DNA of 64,000 bases from Tilletia caries (lineage: Eukaryota > Basidiomycota > Exobasidiomycetes > Tilletiales > Tilletiaceae), in NCBI GenBank assembly GCA_032718865.1, contig JALUTQ010000037.1, forward strand, positions 434,001 to 498,000, given 5' to 3'. Position 1 is the first letter of the stretch. Each line of letters begins with the position of its first letter. The position numbers and the translations under genes were made by a program. Below the pieces are notes generated by a model. That model was not told the origin of the DNA. It saw nothing but the letters and a program-made list of their open reading frames with translations, and searched no databases. Positions 1-64,000 of the stretch are shown here, one piece after another.

Positions 1-2
1 AA

Positions 3-2381
3 GATGCTACCGAAGCGGAAAGGGAACAGGCGGAGGAAGCGGAAGAAGAAGATGACGACGAGTCGAACGACGGAACGTTCCCGCCGAACTTCTACGACGA
101 CTTCTGGGCGCTCCAGCGCTTCTTTGCCAACCCGCGCTCCCTTGCCGACCCACACACCCCGCGGCCCTCCCCCTCCACTTCGAATCCAACAGAAGGCGCA
201 GAAAACGCATCCTCCTCCGATCGACCGCAGCAGCAGACACCCGCGACCGAGCCCAACTCGCTCAAATACTTCTACGAGATCACGAAGACGGTTATTGAGG
301 TGTTCAAGAAGATCCAGGAACGGGAGACGGAGATGGCGCATGCCACCCGGGGCAGTGCACAAGCGGGACAGGGAGCAGAGGGTGGGATGGTGTCTGTGGA
401 GGAAGATGTGCCCACTGCAATGAGTGCCTTTCCGCACTTGCGGCCGATTCCTTCGTCGTCCTCTTCTTATCCTTCCTCTTCTACAAGGTTGAAGCGGAAG
501 CGGGAGGAGCAGGACGGGGATAATGCCAAACGCACGCGGAATAGTGATGATATGCAACTGGACACTAAAGTTGCGAAGGCAGATTCGGCAGGGGAGGATG
601 GAGGTGACGATGAGCTCTTCTTCCCTAAATTCTTGACGGGACGGAATCTGCTCAAGTATGAGGTGAGTACTCTTTCTCTGGCAGGCGTCTATTCCAAAGT
701 GCAGAAGCTGAATTATGCGAACTGCATCTTCCGTTCGTCCACAGCTTCGGGATCCTTCGTTCCGCTTCCACATCTTGCTGCAGTACTTCATACTTCTCCA
801 ATACGTGCTCTCATGGTGGGGGGATGAGAAATGGACTAGCGATAAGGTCAAGGTCGCAGCCCTGCAACGGCCGCTCGCTCTCAGCGACGACGACGTGAGT
901 TCTCAGACCGGATGGAGTTTTTCTTCCGAATCCGCGTGATTGACTCTCTCTGCACGCTACAGAACCAACTGCTACGCCGACATCACTGGCTCCAAATCAG
1001 CCATCTCGCCCGGGCTCTCCAGCCCTCTCTCGAGATCGAACCAACGGGAGCGACGTTCATCAATGCGGCCGCGCTCCAGCAAGCTGACCAGGTACCCGTC
1101 CTTCTCGCAACGGACACGACGACGACGCAGAGCATGCGCGGACCCGAGATACTCCGAACGGCGAACCAGATTCTGCGGAGGGAACAGCATTGGGTGTCCT
1201 GGAAGATGAACGGGTGCGAGCCGCCGATCGAGCGGTCGTGGGCCAAAGCGGGCGAGAAGGATCAGGCAAAAGCGGCAAGAGAGGAGGAGCAGAAAGCGTT
1301 GAATGAGGTGCGGAATAAACTCTCGGCTACGCTGAAGCGCAATCCGGGCCCGCCTGTGCCAGCGTGGGATCACGCCCTCGGCACCGCTGCGCTCACTCGA
1401 CTGTGGGAGCGTGGGTTCCCGCCTCCTGTTCCGGGGACGCGGATGAAGGAGGACGAGGAAGGGATTGAGGAGCTCTGTCGGACGGATGGGATGGAGAGGC
1501 TGGAGGGGATGATGCGGGATATGCCTACTGTGGAGGAGCTTGGGGAGAGGGTTTTGAGGGCGGATGAGCGGGTGGAGGAGAGGAGGGCGGAGGTGAGGGA
1601 GGAGTTGGTCAGTCGGAAGAGGGCGGAGTGGAGGGAGGAGAGGGAGAAGCGGCGGAAGGAGAAGGTGGAGAAGGAGAAGGATGAGGTTGAGAGGAGGAAG
1701 AAGGAGGAGGAGGAGGAGGAGGAGGAGGAGGAGGAGGAGGAGGAGGAGGAGGGCCAAGATAGGGAGATGAAGGTGGATGACGGAGAGGCTGCGAAGGAAG
1801 GGAAGGATCAGAAGGCTGTGGGTGATGGTGACGTCGAGATGAAGGACGCGAGCAGTGCGGACGCAGACGCGGAGACGAAGCCAAACGGCTCGTCGATTGT
1901 GGAATCAACAACCGCCGCAAAAGCAAAGGTGGTCGAGCCGGAAGCGGAATCGGAGCCAGAGCCCAAGTTCACCATCTCCAACGACGAGCTCGCCCGCGCT
2001 CTCCAGTCGGACGAAGACTACACCTACCTCGACGATTCCCGTCTGCACACGTCATGGAAGTACCTCCGCCTCAGCCGGGACTCCACGGTGGCCCATTGGA
2101 CGAACCTGACGCCGAACTCGGTGGTGGAGGTGCTGAAGCGGGTCAAAATGGCGGAGGCCAGGGCGAACAAGGGTGGGCTGTCTGCTTCTGTGTCTGTCTC
2201 GGGCTTGGTGACCAGGCAGGGCTCGGAGGCGGTTCGGAGTGGGGAGGGGACGCCTGCTCCTGCGATGGTGTTGGATGGGGAGGAGAAGAAGGAGGGGGAA
2301 GATAAGAAGGGGGAGGAGGAGAAGGAGGATGGGAAAGAAGTGGGAGGTGAAGGGCTGGTCAACGGTGCTATGGAGGTATGA
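3..2381 (+). CDS. THOC1: THO complex subunit 1 (Hpr1/THOC1), 5'-truncated by the window edge
   Basis: Exons read as 3-662, 745-894 and 963-2381; the N-terminus lies outside the window and 742 residues are visible. THOC1/Hpr1 is the large subunit of the nuclear THO/TREX complex, which couples transcription elongation to mRNP packaging and export. Family hallmarks seen are FYDDFWALQRFF near the visible start, FLTGRNLLKYE before the first intron, LRDPSFRFHILLQYFILLQY after it, and ILRREQHWVSWK in exon 3, in the family order. The C-terminal third is low complexity: Lys/Glu-rich, with a run of about 17 Glu at nt 1706-1751 (GAG repeat), and a final acidic/Lys tail. Both introns (82 and 68 nt) have GTGAGT donors. 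Identification is by recognised family motifs; the low-complexity tail is typical of fungal members. Confidence 0.88.
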
Positions 2382-2617
2382 ACGTGATGAAAAGGAACCT
2401 TCGCAATTCTTTCGTTCCTCGCCATACCAGTCATTCGCCTCAGACCAGTTCTCCTCCCATCTCAATCACCCCGCCTCCCTGCTCATGCCCTTATGTGAGA
2501 GTCCGGATGAAAAACGAGGGCAGGATGACATTGGTTTGGATGTGCAATCTGAGGACGTATCACAAAGGAGCCGGTTCTAGACCCCAATGAGCGCTCTCCG
2601 AAGGGCACCGCCGACCC

Positions 2618-3442
2618 TCATTCCTCCTTGGGCTTATGGTAGTCGTGCTCGGAGAAGTTGAACCATGGCATCGAACCTGCAGGAACAAAGCAGGAGAAAA
2701 GAAAGAAAGGGTGTCAGCTGATAGGTACGAGCAAGCCCATTTGTGACTTGAGGAAAGGTGTAACGAGATGGAGGGCGGCACTGACCGAACTTGAGCTGGG
2801 AGAAGGAGGAATTCCGGTAGGAGACACCTTGCATGTATGGTGTGAGTGAAGAGCCGGCGCCGGATGGCTCGGGCTCCTGTTGTGCACGTTGCTGCTCGAC
2901 CTCGTTTTCCCGCCAGCCCCAGAGACGCACTGAGCCAGACCAGGAGGGAGAGAAAAAGAAACAGGGTCAGCCAGTTTTCTGATAAAAGCTGCGAGGAAGG
3001 CTGGTGATAAGGGAAGACGTACAGCTGCTGGCCTGGTACGCGTACAGGAAACCACCGCAGAGGCCAAGGAAGGCGCCGAGTCGGAGGGGCGGCGCCAAGT
3101 TCCGAGCCTGCTTTGTAGGGTCGAAGATTTCTAGTGCGTAGAGAGCGCCGGGGAAGGCTGCGGTGAGGCCCGCCCAGGCTAGGTAGTCTGAGGAGCGGAA
3201 GTAGCGGACGACGCGGCTGAAGTGCGGGTCGGCGTCGATGAGGGGGAACGGGTGTGCGACCTCTTTGATGATCGCTGTGTGGTGGGGGAAGAGGCGCGTC
3301 AGTCAGTCCAGTCAGAGGGTTAGAGCAGCGCAGGCAGCGCGCGCGAGGTACGTACGCATGCTGGGCAGTCAGTGCTGGCGAAGAAGTGAGTGAGTGAGTT
3401 CGACGTCGAGCTCAAGAAGGAGCCCAAGTCGTGGTCGCTCAT
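2618..3442 (-). CDS. NADH:ubiquinone oxidoreductase 21 kDa subunit (fungal complex I accessory subunit)
   Basis: Four exons on the minus strand: 3352-3442, 3023-3274, 2786-2929, 2618-2676, giving 181 residues. It belongs to the fungal complex I 21 kDa subunit family (Neurospora nuo-21.3a type), an accessory subunit in the mitochondrial inner membrane. Evidence is the block HPFPLIDADPHFSRVVRY, a GGFLYAYQ segment, the LRLWGWREN block directly after intron 2, and the C-terminal PWFNFSEHDYH. Two hydrophobic stretches in exon 2 could span the membrane. Phases agree across all three introns. The first donor is ambiguous between two overlapping GTAC sites; I chose the one that keeps the frame into HPFPLID. 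It is divergent to POP1, with 183 bp between the start codons. Confidence 0.85.
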
Positions 3443-3625
3443 GCTGGAGACTTTTGTATTTTGGATCGTGTTTAATGTTTTACATACCAGAGAAAACTGG
3501 ATGCGGAATCGCCGAAACACCGAGGCTGTTGCTGCCGTGATTTCCGGATCACCTCGGAGTTTTGGGATTTGGGAGCTGCGAATGGAGACGGCGGACAACG
3601 AGGAGCTGCGACAGGAAGAAGAAGA

Positions 3626-6600
3626 ATGTCGACGCAAGGAGGAGTGAAGCGGAAGCGTGCCAGCGAGGGCGGCGGTGCTGGCGGTGTGGGTGTGGGTGCG
3701 GGTGCGGGACAGCGCGATGCTGATGCGGCGGCCTCAAAGAATGCCCGGCGCAGGATACTCGTCCAGAACGCACGACACATCGACGTCGCTCCCCTCCCAG
3801 CCCAAGCGTCAACAGCAGCAGCAGCAGCGACGGCGGCGACGACGATGAGGGCGACAGGCTCTCATGGCACAGGCGCAGGCGCAGCTGTAGGCTCAACCTC
3901 AGGGCCGAGCGGCACCTTGAAGCTGAGCTACCAGCCAACTCCAGCTGTGCTACCCGCTCGCCTCGACCTCGCCGCCCACATCCAAGCACGCTCCTACCAA
4001 CTCGCAGCCTTCCAACGAGCCCTCCTCTCCGCACGAACAGCAGCAAACGCCCGCGCATGGCAGCTCCTCCCCCGTCACGCCCGTCGCCGAGCTGCGTCTC
4101 ACAACCTCCTACGCATCCCCAAGCGCATGCGAATCAAAGCAGCCGCCGAGCTCAAGGCCAGCAAGACCCTCGCCCTGCGTAAAGCACAGATTCGCAGACG
4201 GTTCGGGGACGATACCCCGCTTTCGCGCGCAAGGAAACGGACGGCTATCTTGCTCCTTCGCGCAGCGGCCAATGCCAAGCTCTCCAGAGGGACCAGCTCG
4301 GAGCTCAAATCGAATACCGTGTCCTCCCTCGCGCGCGCCTCCAAGTCCGCCGCCGATCGGCCCTCACACTGGCTCGAGACCCATCTCTGGCACACCAAAC
4401 GCTTCCACATCTCGTCCTCGTCCCGCTCCCACCCGAAACATGGACGCGACATGGGCGCCGTGCAGCGCGCAGAGGCTGTCACGCATGCGCCCTTTGCCCT
4501 CGCATATCGGCCCCATATGAAGGGTCATCGCGCAGCCATCAGAGCCAGTCTTCAGCAATGCACACTGCGCGATGTGAGCTGGTGGGCGAACGTCCGTCTT
4601 TGTGTGCGCGTCATACCCACTACCCCAGAAGGCGAGGCGGCGATGGACGTCGACTCTGGCGAGGGCGCTTCGACTTCCTCGCTGGGAGAACAGGCTCGGC
4701 GCTCTGCGATGCAGTTGCTCCGCGACGTTGGGGCTCGAGATGGATGGCAGCAGGAATGGATGTCGGGAGCGCGCATGTGCTACACTACTCTCCTAGGCAC
4801 TCCGGCATCTCCGACTGTCGAGACTGGCAGTAAACACGGAAAGGGAAAGGCTCGCCAAATGGACGAACGCCCTGAATCCGAGCTCAGGGTTCCTCTGTGT
4901 CACGCTCTCTATCCTCTCAACATTGTCTGGCTTCCGAACGGGCCTACTTCGGCAACACGTCCGACTCACGACAGCATCAAGACCAGCAGCTCTCGATCCA
5001 GTCGACAGCGCAAAAGTATCCGAGACCAGGCGGCGGCTGCGAACAACTCAGCGATTGATGGTCGACCCTCAGCAGGGAAGCCGGGATCGAGTACATCAAA
5101 ACCAGCATCTGGGCTTGCCAAAGCTGGGATGCCGGCCGATGATGACGATGACATGGATGCGATGATGAACGCCCAGGCGGACGAGGAGGACGACATGGAC
5201 GCGTATATGAATGCGCAGGAGGGAGAAGGAGAAGAGGAAGATGAGGATGTGGATGCCGAGGACGACGGGAGAGAACCGGGGGCGATGCCGGCGTCGGGGA
5301 TGGAGGCGGGCCGACCTCGGAGGAAGTATCGTCGCAGCCGCAAGAAGAAGAAGAAGAAGAAAGGCGGCAAAGCAAAGTCGGATCCCCACCTACGCGCCAG
5401 ATCAGCAGAAGCTGAAGCAGAAGCAGAAGCAGAAGCGGCAGCAGAAAACAGTGCCCTCATCCTCCTCCAATCCCACCCGGCCTGCATCCCCCACCTCCTC
5501 CGCACCCTCCGCCAAACGGCTTCTTCCGCCTCCTCCTCCTTATCAGCCAGCCAGAAGGCCATAGTCGAGATTCAAGAACTGAGCGTCGCTCCCTCCGCAG
5601 GCGTAGCCGTCGGTCGTGGGCGCGCGGCCCTCCAGCCTGACTCGGGACGGCAGGGGAACGTAGGTGCGCTTTTGCGGAAGGTGGAGACTGAGAAGAAGAA
5701 GGGGCAGGAACGGGGCCGAGGGACGACGGGTGGGAAGGCACGGTCTATGGAGACTGATGTCGTGGTAGGCACGGAGGGGCAAGGTGTGGAAGGGTTCAAT
5801 GCGTTTGAGCTTATTGGACCTGAGGCGGGGAGGTTGTTGGTTGGTGTGCTGAAGCCGGTGGCGCGCATGGCCCAGGTGAAGCTTGATGTGAGTTTTTTTT
5901 GTACTATTTCCTCACCTCCCACAGGTGGTATCCTCCAGCAGCTAACTTCTGGGCTTTACCTTGACCTTCGCTTGTGGGGCAGGCTTTGAACAGGCTCGTC
6001 GACCCGGAGGTGCATTCGCACTTGCCTACAGGCTGGGTTCTCTCCCTTGACGTGCATGATCCGCGACTCAGGTATGTTCAGACTCTACAACCGGGGCGCC
6101 TGTACACAATCGTTTCCTGACCCAGGGTTTTCCCATGGTCCACTCCAGCTTCCCGCCCAAGCTGCCGAAACGTTCGGAAGAGCAGAAGAAGAACGACGGA
6201 GAATCGGGAGGAGATATTGCGATGGGACATGTTGGCGTCGAGCAGGACGACGGAGAACTTGCTTCGGGTCGGCTTTTCCGCGAAGGTGGGAGCTTGCCCA
6301 AGTTCAGCAAGGGAACGATTGATAAGCGTCGAGCAAAGGTGAGTTAGCATTCAGGGGTTTCACACTATCTTTATGAAGCACTGCTAAAGGCTTTCGACAC
6401 TCTTGGGCGCTTCAATTCAGAGCCTCATCCCTGGCACACCGCTGAAGCCGACTGCTGACGATGACATCGTGCCCATCGTCATCATCCAGCGAAGTCTGAC
6501 CAGCACGCCTCCCATCGCAGCCTCTGCTACCTTCCCTCTCACTTCCGGCGCCGCACAGAACGAACGGGACGGGACTGCCATGCAAGGGTTCACCCTGCTC

Positions 6601-7852
6601 GTACCCCGCGGCTGGGGCAGTGCCTTCTTCCACTCGCTGTCCTACCCATCCCCGACACCGGTTAAAGTGATCGGTCTCTCCCAGGCCCGACAGCAGGTGC
6701 TAGAATCGGGCACAGGTTTAAGTTTCCCACATGACTGGGCACACGCTGGTCCTGCTGCTGCTGCTGCCACCCAGACGTTGGGTGTGGCGAGGGGGAATGA
6801 TGATGATAGCCTGTTTGGTCGATGGGCGAAGGTGCTGGGTGAGGAGGAGTGGAAGGAGTGGGTGAAGAGGCCGCCTGCGAAACGGGAGAATTGGGCGGCG
6901 AAGGGGGTGAGGTGGCCTTTTGGTCCTGTGTTTAAAGCGGAGGGGATGCAGATGGAGAAGAGGAGGGTGGAGAAGGGGCAGGAGAGGGAGAGGGAGAAGA
7001 AGAAGAAGGAGGAGGAGTCGATGTGGATGGTCTTTGTGCGGAATGCGGTTGAGATTGCGCGGAGTGCAGGTCGGGAGGGTACGGAATTGATGGGTGGCGC
7101 AGGTGCTCTCCTGGCGAGTGTCCTGCAAGATGATTCGGATCAGTCCGGGAACCATCAGCGGCACCCATGGCTATGCTGTATCCGCTCCCTCAGCCACGCC
7201 CTCGCCATTTCGACGACGCACCCCGACCCCGTCTGGGCTCGACAAGCTCTCCCTCTGGCCTTTGTCCCCGTCCGACTGCAGGCGTGTCGGAAGGGCATTT
7301 TTGGACAGTGGGCTGAGATCCACGTGCCGGCGACGGAGGAGGAAGGCGCGAGATGGCGGGCTGTGCTGGAGATGATGGAGAATGATCGGAGGAGGGGTGA
7401 GGCGATGATTGAGGAGGTGCGTATCTTTCTGTTTTTTTCTTTCTATCCCCTCGTGCTGGTATGCTCATAGATATGCCTGTCCTTCCCCTCAGCTCGGAGC
7501 ATGGATGCCACCGGCTTCAGAAGGGAATCAGACGGCCTCCTCCCCCTCCTCCTCACTCCAACCTCGATCAACCCACGTCGGTACGGTGACGAGCGGCGAT
7601 TACGCGCTGACACAAGGCCGTGGATTTGCCATAGGCGTCCTCCCCCTCGTCGCCTGGCTGGAGCTCTGTGCCCGGGAGCCGGCGTCGACATCGTCAGATG
7701 ATCAGGACAAGGAATCGACGACGAAGAAGAAGAAGAAGAAGAAGAAGAAGAAGAAGAAGAGGAACGCGATCGCTAAACAGGCTCTTGTGTTCGTGAGGGA
7801 GCGGACGTCGGAGATGTACAGGCTTGCGAGTGCGGAGGTGCTCGTTCCTTGA
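3626..7852 (+). CDS. POP1: RNase P/MRP protein subunit POP1
   Basis: Exons 3626-5887, 5983-6071, 6149-6338, 6421-7416 and 7493-7852 give 1298 residues. POP1 is the largest protein of nuclear RNase P and RNase MRP and acts in tRNA 5' and rRNA processing. Hallmarks are RAWQLLPRHARRRAASHN around residue 143, ETHLWHTKRFH around 252, RASLQQCTLRDVSWW around 310, and DPRLSFPP spanning intron 2. The POPLD-type block LVPRGWGSAFFHSLSYP near residue 905 and the C-terminal DYALTQGRGFAIG complete the pattern. The start at 3626 is the first ATG in frame. The intron 2 acceptor at 6148 was chosen over an earlier AG because only it keeps the frame. Two low-complexity inserts stand out: an Asp/Glu/Lys stretch at nt 5140-5370 and a Lys run from an AAG repeat at 7720-7760. 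Confidence 0.9.
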
Positions 7853-8332
7853 CAGAAGAGCGCACATGCCTCTCCCGTTCGACCGCAAAAAGGAAGGGCG
7901 GAGCCCAGCGCTCCAGAACTCTGCGTCATGACTGCCATTAACGCTTGCCTTATCAAGGACGGCCCCCCCACGGACCGCAAATGGGTCATGGGTGGGGCCA
8001 TACATGGTTTGAATCGATTTTCATGCTGGGTTGCGGTGGAGACCTGGGGAGACTCCGAGCATGACCTGATTTCGACGAGGTCGTGGGTGATGCGACTTGA
8101 GGGGGAAGGGTCTGGTAAGACGCTGTGTGAGAGTAACATCCCCCTTAAGATTGGCTCACATGCCTCAACACAGCCCCCATCGCGCTTGATCTGGACGACC
8201 TCGACAGCCGACGTTGTTGATCACAGGAAACCCGCACTCGCGTCTGGAAACCGCTTTCCCCTCCGCGCGCCCCTCGTCAGACGATTGCCCACCATTAGCC
8301 ATCCAAACCAAGGTCCACCCACAGGCACCATC
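7853..8332. other. Intergenic region POP1 to CYSTM gene
   Basis: 480 bp with no convincing gene. The last 110 bp before the ATG at 8333 are pyrimidine-rich and contain CATCATG at the start, as expected for a fungal 5' leader. Nothing else is recognised. Confidence 0.5.
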
Positions 8333-8364
8333 ATGTCGGCCAAGGACTACTACGGCGGCCCACC

Positions 8365-8409
<45 letters not shown>

Positions 8410-8931
8410 CCAGGGCGGCGACCGCGGCTACGGCCAGCAACAGCCCAACCCCTACGGACAGCCCGGCGGCGGATCCTACTACCCTCCCCAGGGACAGGGA
8501 CAGGGCCAGCAGGGGTACGGCCAGCAGGGACAGCAGGGCGGATACTACCCGCCTCCCCCCCAACAGGCCTACGGGGGCCAGCAGGGCCCACCCCAGCAGG
8601 GATACTACCCGCAGCAGCAGCAGGGCCAGCCTATCTACGTTCAGGGTCAACAGAAGGCCCAGGGCGGCGGAGGTGGAGGTGCCGGGCTCGGATGCTGCGC
8701 GTGTTTGGGAGGTGCCGCACTCTGCTGCTGTGCTGAGGAGTGAGTCTCATCCCCCTCCCTCTTCCCTGTTGGCACAGCCTTGTTGCTCTCCTTGCGTCCG
8801 CCTTCTCCAAAAGGGCGAGCGGCAGGGCAGTGGCAACAAATACGCCTTCCCTTTCTTCGATTCGAACACCACTGATCCTTTTCCCTCCATTTTGAACTTT
8901 TGACAGGATGTGCCTCGACTGCATGTTCTGA
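8333..8931 (+). CDS. Small Gln/Gly/Pro/Tyr-rich CYSTM-type protein
   Basis: Two exons, 8333-8739 and 8907-8931, give 143 residues. The body is almost entirely Q, G, P and Y, with repeats such as GYGQQ and YYPPP, and starts with a run of 14 Gln from a CAG repeat (8366-8408). The C-terminus is a cysteine-rich hydrophobic segment, CCACLGGAALCCCAEE, continued by MCLDCMF in the last exon. That matches the CYSTM module (cysteine-rich C-terminal membrane segment) found in short eukaryotic stress-related proteins at the plasma membrane. The 167 nt intron splits the motif, and the last exon encodes only eight codons including the stop. I infer membrane anchoring by the Cys-rich tail. The partner and function are unknown. 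Confidence 0.75.
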
Positions 8932-10133
8932 GCGTCCCTCACGATCGCCCATCCGTACCCTTCCCCAACCTCTGATGCCCTCTTCGGTCCCATGATTCCA
9001 ACTTCGTTTCTGCCCGGAATCCTATCCCACACAGACATTCCTCCTCTTGCGCTTCCGTCAAGCTATTAACCCCCTTTCCCCATCTGGTCTCCTTTGACGC
9101 CGGCCCGAACCTCCCCGACGCCAGCAAATCCCCATTCGCGAAACGTCGAACCGTGCATTCACTCGGATCGACTCGGAGCGTAGCCTACATACATCAGACT
9201 TGCCGTTGGATCATCTCGGCGATCGCTCCCCCCGTCGCCCGCTCCCAGCAGCACTCAGGTCAAAGTCAATCCAGCATATCCCTTCCTCTGCCCACCCCAA
9301 ACGTGTTCTCTCCTCCTATCCCGGGCGCCTTTTTTTCTTTCCCTCTTGTAATGAAGAATGAGATGCGATGAACCGTGTATGCTGTCTTGCCACTGCAGAA
9401 GGATGTTGCAGAACCAGAAAGGGCGAGGCTTCTCAAGTGTGCGGTACATAGATCGTTTCTTTCGTTGCAGTTCCCCGTGAGTCTGCAGATGCCGCGTGTG
9501 AAAACTTGTAGGAGAGAGAAGAAAGACGGCATGTCAGCTGGTAAGTTGCCACCCAAGTCTTTGTCTCTGAATGAGAGAGGGCGAGAGAGAGACAAGCCTC
9601 TTGAAATCCTGTCCTACGAATCCACGGTGAGAGGGTTGAAGGCCTGACGTCCATGTACCCTCCGTTCCCGCGCGCATCTTGTGGTTCCTTCTTCGAGAAT
9701 AGCGCGTTGAGCCTCTGTCAGATCCGACGAGGGGGCAAGACATGCGTATATGTGTTGACCCGTCTTCGGTCCCAGCATGACGCTCGACATCGCCCTGCAG
9801 AAAGTGGGATAGAAGGAGCAGCGGACGGGGGAAGAAGGAGAGGAAAGGGAAAGGGAAGTGGCAAAGGTAAAGAAGTCCAGCCTGTCCGCGACCAGAGATC
9901 CTGTGACGATCGAATGAGGCAACGTCAGCCCTTCCCTTTCGTTACGCCAAGGGGCGCTGACTGTTTTCCATTACGCAAGTCTTGCACGGGGATCGCGAGG
10001 CCAAAAAAAAAAAGGTAGAGATGCAGATTCCTGAGCAGCGGGACGAGCGTGAGGGACAAGAATGACGAGCCGCCAACGAGAGTCTTGCTTGCAACCCAAG
10101 GAAAAGGGGTGAGATTGAGCGGGAGAATCTGCA
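8932..10133. other. Convergent intergenic region, no supported gene
   Basis: 1.2 kb between the ends of the CYSTM gene and CTR9. It contains pyrimidine-rich stretches and short open frames on both strands (for example 9614-9922 minus), none with recognisable motifs or consistent splice structure. Probably two 3'-UTRs and spacer. Confidence 0.45.
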
Positions 10134-13100
10134 TCAGAACATCTCTTCGTCGGAGTCGATGAGATCGCTGACCGTTATCCTGGAGGTGATGGCAAGTAGC
10201 AAAAGCAAGAGGGTCAGTTCTTCGGTTCGTGAGGGCGAAAAAACGAGGGGTATTCGGCAAAGACATACTTCTTCTTCTTCTGCAAATTCGGTTAAACAGC
10301 GTCGTACAGGCAAAGACAAGATGGTGAAAAGGATTAGTCAGTGAGATGCTCTCCCCCACCCATCGAGGGGATCGAAAAAGCAGATCGCCAAAAAAAAACT
10401 CACCCTCTTCTTCGGCCGCTCATCCTCGCTGCCTTCGCCAAAGCCGTCCTCATCGTCACCGCCTCCACCAGCACCATCGCCATCCTCAGAATCCGATATC
10501 TCGACCTGCGTCAACTTCTTCCTCTTCTTCTCCTTCGGCTGCTTCTTCCCGCCTGCACCGCTGGGGCCACCAGCACCACCTTCGTCGTCTTCGTCCCCAC
10601 TGAAAAGGTCCGCGTCCCCGCCTCCCCCCTTCGCACCCTTCTCCTTCTTCTTCCTCGCCTTCTTCTCCGCCGGGTCCGGGGTCGTCTCGCGGATGTACTC
10701 GATTTGCGAGGCCTCCTCTCGCGCCCGTTTCCGCTCCGCTGCAATCTCCGCCTCGCGTGCCCGCTTGGCCTCTTCAGCCTGAGCTCGAGCTTGGATCTTG
10801 GCTTCTTCCTTCTCGCGTTGCTGGGTCGCAAACAGTTCGCGCACTCGCTGTACTTCGGCCTCGTGGGCCGCCTTGTCTGCCAGAGCCTTGTCGGACTGGC
10901 GCAAGAGGGAAGACTCGCCGTATTGGATACGCTGATCTATCACGTGCTGGTCGATAAATGACAGCTGGCCTGCTTTTGCATCGGGCAGGAGAGCCGTGAA
11001 TGACCTGAAGTTGCGTGAACAAGGAGATGAAGAGAAAGAAAAATGTGAGAAGTCAAGTCAGCACCGCCATCCATCTCTTGAGGACGTGTTGCCAAAACTC
11101 ACTCTTGCGCTTCTTGCAGCGACTCGACAGCTTCCTTCATCTCCACAAGCGTCTTCTTCTCCATGTCCAGCTCAAACAGCATCTGCACCCGCTTCTGTGC
11201 AGTCACAGCAGCATTGTATCGTGCAAACTTCGCCTCCATGTTAGCCGCGGGCGTGTCCTTCGCATGCCATATTGTCTGTGCCGCTTTGAGATAGTCGACC
11301 GACCGCTTGAGATGCGCTGGTGAGCGACGTTGGACGCCAAGTGCGTATTCAGCACGAGCGAGGTATTGAAGTACCAGCGGGTCCTTGTCCTCATAGTACC
11401 GACTCGACGCAAGCTCGTACTGTAGAGGCACAGCGAATAGAGGTCAGTCAACACCCGGGGCAGTCCATAACCCAAATGCTCGCTTCGAGCCAAAGCCCCA
11501 CTCACCGCCTTCAGAGCCCGCTCGTTCTCATCCTTGTTCATCAGCGCGTGGCCCATGCAGACAAACACACTCCCATCATCCCGGACCTCTCTCAGCTTAC
11601 TCAACACACCCAACGCAAGCTCGGCCCCTTTACGCCGTCGAATCTCCACATCACCCACGGGCAACATCCCGTTCGCCGCCGCCAGCTCCTGCGGGCTGAT
11701 CGCCTTGGTGCCGAGCCGAGCGTGCGCACCGTGTGTAGCCGCGGGACTTTGAGCGGCCTGGGCGACAAGATCGCCAATGATGTCTTCTGCAAGTAATACG
11801 GCCAGCCCCTGTGCAGCAAAAGCGCATTGCGGATCCTGCTCGAGCGCCTTGTCGTACAAGTCCGCGGCCCGATTGACACCTTTGCTTCGCTCAGCACGCG
11901 AGTTCGACCCTCCCGAGGTGTGGAGCGCTATCTGGTAGTACGCCCATCCCAGACTGGCCAGCATGAAGGCGTCCTTGCGGCCTTCCTCCTGCGCCAGCTT
12001 GGCCGCGGCGTTCGTTCCAAATATCTTGACGCCCTGCGGAGTCGCACCACAGAACAGCTGCGAACTCAGTTCCTTGATGACATTCCACTGTGGCGGGGTC
12101 GGACTGCCCGGTAGCTCCCCCGCAAGGAAACAGACGAACGCAGCACGCGCGTCCAGGTCGGACGGGTTGCTCTGCAGTGCTTCTTTGAACAAGCTCATCG
12201 CTGTCTGTCGATGTTTTGACGACGTTCTTGATCCTGACACAGCCAAGATTGCCAGCCGAACCCGGGCGTCGATGTACTCGGGATGCTGCTGCAAAACCGC
12301 GCCGAAAGCCGCATCCGCCGACTCCAACTGACCCAAAAGCTCATACGCGCGTCCGACATTGTAAGCGGCAATCACCTTGATTGGCTCCAAGTCCAGCTCC
12401 GACCCTGAAGCGACTCCTGCGGAACCCATAGCACCCAAATTCGCCGCGCTGACCTGCAACTCCGCGCTCTCAGCTCCACTGAGCATGCCCAACGCCGTCT
12501 CGAGATAGCCACGCCCGCGCTCGAGCAGGTACGTTCGCATCGCACTAGCTCCACTGTCGCTGCCCACCGCCCAGGGTGTGTTCGAGCCGAAGCCGCTTGC
12601 TTGCATGCCGCGCAGCACCAGGAGCGAACCCAAATTGGCCTTCAAGTAGACTCGAAGCTTGAGTAGCTCCGCCCGACGCGCCTTCGACCGATTGCTCGGC
12701 CCAGCCTCCAGGTCCGTGCGTTGCACCTGCTCCAGAAGCTCGTTCACACGCGAGATCCCCTCCCAGTACATGTGCCCGGCACGTCGACGACTTGAATGCT
12801 CGCTCTCGAGAAGTTCCGCCATCTGGGCGTACAGAAGCGGGTCTTCACGACCGATACGAGCGACCTTCTTGAGGGACGCCCGACCGAGACCTTCGCCGGC
12901 CAGTCCGCTTCGAGCGATCAAAATCTGAGCAGCCACTTCGCCCCCCGAAGCATCGTCGTCATTGGGCGCTTGATCCGCAGGAATCATATTGGCAGCAGCT
13001 TCTGCTCGCAGCTCTGCGCGCTCCTCCTCATTCTCCTTCCAACCAACCATCGTAGATTCGGCCGCAGCACCTTCATCGCCATCATTCCCTCCCAGTCCAA

Positions 13101-15036
13101 AGCCGTCCGTGCCCGACTGCCCCAAGGCGACTTCGGCGCGGGCACCTTCGACCATCCGCAGAGCTCTTTCAAGCGTGAGTTTGGCCCTGTCGCGCTCTTT
13201 GGCACGATCTTCGACCGTCGCTGCCCCTGCCTGCTTGTACTGCCAGGAACGCAGGGCCGCACTGAAAATTCCTAGCTCGAGCAAGGTGTGTTGAGGCAGA
13301 GATGAGGCGAGCACCGAAACTGCTCCCCCCGCACCCGCGCCGGCTCCACGTAGTGAGGCAGAAGAAGGGGCGAGAAGGGAGTCCAGCGTGGCGAGTGCAT
13401 TGAGCGCGCGAGCGGCAGAGAGCTGAAGCTGGGCGAGGGAGAGAAGCGCGAGGGGAAGGGCGGTCAAGTTGGCGCTCTGGTTCGACGAACTTGAGCCTGA
13501 GCCGGAGTCCTTCGAGAGAGCGCTGCCCCGAGCTGGTCCGCCCGCTCCACGCGTGATATCCTCCACTGCGCGTTGGAAGTACGTCATTGCCTGCGCACTT
13601 AGAGCCGCGGCCCCGGTGGGTAACAACTCCTCCGCAAGTGGATGTGTGCTAGCCACATGAGCTGTGCGCGCGAAGATAAGCCAGGCATGTACGACAGCTT
13701 GTCTTGAGTCTGCGTATTGAGTCGCGTGTTCGCCAAGCTTGAGCGACTGGCGGAACATCCTGAGCGACTCGTTTAGCTTGGCCTCGTTATCCATACTACC
13801 GATACTGCTGCTGTGATCGATGGCTTCGGAGAGAAGCAGTCGACCGCGCTCGCAGAAGTGTTCGGCAAGCACGACGGCTGCCATTGCATTCTTGCCGATG
13901 GACGGTAACGATGTTGTGAGCACGGCGCGGTTGTTCGCCTGGAAGGCCTCCTGAATCGACTTGATACCGCCCGCGTACGCGGTGTCACGGGCCACCGTCT
14001 CCGTGACGGAGATATGCGCTCCAAATGAACCTGGAACAAGCGAGCCTGTGGAGCGCGCAATGTTGAGGGAGGAGATGCCAAGGAGGAGTGATGCAGAGGT
14101 GCCCGAGCTTTGAGGGTAGGGCGACTGTGCAGCGAGCTCGACCGCTCGAGTCCATGCAGTCCGAGCATCTTCGGTCCTACCGAGCGAGTGGAGACAGAGC
14201 CCAATACCGATGCGTGGATCGGGTCCGCGCCAGTTGGAGCCGAGTGTGAGGGTAACTTTGAGAGCGTGCTGGTATGTTCGTAGCGCCTGCATATACATTC
14301 GCTTCCTGAGCAGGATACTGGCCTTTCCGAGGAGGGCAACAGCATTGTTCGCGTTGCCCTCCGAGGCCAGCACGTTCTCGTACAGCTTCAGACTGGATTC
14401 GAGGTCCGCGACCGCGCCGGAGAGTGAGAGCAGCAATGCCCGGGTGAGCATGACAGCGATTTGGCCTTCCTGACGAGGTTCGACCAGGCGATGCTGTCCT
14501 GGCTTGGCGAAGAGGAGGGAGTGTGCTTCAGCAAGGTATTGTGACTTCTGCCGCTGTGTGATCAGGTTCTGGAACTTGGCGTCCGGGATGATGACCTTGG
14601 GAGCGGCGCGGGAGAGCGACATGTTGATTGCAGCCAGGAGCGTCGCCAGGGGCCACGTCTCGTAGTACTTCTCCTGATCAGGACGCGGCCGATATTGGGA
14701 AATGCGATCCAATCCGGCCCTGAGCACTCTGAGCGCCTGCTCGATTTGGCCTCCCTGGAAGAGGGCCTGGAGAGCGACATCCCTGACGTAGCGGGTAGGA
14801 AGTGGCTTGGGCTCGTCCCGCACGATCGCGACGATGTCGTTGATGTTGTCGAGCAGCTCTTCGGCGGGGATGACGAGGTCCTCGGTCTCTGCGCTTCCGC
14901 TTTCGTGTCCAGCATTGACGGGCAGGGTGATGCTGGGAGCGATGAGTTGGGGAGGGACGAGGTGGTGGGCAGCATGTCCGTTGCCATTGCCATTGGCCGT
15001 GCTGCCGCCGTGGTAGCCGACACCGTTGGCGCTCAT
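10134..15036 (-). CDS. CTR9: PAF1 complex subunit CTR9 (TPR protein)
   Basis: Five exons: 11506-15036, 11103-11419, 10404-11004, 10269-10279 and 10134-10179, giving 1501 residues. CTR9 is the tetratricopeptide scaffold of the RNA polymerase II-associated PAF1 complex in the nucleus. Exon 1 holds TPR-like repeats (for example GKASILLRKRMYMQALRTYQ and AYNVGRAYELLGQLESADAAF). Exon 3 holds the DQRIQYGESSLL block followed by a long charged helix rich in Ala/Glu/Arg, then an acidic/Lys tail. The last exon ends SDLIDSDEEMF, typical of CTR9 C-termini. The 11 nt exon (10269-10279) encodes Lys codons and restores the frame exactly between its neighbours. The protein is longer than usual for the family because of linker insertions in exon 1. 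Confidence 0.88.
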
Positions 15037-16059
15037 CGTGGGCGAGCACCGGCGCAGGAAGGGGGGGGGGGGGCGCAGGAGAGCAATGGGAGCTTGACCC
15101 TCAAGAAGATGATGGATAGATCGTGCCCATGGATGAGCGCGACGCGGGAACTTCGCGAACCCGATCATCCAACGATCAACCCTCCCACTCGCATGATCAT
15201 CCCTGCTCACATTCCCTTCAATCCGTCCCACTCGGCAATGGACAAGCACAGGTATGTAGAGTGGTATTATAAAGAGGAGAAGGTGACGTGAGAATGCGGT
15301 GATACAGTTAGGTTAAGGTGGGAAAGCCATTGATGTCTCGCTTCGGAGTCCGGAGACTCGTCCACTGGACGACTGCACGTAGCAGATGGATACCGAATTC
15401 CCCTCGTGAACACGCGGAAGCGCGTACACGACGAGCAGTATCCTGAAAGGATGGTCGATATCTGTGGATCCAAGTCGAGAGTAGTATTTGGTCAGTGCTG
15501 GGATATCACGCTTGATGACGGATAGATCCTTGAGAACACTCACTCATCGGACGAGGGCGAACGTGCGCGAAGCAGGTCGGCCCTGGAGTCCTGTGAGACG
15601 TCGCAGTTGAAAGAGAGCAACGTTAGCACGGTCATCACTACTGCTGCACCTCCATTGAGCTCACCTGTGGGGGTGACCGAAGAAGGTTGGGGTGCCTCCC
15701 CATGGCGGCGTGTTGTGAAGAGCCCGAGTTGAAAATCGGCATTCACTGAAAGAGAAGGTGCGACAGAGGAGCAAGGTGTATGAGCGCGTCAGCAACAGCA
15801 GGGCAGGCAAGAAGGCAGGAAGGTCATGGACAACTTACTGTCTGTCACAAGTATGCGCACATGGGTTGACGAGGCGGGAGGGGGGAAAAGTGCTCCGGAG
15901 CACTCTGTATGTGGAGATCGAAGAGGACGGAAAGGGCCGGTCGGTCAGCAAGAAGCAAGGGCAGGTGAGATGGTGGTTAAGGTGACGTGGGTGCCGGGAC
16001 TCGGAGGCGGGTATGTCGAGTCTGCTTGAGCGGGACGATCGAGGGGCGAGTGTGTTCAG
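15037..16059. other. Intergenic region with an unassigned possible minus-strand spliced ORF
   Basis: About 1 kb between CTR9 and the zinc-finger gene. It has a 12 nt G run near 15061 and a TATAAA-like motif near 15270. On the minus strand, GTAAGT and GTGAGT donors with CAG acceptors could link short open segments (about 15880-15310). I could not find a start codon in context or any homology, so I do not call a gene. Confidence 0.35.
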
Positions 16060-17043
16060 TTAGGAGGCCATTGCCTTGGCTAGATCCTGGCCGAACTGGC
16101 CGTGAGCAGTATTAAGATGGTGAGTGAGGCCGTCGATGCGTTGATAGCGATCAGCGCATCCTGGAACCTTGCACAGGTACAGCTTCTGCAATCCGTACGA
16201 TGTTTTGGAGACCAGAGTCAGAACGACCCTCTTCAAACTGACGAAAGCGCAAAGAGAGGCATGATATACATACCGGTTCAGGGGGAGCATTGGCCTCTGC
16301 CAGCGCCGCACACTTGCCCGTGCTGACGTGGTAGTCATAGCTGCCCTTTATTGTATATTCCTTGCCACAGCCATGCGGACAGACAAACTTCTTCTCAGCC
16401 TTTGTCTCGGCAGGCTTTGCCTGTAGAGACGAGACACATTCGTCTTGTGAGCAAGGCATCTAACATCTGCAACGTATTGCAAACCAGATGAGGACCGAGA
16501 GAAAGAGCACTCACTCCTACGCATGTACCCTGCTGAGTATGGTAAACGAGACCCAGTTTGGTAGAGTAGTGCTTAAAGCAACGTGGAAAGTTGGGGCATC
16601 TCCACGGTTTGGCCGACACTTTCTTGGAAGCAGTAGTCGTGGGTGTGGAAGCGGTAGGAGTTGTTGCCGGTGTTGTCTTCGTAGCTAATGGTGATTCTGT
16701 TGTTGCCGTCGTGCCTCGCAACGGCACTCCCAGGTCGTCTGCACATCGCTTCGCGAGCTCGATAGAGATCTTACTCTCATGAACAATGTCGACGATGGAG
16801 ACACCTGTAAGTGACGGAAAGAAGAGGACCAAAGGACAGCTACCTGCTTCAGCACAGAAAAGAAGAAGATGTAAAGGGACGAGCAAACATGCACACCTTC
16901 TGCCAAAAGTTGCTGAACAAGATCCCGGCAATCGTAATAGTCTTGCGATTTCCCTGTCAAACAATGCTCCAGATCAGCTCCATCGTCTAGTTGAGAGACT
17001 ACAGTTCTCTACACTCACATTTCGATGATACCTTCTCCGCCAT
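16060..17043 (-). CDS. Small three-zinc-finger (C2H2-like) protein
   Basis: Five exons: 17019-17043, 16897-16953, 16515-16804, 16274-16420 and 16060-16185, giving 214 residues, with phases consistent at every junction. Three finger-like units are visible, one each in exons 3, 4 and 5: WRCPNFPRCFKHYSTKLGLVYH, VCPHGCGKEYTIKGSYDYH and YLCKVPGCADRYQRIDGLTHH, the last followed by a second zinc His. Spacing fits C2H2 with a four- or five-residue Cys-Cys gap; the middle unit ends H-x4-GKC rather than HxxxH. A Thr/Ala/Pro-rich linker precedes the first finger. A role as a transcription factor or RNA-binding protein is only inferred. No family name is recognised. It is divergent to RPP40. Confidence 0.72.
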
Positions 17044-17565
17044 GTTGAGTGCAAAACTAATAATGATCTGCGTCGTCTCGACAGTTATGCTTGCAACCAA
17101 CGCGATGCCTTCTGAGTTGGGGATAGACTCTGCTATGTCTTTTGGACGCCAGGGAACCGGGAAGTGTAGAGAAGAAGAGTATGTATGTAGGGGCTGCGCA
17201 GGGCGGGAGGAAGGGGGACATGAGGGAAGGTTGTCGCAAGGGGCTTTTATATCTGTCCATGCGGTTTTGAGAAGATCCGACAAGCACTCGACAAGCACTC
17301 ACTTATTCTCCCTCCCCTGGAAGGCCTCTCCCGGCCACAGCGAGCTGTGCAAGGCGCATACATACATACAGAACATAAGTTAGGCAGGAGTTGACCTTGA
17401 GGGAGCCTGACTGCTCGTAGAGGTAAAGGTGGGTACCTCGTCTTGAAGCGCTCGAAAATCTATTCCGGCCGCGAGTGAAGGAGGAATTCTCTGCTGAAGG
17501 ATTTCTTTGTTCTGTCCCATCATGTCCCCCATTAAGAACTCGCAAAACAAAGGAAGGAAAAGACG
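17044..17565. promoter_or_regulatory. Divergent promoter region (zinc-finger gene / RPP40)
   Basis: 522 bp between the two start codons. No TATA box in a clear position and no repeat is seen. It must carry both promoters, judging from gene orientation. Confidence 0.45.
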
Positions 17566-19918
17566 ATGTTCGCCCGACGATCTACACACAAACGCAGGCG
17601 CAGCGCCCTTCGAGCGGACAAGTCTCGCGCTCAGCGCAGTCTCCTTGGAAGCGGTGGCAGCCGATCTGTTCTTGATGTCGCTTTCGTCGCATCTCCAAGT
17701 TCGGATATCGCCAAAGGCAAGGGCAAAGAATCCGGATCCGAGGTGGCTGATTTACGATGCCTCAAGGCCATCGGTCGACACGTCTTCACTCATTCGGTAT
17801 GTAGACACGGACTCCAGTAGCTAGGGAAGAGTCAAAAGTATGCTGACTTCTGTTGAGTTCTTTTCCAGCTCGATGTCGTTCTGCCCTTGCCGAATTTGAC
17901 CGCGGACCAGGCGTCAGCATCGCAAGAGGACCTTTTGAAAGCGCTCCTCGCTCGCGATCAGGCATTGGCTGCTCTGATCCGACAACTGAGTGGACGTGGT
18001 GAGAAGCAAACCTCGTCAAGGCCATCTTCGTCTTCGAATCGAAGCCAAATCCAGAACACCTTCTACCACGCCAAAGTACCACTCGCCCTCTTTCTCAGCC
18101 CAGAATTCGTTACTGGATTCATCCGAAATGGTCAGTACAATTTCTCCCCCTTCCCACGTTCATATTCTTCCCATCATCTGACAGTCGATCGCATTTCAAT
18201 AGGAACTTTGATCGCTTTGAGCATGACGTCCCACCCAGACGGATCCTCCGAAGACATCATCGCCCTCGACGGCCAAGGCATCCTCACCCTTTCCCTCACC
18301 CGCGAAACCTACCGAACTCTCGGCCTCGTCGGACGTGAAAGTCGATTCCACCGCGGCCCAAGCGGTCGCTACGGAGATCGCTCCTCCGGTGATGTACAGA
18401 GATACATCGTCGAGCTTCCCCTCCGGGATCAATCGTTCGTGCCGGGGAAGAAGGGGTACGAGCGGGCGCTGGCTTGTTTGAAGGCGTGGGATTGGGATCG
18501 GGCCAGTCGCGCTGCTGTTGACCAGTCGTCTTTGCTGGAGCTTGGCGGCGGTAGGACGAGATTGGCGCCTACTTCCATTGGGGCAGGGCTCGATTCAAGC
18601 GGAACGGGTGCTGTGGAGAGTAGAGCTGCGAATCCGACGTGGGACATTCTCTTCGCCTGGACGCCGCCAAACTTTGCAGGCACGACCGATTCGGACCTTC
18701 CCAGCACACATGGTGTCATCCATTTTCCTCAACATCTCGTACGGGCCGAAGACGTGCGGAAACTCTCGGCATCGCCTAGCACGACGGTTCTGCCGGACGT
18801 ATGGGTCCCTTCCGTCTGCCACCCCGTGTCTTCCGATGTTTCTGCCCTTACCGACAAACAACGGGAAACTGCACATCGCGCCGAGCCTACTCTGATACCG
18901 ACGCTTGTCGGCCGATCAAGGAACGGTGGGATGGAAGAGATCCAGGAGGTCGTCTATGGGCTCTCCGAATGGGCAGGTCTTGCTTGTCTCCATTCAGAAA
19001 GGTACGCCAGCATAGTGCGCATGGGTCTTAATGTGTCGCTATCTTCCTGACATGGTTTATTGCCTCTACAGCATTCGAACCTTCAGTAGACCGGACCCAC
19101 TCGTCAGCTCCATTAATGTCCCCACTCCCCGCTGGTCAGGCTCAATCCTGCACCTCTCCTGGCGCGGCTTCCTCGCGCCCTCATTCTGCACATCCATCGT
19201 CAAGCACATGCAAATCTACCTCGATGCCTGCTCAGCTGGACAGCAACAGCGAGGGCATGGAAAGGGGGAAGGATGCGATCTGCAGAACATTTGCGCACAA
19301 TCGTATGAGGCTCCTACGGATGGACCGTGGGCTTCCGTCTGTGCGGACGGGTTCGAACATGCTCCGTTGAGCTGGTCGAGTTCTCACCCGGGTCAAGGCA
19401 CAGCGCTGGGCTCTGGTCTCGTCCTCGAGTCTGCGGCCGCCAAGCGTCGTGTGATCGCTGGTGCCAAGCTTCCATCTTCCGGTGCAAGCCCTAATAGCCA
19501 AGAAGACGGGGAGGAAAAAGGCTCCAGCTCCGCAGCGTCCGAGGATGAATCTTCGTCTGACTCTCCGGATGACGATGAGGATGAAGATCTCGACGAGGAA
19601 GCTGACACGAAGAAGGAGACACGTGCAAGAGGAGGAGCCAGCAGCGCGCCTGCCGTCAACAACAAGAATGCTAAGAATCGCGAACGACTGAAGCGAAAGC
19701 GGAGAGGACATCTGCGTCAGGGCGAGACGGAGCACGGGCGCGGACGGAGCGGATGGACTTGTTTCCTTCTCGGACGCACGACGCATGCAGCAGCGGCGAC
19801 CCTTCACGCCAAGGGGCGGAATGGCGAGGCGGCCACTTCAAGCGGTGGGGATGTGATGTTTGCACATGTGCCGCGCTACGTTCTTCTCGAGGACTGTGGC
19901 GCAGATACACGGCAGTAA
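17566..19918 (+). CDS. RPP40: RNase P protein subunit p40 (RPP40-like)
   Basis: Exons 17566-17796, 17869-18130, 18203-19001 and 19072-19918 give 712 residues. RPP40-family proteins are subunits of nuclear RNase P/MRP in animals and many fungi. Evidence is the block EVVYGLSEWAGLACLHSERS that crosses intron 3, then DPLVSSINVPTPRWSGSILH and LSWRGFLAPSF, the order seen in the family, with WDILFAWTPP earlier. The protein is nearly twice the length of animal p40. Extra length comes from a Ser/Asp/Glu segment (nt 19480-19610) and a basic patch KRKRRGH just after it. The N-terminus is strongly basic. POP1, another RNase P/MRP subunit, lies 10 kb upstream in the same orientation. Confidence 0.78.
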
Positions 19919-20181
19919 AACCATCGACTTCCGCCTCGCAAACTCTCAAGCAAGTATAGTCATAGATGCCGGCATTCGAGTGCTTTGTTGCTGAGAGGGA
20001 GATACGTGTTACAGAAGAAGCCTGAAGGGATGAAGGAAGGGATAGGTGAGGGTCTGAGGGAGCAGAAAGGAAGTGTCTTGACCGGATGTGTATTGTGGTT
20101 TGGCATGTGGGTTGGGAACCGAGGGCCCGTCACAAGGGATACGAAAGACTCCGCCGCATGAATGAGGTTCGAGTGGTCCAC

Positions 20182-20907
20182 TCAGAACATGGTCCCCTCC
20201 GCCGGTTGAGGCAACTTCCGGTTGTTCTGCGATCCCATATCCTTCCTCAACTCCACGAGAATGGCCTCCATCGTCGAGGCCCGGTTCCAATTCTTCAGGA
20301 CGGGTAAGGCATCCTTGATGATCATCCCATTCGACGCGTTGACGCAGGGCAGGTTGATCTTGGTCAGGAATTGTACGACGGGCGCTTCATCTGGGTAGCG
20401 GTCTCCGCAGTGGATCTTGAGGGAGTAGATCCGGTTTTGGTGGACGGAGTGGCCGGGACCTATGATGGTTGCGTTCCAGTTGGACATCACTGAACAGAGA
20501 GGATTAGACACGACAGAAGAGAACGCGCGAGAAAAGAGGTATTCAGTCAGCCGGTTCGGAATCTTGAGCAGCGCAGCGCAGCGAAGGCCCGTTCACGAGC
20601 TCGCCGAAGGTTCTTGAGCTGGGAACATGGATACTCACTGACATCGCTACCGTCGTCCAACCCGTAGGAGCACATGCCATCTCCGATACCCTTCTCACCG
20701 CGCTCGAGCTCCTCGAGCAATCGAAAGCTTCTTGGAACTGATTGGGATCGGGTTGGCGCAGAGAGGAAAAGTGCAGCAGCAGCAGCAGCAGCAGGAGGAA
20801 GTGAGCGCCAGGGTTGGGGAGAGGAAGACAGAACTCGTCAGTAACGGCGCGCTATTACAAGGGGCACAGGATACCATCGCGTTCGGCGGGGACTCACTCT
20901 TTGCCAT
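20182..20907 (-). CDS. MMS2: Ubiquitin-conjugating enzyme variant MMS2/UEV
   Basis: Three exons: 20898-20907, 20639-20737 and 20182-20489, giving 138 residues, the normal UEV length. MMS2 lacks a catalytic cysteine and pairs with Ubc13 to build Lys63-linked ubiquitin chains, for example on PCNA in error-free damage tolerance. Hallmarks are [61 protein letters not shown] and the C-terminal [11 protein letters not shown]. No Cys occupies the E2 active-site position after the LPCVN segment. The first exon contributes only 10 coding nt. Phases agree at both introns. It is convergent with RPP40. Confidence 0.95.
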
Positions 20908-21564
20908 GGCTGCTCGTGCGATATGCGAACGAGACGGAAGGTGTTGGTTGGCTGTGCTTCGTTCGCCCCTGCAGTCTGCACGTCCGTCGATGAGGTCGAG
21001 GTCCGAGGACCGGGTGAGTGAGAGGTTGGGCTTGTTGCCATGCACCCGACAATTGACACTCGCGTGGCTCTCTGCTGGCCCGAGCACAAGCTCAAGCGGG
21101 TGACCACGTGGCTGACACGTTTCCCTTTGTTCCCCTCTTGAACTTGACTGACTTGCCGCTGAAGGAGAGGGAGCAAGACCAGCAGCCAGACCTCTGGCCT
21201 CGAAGCCGGTGGGACGCAAGGAAGTAAGGTGCGGGCGACGCTGATGCTGATGCTGCGTGAGCTGGGTGTGCCCCATCCGCGACTCCCAGAGTTCCGGTTG
21301 AAGCGTTGAAGCGGCGTACTTTCCCAAGCTTCATCGGAGTCGCAAAGCTTTTGGCTCGCGACATATCCAGCATCCCACATCGAACAGCAAGGAAGGCAAA
21401 GGCAAGGGCTCAGCTGATCATCTTCTTTGTTGCCCACTGAACTGACATTGCAGACGTCCTCGGGCCTGCAAATTGCTCTCCTCCCTTTGACTTCCCCCCC
21501 CCCTCCTTTCCCCGCTGCCCTCCTTTCCATCGTTTGTTCCATTCATTCCCATTCCATCCCCAAA
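20908..21564. promoter_or_regulatory. Divergent promoter region (MMS2 / hydrolase)
   Basis: 657 bp between the start codons of the MMS2 gene and the hydrolase pseudogene. The last 80 bp before 21565 are C/T-rich, a common leader composition here. No other signal is recognised. Confidence 0.45.
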
Positions 21565-22500
21565 ATGTCCGCAGTCGTCATTCCCCCAGCCAACCCGCCG
21601 CGGTCTCACGGCTGGTCTGGTTATCCCCTGCTCTGGCTCCAGGTTTCCTTCCTCCGCCTAGTTGCCTCCGCTCCGGCGAAGAACGACAAGCTGCCCGAAG
21701 ACATCGATGTTGTCCACAGCACCATCCCGAGTCGAGACTCCGGCCGCGAAATCAAAGTGTCTATCTATCGCGCCCGGGGTATCACACCCTCGGGCAAGAT
21801 CCTGCTCAACTGGCACGGTTCGGGAGCTGTAATGCACTTCTTCGGAGAGGACAAGACTTATTGCGCCTGGATGGCCGGTCAGCTCAAGGACGACGGAGTC
21901 ACGGTATACGATCTCGACTACAGGAAGGCGCCGGAGAACCCTTTCCCCGCCGGAATCGAAGATGTAGAAGATGGGATCCTCCACTTCGCAAGTCTGCCCA
22001 CGACAACGCACATCGCCGTCGGGGGCTTCTCAGCCGGAGCCAAGTTTGCGGTCTCGGCGGCAGTGAGCACCAAGCCTGTCCTCGAGTCGAGGCAGAGCAA
22101 GGCGAAGGTGAACGCTGTTATCGCATTCTACCCTTCCATCGATGTCCGACCTGGCGCGAATCGCAAGCCACCTTCGTCAACGAAGAGGAGCGGCGTCCTC
22201 TTCCCACTCTGGGTGTTTGGTGCTTTCTCAAGAGCGTTCTGCGTCGATCCTGCCTCGGCATATGACAAACGTGCCTCGCCCGTCCTGTCCGAAGCGAGTG
22301 AATTTCCACCTGTAAGTTCAAGTCATGCCCCTCGAAGTAGATATGTACCACGTCTCATACTCCTACCCATCCAAAGCACATGCTCCTCATTTGCGGAGAT
22401 GCAGATGCCTTCCACGACGATTGCAAGAACTTTGTCGACAAACTCAATGCAACAACCCCGGCCCATCCAGATGCCAAGTTCCTCAGGACATTTCCCGCTG
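21565..22500 (+). pseudogene. Alpha/beta-hydrolase fold-3 (esterase/lipase-like), 3' end lost at a retrotransposon junction
   Basis: Exon 1 is 21565-22311 and exon 2 starts at 22377, with a 65 nt intron. The start at 21565 follows a C/T-rich leader. Family signatures are NWHGSGAV (oxyanion-hole HG motif), the DLDYRKAPENPFPAG block, the nucleophile elbow GGFSAGA (GxSxG) and LLICGDADAFHDDC with the catalytic Asp region. This is the HSL/acetyl-hydrolase type, which hydrolyses carboxylic esters. The segment that should carry the catalytic His is missing. The frame runs straight into endonuclease-domain sequence of a non-LTR element somewhere between about 22470 and 22530. No continuation of the hydrolase was found after the element's A-tail, so this copy is likely inactive. 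Confidence 0.75.
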
Positions 22501-25500
22501 CAGCCATCGAGCCGACGGGCGCCGTAGACCTGTTCCGACTTCTTCGCCCTGACGAAGTGAGTTGGACCTTCGCCCGAACTACCACGTCTACTGACGGCTC
22601 CATGCATACATCTGCCCGCCGTCTGGATAGCATCTGGTGCTCACCTTCCCTCCTCCCTCTTGTCCACACTACTTCAGTCCTCAGTACTTCCTCGGACCAC
22701 CGTGCTGTTGGGGCTTCCTTTCTACTGCCTGATTTCAACATCCTCGACGAATCGTCTTCTGCTCCCTCGCCTCCCCTGATCCTGCACCGACCATGGACCA
22801 TGCATCCCGGCGTCTGGGACAATTCAGACTTCCGCAGCGCCCTGCATGATTTTGCCCGTTCGTACAACCCTCCTGTTGCCCCGTCCGAGCTTTCTCCCAT
22901 AACTGCCTGGTCTTTATTTCACGTCTCCCTTCTTTCCTTCTTACAGCCGCTGGCTCGTTCTGTCGGACGGTCACAGCTCATGGCGCGCCACGATCTCGAA
23001 GCCGCCCGACGAGAACTCGACGAGCTTGACGTCCGCGCTCCATCCGCATCGGCTCACCTCCAATCTCTCCTCCTCCGATGGCAATCCGCCCTGAAAGCTA
23101 CCCAAGCCGCTGAGAACTTGCGCCCCGCCGGCAACACCACAGCTGCGGCCCTCCGCGCCGGCTCCTGGATGTACGCGTCCTTCGCCCCCGCGGCCTCTCG
23201 AGCTTTCCCCCTTCGCGTACAGAACGGCCTTGCTTCCTCCGCCGCTGCCAAACTTGCAGCGCTCTCCGACTTCTACTCGTCACTCTTTTCGGCTCGACCC
23301 ACACCGACCCTCGCCATGAACTCTCCTCTCCTGTCCAACATCCGACTCCGCCTCGATGCCTTCACCTCTGCCGCCCTAAACGCACCTTTCTCTCTCATGG
23401 AGGTCTACCGGGCCCTCCGCTCCGCCAACCGGCACTCTTCGGCCGGTCCTGACGGCATCACATACCGCGTCTACCTGGCTACATTCGCGGCTGCAGGGCC
23501 TCTTCTCATTGCCCTTGCTAACTTCCTCGGCAATGGCCACCCCCATGTCTGGCCCGTCGCGGCACGCACCATCCTGCTGCCTAAAGCCGGAGACCTCAGC
23601 GACATTGCGAACTACCGGCCCATCTCAATTACTGACGCACATGTCCGCATCATCTCTCGGCTCGTCTCCGGACGACTGATGCTCGCTGGCGACAAACTGT
23701 TACCATGGACCCAAGCTGCCTTCCTCCCCGGACGCCGGTCATCCCTTGTTGCTGGTGTGCTTCACGGCCTCACTGACCTTCTCTCCCTCCCTCCTTCGTC
23801 TCTAACGCCCCCCCCCCGCCTTCTTCGTCATCTCCCTTGATCAACGTAAAGCCTACGACCGCGTTCTTCGCGCCTGGCTTTTTCGCCGTTTTACAGACCG
23901 CTAACATCCCTCCCATGTTGCTGGGGGTGCTGACGGCAGTGTACTCCCAGCCAACCACACGCATCTCCGCGCTTGGTGCCCTTGGACCAATCATCGACCT
24001 ACTGTGTGGTGTTCTCCAAGGAGATCCGGCGTCGTGCTTTCTTTATAACCTTTCACTCCAGCCACTTTTTGACCTCCTTCTTGCGTTCAACATCGGAGTT
24101 CATATTCCCCATCTCGGTTTGCTCTCCGCCCTTGCTTTTGCTGACGACTGTCTCCTCTTTATCGAGGCTTCTCCCAAAGGCCTTTCCCAACTGACGACCC
24201 TCTTTTCCTGTCTCGGTTCTTACTCTGCCGCAGCGGGCGCCGCTCTGAACCTGGGCAAAAGCTCCTTCTGGCTTCTTGGGACTCCAACCGATTCGAATCT
24301 AGACGCTGCCGATCGGATTGCTGCTGCCCTATCCGCATACGGTCTCACTCCGGCTGGCTCATCCGGTCCCTCCTCACATCTCGGACATCCGCTCCCCCCT
24401 GCTGACGTCTCCTCTCCGCACGCTCATACTCTTCTCTTTTCCCGTCTAGCTTCCATTAAGGTCCGGGCTACTTGCTTCCGCACGATGGGGGTCGACGTTC
24501 TCTCCAGGGTTGCGAACTCGAACAAGTACCTTGGTGCTCGTCTCTGGCACACGGTCGCTATCGGTCCCCTGCCCGCCAACTTTTCTGCGCTTTTCCATGA
24601 CTCCCTCCACTCCTACCTTCAGGGTGCGTCCTCCAGTTTCCTTTCCAGATCAATCCTCACACGAAACGTCTCCCAGGGGGGGTTCGGACTCATTGACCCT
24701 GACGCAATGACATCCGCGCTCTCTCTTTCCTTTCTGCGTCGGTTCCTGCTAGAGTCCAACTCCCTGGGCGGCTGGCTCCGCGCTGGGCTGACCACATACC
24801 TCTGTCAACGACACGGCGTCCCTCCCGCCATCCTCCTCATCCGGTCCGGCACGGCTTTTGGCCGTCTCCGGCACTGGTCCACGCGAAATGATGGCTTCTT
24901 TGGTCGCCTCGTGCATGCCCTGGCTCACGTCGAGCTCGGTGTTCATGCCTCTTGGACTGAGCTCCCCGCCCCCGCACTGCTGACCCTGCCCTGGCTATGG
25001 CTGATTACCACTTCTTCCTCACTCCCAGACTCCCTCATCTCGAAGACAAAGACGCAACAATTAATCACAAACGGCTGGCTGACCTGGGGCGATATCCTTT
25101 GGAGAGTTGAAGTTCCCGTCGGATGGAGGGCAGCTTTTGCCTCTCACCCTTTGGGTCCCCCCCCGGGCCGCTCAGTCACACTAAACGATATTCCATCTCC
25201 ATTCTCCAGAAAACGCCACTCTGCTGGCCCGGCCATCACTGACCTCTGGAATAAAATCTGGTCGGCCACCCCGCTCGCAGTGCGACTTTCCCTCTCAACA
25301 TGGGCTTCCCAAACCTCTACTACCTTTTCTCCTCTTTCCGATCGGTCTGCTCCCCCTTCTCATGGCTGGGTTCCGGCTCACCAAGACCCTCTCGCCTCTG
25401 CTTTCCCATGGTCCTTATTGACTGTTTTCGGTCAATCTCTCTCCACAGCGACCACCGCCTCCGTCCGTCGCCGGCTTCAAGGAGTCCGTGGCCCCAAACA

Positions 25501-26714
25501 GCCGCGTTGGTCGTTGTTACCTTTCTCTTCCCCAGCCGTCTCTACGGCCTTCTGGACCCAATTTTGGCATGATTTGTCGCGCCTTCCTCTCTCGTCTAGC
25601 GTTCGAACAACCTCCATCCTCGTTCTGAACCGCACCGCCTGGACTTTTCACGTTCAGCACCCCGATAAAACCATCTCGCGCCGTTGCCCTCGCGGTTGTG
25701 ATGTAGACGACGGCATCACACACGGCTACATTGATTGCTCGTCTGCCCAAGAGATTTGGACAGCATGCGCACCCCTTTTGTCCAGCCTTGGTGTTCCGAC
25801 ACCGTCCAACTTTTCTCCACCCTCGCTCATCGGTCCTCTCCGCCTCCGCAAAGTTCTTCGCCATCGATTCGCTTTATGGCGATCCTGCGTGTTGCGAACC
25901 ATATACGTCGCTCGGCACGAGGCTGCCGTCACTGGTCGAAATCTTGGCCGTCCCCCTCTCTTTTTCTTCACAGATTCCGACCCTCTTTCCTCCACCACGA
26001 CCTTACTGGCCGACCTCCTCTCCACGGCGTGGTCTAGGGTGCAACAGCTCCCGACCACGACCCGTCCTGCTGCAGTCGCTGCCTTCGACACGAAATGGGC
26101 CTCCGGCGGCTCTTTTTCTTCGGCTCGACGAGACTGGCATCCGCTTTGCCGCCGTGGCCATCGATCTCGACACACACTCACGCTCAACGTGATCGCCTAC
26201 CTACGGTCTTGCTGCGCTTTGCATCTACAACGGTGGGCCCTATCGCGAGGCCGGCGGCGATCCGGTGGGCAAGAGTGATCTCGTAAGTGATGTCCCCCCC
26301 CCTTCTCTTTTCCACTTCTTTTTCTACAAACAGGCTGGTCGTGGATCTTCACACCTTCACGACAGTTGAGGGCTTTACGCCTACAAGCCGCAGCAGCGGG
26401 TCTGCTGTCGGCGACCGGACCACGGACATCGATCGACTCGGCCCGCGGACGACTCTATCAAACTCCCAAATGGTCATGGCAACTGGCAAGCCTTCGCTTT
26501 CGTCGCGCCCCACCGATGCCGACGGACGGCAACGTAATATCCACGTCAAGACATTCCACCGAAAGACTGGGACCCGAGCCCGAAGCCCTACCGCTTTACT
26601 TCCTTCTTCTGCTCGTTTCTTATCTGCCTATTTGCCCTTCGGGTTGCTGTCTGGTTACTGGTATGCTCTTTTCACATCGAAATTCCATGACATGTATCAA
26701 AAAAAAAAAAAAAG
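22470..26714 (+). mobile_element. 5'-truncated non-LTR (LINE) retrotransposon, APE endonuclease remnant plus reverse transcriptase
   Basis: The left end starts inside the endonuclease domain: GAVDLFRLLRPDEVSWTF, then ARRLDSIWCSPSL and SDHRAVGASF. The reverse transcriptase follows: LPKAGDLSDIANYRPISI, TQAAFLPGRR, FFVISLDQRKAYDRV (motif A), GVLQGDPASCFLYN (motif B), LAFADDCLLF (motif C, near 24140) and GAALNLGKSSFW. A C-terminal zinc-knuckle-like CPRGC...H...C segment lies near 25685-25740. The coding frame ends at 26278, then about 420 bp of 3'-UTR and a 16 nt A run near 26699-26714. Two frame changes break it: at a 10 nt C run (23808-23817) and at a short T run (23879-23883). The clade (L1-like versus Tad-like) is not settled. 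No target-site duplication was found. Confidence 0.88.
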
Positions 26715-26716
26715 GG

Positions 26717-27665
26717 TCGCACACTGGGGCTCGCACGGGGCGCCTGCGCGCGGATAGCTCGCGCTGACCACTCGCGCAGGCCCCGCGCGAGCTGCTTCCC
26801 GCGCACACTGCGCGCGCAGATCCGCGCGAGCCGAACCTTTGTCAATTTTCTGAGAAGTGAAATAGTGAACGACCATACACCTCACGTGACATTCCCACCG
26901 CGCTGCCGCCCGGACCCCCTTTTTGAGGACATCCCGCCCCCATCACCAAGAACCTCGTGCGCACCACCACCACCACAACGCGTGCTGACCATTCCTTTCC
27001 TTTCCTTGCATTCTCAGACGGACGCGTGCCTCAGCAGCTGCTCTTTCGAGTCTCATACTGCGCGCGCGTTCGTCGTCAAGCGCTTTGAAACGCTCACTCG
27101 CTTTCCCCCTCCAGATCACGCCTTGGCGGCTTGCTCACCCTGACTGTGACACTGCAGTGCTAACACCATTCATCCCCACCTACAGATGCGCTGACTTCTT
27201 TCACCCTCTCCAACAGTGACTGACATCGCTGACACCTCTTCCGCCATTCTTTCCAGTCTCCACACTTTTGCCGTCCTCCATCATCCCCACCGCTCTGGTG
27301 CTTCTTCCCTCATCCTCAGTATGCTCGACCGCAGCCACTTCTTTTCCTTCACCCTCTTTCTACTCTGCTTCCCGTTACGTTCAGACGCGATCATGTATCA
27401 CAGTTATTTTGTTGGTTATGTTCATTGCTTCATTCGATTGTCACGATCTCTGTGGACTGTGGTGTGTGTGTGTGTGTGTGAGAGGTCTGAGTGCAGTGCG
27501 AGCTGCAATGGAAGAAGAGGTATGGGTGAGCCCTGCGCGCGGTCTGCGCGCGCCCCAGGGCTCGCGCGGGGGTGCGCGACCACCGCACGAACGCTGCGGC
27601 GCGCAGACCTCGCACGGAGTCAGTGTGCGGGGTCCTCGCACGGTGCTCGCGCACCCCCGTGCGAC
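26717..27665. mobile_element. Possible non-autonomous DNA element with GC-rich structured ends
   Basis: Directly after the LINE A-tail, two GC-rich islands (about 26717-26840 and 27530-27665) flank a pyrimidine-rich middle without a gene. The outermost sequences are GTCGCAC on the left and GTGCGAC on the right, a 7 bp inverted repeat. The right island holds inverted pairs GGTCTGCGCGC/GCGCGCAGACC (27541-27551, 27599-27609) and GGGGGTGCGCGA/TCGCGCACCCCC (27568-27579, 27647-27658). The left island has CGCGCGGAT/ATCCGCGCG and AGCTCGCGC/GCGCGAGCT. A GT repeat sits at 27462-27480. Structured GC-rich subterminal regions occur in several DNA transposon groups, but there is no clear target-site duplication, so the element call is an inference. 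Confidence 0.35.
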
Positions 27666-27795
27666 TGACTACCTAATCCCCGATGCACTAGTGACTACTG
27701 AGGGAAGTGAAGGTGCTTTTCGAGAATCTGGGACAGTGAAGCAGGCCGAAGTGAGGCCGCTGACTTGCTTTGATAGGGAGACAGAACAGGCTTGT

Positions 27796-28530
27796 TCAAA
27801 GAGCGTCAAAGGTGGACTCGAGGCTTTCAACTCCTCCTTCCGGGCTCACTCCTGTCACCGTTGGCAGCTCGTGAGCGTCAGCCTCTCCACCGCTCGCCTC
27901 GCCACCAGTTGCAGCGACATCGACGTCTGCAGCCTTGTTCTGAGGGCGGAAGACCGCCTTGAGGATGGGCGTATGAGCACACTCGTGGAAGCCCACTGGC
28001 CAGAAGGTTCGGATAAAGCCATTGACGTCGTCGTCTGCTCACAGAGGCGAAGGACAAGCATAGAACCAGAATGTGTCAGTAAGTCAAGTCCCTCTCGCGT
28101 GGAGAAAGCCCGACACAGCCAGAGGGAACGTACCGTTCTTCAGGAGGACCTCCCGCCCTTCCACAGCCGATACCGTTTGGCCCAAGCCAGGAGGCACCGT
28201 CCACGAGATTGAGAGATCCTTCCAAGACGAGATGCCGAGACTTTGGACGCACTCGTAAAGCGTGTAGCAGCTCAAGAAGGCATCCGGGTCGGGAAGACGC
28301 GCACGGCGATGATGGATGTGCTCGGTCTCGCCTGCTCCAGGTCCTGTAGCATGATGGCCGCCGCCCAGCCAGCTTGTAGCACGTGCCATCGTGGACAACG
28401 GCGCGGTGGGCTTCGGTTTGTTCTCATCGGGGTGCAACATGTCGGGCAGGCAGACGACGCGGAGCTCCCTGTCGACAGTCCGGTCGTAGTGGAACTCCAT
28501 GTCGATGAAAATGACTGGGTAGTAGAGCAT
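27796..28530 (-). CDS. Unidentified protein, two exons
   Basis: Exons 28134-28530 and 27796-28034 give 211 residues; the 99 nt intron has a GTACGT donor and a CAG acceptor and keeps the frame. I do not recognise the family. The protein begins MLYYPVIFIDMEFHYDRTVD and continues with VCLPDMLHPDENKP, then FLSCYTLYECVQSLGISSW. Exon 2 starts with GFIRTFWPVGFHECAHTPILKAVF and ends in an Ala/Glu/Gly-rich tail. No signal peptide or long membrane segment is evident beyond the short hydrophobic N-terminal LYYPVIFI. It lies codirectional with and 418 bp downstream of the CUE/Smr gene. Confidence 0.6.
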
Positions 28531-28948
28531 GACTGGTAGCAGAACGAGGAGCGTTGGAGGGGGAGAGTGGTGTGGCGGGAGAGGGAGAGGGAGAGGGAGA
28601 GAGAGAAGGAAGGAAGAACGAATGGGAAGCGAGATGGAAGGAGAGTGTCAGCGAACCAAGCAAACTGTGCGCAGACCATAAGCCAGGGTCCGGGCCAACA
28701 AACAAGCATCGAGGGTTACACGTGAAGTCGGTGGCCCTTCGATTGCCTCCTCCCAAAGCAGTGGGCATATTGATGCATGCGTACGTGCAAAAAAATACAG
28801 TAAGCGGAATAGGGTAGTGCAGGTTCTGAATTCTGAATGCTCGAGCAGGAAAGAGCAGAGCCGGCAGTGGATCCAGGGAGCAGGCGCGTGTCCAAAGGCC
28901 AGAAGGAGAGGGAGCAGGAGTGTATGCGAAGGCAAGAAGGAAAGCAAA
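28531..28948. other. Intergenic region with GGGAGA-type repeat
   Basis: 418 bp between two minus-strand genes. It contains a purine repeat of GAGGGA units (about 28574-28608), which on the minus strand is a CT-rich leader for the 27796-28530 gene. Nothing else is recognised. Confidence 0.5.
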
Positions 28949-31900
28949 TCAAGCCGCCGAAGACCGACCCTTGAAGCCCTTGACCACAATCCGACCCCTC
29001 GGCGCATCCTCCTCATAATCCCACCCGCCCCTCTTCAACCACCCACAAACAGCCGGCCTGAGCACAGCGACGTTCCCGCGCGAGTGCTTGCCGATGCCCG
29101 TGATGATATGCAACGGCCCGGGACCAAACCCGACGTACGGCGCAGGAAGAGGTCGGAAACCGTACCCGCCTGCCGATGCTGATGATGCCGTCGTCCGCGG
29201 AGTCGAGGAGGAGCTGGACGCAGGCGCAGGCGTAAAACCAGAGGTCAACGTAGAAGCAGCCCCCCGAGGAGTCGACCACCACCACTTATCGATCTCCTCC
29301 TTAACGACCGCGAGCGCCTCGCCCGTGGTAAGCAGGTGCAAATCAATCACGTTCCGCTCCGCCTTCCTCACCCCGACACTGTACGAGGAGGAGGGCAGTA
29401 AGGCTGAAGCTGCGTGTGCAAGTTTGCGCTCTTCCACGAGCGCTTGGGCCGCTTTGAGACCCCAGGAACGAGCTTTGGCGTCCAGGCGCCGGGCTTCGTC
29501 GGCGTAGTACCACGCTGCGCTGCCGCGGAGTGCCTTTGTCGAGCTCGGGGCGAGGGAGGCGGCAGAAGAGGGTATCGAGGGGGGCACGGGCGTGCTGAAC
29601 CCGTTCGTGTTCGGCGTGGTCGGGAATTTGGGTCGGGCCTCGGGGAGGCCGAAGTACGTTGCTGACCCCGGCACCTCCGCTCGATCCCTTGGCATCCCCA
29701 GCGGAAGAACGGCCGTCGGATACGCTGATGAGGAGGACGAGCTAATCCCGCGCCAGGCCGAACTCGCCTTCCGCAACGCATCCCGCCTCTTCTCCCGATA
29801 CTCTGTCTCCATCCGACTCGCATAGTCCAACCGCTCCAACGCCCGTCGTCGTCTCGCACCCAGACTCATCACCCCGTCCTCCCCCTCGTCCTCCGCTCCG
29901 AAATCGTCATCGCCAAAGCCGATCGCAGTGGCAGAGGCCGGAAGGACGATCGCGGCGCCCCTTCTTGCGTGAGCGAGTCGCTCGCGGGCAATGGCGTCCC
30001 GGGCCTGTTGGGCTGCGGCAGCGGGGGAGAGACCGAGGACGGGGTCGCGTTTTAGGACGGAGGCGGCCGTTTGGATCGTCCGGCGTTGGGCTGATAGGGC
30101 CTGGGCTGCTTTACGCGTCGAGGCTATACGCGCTGCTTGAGCCAGGGTCGGGAGGGCGTAGACGTCTATGATCGATGAGCGCTCTTCTTCCTCTTCCTCG
30201 CCTTCATCAGAGTCGTCCTCTTCATCTTCAGCATCATGGTCGTCCCCATGAACTTCCTCTGTAACAATCTGATTCCCCCCACGCTTCTTCTTCGCGGCCG
30301 CTTCCTCCGTCTCCAGGAACTGACGCACAGCACTCCTCCGAATAGGCTTGACAACCTCCGTCCAAGGCTTCTCCTCCTCCTCCCTTTTCTCCTCCCCATC
30401 CCACATCCCCACCCCGGCACCGGCCGCACCAAACTGACTCTCGACCCCATTCCACAGCTCCAACAGATCCAACGCCGCATCCGGATCCCCACCTTCCTCG
30501 GACCGGCCCCCCGTCGCTTTGAGGGCCATCTTGGCTCGGTTGTCCGTACTGCCAGCTTCGATGCCCGCGAGCGCCGCGATGGTCAGGGCAAGCTCGTCCA
30601 AGTCGAACGCGGCTGCGATGGCCTTCTCCTTGGCCCACTCGCCGTCGCCATCGACGCCGCCCTCGGTGGAGGCCTTGAGCAACGAGCGGTTGTAGGAATC
30701 GTACACTTCTGCGCTGCGTCCGATGAGTCGGGAGAGCGTCCGTGGTAGGTGGAAGGATGATCTGGCATGGACTGCGTTGGCCTCGGTCTCGCTGAACAAC
30801 GGCGGGTTGCGTTTCCTCTTCTTCCTTCGTTCGACTGCCGCTGAGGTTGGGGAGGAGAAAGGGATGGGGCGGAGTAGGTGGATGAGCTGGGAGAGGACGG
30901 AGGAGGTGAGGAGCCAGGTGGACGTCTCTGCTAGTGGCGTGTTCTGATCGTGCGCACTGGATTGATCTCGATGCCCTCTACTCGCAATTTTGCGCATATC
31001 AACCTGAGTAAGCAGAGCGTCGTCGATCGCTCGTCTGCGCTCCTCTTCCACATCGCCGTCCGAGGCGACGTCGAAGGTGCTGCTCAGGAAGGGCGAGCTG
31101 GGCAGGGACGTCGTCGACGCGTTGGACGAAGAGGAGGAGGACGATGTGTGTTGAAGCAGATGAGCTGGTATAGCGACTGCCAATCGATCTTTAGGATCCT
31201 TCCAGCCGGCATCGATAGCATCTTTGAGCTTCCTCCTCATCGCCTCACTCGGCGCACTCGTATTACCGTCGTTAGCGCCGCCTCCCTGTCGAACATCGCC
31301 CAGACGGACAAGTGGCCCCGCCGAGCGGGTACGCGCCATGCCTCCTCCCCCCATAGCATCGTCGCCTTTCCGCCGTTTCTTCTTCGCACCGTCCAGCCTG
31401 AGCGCCCTAGTTCCATGCGCCAACTTATCAAGATCAAGGCCAGCAGCCTCCTTTTTTGTGCGTTCCTCTACCACAGCGGTAGGAGCTTGTAGCAGGCCGG
31501 GGTCGTCAGCGATGAGTTGTGCGGTGATGAGTTCGTCGAGGGTCGTTGTGAGATTCCCGTCGTTGGATGCTAAGATGGAGGAGAGGAGGGAGGGAGGGAG
31601 ACGGGGGAAGGCGTGGACGAGAAAGGGAAGTGTGCTTTCGTCGTTACGTTGCTGTTGCTCGTCCGTGGTTGCAGTGGGTGGTGGAGAAGCGGGAGAGCGC
31701 GAGGTTGACTCATGGGGAGATTTAGGACTGTCCTGTTGGGGAGGTGGTGGTGATGACAACTGCTGTCTGTGGAGAGGATCTGATTCCTCGTCGGTGAGGT
31801 TGAGGACTGGGTCGTCGTCTGCTGGGATGATGATGGTCCCCTGAGCTTCCCATTGATCGAGCAAGTCGTGTAGCTGAGTTTCTGAAATAGGGTCCGAGGC

Positions 31901-32264
31901 TGGGATCTGATCGGTGTCCTTCGGTGATGCTGATTGGTTGAGTGCTGGAGAAGAGGAGGTAGAAGCTGAGGGAGAGCTTGTGGCAGGCGCTGCTGTCGTT
32001 GGTTGAGATTGCTCCCAAGGTTCTTCCTCCGGGACGAGTTGTGACAGGATTTGAGTAGCCTGGTCGAAGGACTGATTTGGCTCATATGCGATGGCTGCGA
32101 CGAGGGCAGGGTCGAGCGCAGGGCAGAAGATGGCCTGATATGATGATCACAGGAGAGTTTGTGAGGTTGCTACAGGCATGAGAAGAAAGGGAAGTGTGTG
32201 GGACAAGACGTACCTCGAGTTGTGCGCAGAGCAGTGTAGCTGGATCCCGGCCTGTTGCTGCCAT
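28949..32264 (-). CDS. CUE-domain plus Smr-domain protein (Cue2/N4BP2-like)
   Basis: Two exons, 32214-32264 and 28949-32134, give 1078 residues. The N-terminus reads AIFCPALDPALVAAIAYE, a CUE-type ubiquitin-binding helix. A second CUE-like segment FLVHAFPRLPPSLLSSILA follows further in. The C-terminus has a DUF1771-like helix (AAWYYADEARRLDAKA...) and then an Smr domain: NVIDLHLLTTGEALAVV, LHIITGIGKHS and VLRPAVCGWL. This order is that of yeast Cue2 and animal N4BP2; Cue2 is the endonuclease that cuts mRNA at stalled, collided ribosomes (no-go decay). The Smr DLH and TGxGxHS motifs are intact; the usual DLHG is DLHL here. A 30-residue Ser/Thr/Pro insert splits the Smr fold. The middle is low complexity with an Asp/Glu run. 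Confidence 0.82.
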
Positions 32265-32651
32265 CGTTGTGATTTTTTTGCGCGCCTGAATACGAAGGGC
32301 CTTGGGTACGCGAGGACCAATGCTGGTAGTCCTCAATGTCGATGTTGATGTCGAGGAAGAGAAGGAAGATCAGATCGTCTGGGATCAGCATGATGGTGCA
32401 GGCAACGCGAACAACCTCATCAACGAATTCGTTGCGCAACGATTCAGAACCGAGTGACGCGTCATTAATTCTCGATCGAACAACTCGCTCATGCTGACGA
32501 GAGGCGGCCACCCTCGCCACGCCTCTGGGTCTTGGAAGCCCTTATAAGGACTCAGTACTCAGAGCTCACCGCTCACCCCTGACCGCGCTGACCTTCTCTT
32601 CCCCATCGATCTCCGTCTCCCATCTCCATCAGTCTCCCAGCATTTCGAAAG
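32265..32651. promoter_or_regulatory. Divergent promoter region (CUE/Smr gene / Hmp1-like gene)
   Basis: 387 bp between start codons. It contains the palindromic 19-mer described separately (32426-32444) and a TATAA-like motif (TTATAAGG near 32543) about 110 bp upstream of the Hmp1-like ATG. Confidence 0.55.
32426..32444. promoter_or_regulatory. Palindromic site, copy 1 (C/EBP-like TTGCGCAA core)
   Basis: AATTCGTTGCGCAACGATT contains the perfect 12 bp palindrome CGTTGCGCAACG. The same 19-mer occurs at 35673-35691 in another promoter. The core TTGCGCAA resembles the bZIP C/EBP-type dyad; the binding factor is unknown. Confidence 0.5.
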
Positions 32652-33078
32652 ATGTCCTCCACCAACACCAACGCGTCTGAAAACTCCACCCTCCAGAACT
32701 TGGCCGGACATGCCCAGTACGTCAAGGGTGCAGCAGAGGTGAGTCCCCTTCCTTCTCTCTCTTTTCACTCGCTCCCTTGTAGAGGAAGTTGACCCTGATC
32801 GACATGTCAATTCTGTAGGAGGCCGTCGCTGGATTGACTGGCAGTTCCGACTGGGCTTCCTCAGCAGACCAGGACAAGCAGGCCGGTGTCCAGACCATCC
32901 GTCAGGCAAGCTCGACCGATGATTCAGCAGACAAGGAGAGCGTTGCTGCGAAGGGTAAGTCTTCGTCCTTGTCTTCCTCTTCCTGCCGTCTGATGAGAAA
33001 GAGCTGACGTGTGTCCTGCATCCCTCAGCCTGCCCCGTCGCTGGTGGTGGAGTCGGTCAGCAACCTACATCCCAGTAA
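32652..33078 (+). CDS. Hmp1-like mismatch/cruciform DNA-recognition family protein
   Basis: Exons 32652-32738, 32819-32954 and 33029-33078 give 90 residues. The small acidic protein has LAGHAQYVKGAAEEAVAGL, then SADQDKQAGVQTIRQA, and a Cys/Gly-rich tail ACPVAGGGVGQ. This layout resembles the fungal family named after Ustilago Hmp1 (mismatched base pair and cruciform DNA recognition protein), close to CsbD-like stress proteins. All introns have GT-AG ends and phases fit. A 5' TATA-like motif and a C/T-rich leader suggest strong expression. The functional name comes from the family; nothing in this sequence proves DNA binding. Confidence 0.65.
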
Positions 33079-33680
33079 ATGTACTCCATACCCAAATACG
33101 CGTCGTCTCGTCGCACATTGTACATCGTATCCATCCCTGTGTCCAATCTCAGACCTCAGGCACGTCTCTGTATCCTTCGTAAACGCGTTCAAGCGCGTCA
33201 AGCGGGAAGCGGTGAAAGTCGCGTGGGAGAAAGGCTCCGAGGGCGGGCTGCATGCAGAAACGTTATCGTTATCGCGAAGAGGGCGAGAAGATTCGATGAT
33301 CCTCAGATTGGATTGTTGGTCCTTATCTCTTCCCTTTCTCCCTTCACGGTTCACCTGGCACCTCCCTTCTTCGCTCGGCTCCCGCTTCTGCCCGAGGCGA
33401 TCTGGGCCTTGAGTTGAACGTTGAACTCCGCATGCATGCGCGGGCGCAGGCGGCTGGGCGGCTGGGCGGCTGGGCTGTTGGGCTGTTGCGTTGATTTGTG
33501 TGTGATCTGTGCGCTGCGGGAAGCGGGAAGGAGAGAAAATTTTGAGGTGACTCACACTCAAGAAAGCAACACAAGAAGGCAGCCAGCGCTTGCTCTCCTC
33601 ACTCCTGCTTCCATCTGACCACCACCTACCGCTCGCTCCCTCACTCATTCCCCAATACAACAGCTACTCACTCACTCACC
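33079..33680. other. Intergenic region with tandem GCGGCTGG-type repeat
   Basis: 602 bp between the Hmp1-like gene and argininosuccinate synthase. A short tandem repeat of GGCTGGGC/GGCTGTTG units lies at 33450-33488. The last 60 bp before 33681 are rich in CTCA repeats and pyrimidines. No gene is seen. Confidence 0.5.
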
Positions 33681-35416
33681 ATGACCAAGGGAAAGGTCCT
33701 CCTCGCTTACTCAGGCGGTCTTGGTCAGTCAACATTCCTCATCCGTTTTGATCTACTCTCAGCTCAATATTCACTCTGGACTCCCTCCCTCTACAGACAC
33801 CTCCACCATCCTCGCATGGCTCATCGACGAAGGCTACGACGTCGTTGCCTTCATGGCCGATGTCGGTCAAGAAGAGGTGAGCTCCCACCAATCCACTGGC
33901 TCAATATTTGCATCTTGGCTCACAATTTCCCCCTCAAACAGGACTTTGAGGCAGCCCGCAAGAAGGCCCTCGCCTGCGGAGCCAAGGGCTTCATCCTCGA
34001 AGACATGCGACGCGAATTCATCGAGAACCTCATCTACCCCGCCGTCCAGGCCAACGCCATCTACGAGGACGTCTACCTGCTCGGCACCTCCCTCGCCCGA
34101 CCTGTCATTGCCCGAGGCATGATCTCCGCTGCCGAGAAGGAGTCCTGCCAGTTTGTCTCCCACGGATGCACCGGTAAGGGTAACGACCAGGTTCGCTTCG
34201 AGCTCGCCTTCTACGGTCTCAAGCCAGACATCAAGGTCATCGCACCTTGGCGTATTCCTGGTGAGTTGCTTGATCTTTCGATGTATATGCACCACGAGGA
34301 AGAGGAAAAGCTCATTACTATCACTCTTCTACGCGTCAGAGTTCTACAACCGCTTTGTCGGTCGCTCCGCTCTGCTCGAATATGCTGAGCAGAAGGGCAT
34401 CCCCGTCACCCAGACCAAGTCCAAGCCCTGGTCGACTGATGAGAACCTCTACCACATCTCCTACGAGGCCGGTATCCTCGAGGACCCTGTACGTATCTTC
34501 AATCGCATGCTTACGTTCTCATAACTTTTGAAAGCAAACTCACCGTCCTGCTGTGTTTCCAACACAGAACACCACCCCTCCCGACGACATGTGGAAGCTG
34601 ACCGTCTCGCCCGAGAAGGCACCCGACACGCCCGAGCGCATCGTCATCTCTTTCAAGAAGGGTATCCCCTCCGAGGTCAAGCTGGTCGACCAGCAGGGCA
34701 AGTCCGTCACAGACAGTGTGGAGATTTTCCTCACTCTCAACGCGCTTGCGCGGAAACACGGCATCGGGTGAGTTTTATCATTGTTGTGATTATGAGACAA
34801 GCAAGGTGCTGATATGCTCTGTGGGTGAATACAGACGCGTGGACATCGTCGAGAACCGCTTCATTGGCGTCAAGTCGCGTGGCTGCTACGAGTCTCCCGG
34901 CGCGACGATCCTCCGCTCAGCACACATCGATCTCGAGGGCCTCACCCTCGACCGCGAAGTCCGCCGTATCCGCGACCAGGTCATCACCACCAAGCTGTCC
35001 GAGATCCTCTACAACGGCTTCTTCTTCAGTCCTGAGGGAGACTTTGTCAGGAGTTGCATTCCTGCGTCGCAGAAGACGGTCAACGGGGAGGTGAAGATCA
35101 AGTTGTATAAGGGAAATGTCATCATTGAGGGTCGCAGCTCCGAAGAGGTGAGTCGCGTTTTATTTTCCCAGTCAAACCAGGATCTTTTCGACGAGATGAG
35201 CTGACCCATGTTATTCGATTCCCTACGCGCGATCTGAAGCTTCTCTACGACGAGAAGTTTTCCTCCATGGACGAACTCGGAGGTTACGAGCCGACCGACG
35301 CGTCCGGCTTCGTCGCGTCCCAGGCCATCCGTATCAAGCGGTACGGTGTCGGACAGGCTGCCAAGGGTCTGGCGGGTTCGAGCGCTGAGGTTGCCTACGG
35401 CTACGGTCTCAAGTGA
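33681..35416 (+). CDS. ARG1: Argininosuccinate synthase
   Basis: Seven exons: 33681-33723, 33797-33876, 33942-34260, 34340-34488, 34568-34767, 34835-35147 and 35240-35416, giving 426 residues. The enzyme joins citrulline and aspartate with ATP in arginine biosynthesis (EC 6.3.4.5). The N-terminal ATP-binding P-loop SGGLDTS spans intron 1 ([18 protein letters not shown]). Other blocks are [68 protein letters not shown] and YESPGATIL. Length matches eukaryotic orthologues. All phases fit; the last acceptor is AAG rather than the usual CAG or TAG, a weaker site. Gene symbol follows yeast usage. Confidence 0.96.
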
Positions 35417-35823
35417 GCGGTGGGGCGCAAACAGGTGTCTGCAGAAGGCCCGCACATGCCTCGCTCTATTTGCCTTGTAACTCGTTTACGCATCCCCTGC
35501 TGGCTGGTGCCTCTCCAGATCCAGCCCTCACCCTCTTTCCCACCTGAACCTTGCCCGTTTCGAAATCTAATAAGCATCCCGTTCCCATAGCATATCCTCC
35601 TTCTCCCTCTCCCTCTCACGAGACGTCCAGAGGACGAGTTCTTATCTAAGGCCGTGCGTTCGCCTTGAGAAAAATTCGTTGCGCAACGATTTGGCAGCGG
35701 AGGTGTGTAAAAGCGAAGGGGTCGCGCCTACAAAAAGCCCCCGCGCACACAGGCGCCGCGCCCTCTCGCCCGGCCCACCCACTGCTCGGAGCCTTTTGAT
35801 TTTGGGAAGATCGCGCGCAAAGC
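35417..35823. promoter_or_regulatory. Intergenic region ASS to MOT1, carrying the MOT1 promoter
   Basis: 407 bp. It holds the ASS 3'-UTR and the MOT1 promoter, and includes the second copy of the palindromic 19-mer (35673-35691), 133 bp upstream of the MOT1 ATG. Confidence 0.5.
35673..35691. promoter_or_regulatory. Palindromic site, copy 2 (C/EBP-like TTGCGCAA core)
   Basis: AATTCGTTGCGCAACGATT, identical over 19 bp to the site at 32426-32444. The dyad core CGTTGCGCAACG is at 35677-35688. Confidence 0.5.
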
Positions 35824-38800
35824 ATGGCATCCACGACGACCTCGCGACTCGACCGCCTGGTCAGCCTGCTCGACACAGGATCGACCTCGGCCATCCGATC
35901 GTCTGCGGCCAAACAGCTCGGTCAGATCGCTGAGCGGGCGGCCTCATCGCAGCAATCCACTGAAAATTCTGACGATATCAAGGTTGTGAAAGAGGGAGGA
36001 GGAGCGGGAGCGTCGGCTTCCGATGATGCGTCGCCTCCGACGACGGCATGGACCGAGGGTGTGCTTTTGCTCGCCAAGATTGTGCCTCTTTTGCGCTCGC
36101 GGGTCTGGGAGACGCGTCTAGCGGCTGCGAACGCCGTCGGGGCTGTTTGTGATGCGCTCCCACTCTGGCTTCCCTCCCCCTCTTCTTCCTCCAGCGCAGA
36201 ACCCCCAACCCCATCCCCATCCCCACTCGCCTCCTTCAACCTACCCCGTCTCCTCTCCTCAGGAACGAAACTGCTCTCCTCCGCCGGCAAAGAATTCGAA
36301 TCGACCACTCTGCTCCTCGGGGGGAAAGGGAACGCGAATGCGGCGGAACGGCTGGCCCATGCCAAGCGGAGCATGCAGAGTTTGGGCCTGAGTGTGGGTG
36401 GGATTGGCGATCTCGATTTGGGGATGGATGTCGAGGCTGAGTTGAGGGTTGGGGAGGAGTCTGGGGAGGGTGTCAAGAAGAACGGCGCGGCGGTAGCAAA
36501 AGAAGGGCAGCTGCAGCAGCAGCAACAACAACAGCAACAGGGGTCAGCAGTGGACATGATGCCCGATTTCAGCTCGACATCGGCCCTCTCCGCACGGGAA
36601 CGGAACGCGCTCAAGCGGAAGTTGAAGGCGGGCGGTGGGAATGCTTCGACCCCGACCGACGAACTCTCCAATGGCCCTCCGCGAAAACGACAGATGCTCG
36701 CTTCCGACGCACCCTCTGCGTCTGCGTCTCCTACACCCACTGCAACATCCGGCGAGAACGCGAACGGGAACGGGAATGGGAACAGCAGCGTCCGCCCAGC
36801 CTCAGCAGACGCCTTCGCCCTCCTCAACGAAGACCCCACCAGCTGGCCCTTCGAACCCATCTGCGCCCTCCTCGCCGCAGACCTCTTCAACCCCTCCTGG
36901 GAAATCCGACACGGCGCCGCGCTCGGTCTCCGCGAACTCATGCGTGCCCAGGGAAGCGGGTGCGGGCTCTACGTCGACGGCGTGGGGGATCACCATGCGG
37001 CCTTTTTGGAGGATGTCGGTGTTAGGCTTTTGAGTGTTTGTGCGTTGGATCGGTTGAATGATTTCGTGCTGGATCAGGTGATGGCGCCGGTGAGGGAGAC
37101 GTGTGCGCAGGCGCTTGCCAGTCTGCTGTTGCTCTCTTCGTCTTCGTCGGCGGCGGCGGCGGCGGAGGAGAATAACGGTGCACGGTCTGGTGATGAGAAT
37201 CGTTCCAAGACGCGGAACGGCGGCGCTGGGATGCCCCTTACCAGCGTTCAGGCAGTCCATCGGGCCCTTGTGCAGATGATTCGACAAGACGTGGATCTGG
37301 AAACGGCCGCACGACAAGGGTCGAAGAAAGACATCGGCATCAGCGATCCCACGGGTACGACGTTCAGGCGCAAGAGAGGCGATCCGGGGTATGCGTGGGA
37401 AGTCCGACATGCGGGCTTCCTGGGACTTAAGTACGAAGTCTCGGCGAGGATGGACGTCCTTTTCGACGAGGCAGAGGAGCAGGATACAGGGGGCAGTGGT
37501 AGAGTGAAGAAGGAAGGTGAAGGTGAAGACAGGGAGGTATCGGAGCGCAGTGGCAGGAGAAGACCGAACGCATACTTTTTCGAAGTCATTGAGCTCGCTG
37601 TACTCGGGTACGTCTTAAGTCATTGCCCTATTGTTCTGCGCACGCTGAATCTGAATTTCGCCCCCGTTTCGCATCTCTCCCAGCCTCCGCGACGAGGATG
37701 ACGATATACGCTCGGCAGCCGCGTCCACTCTACTCGCGCTCGCGCCCGTCCTTGGCTCCTCATCCTTGTCCTCGTCAAAGGAACAAATCCCGATCCCCGT
37801 TGAGACGACGACGCGAGTCCTTGACACGCTCTGGGACAGTCTCGCGGAGGCGGAAGGTGATGATCTGGGGAGCTCGATGGCGAGCATTATGGATCTACTG
37901 GCGAAGCTGATGGAGTACGAGAATGTGCAAGGGTTGATGATGGGCCGGCATCCTATGAAGGCGGAACCTGAAGCCGCCCCCGCTGAGGAGTCCTCGTTGT
38001 CCTCTTCGTTGTTGGCGGAGAGGATCCGGACGTTACATCCTTACTTCCGACATACGATCACGAGCGTCCGACTGTCCGTCTTGCGCGCCATGGCTGTCTT
38101 CCTCCGCATGGGAACCTCCTCATCTTCCACCGCGGTCATGGCGGCCGGCTGGATCGACGCCGCCCTTCTTCGGCTCTTGTTCCAGAATTTGATCGTGGAG
38201 GAGCGGAACGCCGTACGGGAGGCGAGTGTACAGGCTTGGAAGGCGGCCGTGGGCGTCCTTCAACGCTCGTTATCACATCTTCCTTCCGGCACGGCGGCGG
38301 CGGCGGCGACGACCACATCAAGAGGACTCGTCGACATGCTGGCTCCGTACGTCCCGCATTTCTTCCAGTTAATCATGACTCCGCTTGGCTCGCCTGTCGA
38401 TTCGAGGCTGCTCTATCGACCCTCTCGGGCCGGCGGGAAGGGTTCGTCGTCGAAGAATGGAAATGGGCCGGAGGGGCCGACGTACGACTTGGATAAGGGG
38501 ATTCTGTCGCAGGATTTGGCACTGGTGGGCGTGGATACGGTCATGCATGGTCGATTGGGCGCTGCTGCGGCGCTGGGTCAGATCATGAAGGAGTGGCCTG
38601 ACCAGGTGAGTCGCTACATTTTCTTTCCATGACGAGGGTTGAATTCTGGGCTTGTCATATTCACAATCGCTCTCCCACTTTTCCTGCAGCAACATGAAGT
38701 CTTCGCCGGCCAACTGTTGCAGTACTTGGACTCCTCATCAGCACTGCACAAGTGTTTGGCATCTTGCATTATCCAAGAATGGGCCCAAGACCAACCAAGC

Positions 38801-41800
38801 TCACGTCAGGAGACGAGCCCGCTTGCCTCGGAGCTATCTGCGAGACTGATTGCCATTCTCGAAGCACCCGCCCCGCCTACGTATGCTGAGATGGAGGTTG
38901 CGCTAAGTCGACTCCAGCGGGAATCCCAAAGCCTCTACTCGGCCTTCCACACCGAAGCTCGCGTCGCGCGTGACAAGATCCCGACCTTGCCCACCCACGT
39001 CGACGCCCTCGGCCAACGGACCGACGCCTTCACCCTCGACACGGCCCGGTACGTCGTCGGACCCGGTTACGAAGCGCTTCTGAAGCTGGTGGGCAGCAAG
39101 AGCAAGAAGGCGAATGCGGAGGCGTTGGAGACCCGCCGGAGGAGGGTGATTGCTAGTCTAGGCTTCTACCAGAGTCGGAAGGAACGGAGTGATGTGCAGG
39201 TTTTTGCGGGTGTGGCCAGTGCTCTGGTTGCGCTTAGGGTGATGCCGGCCAAGCTGAATCCGGTGGTGAGGAGTATGATGAACAGTGTCAAGGTGAGTTT
39301 CTGGGTCTGTTCGTCACCTCAATCAAGCGCCTGCTCGATCCGGCAGGAAGTCATGTTGCTCATCATAATGGTACCCTTCTCCAGTTCGAAGAGAACGCGG
39401 ATCTGCAAGCGGCCTCGGCTCGATCTGTGGCGCGCTTCATCAAGCTCTGCGGCGAATCGCCAGGGCGGACGGGCGATCCGAGCGAAAAGATTGTCAAGAA
39501 TCTCTGCGCGTTCGTATGTCAAGATACGACGCGTACAGCCGTCTTCAGCGGTGTGGCGCACATCCGGGAAGGGATCATGTCTCTCGGCGCCGAAATTGCG
39601 GCCTCGAACGCGCCCAAGTCGGGACGATCGGTGGCGGGAGCAGCCTCTGCCGAAGTGGAAGAGTCAGAAGAGGTTCGCCAGGGTCGGTTGATCCGAAGGG
39701 GTGCCGAACGGGCCTTGAGTGAACTGGCGATGCTGTTCGGTGCTGAGCTGTTCGAGCGGGTGCCTGCGTTCCGGGCGGCCATTTATGGCCCGCTCAGCGT
39801 AGCATCTGCTTCAAATGGGGACAAGGGGACCGGCCCGTCATCTCCTGCTTCTGACCTCGACGGAGCGATCGCGGCCGACCAGGGCGTAGGGCAGGGCATC
39901 ATTGACGCCTGCACCATCCTCGAGGTCATCATCCCGCACGTCGATCCAGCGCTGCACCCGGCCCTCGTCTCCATCTTGGGGCAGCTCACGGTCGCGCTGC
40001 AGAGTCAGTCGGCAGCGATTCGATCGGCATCGGCGCGGTGCTATGGTGCGAGTGCGGATGTGATGACGGAGGCGGGCATGTTGGAGCTTGTGCTGAAGGT
40101 GGTGCCGCTCTTGGGAGATGCGACGAATGTGTTCCATCGTTCGGGGGCTATGGAGCTGATCCTTGGTGAGTTTGATTCGGGGATGGGCCTATGTGCTGGT
40201 TGAGTGCTTTGGAAACTGAGCAAGGCTAACTCATTCAACTCTGCAGACATTGTCCGGCGTCTCGAGACGAAGCTGTTTCCGTACGTGATCTTCTTCGTCG
40301 TGCCTGTTCTTGGACGTATGACGGACCCGGACGACAAGGTACGCTTGGCGGCTACGAATGCATTCGCCTCGCTCGTCAAGATGGTACCCCTTGAAGTGAG
40401 TCCCCTCCTCGGCGAATGGTAAGGGCACAAGAACTCATTCGTATTTTCTATTGCCCTCGTATCCTCCACTTCCAAAGGCTGGTCTCCCTGATCCCGCAGG
40501 CTTCCCGGCCGACATGTTGGCTCGCCGGCAGGACGAGCGCAAATTTCTTGACCAGCTGCTTAATGGCAAAGTCGAGGAGTACAGGCTTCCTGTCAAGGTC
40601 AATGCCAGTCTGCGCAAGTATCAGCGAGAGGGGATCAGCTGGATGGCATTCCTTTCCAAGTTCAAGCTCCACGGAATCCTGTGTGATGGTGAGTTAGGCT
40701 CTGTTCACATTTGACTGGTGCTCCCAACGTTGTTATTGAAGGATGAACTGAGAGATGTTTGTTGACTTCACAGACATGGGTCTTGGAAAGACTCTCCAGT
40801 CAATCACAATTCTGTCGTGCGATCACTTTGAGCGTGCCCAAGCATACAAGATCAACAAGACGCCCGAGTTCAGGCACCTTCCCTCCCTCGTCGTCTGTCC
40901 CTCGACGCTGACCGGGCACTGGTTCCACGAGATTCAGCAATACTCGAACAATCTCCGTCCGGTCCAGTACATCGGCAATCCGAACGAGCGAGCTCGGATC
41001 CAGGGTCACTTCAAATCGTACGACGTCGTCATCACCTCGTACGACATCGTTCGGAACGACGTATCCATCCTGTCTGCGCAGAATTGGAACTACTGCATCC
41101 TGGACGAGGGCCACATCATCAAGGGTTCCAAGACGAAGACGACAAAGGCGGTCAAAAGTCTGCAGGCGAATCACCGGCTGATCCTGAGTGGGACGCCGAT
41201 TCAGAATAGTGTGCTGGAGCTTTGGAGTCTGTTTGACTTCTTGATGCCAGGCTTTCTTGGGACTGAACGGAGTTTCCAGGAACGGTATGGCAAGCCGATC
41301 TTGGCCTCGCGAGAGGGCAAAGTCACTGCCAAGGAGCAGGAGGCTGGTGAGTTTGGATGTTCCTCCTTCATAACAACATTGGTGCCACTGTCAGGCTGTT
41401 CTAACATGTTGTTCCCAATCATCAGCTACACTCGCATTGGAAGCTCTGCACAAGCAAGTCCTGCCGTTCCTCCTTCGTCGAATGAAGGACGATGTCCTGG
41501 ACGATCTTCCGCCCAAAATCATCCAAGATATCGAGTGCGACCTTGGCGAGATCCAACAGGCACTTTACGATGACTTCACCAGCTCGCAGGATCGCGCTCA
41601 GCTCGAAGACGCGCTGGAAGAGGACAAGACAGCGGCCGCGGAGACATCGAGCGCAGAACCTACTCCTGCTGCCGGCAGTGGACCGGTTTTGAAACAACAT
41701 GCCTTCCAGTCACTCCAGTACCTCCGCAAACTCGTCAACCACCCCATCCTCGTTCTGGACAAGACGAACCCGCGCCATGCCAAGTTCTTCAAGCGGGTGG

Positions 41801-42691
41801 AGGGCAAGGGTGGTGCCGGTCTTCGGGATATTGCGCATGCGCCTAAGTTGCAAGTCCTGAAGCAGCTGCTGAATGACTGCGGAATCGGTCTTGGTTCTGC
41901 TGCGGGAGCTGGTGTTGGAGCTGGGCCAGGCAGTGCCAAGTCTGGCGGTACGGAGGGAGACCTACTGTCGGACGCAGCTGCCGTGTCTCAACACCGCGTG
42001 CTCATCTTCTGCCAGCTCCGACAGATGCTCGACGTGATTGAGAAGGACCTGTTCGGGACGCATATGCCCTCGGTGACCTACATGCGCCTCGACGGCACCG
42101 TCTCAGCGGACAAGCGGCATGGGATCGTACGGACGTTCAACTCGGACCCGTCGATCGACGTCCTCTTGCTCACGACTTCGGTTGGCGGGTTGGGTTTGAC
42201 GCTGACGGGTGCGGACACGGTCATTTTTGTGGAGCATGATTGGAATCCGATGAAGGATCTGCAGGCGATGGATCGGGCGCATCGGTTGGGGCAGAAGAAG
42301 GTCGTGAATGTGTACCGGCTCATCACGAGGAACACGCTTGAGCAGAAGATCATGGGGTACGTTTTTCCTATCGACCTCTTTGGACCGGGTTATATACTGA
42401 TGTCCCCGTATTTCGTTTCGATTATACAGTCTTCAGCGGTTCAAGCTCAATGTGGCGAACTCGGTCATCACCCAAGACAACGCCACCCTGTCCAGCATGG
42501 ACACAGACGGCATCCTCGACCTATTCGGACCTTCGTCCTCCTCCTCTGCGGCCGGCACAGGCAGTGCGGCGGCGGCGGCGGGTGGGGCTGGCAAGAAGCT
42601 TACGCAGAAGCAGTTGCTCGATCAACTGCAGAACATGCCGGACACGGAGGAGGACGAGTATAGGGAGATGACGAGCTGGAAGCCGACGTAG
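35824..42691 (+). CDS. MOT1: TATA-binding protein-associated ATPase MOT1/BTAF1
   Basis: Nine exons: 35824-37607, 37684-38605, 38690-39292, 39385-40165, 40247-40395, 40478-40688, 40774-41346, 41426-42356 and 42430-42691, giving 2071 residues. MOT1 is a Swi2/Snf2 ATPase that removes TBP from DNA. The N-terminal two thirds is HEAT-repeat-like, starting SRLDRLVSLLDTGST. The helicase begins LRKYQREGISWMAFL and continues LHGILCDDMGLGKTLQ across intron 6 (Walker A near residue 1485), CILDEGHIIKG (DEGH box), LSGTPIQNSVLELWSL, LLTTSVGGLGLTLTGADTV and DRAHRLGQKKVVNVYRL. The C-terminus LQRFKLNVANSVI...LDLF is typical. Low-complexity inserts (Ser/Pro, Gln run at 36514-36540) extend exon 1. Every phase agrees. 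Confidence 0.95.
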
Positions 42692-43207
42692 GCCGTCGGG
42701 GTCTCCCCTGCGGACCACGCTCCGCCCCTTCGCTGTCGCTTTCCGAACCTCGCCAAGTCAATGGGACGTAGGCGCAACCACATACACAGTCACGCAGCCA
42801 TTGACATAGGAATCGACCGTCACTCGAGATCATCAATGAATGCATCCCATTTACAGCTACATACAGGGCATGTACCCTCTCTCTTCTCTCTGAATTAGAA
42901 TCCGTTCGTGTGCACTTGACAGTGGACATCCTCAATGGAGACCCAAGCAATCGCAACCTGTTCCCCGAGCTCTGCGTACCAAGAGCGTTCGCCGGCGTGT
43001 TCCACTCCGCAATCACTTGTTTCCGGCATCCAAAGTCAGACAGGAGAGTAGAGAGCTGAAGACTGCCGCTCGATCGTCGAGAGGGGGAGTCTGGGTAGAT
43101 TGCATATGACATGAGAAAAAGGGTTGGGACGGGGGGACGTTGCATACACTGGGGGATGGACATGCGCGCCAGAGAATGTGAGGAAAGAAATCCGAGAGTA
43201 CCCGGAT
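42692..43207. other. Convergent spacer MOT1 / RPL31
   Basis: 516 bp holding two 3'-UTRs. No gene, repeat or RNA recognised. Confidence 0.5.
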
Positions 43208-44274
43208 TTACTCCTGGTCCACGATTGTGGTGATGAGACCCTTGCTTGGCCCGGGCACGAATGTTGCGTAGGTGTAGAGCTTCTCCTTGGCATCCTCGTC
43301 GTCGTTACGCTTGCCTGTTTGGGGGAAGAAGGAAAGAAGTCATGGGTCAGTTCGAGTCCTTTGGAGCTTGAGAAACAGCAGAGGTTGCGCGGAGACGGGG
43401 TGAAGAGGAGGAGGAGGCAAACAGGCCCTCCGCGAAGCCTTTGCCCGCCCACTGCTGCAGATGTTTCCTCCTCCGCGACCACCTCCTCAGAGCACGCGAT
43501 CCGCATAGATCCGCCCGCCTATCAGCCGCGATCCCGTCAGAGAGTCGATGGCGTCGCTCCGATCGCTTCTCGTATCGAGGCCGAGGAATGCAGCTCGCTG
43601 CGTTCCCTGATTGTCGAAGGCGTCTGCTCCGCATTTGTGTCCGCAGCTAGATGTCGAGAGGGCGGATCGATGCGGATCGCGTGCGCTGAGGAGGGGGTGG
43701 TAGCATCTGGTGCGTATCCGCGGTTGGCACACCCTTGGTGAATGCCGCGCTCGCGTTGTATGTCCGCTAACCGACGTGCAGGTTCCGCATGGTCGCGCTG
43801 AACTCGTGGCTGGCCCCGTACCGCCTCGCCCCATTCATATGGCATGCGCTCCATCCCTTGTGTCCCATCTCTCCTCCCCTACCCCGCGCTCCGTCAAAGG
43901 AGAGAAAGAAACCAGTATACTCACGCTCAAGCTGAACCCGCAGTCGGCGAGGCACGTCCTTAACACCGAGCTTCCAGATCTCGTGGTTGAGCTTGGGGTC
44001 CAGTCGGACGTCCTTGGTGCCCATGGCCTGCTGTGCGAACTTGATGACCTCCTTGACTCCCTTGGGCGCCTTCTTCTTGAAGGCGACGTCGTGCACGCGG
44101 CGGTGCAGGTGGATTGTGTACTGCCGCTGTTGATGGGAGGAAGCAGAGAGAGATCAAGGGATCAGTATGTGCAGGGTGATCAGGAAGGCAGAGAGAGGGT
44201 GTGTGCAGGGTACGTACTGTGACGACGTCGTTCAAGGCCGATCGTGTCTTCTTCTGCTTCTTCTCGCCAACCAT
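43208..44274 (-). CDS. RPL31: 60S ribosomal protein eL31
   Basis: Three exons: 44218-44274, 43925-44126 and 43208-43314, giving 121 residues. eL31 is a component of the large cytosolic ribosomal subunit near the peptide exit. It starts [19 protein letters not shown] and continues [55 protein letters not shown] and [10 protein letters not shown], matching the family closely. Intron 1 (91 nt) follows codon 19. Intron 2 is unusually long at 610 nt and contains a large inverted repeat listed separately. The gene is divergent to RPB9. Confidence 0.95.
43475..43704. repeat. Inverted repeat (about 40 bp arms) inside RPL31 intron 2
   Basis: Left arm about 43475-43516, right arm about 43658-43704. 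The arms share GCACGCGATCCGCAT, ending GATCCGCCC, with two single mismatches inside and a 3 nt length difference near the outer edge (CCTCCTCAG side). The loop is about 140 nt. It could be a MITE-like insertion or a structured intronic RNA. No target-site duplication or snoRNA boxes were recognised. Confidence 0.6.
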
Positions 44275-44847
44275 TTTGAATCTGTCCACCAGGAGAGAGA
44301 GAGAGCGAAGGGTGTCAGTGAGAGTGCGCTGCTGCTGCTGCTGCTCCAGAAGAAAGAGACACCCACGAACTTGTGACTTGGTGTGTGGTGCCTTGAGGAG
44401 TGCGACTGAAGCGGACGGCGGTGGGAAGGTCGTGAACAGCACCGAGCCGCTCAACCACGCCCTGCCGAAAAATCTTTTTCACACGGCGGTGATCTGAGAA
44501 GTGATCATTGGCAGGCTGGTCATGATCATCACTCCCACGCGACTCGCCACGTGGTGAGCACTTTTCTATCGACACCGTGTCGAGGTTCTTTGCGCCGGCA
44601 GTCGGCACATCGGGCCGCCCTGCCGCGACCTTCCTCACGACCTCGCATTGAGCCGCGGCCTGAGTCAGTGGCCACCACCTCCGTTCGCCAGGTGTCCCAA
44701 CTGCGCAGACCCCTTTCCCTCCAGCAGCGAACGATACGGTACGGGCAGCGCGTCGATTCTCATCGCACAGCGGAGGGTGAAGCGTCTTGTCTGCAGGTCC
44801 AGCAATAGCATCTCCCCCAGTCGACGACATCAGCAGCGCCGGCAGCC
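44275..44847. promoter_or_regulatory. Divergent promoter region RPL31 / RPB9
   Basis: 573 bp between the start codons. Near the RPL31 side is a CTG/CTC-rich stretch (44320-44350). No known motif is assigned. Confidence 0.45.
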
Positions 44848-45575
44848 ATGTCGACGCTCAACTTCTGTCGCGAATGGTGAGCATGTCTGAAAGGAGCGCC
44901 GGGGGCGAGGAGGAGCCCAGCATCCGAAAAGCCGTACTTCCTTTCGGAAGAGCTACTGGCGTGTAAAGTACAAGAGTGGATTGAGAGGCTGACGCTTTGT
45001 CTCTTGGCTCCGTGGATGGACGGACGGATGGATGACTGCAGTAACAACTTGCTCTACCCACAGGTACGTCTCCTCCTCGCGCATCCATCCCACCTCTCCT
45101 CCCCTCATGCTCAACCCTTCTCCCTCCCCCTATCTCTCCTTCTACAGGTCGACCGCTCCAACCAAGTCCTCCTCTACGCCTGCAAGAACTGCAACTACCG
45201 CGAAGAAGCCGCTCACAACATGGTCTTCCGCAACGATCTCGTCGCCGTCTCCAAGGAGCAGCCGGGCGTGATTGACAAGCTCATGACGGATCCGACGATG
45301 CCGAGGACGAACGAGCATGCTTGTCCGGCTTGTGGGGCTGATGAGGCGGTGTATTTCCAGGATCAGAGTAAGCGGACTTTCAATCGTGAGTACTCTCTCC
45401 CTCTCTCCCGCCCCAGGATGGGGGGCTCCTGATGATCGCTGCGGCAGCTTCTCACCATGTCTAACAACCTCCTCTGCTCTCCAACAACAACGCAGGAATG
45501 ACGCTGTTCTACGTCTGCTGTTCCTGCAACAAGCTCTTCACAGACGCCATCGAGGATCCCGAACTCAACACGTGA
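44848..45575 (+). CDS. RPB9: RNA polymerase II subunit RPB9
   Basis: Four exons: 44848-44876, 45042-45063, 45148-45385 and 45496-45575, giving 122 residues, the normal length. RPB9 is the zinc-ribbon subunit of RNA polymerase II involved in start-site choice and proofreading. It begins MSTLNFCRECNNLLYPQ (first CxxC) with VLLYACKNCNYRE (second CxxC), then HACPACGADEAVYFQ and YVCCSCNKLF for the C-terminal ribbon. Exon 2 is only 22 nt. Phases agree and every donor and acceptor is GT-AG. Confidence 0.95.
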
Positions 45576-46015
45576 GGAAACTCTCTCAAGCGGGCACGCG
45601 ACCCGATCCATGTACTTCTATACCTCTCCACCGCAAGCCAAGGACGTAATCTGCAAGACCTTGGGAAGATCTTGCTTCTGAACCTTTCAGTCCCTGGGTG
45701 CATGCGCTCATACTCTGGATCGAGACCGCGTCCATACAAATAACACGTGAAATCTTTTGGGGTCTTTATCATTCATTGAACTATAGAACGGGGGAATTGG
45801 AGATGATGGCGAAAAAAGGGAGCAGAGGGACGAGACGTGTGGGAGCCAAACTTGCCGTGGCAGGGAAATTGGACAGGTGAGAACGGAGGCGGGCCGAACG
45901 GAAGGGAGGGTGGAGCATTACTTTGGAGGATATCTTGGTCTTCAACGCGAACGACGGGTAAATTGCCTCGCTATTCCCCCCCTTTTGGGCTTTTGGGCGT
46001 TCCATGATGCTTGGC
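45576..46015. other. Convergent spacer RPB9 / PS synthase
   Basis: 440 bp of 3'-UTR and spacer. Nothing recognised. Confidence 0.5.
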
Positions 46016-47565
46016 TCAGGGCTTGGGCACATGGAGCGTCTTGCTAACCATAGCCGCGCTCCATGCAAGCCAGAGCAAGCTGATCGTGTGCACCCGAGCA
46101 TACTCCTGCGCAAACTGCTGACCGGCGACCTTCTCCACCAGCCCGAAGACATCGAGGTTGAGGATGCCAAGGGGGACACCGCTCGCCGAGGCTCCTACGA
46201 GCTTCTTGGCCGTCGACACGGCCGACGAGGATGCTAATCGGCCCGTGAAGACCAGGGTGCGTCCGACGGGGAGCGAAGCATGCGCCTTGATCGCGTTCCA
46301 AGCCGTGCCCGCGTCCGAGACGAGCAACTGAGCCGGATCCCACCATGCTGCGTTGCCAGCCGTACCCACGACGTTTCCGATCCCTCCAGCACTCTCGAAG
46401 CGGCCAAAGAGCAGGCAGAGCGCCATGCCGCCGACGAGGATGAGGGAGGAGGGGATGGGGAGCCCTTCGAAGTAGCGTGCCTTTCCTGAGGGGTCGTGTG
46501 GGATCGAGGCTGTGGTTACGTTGAAGCGGGCCAGACGGGCGATACCTGCGCAGACGAAGCCGGTGAGGATGAGGGTGTCGAGCGGCAGACGGAGACCGAG
46601 GGCGAAGGCGGCAAAGGCGGGTGCGGCTCCGAAGGATGTCTGTTGGTATGAAACACACAAAGTCAACTAGGGAACATAGAATCGAGGAAAAAAAGAAGGG
46701 GGAAATGAAAACGCACCGAATCAGCAAGAGAGTCCAACTCCTGACCCAACATGCTCGAGCTATTCCTCCAACGGGCGACCTTGCCATCGAGCAAGTCAAA
46801 GATGGCACCAAAGAGCGGGAACCAGAGTGCGTGCCAGGCATGGATGGGATCGGAGGTGACGAGGTACCGACCGGAGGCGAAGAGGGACTGGGCGCCGCAG
46901 AAGCCGTTCATGAGGGTGAACGCATCGGCCAGGTGGAAGTTCCGGACGAGAGAGAAGTGGCCGGTGGTCTCGACGAACTGGACGAGGTTGCTGTTGGCGC
47001 TGTTACCATTCGTACCGCTCTGCTGGGAAGCACCCGACGCGTTCTTGCGCTGGGTCAGCGTAGCTTGTTGTTGTGAAGACGACATGGTGTTCTTGGCGAG
47101 TTCTACGGTCATGCGAGCCGGGGTGTTTGTCGGAGCGATGGCGGAGCTGGTCGCGGAGTGGAGGATGAGGTTTGCTGCGGATGCAGAGGTGAGAGCGACG
47201 CCGGAGCCGGGACCGCCTGTGCCTGGGAAGATGGGTTGTGGGGTGACGAGGGAGTGGGGCAGCGGGGCGGATACGATGGCTGCTTTTCCGTCTTGTTCCT
47301 GTTGCTGCTCTTGTTGCTGGAGTTGGGACTGGAGACGTGCTGGGTCGAAAAGGGAGAGAGGCTGGAGGAGGGCGTGTGCGGATGGTCTGCGTGATCCTGG
47401 TTGTGAGTCTGCCGCGGCTGTTGCGGACGCGAGTGCGGTGGGATCGGCAGCTGTGGTCTCGATGTTGCTCGAGTTCGGGGTCGGAGCGCTGGCAGCGGAG
47501 GACGAGGCTGTGGTGGTGGATGAGACGAGGGCAGGGTCGGTGATTGAGGCAATCGTTCCTGGCAT
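46016..47565 (-). CDS. CHO1: CDP-diacylglycerol-serine O-phosphatidyltransferase (PS synthase)
   Basis: Exons 46717-47565 and 46016-46639 give 490 residues. The enzyme makes phosphatidylserine from CDP-diacylglycerol and serine in the ER (EC 2.7.8.8). The CDP-alcohol phosphotransferase signature is complete: DLLDGKVARWR, then GQELDSLADS (D-G-x2-A-R-x8-G-x3-D-x3-D), crossing to TSFGAAPAFAAF after the 77 nt intron. The upstream block LVRNFHLADAFTLMNGFCG and the downstream GIARLARFNVT and FEGLPIPSS are family features. Several hydrophobic membrane segments follow. The N-terminal 130 residues are Ser/Thr/Ala/Gln-rich and poorly conserved, so the exact start is less certain; a later Met is possible. 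Confidence 0.92.
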
Positions 47566-47924
47566 GAATTCTCTCTCTCTTTCTTTTACACGAGCTCGAT
47601 CCGGACGACGACGACGGCGGCGAGGACGATGATGATGATGGTGCGTGTGTCGATCGGAAGGCGGTGCTGTGCGGCGGTGCTGGTGCCTCGCAAACGTTCG
47701 AAAAAAGAGGAAGGACCATCATATGCATGCCGTCATCCACAAGACCACCACCCAGTCGCCATGTGGAAGCTAGCTCCTTCTTGCCTTTGCCTCATCTCGC
47801 CAGCCGTCGCCCTCATCGCCTCATCTTCCTCGCCCTTGCAACTGTCCGGACTGACTTCCTTCCTTCCTGCTTGAGAACGACGACGAGCCCAGGTTGATTC
47901 ACTGACAAACAATACTGATTCACC
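47566..47924. promoter_or_regulatory. Divergent promoter region PS synthase / chorismate mutase
   Basis: 359 bp between start codons, with an ACG/GAT trinucleotide stretch at 47600-47640. No specific site is assigned. Confidence 0.45.
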
Positions 47925-48895
47925 ATGTTGCACGCCTTCACCACCTCGCTCACCATCCACTCCCTTCTCCTCCTCCTCTGCTCCCTCTTCTCATCCTCCC
48001 TCTGCTCCGACCCCTCTAGCACTGGAACTGGCCAGGCACCCGCCAATCCCACCCCAGCTCCCTTCTCGCCCTCGGCTGCGGCCCCCTTCCATAACCCTTT
48101 CACGGACCCAAGCTCCCCACCGGCCGAATACCTCAACCTCACCAAGATCCGCAATGTCCTCGAACGGATGGAAGACCTTATCATCCTCGCCCTGATCCAG
48201 CGTGTACAGTACCCCTACGATCCATCGCTCTATGTCCGCCAGGAAGGGAAGAAGGCGCCTAAACTCGACTGGTTCCTACAAGGGGAAGAAGCTTTGCTCG
48301 CTCTGACGGGACAATGGCAACTGCCCGACCAAGTTCCTTTCGCCCCTCTCGGCAAACTGCCCCAGCCCGTCTTCTCCCCTTTACCACAATACCCCATCGT
48401 TCTGCACGGCTCAGCGTCCAACATCAGCCTCAACGCGGAACTCAAGAAGGCCTATCTGACCTCAACCCTACCATCCCTCAACCTCCCCCGGCAGTCCCCC
48501 TCGGCCGTCGCAGGACCGACCCTCAGCGCAGACGCAAGTTGGCTCCACCTCCTCTCCTCCCGCATCCATCTCGGAGTCTACGTCGCCGAGTCCAAATACA
48601 TCTCCAACGCCACTCTCTTCACCGAGCCGATCCGCGCGCGCGACAGGACGACGCTCAACTTGCTCGTCACCAATCAGACGGTCGAGGATGCGAATGTGGC
48701 CAGGGTCCAGGTTAAGGCTACTGGATATGGGGCGCCCGCTGAGGCTGTAGGCGGTCTGTACAGGAATGTACTGATTCCCCTCACGAAGGAGGTCGAGGTC
48801 AGTAGTCTCTCAGGCATCCATCTGCTGACATCCAGGTTGCTGACTTTTTCTTCCTTGACGAACAGGTCGGATACCTCCTCGGCCGGCTCTCCTAG
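47925..48895 (+). CDS. Chorismate mutase (AroQ, fungal type) with an N-terminal signal peptide
   Basis: Exons 47925-48797 and 48866-48895 give 300 residues. The fold is the yeast ARO7 type, converting chorismate to prephenate. Equivalents of the yeast active-site residues are visible: R76 in NLTKIRNVLERMED, R213 and K224 in SSRIHLGVYVAESKY, and T287 and E291 in IPLTKEVEVGYLLGRL. Unlike cytosolic enzymes, the protein starts with a short N-region and a hydrophobic stretch (residues 12-27, LLLLL core) ending SSLCS, a good secretory signal peptide, then a Pro/Ser/Ala linker. Secreted chorismate mutases of this kind (Cmu1 of Ustilago maydis) are known in plant-associated smuts. Whether this enzyme is secreted is inferred from the leader only. 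Confidence 0.85.
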
Positions 48896-49261
48896 GCGAC
48901 CAATCCACCTTGCCCTGAGCACTCATAGGTGCTCTTAGACTCCAAATCATCCCTCTCCAATCCCATACGCATGTTACTTGCCTGTCTAATTCATAGCATA
49001 TAGATGTAGAGAACCTTTCGCCCTCGCGCCCTCTATCAATTTTACAAGCATTTGCCACCTGCAATCTGCACGTCTTCCATGTCCACAACCGATCCTGACT
49101 GACATCTGACGACAGGCTCGCTGAAACTGGGGGAATCAAGGCAGAGGTGGACAGGTCACTGTGAACACCTTGAAGCAGGGGAGCGGCGCGTCCTGGCAGA
49201 GAACCACCTTCCGCAGGGAGTCAAGAAACAGGGCCGAAAAGGGAGCACAAGGAAAGAAAGG
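48896..49261. other. Intergenic region chorismate mutase to ZNHIT2-like gene
   Basis: 366 bp with no gene recognised. It holds the 3'-UTR of the upstream gene and the promoter of the next. Confidence 0.45.
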
Positions 49262-50892
49262 ATGTCCATCGCGGATCTGTACAACATCAAGCGGGCCATC
49301 CAGCGTGACGAAGAATGGAGACCCCAGTCCGACCACCTCACGCCCTCAGGCGGCGACGACGATTCTCCCAGCAGGACCATTTGCATCTTGTAAGTTTCTC
49401 CTTCGTCCAGAAGAAGAAGAAAAAATCAAGCTGAAAACAAATTCCTTGGGGGACTTACCAGCTGTAACAAGGTCCGATCCCAGTACGCCTGTCCGACCTG
49501 TCAGGCTCCGTACTGCTCCCTCGTCTGTTTCCGCTCGGCGACACATGCAGACTGTGCATTGGCGTTTACGAGGAGTACCGTCCGGGAGGCCGTTCGCGGG
49601 GATGGGGACGATGATGAGAAGAAGGAGGAGGGGAGGAAGGTCATAATGGGCATTTTGGGACGCACGGCTGGGTTGAGTATTGGGGGCGAGATGGGGGAAG
49701 AAGAGCAGGAGGATAAGGAGGAGAAAGAGAAGGAAGAGGTGGGGGAGGAGGTCGACGATGTGGTACCGGACGAACTGGACGTGCTACAGGCAAGAGACTT
49801 CTTAACCGCCTGGACTCCGCTCCTTCAGACGCATGTCTCGGCTTCCCGCCAGGACGGCGGCAAGTCGACATCAGACGCGTTACTGTACAACATCATTGCC
49901 GTCATGTGAGTACATTTTTTTTTCCCTTCTCCTTTCGTACGCTCGAGTAAATTGGGCTGACACTTTCCTGCTTTTCTATACCAGCGCCGCGCATACCTTG
50001 ATCACGAACGACCTCGACATCCCTCACTTCCAAAGCTTGCTTGACGATGGCGAAGGCGAAGAAGGTACGGAAGAGAGGCAACCCCCAGCGGCTTCCATCT
50101 CGACAGTGACACCAGCAACGTCAATACCAAGTGGCCGACCGCGCAAACTCCTCATCCCCGTCATCCGATCCCTCTTCTCCGACCTCGTCCCCTTCCTCAC
50201 AACCTCTCCGCCTCCTCGGAAGAAGGCGGTCGACAGTTCCAAGTCAGAAGCGTCTGCTGGTACTATCAAGGTCTCGGCGGCGCAGCAAGAGAAGGTGTAC
50301 GAGGTTGTATTGCAAGACGGGGAGGATTTGGTGTTGTGGCTGTTAAGTCGGATGCAGCCTTTGGCCGAACACACCGAAATCAAGGTGAGTAGTTCGAGCG
50401 AGGTTGGAAGACTCTTCCCCCCTCTTACGTTTCTCTCTCGCCCCCAACTCTCTCTCTCTCACACATCGACGTTCTTCTGTTGAAAAGACAACCACGCTCC
50501 TCTGTCGGATCCTAACCCGAACAGCCAACATCCTCGAAGAAGCGAAAGTCGTCTCCGAGAACGAAGAAGTCGAGCCCGTGCTCCCACCAGACCTCCTCCC
50601 GCACCTCACACCCACCCTCCAGCGCCGATCCCACGCCCTCGGCACCTTGGCCGACATCTACGCCCTCTTCGTCGACGACCTGCCCACCCGACGGAAAATC
50701 TTGTTCTATGCTGCGGTGCTTTTGGGGCTGTCGGGCGAGAGGGTGGGGCAGGCTGTAGGGGAGGTAAGGGCGGAGGTGGGTGGCTTGGAGAGGGAGGAGG
50801 AGGTGGAGAGGGAGAGGGCTGGGTTGGGGGCTTGGGAGGCGGGGAGGGAGGGGAATAATGCTGCTGCTGGGGTTGTGGATAAATTGATGTGA
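49262..50892 (+). CDS. Zinc finger HIT-domain protein (ZNHIT2-like)
   Basis: Exons 49262-49389, 49462-49905, 49985-50384 and 50488-50892 give 458 residues. The zf-HIT module spans intron 1: C41 and C44 (CIFC), C53 and C56 (CPTC), C61, C65, H71 and C74 (YCSLVCFRSATHADC). zf-HIT proteins of the ZNHIT2 type bind the RUVBL1/2 ATPases and act in R2TP-assisted assembly of U5 snRNP. The rest contains an acidic Glu/Lys stretch, DFLTAWTPLLQTHV, and a helical C-terminal half with LYALF-type segments and a Glu/Arg-rich end. The last acceptor is AAAAG. Assignment to ZNHIT2 rather than another HIT protein rests on N-terminal placement of the finger and overall size. Confidence 0.75.
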
Positions 50893-51561
50893 GAGAGTGT
50901 CTGTGGCGCTGGGTCTTTCACTGCCACTCTACCGACATTTCTCTTTGAAGCTCGACTTACTGCTATACTGGCGCATGCTCCTTGTACCCCAAAGCAGATT
51001 ACATGCCGAGCGTCAAGACTATATCGAGGGTGAGTCGGTGAGGCGATGAAGCGGTGAAGGAGACGGGGAGAGCAAACAGCAAACAGCAAGGGGGAGGGCC
51101 GAAACGATGTCCAGCTGTGGGACGCGGAGTTCCGACGACACCGCCTTTGTCTTGACTCTTGAGCGGGGCAGCGAATTTGTTTGATCGACAATCTCGCGAC
51201 CTTGGCGGCGTTCCTCCTTACACTGTCGACTTGTCGAGACCTTCACAGCCTTGCGCCCGCTTTTGGGCGAAGGCGGTGAAGGTCGAAGGAACGTGAGTCT
51301 CATGTTCCTGGACTCCTGGTAAGGGAGTGGGCGCTGGGGCTGAGATCTGAGATTAGGAAGGCTGTGTTCCGACGGTGTCGAGGTGTCTTGGCTGTATGAC
51401 TGACTACTAACGCCTTCCTTATCCCATAGACGGTGTATAAAGGCCTTGCCCTCTTGCTGACCTCCTTACCTTGTCTGCCCATCCTCTTCTGAGCCCCGTC
51501 ATCATCTTTTGAGTTCCCAGTCTGCCCCTCCAGCACACACACACACATCCTCACAGATACG
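50893..51561. promoter_or_regulatory. Intergenic region with a TATA box upstream of the four-TM gene
   Basis: 669 bp without a gene. TATAAA occurs at 51436-51441, about 120 bp upstream of the ATG at 51562, followed by a CT-rich leader and a CA repeat (51534-51546). This is a plausible TATA-type promoter. Confidence 0.55.
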
Positions 51562-52432
51562 ATGGGCTACTCTCAACGCCGCACCTTCTGCTGCTGCATT
51601 CCCACCCGACTCGGTGTCCTCATCCTCTCGACCCTAACGCTGCTAGCCTCCATCGTGAACGCGTACGCCTCCTTCCTCCCTATCGCCAACAACAGCAAGA
51701 ACCCACACGACTGGCTCACCGCTTACAACAACCTGCCATCCTCCTCCCGGACCGTGCTCATCGTGAACGGGAGCGTGGCGGTCATCACGGGACTCTGTGC
51801 GCTCGCCGGTCTGATCGGCGCCATCATCCGACAGAGAAGATTGGTCGGGCTGTACAGCTTCGCAGTCTGGGTCCTCCTCCTCGCCAACATCGTCCTCGGC
51901 AGCATCTCCATCTGGCTCTCCTTCCGGGACCGGGACGGGATCGTGGCGAAGTGCCAGGGCGAGGTTCGGGAGAAGACGGATAATGTGACGGAGAAGTGGG
52001 ACGAGAAGGCTTGTTCGGGGGCGTATCGGGTCGCGCTGGGTGTCACATGTGCCATCTTCGCCGTCATCTGCTTGATTCAGATGTACCTCTGCGTCAGTGA
52101 GTATCATCCCCCCAGCCACTCCCCATCCTTCATCCTCCCTTCCCTCGCGAAACATCCGCTGACCGCCATTTCCTTTCCCTTCCCTCGTAGTTGTCGGCCG
52201 GTACAAGCACCAGCTGGAGGCGGAGCACGCCAATCGCGTGCCGACTAGCCATCACTCAAGAGGCACTTATGAACCCGTTCATGATGTCGAGAAGAACGCC
52301 AGCAGCCGTACTTCAAGAGGTCAACTGAACGCCGCGAGTTACGCCGGCGCTTACGATGGCCATCACGCCGGCCCTTACGCTGACCCTCACGCCGGCTCTT
52401 ACGGCGGTCATCACGCCGGCCCAGACATCTGA
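51562..52432 (+). CDS. Four-TM membrane protein with FCCCIPTR N-terminus (paralogue 1)
   Basis: Exons 51562-52096 and 52191-52432 give 258 residues. After RRTFCCCIPTRLGVLILS come four hydrophobic segments (about residues 18-38, 65-88, 93-116 and 158-180). The long loop between TM3 and TM4 contains KCQGEV and ACSGAY. The cytosolic tail is charged and ends in short repeats of Y-x-GHHAGP and ADPHAGSY. The layout (Cys-rich start, IPTR motif, four helices, hydrophilic tail) is shared with the gene starting at 59624, so these are two members of one family. I know similar uncharacterised proteins in basidiomycetes; the function is unknown. The Cys cluster may be palmitoylated (inference). Confidence 0.75.
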
Positions 52433-52733
52433 AGAAAAAAACCCCGTGGTTGTAAACGACTCGATTCACGATCATCAACGCACCAAGCTTCAACAACCCG
52501 CATTTTGCTGTATTCTCTCTCCCTCCCTGGTCGCCCTAATCTTTCTGGCTGTCCACGTCGTACATAGTCTCCCCTTTTTCTGTCACGGACATTTACCTTC
52601 CTCGTCTTGTCAATACTACCATTGCACGGCTTCTACGCTGCTTCACACCAATACAGCTCGAGGTTGTGACAACGTTTGATTCAGCCCTTCTCTATTGCAG
52701 CATTCAAATTCTTTTTTGTCTTCAGCAGCGAAC
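52433..52733. other. Convergent spacer four-TM gene / RVB2
   Basis: 301 bp of 3'-UTR sequence. Nothing recognised. Confidence 0.5.
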
Positions 52734-54548
<1,815 letters not shown>

Positions 54549-55087
54549 GATGCCTAATGAAAAGATACTGCTGCGCGACGAGCTGGACGAGGGCGACGAT
54601 GGCCAAGGCGAGGGCGAGAAGATTCGGTGGGTCAAGGTGGGAGAGGTATGGATGGTGAGACTCCAGAAGGCGGTCACGCTGCAGAAGTCTCACGTGTGAG
54701 GAAACGGAGTCTCTGCTGCGGAACGCGAGACTGTGAGACTCTCAGCATGACGCCATCACTCAGCATCAGCATGGATCCCCTTTTTGCTCACCCACCTCTT
54801 CACTCGCTCGACCTGAGATCTTCACAACAATACACGCGTCGCCTCAAGGGAACTCGCTCTGGGACGCGCCGCGCGTCTGAATCTTCGCTGTTGTTCTCGC
54901 TCTGCACGCCGATTTTGCTGTCGTTCTTGTCGGACGCCGGGAGGAGAAGAAAACCAGAACGACGGGTCACGCTGGGACACTAGCCTCACCCAAGTCAACA
55001 CCCCAACAGCACAGCACAGCACAGCACACAGCACTGCGGACAGGCGGTCGGTCCTCATTTTCAAGCTCAACGCGTGAAGCACACGCC
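54549..55087. promoter_or_regulatory. Divergent promoter region RVB2 / LAMMER kinase
   Basis: 539 bp. A CAGCA tandem repeat lies at 55004-55035 in the kinase leader. No further signal is assigned. Confidence 0.45.
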
Positions 55088-58000
55088 ATGGTCGAGACGC
55101 GCTCCCGTACCTCACGCGCAACCCTCGCGAACGCGGGGGTTCGAACAGCGGGAAGCGCGGTGGGCAAAGCAGGTTCAAGCACAACAACCACAACAACAAC
55201 AACTGCCCTACCCGGGTCGTCTTCGTCCCTAGCGAAGGCGGGAGGAGGCCCATCTTCAACAACATCCCCGACCAAGGCTGCGGCGGGGACGGCGTCCGGG
55301 TCAGGCGGGATCGGTCGCAGGGTGGCAGCCAATGCCACAAATGCGTCCATAGCCAGTAGCGGCTTGAATCCGTCACGCTACTCCGCGCGGTCCTCCACCG
55401 CATCGACGCGACAGTCCACCTTGGCCCACAACCCGGTTCCACCTCAGCTCACATCAGCAGGCTCCTCGCGACCTTCTTCGCGCGCAAACGTCGCCTCTCA
55501 TCCGCATCAGTATCACCAGCAACAACAACGACAACTCTCGTATCGAGAGTCTCAATCGTCCGCGCGATTGTCAACCTCTCATGCGGCCACTCCAGTCGCC
55601 GGCGGGGCAACCTCATCTGGAACCGCGCACCCATCGATGCTCAATCATCCATACAACACTCGCAAGAACAACGCGGTACATACCGTGAACGAGCTCATCG
55701 CCGGTAAGATACAGGAAGTCTATGTCCTCGATGATGACGACGAGGGAAGGGATCCGGGTCAGCGAGAGGAAGGGGAGGAGGCGGATCGGCCCTCGTCTGC
55801 GGCTGCTTCCTTGGTAGCCCAGCCGAACGGAGCGGCATACGCGCATCATCATCATCAACAGCTTCACCAACATCAGCATCAACCTTATCACCCGCATCAA
55901 TCAACCGCAGGCTCCAGTAGCGGTCTACCTCCCCCCGCCAGACCGCTCACGTCTGATTACCCGCTCCACTACACCAGTGCACGTGGTCAGCCTGCAGGCG
56001 TGAGCGTCACAGGTGCATATAGGCCGTCGCCGCGTCTCAACGGATCAGTTCTTCGCGGCGCTAGCACAGCCAGTGGCAGGGGTAGTGCGATCCCACAACA
56101 TCACCACTACTCCTCATCCAATCTAGGTCCTCCCCAGTCCACTGCCGGAGCGGGCAAAGGCAAGAGAAAAGCGAGGGACGAACACTCGTCCCAATACTAC
56201 AGCAGCAATCTAAATGCGTCTGGGAGTGCGGGGCAACCTTCGCATTATGCTGCCCACCCCGCACCTCATTTGCTCTCCATGCAGGGCCAATCGCATGGAA
56301 ATGCATCCTCGCCCGCTCTTTCGACGACGTCTTCGAATCGGTACTCCCAGTCCGTCGGAGTCTCTGCACCGGCGCCGCATGGGGCCCTAGACCGCGCCAT
56401 GCAGGCTCAACATCGAGCAGCGGCCGCTGCAGCTGCTGCGGCTGCTGCTGCCGCCGCTGATGGATCACATTACCTCTCGCAGCACGAGCTTGCTGGGACC
56501 AGTCAGGGATCATCAGCCACGGCGAGTGCAGGGACGGGGGTCGCGATGGGTTCGAAGAGAAGAAGAAGGGACGCCGATGGCAATTATGCGCCCACTGGGA
56601 CGGGAGCACATCATCAGCACCATCTTCACCAACATCATCCAGCGGCGGCGGCGGCGTCTGTTGTTGGTAAGGCCGCGGGATCGTCCGCTGCCGATTATCA
56701 GATTGTTTCTAGTCGACATGCGGCTGGGCCGAGCGGAGCGGGTGGGTACTATGCCTCACCCTCATCGGCGGCGGCGTATGTCCCTGTGGCGAGCACGTCC
56801 GGGGCCGGCGCGGCAGCACCGGCGAGCTATCGCGGCGGCTACCCGGCCGGCCAAGGCTACGTGGAGACGCGGTATGGGAGTGGGGCAGCGGGGGATGTTG
56901 CTGTGGTGGGACAGGTGCCGGCGGCAGATGAATTGCCGTGTGATGATAAGGAGGGACATTACATAGTGCGGCCGGGCGAGTACGTCGGACCCAGATGTGA
57001 GTTCATCTGTTTCCAAGATGCGATCTCGTTTTCCCCCCGCGGCGAGATTTCGCTCGCTCCCGCTTTTTTTCCGTATATATGCGGGAATACTGACCTGGTC
57101 TTTCTCTTTCCTCAGACCGCATAGCCAACCTGCTCGGCCAAGGCACCTTTGGCAAAGTGGTCGAATGTCTTGATGTGCGCTCACGGAAGCACGTAGCAGT
57201 CAAGGTGATCCGGGCGATTCAGAAGTACCGCGATGCGAGTCAGATAGAGATCCGGGTGCTCAAGACGCTCAAGGATCATGACCCGCTGAACAAGCAGTAA
57301 GTTGTGCCCTAATCTCAAATAGTCACGCGTCGAAGAGAAGACGACTGACGCAACTGTTCTGGCTATTTTGCCAATTCGCAGTCAGTGCATTCATCTCGTC
57401 GAGCACTTCACCTACCGGAATCACGTTTGCATTGTGACGGAGTTGCTGGGCAAGAGCGTGTTCGATTTCTTGAAGGAGAACGACTTTGCCCCGTTCCCAA
57501 GCATGCATATATGGAGCTTTGCTAAGCAGCTGTTGAAGAGTGTTGCCTGTGAGTATTTTGCTTCTTTTGCTCATTCATTTGACTACCTGGGTTGACTGAT
57601 GACGTTTGTCTCTGTCCAGTCCTTCACCGACTCGGACTGGTGCACACCGATCTCAAGCCGGAGAACATCCTGCTTGTCTCGTCGGAACACACGACCGTCC
57701 GGACGAATGCTGCCACGGGCGGAGGGTCGGCGGCCCGACGGCAGCCCAAGATACGGAATATGCTGCGGTCGACGGAGATTCGGCTGATCGACTTTGGGAG
57801 TGCGACGTTTGATCATGAATATCATTCGGCTGTAGTTTCGACGCGGCACTATCGGGCGCCGGAGATTATTCTGGGTGAGTTTTGGGAAATCTGTAGGGAT
57901 TAGCTTTGCCTGGAAGTGAATACTGACTCTTTTGGTCTTCTTCTGACCCTTCTCGAATAGGGATGGGATGGTCGTTCCCCTGCGATGCTTGGTCGATAGG

Positions 58001-58489
58001 ATGCATTCTCGTCGAGTTTTTTACGGGCGATGCGTTGTTCCAGACACACGACAATCTTGAGTACGTTCCTTGATCCTTTCAGACCCTTTCCTGAGAGAAT
58101 GGCTCGCTCACGCCTGGCTTTCTACCCTCCCTCGCAGACACCTGGCCATGATGGAGGCCGTCCTCGGCGTGATGCCTCCCGACTATCGTCGGCAAGCAGA
58201 GCAGTTCAAGCCCGAGCTATTCCGGAACGGTCGCCTGAACTTCCCCAACCCGGACGTGCCAAAGCAAAGCAAGCGCTACGTGCGTCAGATGAAAAAGCTG
58301 TCGGACATCATCGGCACCGGCACGGCTGGGAACGCGAGTGCGGCCAACGCGACGTACGCGAAGCACAACTTGCGCTTTGCGGATCTCATCAAGAAGCTGC
58401 TCGAGTTTGATCCGCAGCGGAGGATGACTGTTGCGGACGCGTTGAACCACAACTACTTTGAGCTGGTCGAGCATGAATTCCCGCCATGA
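55088..58489 (+). CDS. LAMMER (CLK) dual-specificity protein kinase
   Basis: Exons 55088-56996, 57116-57296, 57382-57548, 57620-57874, 57961-58060 and 58138-58489 give 987 residues. CLK/LAMMER kinases phosphorylate SR proteins and other nuclear targets. The first 630 residues are low complexity (Ser/Ala/His/Gln-rich, many CAT codons). The kinase domain follows: [38 protein letters not shown] (catalytic Asp), LIDFGSATF (DFG), [25 protein letters not shown]. The signature element reads [11 protein letters not shown] near residue 871, where the family has EHLAMMER-x-LG. The C-terminal [14 protein letters not shown] is typical. Phases agree at all five introns. Confidence 0.93.
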
Positions 58490-59623
58490 GGGAGGGAGAT
58501 GGACCCGGGCAAGTTCTCTTCGACTCAATTTCCTTTCACAAGACGGGCAAGGAGGGCTCTTTTCGCGGATTTTGGAGACGATTAGGGCTTCCGTTCCCTT
58601 ACGGGCCCTTGCGTGAGGCATTCGTTTCGGTTTGCGACCCACCCTTTCTCCTTCTGATGAGGTCGATTTTTTCGCCCCCGACATATCCTCTCATCGGCAA
58701 CCCCTTCACCCTCAGCGGCCTCCTTTCCGCTGCCCATACAGACGCGCACCTTACACACATTCCTTCTCGCCCTCCCATTCCGGCCTATCGATGTGTCTCG
58801 CGCTACCGCCACTTTCCTCCGCGTCTACAACCACGCTCCCCCTCTGCCCCAACTCACCCAATCCGCCTTCACTTCTTCCCACACCTTTTCTTTCCCTCTG
58901 CGACGTCGCACACTGTATAGTTTTTTTTTTTTGTCAATCTCAATTCTTGGTCAACGATGGGCTTCTTCTCGTTCTTGACATGACAATCCCAAAATCTCCT
59001 TCAACCAAGAAGAGTTTTGCTGCCTTGCGAGATCGCTCGTGGGAGTGCGGAGGACAAGAGGGCATCTTCTGCGACGTCTGCTCTAACTGACTGGGACAAT
59101 CAGGTATGTACACACATGACTCGGCGCTCAGTCGGCCAGGAGGCAGGAGCCCCCACGCATACGCCCCCCCTTGCCCCCTCAGCGCGCCGCTCACCAGGCA
59201 CCAGGTCGGAAGTGCTCGAATCTCTGTACCCTCGACCAGCGACCAGCAGGCGCCGCGGCTCTGTAGAACGGACACGAGACGGGCGGCGCGGAACGGTAGA
59301 AGCGGGCTTCCTGCGCCCCGCCTGCCTCCCTTCTTCCTTCTTCCCGCTTTTAGTCTGGGAAAAGAGCCAACTAGCATACGGAACCGCCGGGCAGCACTGT
59401 GGCTGTGCTTGCTCGTACATGCTGGTTAGCAGCGAGCGTGGCCAGTGGCCACTGGCCATAGCTCACAAAGTTACAGTCCCGCAGCGCGCAGCGGACTTGG
59501 GGATAGATAAAGGAAGCAAGGAAGCGATGGGGTGCGCGCTGAGGAGATCCCCCTTCCGTTTTCGCCAGAGTACCTCCCTCATTTCTCCCTTCCTTCCGCC
59601 AGCAAGAAAGAAGTGAAGCAACC
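58490..59623. promoter_or_regulatory. Intergenic region with a 20 bp perfect palindrome upstream of the second four-TM gene
   Basis: 1.13 kb without a supported gene. It begins with the kinase 3'-UTR, then C/T-rich sequence and a T run near 58920. TGGCCAGTGGCCACTGGCCA at 59439-59458 is a perfect palindrome, 166 bp upstream of the ATG at 59624. The last 60 bp are pyrimidine-rich. Confidence 0.5.
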
Positions 59624-62600
59624 ATGGCACGCACGAGGACGTTCTGTTGCTGCATCGTGAGTATTATCGATCTGGCTTCGACGCTGCGCAGAAGCAAGTG
59701 AGCGCCGGAGGACACGCATACAAGCTCAAACCCCGTAGCTTCGCACCTTCTCTGGCTCAGCGACCATCATGTGGCAGTCCATGTACGCGTCGGGGATGTG
59801 CTTTGAGACGCTGGTGAGGATCGGAGCGCCCATGACGATGTTGGGAACAAAGTGACTGAGAGAGTGGACGAGCTTGTTAGCGATCGCGTCTGAGCTGAAC
59901 GAAAACAGGGTCTCGCGCGCTGCTCACCCGTCCATCATGAAGTCGAGAGACGTGCTCTCGTTGTGTGATCAGCTGAGACGCGTTGAACTGGGCAACGACG
60001 GCCTTCAGTACCTCTGCAAGAAGCACCAGTCGAGGGACGAGGTTGTGTCAGCATGAATGTCCTTTTCAAGTGGGGCCAGGGGGCTCATCTGCTGAGAAGC
60101 GGTACTGACCGTTGACAACACTGGGCAAGACGCGCTCATCGTAGTCGGTGCCGATCTCGCGGTAGATGGTCGGCAGCTTGTCGATGGCAGGACGCGACAG
60201 CACACGGCAAGTAATGTTGACCGTTTGCAAGTCTGCGCATCAGATGAAAAAAACGAAAGGGCAAGTTCAGCATACAGTCAAAGCCCACAGGAAGAACACC
60301 AAGTAAACCTCGTTGATGTCCCCCGAGAGAACCTCGTTCCCTAACTCGCACTCACCCTTGGGTTGCAGCATTAGCGCGTCGGAGGGCTTCTTGTTGGGCT
60401 TGCTGTGCTCCGCGGCGGAATTGCTCGAGCATGCGCCCGAGCGGCGTCGGTGGTCATGTTGTGTGTGTGCTGGGTGTCGAGGTGATGGGGAGCGTGATTG
60501 GATGAATAATGCGATGGACTTGGGCGGCGGGAGAAGAGGTGAGCGCGGGCGAGTGAGTGAGTGAGTGAGTGAGGGAGTGAGTGGCTCGTGGCTTTCGGGT
60601 CGCTCGAGCTGATCCTCAGCTGGCTTGAGCTCATCCAGCGTCTGAGATCACCATCACCAGAGAGAGGAAAGGGGGGGTGGGGCCGTGGGGGAGATGAAAC
60701 TCGCTTCCACGGGCTTCCATGGTATTCGATGTCTGTGCGTTGGTGACCAGTGTGCATTACGTCATGGCTGCAGCCACGAAGCTATATAAGAAGCCACCCC
60801 CCCACCCCCAGCAACCGCTCTCTTCTCCCCCCCTTCGGCTCTTCGCCCTCTTGTCCACTCATAGTTTGTTTTGACACGTGACTGTCTGTCGAACAAACTC
60901 TTCGGCGTTAACATCCGTCCCTCGGTGAAAGTTCAAGGTGAGTGTTTTTCATTTTTTTCATTTTTTTTTCGTTTTTTGATCTTTTTGTGTAAAGCTTCCT
61001 GCCGTTTTTCGTTCTGTAGTTTTTGTTCGTTGCCCTTTTTTTCGTTTCTTTTATCTTTTTTTTTGTGACGGACCACGTGACTAGCAGAGTCCAACCACGT
61101 GACCAGCACCGCTCCTTTTTTCATTTTTTTTCCGTCTTTCTATTCTTCCGTTATTATTATTAGATTAAGGACGGACCACGTGACCAGCACTGCTCCTTTT
61201 TTCTTTTCTTTTCTTTTCTTTTCTTTTCTTTTCTTTTCTTTTTCTTTTCTTTTCTTTTTCTTTTCTTTTCTTTTTTTCTCTTTGTTCTTTTTTTTTGCGT
61301 CATCATCGTTAGATCAAGAGACTGACCAGCACCGCTCCTATTTTTTTCTCTTATTTGTTATATACAGATCACCATGGCCGACCCTCCGCCAGCGCCCTGG
61401 ATTGAGTCAGTAGCACCAGAATCGGTGCTGTGGCCTGGCGTAGAAGGCACACAACAGGCGGCGGAGTGGCATAATGCGCCCATCAATACTTGGTTTCTAC
61501 CAAAATACGCCTTCCTGCCGCATCCAGTCGTGCCGGATGAAGATATCGGTGGGATGCTCACGGAGCTGAGCGCTACACTCCGGCAGCGCCTCGACGCTGT
61601 GCCTCCACCACCGCCGCCTCGTCGGACCAGGCCTGGAGAGCGCCAAAACAATTCGCGATTGAAGACGTATCGCACCCGGCTTCGGCCGAATACACAGCAA
61701 AAGGAGGCACTTCGAAAAACGGCTGGAATATTCAGGTGGACGTACAACCGGGCAACCTCAAGGCTCACCCAAACGCCTCTTTAACCAACGTCCGGGAACA
61801 TTCGGTTACAGAGGATGGCCTTCCCCTCATGAACCTGTCATGGGTGACTCCGGTGCCATACAGCATCAGAGAGCAGGCGTGCCTTGAGGCCCATACAGCG
61901 CTTCAGAATGGCTTGGCGGACGTTCGGGACGGCAAAATTCCGCACTTCGAGCTGAAGTTCCGGAAAAAGCGCGCGCTCTTCTCCTCCTTCCGAATTCGGA
62001 AACGTGACTGGGACGGAGGATGCCTCAAGATCCCGAATTTCGGTCTGGGTCCAGGTCAGCACCAGACCAAGATTCAGACGGGGATCGACGTTCCATCGCT
62101 GGAGCATGATGGGGCATGCATCAAGCAGGAGAACGGGTCATGGTTCCTGCTTTGGCAGAAGGACATGGGGGAAGAGAAGATGCGGGTTCCGGCAGCACGT
62201 GGGCCAGAAATGTGCGCCATTGACCCCGGCGTTCGGACATTTGCCACGCTTTACGACCCTTTGCGGGGAATGACGGCAAAGTTTGGCGATGGAGAACACA
62301 AGCGTCTTTTCCGCCTCGGTACGCACTTGGATCAGTTGATCTCGCGATCAACCCAAGCTTCAGCAAAAAAGCGTTACCGAATGCGCCGCGCCGCAAATCG
62401 ACTGCGTGCAAGAATCCGGCATCTGGTCGACGAGCTCCATTGGAAGCTGCGTGGCTACCTCAAGCAAAATTTCGACACTGTGCTGCTGCCAACATTCAAC
62501 GCGCACCAGATGTCTCGGCGAGGTCAAAGGCGGATCGGGTCAAAGACAGTCAGAGCCATGATGACGTGGGCGCACGGTCGCTTCAGAAGCCGATTAAATG

Positions 62601-64000
62601 AAGCTATGGAGGTGGTCGAGGTGGTGGAGGACTGGACATCCAAGGTCTGCTCAACGTGCGGCACGGTCAATCACAGACTTGGAGGCAGCGAAATCCACCG
62701 CTGCCCCGGATGTCTCACAGTCTCGGATCGAGACGTCAATGGCGCGAAAAACAACATTTTTCCTCCACTGGAAATATGATTTTCTCAACCAGTGACAGCG
62801 ACATATTCAATTCTCTTTTTCTTTTTCCTTTTCCTCTACATTTTCTTTCCTCTTTCTTTTTCTTGCGCTTTCGCTTTCTTTTTCCCTTTTCGCCTTTTCT
62901 TTCCGGAAAAATGCCGCCGATCACACGTGATCGGCGTTTGGGAGCTGCACCCCTTTGGCTTCGGCCATTGCACTAGTCTGTATATAGTACAGGCTTGAAA
63001 TGCAGCACTGCGCAGCTCTTATCTGACTGTGTCATACTGGGTGACTTCAAGAATCCCAATGATTTATGCCGGCGTGATTAATGATTAATGGATCAATGGC
63101 GGAGTACTTCAAGAATTGCTCAGCTTTTGGCTGTGAACCCAAGTCAATGACAGGTTCGACAGCGCAAAAAATCTATCCAGGGGCTGGATTGATCTCCTAT
63201 GTGAGGCATTGATTTAATGATCTATGCCACTGTTAATGTTAATGTTAATGATTAATGGCAATTCTTGAAGTCACCCACTACTGTCTTCATCGCTCACAGC
63301 CCACCCGAGCGGGTGTGATCATTCTGAGCATCTTCAACCTGCTCACCGCATCCACCGTGGCTTCGGCCTTGTGAGTTCTCAATTCCAGCAGAGCCTTGCG
63401 ATTGCGCTATACGCTATGCATACTTGATGGACTGACCCCATGCTTTGTTCTGGTATCAGTGCGAATCACCCAAACAGCAAGCTTATTCAACAACTCCTCC
63501 TCTGCGAGAAGATTGCGACCGTCCTGATCTCCACGGCGGGATTCATCGGTGCCGCTTATACCGACCGCCGACTGATCACCTTCTATTCTCGAGCGCTCTG
63601 GGTCGTGTTCGGCCTGTACCTGTTCATCGACACCATCAAGGCCGTCCAGAGTTTCCCTACTCGTCCCGACTTTGAGTCCAGTTGCCGTTCGAAGATGTCA
63701 GAGATTGTCAACCGGCCAGAAGACAAATCGGAAGCGGAGTGGCAAGAGGACATCAAAGCGCTGTGCCAGGTTGCGTATAATCCTATGATCGTCGGGCTCT
63801 CCTCCATGTTGGCATGCGTCAAGGTGATCGAATTCTGGACTTGCATGGGTGAGTTGTCTTTTTCTTCTCCTTACTTTTACCTGGCTGTGCAATCGGCTAA
63901 TGTGCTTACTTCGCCGCCCTTTTTTGTCCCCTCCGGTCAGTCGTATACCGCTACCGTCTGCAACTCGACGAACAGGCGCGCGAAGACGAGGGTGTCGATC
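59624..64000 (+). CDS. Four-TM membrane protein with FCCCIPTR N-terminus (paralogue 2), running off the window, with a 3.64 kb first intron
   Basis: Exons 59624-59656, 63300-63370, 63460-63848 and 63941-64000 (continuing). Exon 1 reads [11 protein letters not shown]; exon 2 starts [15 protein letters not shown], so the junction rebuilds the FCCCIPTR motif of the paralogue at 51562, which has no intron there. Later text is [20 protein letters not shown] and [17 protein letters not shown], then [14 protein letters not shown], giving four hydrophobic segments. Phases fit (0, 2, 1). Intron 1 spans 59657-63299 (GTGAGT...CAG), far longer than any other in the window, and contains several foreign segments. 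Whether it is still spliced is unknown; the coding exons look intact. Confidence 0.78.
59736..59855 (-). pseudogene. Ribulose-phosphate 3-epimerase exon fragment
   Basis: Minus strand reads [20 protein letters not shown] then [17 protein letters not shown], the N-terminal metal-site region of ribulose-5-phosphate 3-epimerase (pentose phosphate pathway), before running into unrelated sequence and a stop. A CAG acceptor precedes it at 59856-59858. Upstream sequence in exon 59927-60013 ends ATGGACGG, which would supply the preceding M-D-G of the family in the right phase. The rest of the enzyme is absent, so this is a fragment, not a gene. Confidence 0.7.
59927..60232 (-). pseudogene. Prohibitin-2 exon fragments
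   Basis: Two exon-like pieces on the minus strand. 60110-60232 reads [15 protein letters not shown] then LPTIYREIG and [12 protein letters not shown]; 59927-60013 continues [26 protein letters not shown] and CAG splice signals join them in the correct phase. The text matches the central SPFH region of prohibitin-2, a mitochondrial inner-membrane scaffold. Directly after VSRL the frame stops and the sequence changes to the epimerase fragment. No N- or C-terminal prohibitin exons are clear; a weak upstream piece (60355-60465) might be the preceding exon. A truncated, out-of-frame remnant. Confidence 0.75.
60551..60577. repeat. GAGT tetranucleotide repeat
   Basis: Five to six tandem GAGT units within the giant intron. 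Confidence 0.7.
60783..61373 (+). promoter_or_regulatory. Probable Fanzor promoter and 5'-UTR intron
   Basis: TATATAAG lies near 60783-60790, followed by a C/T-rich stretch. A GTGAGT donor at 60938 and a TATACAG acceptor ending at 61367 would remove a 430 nt 5'-UTR intron just before the ATG at 61374 (ATCACCATGG context). An imperfect stem AGTTTGTT(T)TGACA/TGTCGAACAAACT sits at 60863-60899. This layout is inferred from consensus signals only. Confidence 0.45.
61066..61345 (+). repeat. Repeated ACCACGTGACCAGCACNGCTCC units and TTTTC tracts upstream of the Fanzor ORF
   Basis: Three related units, at about 61071-61122, 61174-61200 and 61322-61340, share GACCAGCAC, then GCTCCT followed by T runs; the first two carry CACGTGAC. 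Between them is a long TTTTC repeat (about 61201-61276). The same CACGTGAC occurs at 60876. The CACGTG core is an E-box-type palindrome. Confidence 0.6.
61374..62779 (+). pseudogene. Fanzor (eukaryotic TnpB/OrfB-like RNA-guided nuclease), split by one frame change
   Basis: Two overlapping open frames, 61374-61784 (136 residues) and 61736-62779. The first ends with the OrfB N-terminal block [19 protein letters not shown] then [10 protein letters not shown]. The second holds the nuclease: [17 protein letters not shown] (RuvC-I Asp, nt 62222), a long Arg-rich helix, [15 protein letters not shown] (RuvC-II region with Pro where TnpB has Glu), [17 protein letters not shown] with an alternative Glu, zinc ribbon CSTCG...CPGC, and [10 protein letters not shown] (RuvC-III Asp). 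Fanzors are TnpB relatives found in eukaryotic transposons and viruses and shown to act as RNA-guided DNA endonucleases. The frame change near 61780 (one base, or an unrecognised intron) suggests a damaged copy, although every catalytic residue is present. N-terminal about 90 residues are Pro-rich and unalignable by eye. Confidence 0.9.
62780..63038 (+). other. Fanzor 3' flank with palindrome, possible guide-RNA region
   Basis: The first 120 bp are T/C-rich. CGCCGATCAC-AC-GTGATCGGCG (62915-62936) is a 10 bp inverted repeat with a 2 nt centre. In known Fanzor and TnpB systems the guide RNA is transcribed from the ORF 3' end and its downstream flank, so this is the place to look; no RNA is demonstrated here. 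Confidence 0.4.
63039..63276. mobile_element. 238 bp MITE with terminal inverted repeats and 3 bp target duplication
   Basis: Left end GGGTGACTTCAAGAAT, right end ATTCTTGAAGTCACCC: a perfect 16 bp terminal inverted repeat. Both ends are flanked directly by ACT, a possible 3 bp target-site duplication. The interior is AT-rich with repeats of GATTAATG and TTAATG and another copy of ACTTCAAGAATTG near 63103. There is no coding capacity, so it would depend on a transposase elsewhere. Its right end lies 23 bp before the intron acceptor. Confidence 0.8.

What the first reader, a model, noticed from the sequence alone, without database searches (positions are those of the whole stretch)
61374..62779. 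Fanzor nuclease gene in a fungal intron
Motif order RuvC-I (AIDPG), RuvC-II region, zinc ribbon CxxC...CxxC and RuvC-III (DRDVNGAKN) identifies a eukaryotic TnpB homologue. It sits in the sense orientation inside a host intron with its own promoter-like signals. Such systems are programmable RNA-guided nucleases; a basidiomycete copy with compact C-terminal nuclease of about 190 residues would add to their known range.
Basis: partly seen in the sequence, partly recalled or inferred. Interest (0 to 1): 0.93.

Follow-up and report, generated by a model that had tools for sequence, protein, structure and literature searches.

The report
Broken Fanzor2 in gene-collecting mobile element
A wheat-bunt-type fungus carries, inside an intron of one of its genes, a decayed copy of a mobile element encoding a eukaryotic RNA-guided DNA-cutting enzyme (Fanzor2); copies of the element share one structured right end, while their left ends differ and include pieces copied from the fungus's own genes.

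Summary
The Fanzor call holds; the gene as described does not. Window 61374-62779 is a Fanzor2-type TnpB homologue in a Tilletia genome, with a broken frame (136 aa from the ATG, then another frame), not a compact 190-residue nuclease. I count about 20 close copies; 5 of 19 examined keep an uninterrupted frame of 473-547 aa. The Fanzor fingerprint is met; best solved match is mimivirus Fanzor2.

The element (59692-63006) sits in sense in intron 1 of a tetraspan-like gene, confirmed by the T. walkeri homologue. Its right end is sharp and follows a ~110-nt, hairpin-rich tail, 99% conserved: a likely guide-RNA scaffold (inferred). Its left end is a mosaic of host gene fragments (ribulose-phosphate 3-epimerase, prohibitin, a third gene's 5' region); other copies carry other host pieces (proteasome beta). 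Prohibitin and epimerase introns are retained, so capture was from DNA.

No TIRs; no serine recombinase in the genome, so not a present-day IS607; flanks do not fit Helitron targets. Closest precedents: one-ended Fanzor1 families CRe-1/2/3 and MCi-2, and Fanzor2* elements. What moves it is unknown.

The parts
59624..59656 (+). exon 1 of the host gene (MARTRTFCCCI...), tetraspan-like membrane protein
   Evidence: gene model with GT-AG introns, open over four exons; T. walkeri P0122 begins MARTRRFCCCIPTRAGV
59684..59691 (.). left copy of a candidate 8-bp target-site duplication CTGCGCAG
   Evidence: abuts the left end defined independently by homology at 59692; 2 of 500 shuffles as long; seen in 1 of 6 copies tested
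59692..59939 (-). captured fragment of the ribulose-phosphate 3-epimerase gene, antisense to the Fanzor, intron sequence retained
   Evidence: 98% to C13:455450-455697; L040; Ribul_P_3_epim 31.9 bits, cut-off 21.1
59940..60442 (-). captured prohibitin-gene fragments (59940-60361 and 60362-60442; 281 bp of the gene skipped between them), antisense, introns retained
   Evidence: 96% and 99% to C32:941700-942118 and C32:941338-941418; gene L039, best PDB match Prohibitin, E 3.2e-26
60441..60599 (-). captured 5' region of another host gene (C22), antisense by my reading of its start codon; gene not identified
   Evidence: 98% to C22:536242-536368 plus 100% to C22:536360-536384; match ends at ...GGCTTTCGGG (L047)
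60600..63006 (+). core of the Fanzor element, shared whole or in part by the genome's copies
60783..60789 (+). TATA box (TATATAA) of the element's own promoter; region 60601-60937 is 90.6% identical (median of the 7 copies covering at least 85% of it)
   Evidence: sequence
60938..61367 (+). putative 5'-UTR intron (AAG|GTGAGT ... TATACAG|ATCACCATGG), pyrimidine-rich, poorly conserved
   Evidence: sequence; median identity 73.7% in 8 copies; inferred, no RNA data
61374..61784 (+). N-terminal frame of the broken Fanzor2 CDS (136 aa + stop), with HTH_OrfB domain
61541..62779 (+). C-terminal frame of the broken Fanzor2 CDS; only its part from about residue 73 on is the conserved protein (RuvC, zinc ribbon)
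62780..62895 (+). pyrimidine-rich 3' untranslated stretch
   Evidence: median identity 82.4% in 15 copies
62896..63006 (+). conserved hairpin-rich right end, likely guide-RNA (omegaRNA) scaffold; element ends at ...TTGAAATGCAGC
   Evidence: median identity 99.1% in 18 sequences; fold z -3.2 for 62895-63006; last 32 nt at 16 genome places within 3 mismatches, reversed control 0
63008..63015 (.). right copy of the candidate target-site duplication CTGCGCAG; 63007 onward would be the guide if the RNA reads into the flank (inferred)
63300..63370 (+). exon 2 of the host gene
63460..63848 (+). exon 3 of the host gene (exon 4 starts at 63941 and runs out of the window)

Best explanation
This is a decayed copy of a Fanzor2-type mobile element of Tilletia. 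The full-length family unit encodes a roughly 473-aa RuvC nuclease behind its own promoter. I infer that it also makes a structured RNA from the conserved right end whose scaffold stops at the element's edge, so that the guide is the flanking DNA. The element is copied at the DNA level in a right-end-anchored way: the right end is the same in the copies, while the left end seems not to be recognised, so copying runs on or switches into other DNA and new copies carry host gene pieces on the left. Shown here: protein family, fixed right end, left ends that differ and include host DNA, DNA-level capture of the prohibitin and epimerase pieces, intron insertion, broken frame. Inferred: guide function and the copying route. 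The enzyme that moves it is not identified.
Against: No RNA or cleavage data. The tail structure has no covariation support: copies are nearly identical, and the model found nothing in the eight divergent loci. The closing stem of the tail fold is not stable to the piece chosen: with 20 nt of flank, or without the first 19 nt, other pairings are predicted there. The target-site duplication is seen in 1 of 6 copies with a defined left boundary, and some of those boundaries may be mosaic junctions. The donor places (C22:536k, C32:923k and 941k, C13:455k) show no Fanzor match today, so transduction of a left flank is inferred. Nested insertions blur several copies.
Confidence: 0.6

Rival explanations
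1. A Helitron (Helitron2-like) element mobilised in trans by RepHel proteins; the 3' hairpin is the rolling-circle terminator and host pieces are Helitron-type captures.
For: 60 Helitron_like_N matches in the genome; a hairpin 11 nt from the right end; Fanzor1 CRe-1/2/3 in Chlamydomonas are described as Helitron2 with intact 3' ends, truncated 5' ends and 7-19 bp duplications (PMC3627910).
Against: The right flank begins with G in 15 of 18 and A in 3 of 18, never T or C, so no A|T (recalled rule) or TTTT|T/C target; no CTRR end (recalled rule). Within 2 mismatches over the last 18 nt only the family itself, the Fanzor-less L037, and four sites of an unrelated repeat were found. The ends of the Tilletia Helitrons were not fetched.
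Confidence: 0.25
2. RNA-templated (LINE-type) insertion: 3' end recognised by a reverse transcriptase, 5' chimeras by template switching onto other RNAs.
For: Fixed 3' end, ragged 5' ends, one 8-bp duplication.
Against: Prohibitin and epimerase pieces keep introns and lie antisense; the putative 5'-UTR intron is kept in copies; DNA upstream of the TATA box is copied.
Confidence: 0.07
3. IS607-type Fanzor2 transposon moved by a serine recombinase.
For: Canonical Fanzor2s are IS607-borne (PMC10711439).
Against: No Resolvase (PF00239) match in the whole genome; the same search found it in 10 of 14 control genomes. Right flank GG in only 6 of 18.
Confidence: 0.03
4. Passenger of Crypton (tyrosine recombinase) elements.
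For: A 786-aa ORF with NDC10_II and GCR1_C domains lies between the Fanzor and its tail in one copy (L038); Mucor MCi-2A carries a partial Crypton gene (PMC3627910). Two other copies (L010, L015) also have insertions, about 0.8 and 1.2 kb, within some 20 bp of the same place.
Against: The L038 insert shows no similarity to those of L010 and L015, and other copies run through this place, so separate nested insertions into a pyrimidine-rich stretch are simpler.
Confidence: 0.05

Closest known systems
Fanzor2 of Acanthamoeba polyphaga mimivirus (L79, PDB 9b0l)
   Same: Best sequence-profile match (220 bits) and best fold match, including the N-terminal part (model residues 5-98) outside the range aligned to TnpB
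   Different: 18% identity over the fold alignment; mimivirus Fanzors are listed as Fanzor2, which Bao and Jurka place only in IS607-type elements; here no serine recombinase was found
Fanzor2* elements (Fanzor2 in eukaryotic non-IS607 transposons; Chloropicon, molluscs; PMC10711439)
   Same: Fanzor2-type protein in a non-IS607 eukaryotic element
   Different: Those have TIRs and target-site duplications; here no TIR of 14 nt or more, one fixed end, mosaic left end, a fungus
Fanzor1 elements CRe-1/2/3 and MCi-2 (PMC3627910)
   Same: Intact 3' end, truncated or differing 5' regions, MCi-2 subfamilies by 5' region and without TIRs, short extra 5' sequences in some CRe copies
   Different: Those are Fanzor1; CRe are tied to Helitron2 ends and 10-70% of loci per family have duplications; host gene pieces as the source of 5' regions are not described in the sections I read
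Pro-Fanzor TnpBs of cyanobacteria (P0073 Geitlerinema, P0100 Xenococcus; the term is from PMC10711439)
   Same: DPG motif and Glu at the displaced place in A3
   Different: Prokaryotic; both lie outside the Tilletia branch

Membership tests
Fanzor (fingerprint of PMC10711439) | DPG motif at RuvC-I | tested here: met
   AIDPGVRTF in the window; D in 44 of 44 rows
Fanzor (fingerprint of PMC10711439) | RuvC-II Glu six residues before the first CxxC instead of the canonical place | tested here: met
   E-DWTSKV-CSTC in the window; pattern matched in 5 of 19 copies, the five with a full frame, and in 48 of 120 listed homologues; the canonical place is Pro in 43 of 44 rows, Glu in none
Fanzor (fingerprint of PMC10711439) | C4 zinc ribbon and RuvC-III Asp | tested here: met
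   TNB domain 44 bits; D in 43 of 43 non-gap rows
Fanzor2 | HTH_OrfB N-terminal domain, compact size, nearest kin Fanzor2 rather than Fanzor1 | tested here: met
   HTH 40 bits; about 473 aa; best PDB profile match mimivirus L79; Foldseek E 2.5e-21 for mimivirus Fanzor2 against 1.3e-4 for SpuFz. No named Fanzor1 sequence was in my tree
Fanzor2 in IS607 (canonical) | serine recombinase TnpA partner | tested here: not met
   0 matches of PF00239 in the genome, control 10 of 14
Fanzor, working gene in the window | uninterrupted reading frame | tested here: not met
   136 aa then stop
Fanzor/TnpB guide RNA | structured 3' RNA ending at the element edge | tested here: inconclusive
   99.1% conserved tail, fold z -3.2; no covariation, closing stem unstable, no expression data
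Fanzor | RNA-guided DNA cleavage | not testable with these tools
   needs the bench
Helitron / Helitron2 | insertion between A and T (recalled), or after TTTT before T/C (PMC3627910) | tested here: not met
   first right-flank base G 15, A 3 of 18
Helitron / Helitron2 | shared 3' end with an autonomous RepHel element | tested here: inconclusive
   none seen within 2 mismatches over 18 nt, but Helitron ends were not fetched
TIR transposons | terminal inverted repeats | tested here: not met
   no inverted pair of 14 nt or more joins the two ends; left ends differ among copies

The most novel reading that the evidence does not exclude
The Fanzor2 ribonucleoprotein itself drives right-end-anchored copying: an RNA-guided break is repaired by synthesis that starts at the element's right end, runs leftward with microhomology switches, and so collects host promoters and gene starts. 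A eukaryotic RNA-guided nuclease would then act as its own one-ended replicator and shuffle host genes.
Probability: 0.1. Interest if true: 0.92.

Novelty: new variant of a known kind. Interest (0 to 1): 0.52.

Why it matters
Fanzor2 has been proposed as the bridge between bacterial TnpB and the Fanzor1s that spread through eukaryotic transposons (PMC10711439). Here is a Fanzor2 outside IS607, in a TIR-less element with one fixed end in a basidiomycete, in about 20 close copies, five with full frames, and with a sharply bounded candidate guide RNA. The family gives 18 distinct right flanks, hence 18 candidate natural guides, and records successive host-gene captures, so the open question of how Fanzor elements copy themselves could be tested by comparing related Tilletia genomes.

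Tried and rejected
Four sites with ACAGGTTTGAAATCCAGC looked like a partner's end; aligned with flanks they are one unrelated repeat that continues past the point. Rfam: no match with E up to 1 in 59000-64000. A general target-site duplication was not found: an 8-mer of the right flank recurs to the left in 1 of 19 right ends (left stretches of unequal length, in L037 and L038 not reaching the left end); at defined left boundaries, 1 of 6. Covariance model of the tail: besides the window only L021 and L017, both family copies; nothing in the eight divergent loci or in L018, L019, L011, L026. Host exon 3 alone found no homologue, probably because of the length limit; the whole protein did. Fanzor1 chains are absent from the list and SpuFz is rank 40 (absence from a list excludes nothing). 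Spliced retrocopy of prohibitin: rejected, introns remain and the 281-bp gap is not at splice sites. L037 (same right end, no Fanzor match) as autonomous partner: no convincing Pfam family in its largest ORF. No paper in the held library has Tilletia with Fanzor or with TnpB (open-licence papers only). In one search I first counted the canonical Glu one column off (6 of 44 Glu there); recounted.

Full report
What was checked. The finding places a Fanzor gene at 61374-62779. Pfam finds HTH_OrfB_IS605 (40 bits, cut-off 21) in the frame 61326-61784 and Cas12f1-like_TNB (44 bits, cut-off 26.3) in the frame 61541-62779; OrfB_IS605 is below its cut-off. The two frames differ: from the ATG at 61374 the frame runs 136 aa and stops. 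The copy is broken, so the 'compact nuclease of about 190 residues' is not real.

Where it comes from. The window is G000:C32:434001-498000 of a 38.1-Mb genome. The nearest proteins are from Tilletia: T. laevis P0001, 90% identical over 70% of the query, then T. indica and T. maclaganii. The host gene's nearest record is from T. controversa, 100% over 96% of the protein. I call it a Tilletia and no more.

The host gene. A four-exon model (59624-59656, 63300-63370, 63460-63848, 63941 on) with GT-AG introns gives an open 248-aa protein. T. walkeri P0122 begins MARTRRFCCCIPTRAGV, which joins what are exon 1 and exon 2 here. Pfam gives only a sub-threshold tetraspanin match for the T. controversa record (16.7 bits against 32.1). 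The other two introns are 89 and 92 bp; intron 1 is 3643 bp, 319 bp without the element, and about 75 bp without the small element at 63037-63278 as well (my subtraction). So the insertion lies in intron 1, in sense. The T. controversa record P0121 has another start (MAILEVTHYCLHRSQ) that equals the translation of the window from 63255, inside that small element: the gene predictor was probably misled.

The element. Copies end sharply at window 63006. The last 32 nt occur at 16 places within 3 mismatches (control 0), and the last 18 nt exactly at 18 places (with 2 mismatches allowed: 22, control 4). Median identity to the window among sequences covering at least 85% of a part: CDS parts 97.8% (18) and 96.9% (15), promoter 90.6% (7), putative 5'-UTR intron 73.7% (8), pyrimidine-rich stretch 82.4% (15), tail 62896-63006 99.1% (18, one interrupted copy at 79.8% included). 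Tail divergence among the five full-length copies averages 0.016 per site against dS of 0.036-0.065. The tail folds as a 9-bp hairpin, a UUCG hairpin, a 9-bp hairpin 11 nt from the end, and a closing GCUGCA/UGCAGC stem whose 3' strand is the end of the element (z -3.2, 1 of 200 shuffles as good). The three hairpins recur in the other folds tried; the closing stem does not: with 20 nt of flank or a shorter 5' end other pairings are predicted. This is what a guide-RNA scaffold at the right edge could look like, but copies are too alike for covariation and there are no RNA data, so the step is inferred.

The left side. The core starts near 60600. Left of it the window carries, going outward: the 5' region of a gene at C22 (98%), prohibitin-gene fragments (99% and 96%) and a ribulose-phosphate 3-epimerase fragment (98%). 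The names rest on (prohibitin, E 3.2e-26; Ribul_P_3_epim 31.9 bits; Band_7 22 bits, just under its cut-off, for prohibitin) and reading of L039 and L040; the C22 gene is not identified. Introns are kept and the 281-bp gap in prohibitin is not at splice sites, so capture was at the DNA level. Other copies have other left sides. L009 and L012 carry about 1.2 and at least 1.6 kb of C32:923538-925229 (L012 94%; L009 93% to L012), a proteasome beta type-7 (PUP1) gene start (E 5.5e-22). L013 carries pieces of C3:1058191-1058437 (90%) and C35:920376-920780 (98%) plus a repeat. For L010, L024 and L025 the source was not sought. In L012 and L013 the switch lies in GT-rich and GAGT repeats. By my reading four pieces (C22, prohibitin, proteasome, C3) lie antisense with the gene's 5' part nearest the core. 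L037 keeps a longer prohibitin piece than the window, so left ends seem to be cut back and extended over time.

Ends and duplications. The window has an 8-bp repeat, CTGCGCAG, exactly at both ends (2 of 500 shuffles as long), but none of the other 5 copies with a defined left boundary has a convincing one. The right flank begins with G in 15 and A in 3 of 18. No inverted repeat of 14 nt or more joins the ends.

Who moves it. Serine recombinase: no match in the genome, control 10 of 14, so not a present-day IS607. Helitron Rep: 60 matches, so helpers may exist, but the flanks and end do not fit. Crypton recombinase: in one copy; two other copies have unlike insertions near the same place. The layout resembles what Bao and Jurka reported for the Fanzor1 families CRe-1/2/3 (3' intact, 5' truncated, some extra 5' sequence) and MCi-2 (subfamilies by 5' region, no TIRs) (PMC3627910, abstract and sections 5, 6, 8, 9, 12 read). 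Fanzor2 in eukaryotic transposons, Fanzor2*, is from PMC10711439. I found no report of a Fanzor2 with this layout in searches, which cover open-licence papers only; of PMC10432273 and PMC11423790 I saw passages only, of other hits only listings.

A second subfamily in the same genome (L029, L031, L032; subfamily of P0007 by similarity, my judgement) also has a common right end (3 exact places, all on C34, and one with 3 mismatches on C1) after a structured tail (z -3.4) and differing left ends. The three copies lie close together and may not be independent.

Verdict. The Fanzor identification is right. This copy is broken as a gene. The interest lies in the element: a Fanzor2 outside IS607, with one fixed end, a likely guide RNA at that end and host-gene pieces at the other. 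I rate it a new variant of a known kind, interest 0.52.

Noticed in passing
P0003 and P0006 (T. indica proteins): Two different Fanzors are annotated behind the same host BET (extra-terminal) domain stretch (PF17035, 42.7 bits in P0003; in P0006 only its end, by eye): either a gene-model read-through or a host exon captured in front of a Fanzor.
   Followed up: no
window 63037-63278: A separate short element with inverted ends (CTGGGTGACTTCAAGAAT...) flanked by TA, with several other near-full copies in the genome, in the same host intron; it seems to have misled the T. controversa gene model (P0121).
   Followed up: partly
L038:2130-4490 (-): A 786-aa Crypton-type recombinase ORF (NDC10_II 165.8 bits, GCR1_C 53.5 bits) inside a Fanzor element copy on C4.
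   Followed up: partly
L010, L015 and L038/L011, at the equivalent of window 62799-62815: Three copies have unlike insertions (about 0.8, 1.2 and 8.2 kb) at nearly the same place, in the pyrimidine-rich stretch before the tail: an insertion hot spot or something systematic.
   Followed up: no
L037 (C5:897600-907500): An element with the family's left and right ends but no Fanzor match; its similarity to the family resumes just at the stop codon.
   Followed up: partly
window 60875, 61074, 61096, 61177, 62924 (and 62196 in the CDS): CACGTG E-boxes: six of the window's 18 lie in the element, four of them in its promoter and 5'-UTR intron, one in the tail.
   Followed up: no
L023 (C5:1947000-1956900): Two Fanzor copies in opposite orientation share the same right flank: an inverted duplication of the insertion.
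   Followed up: no
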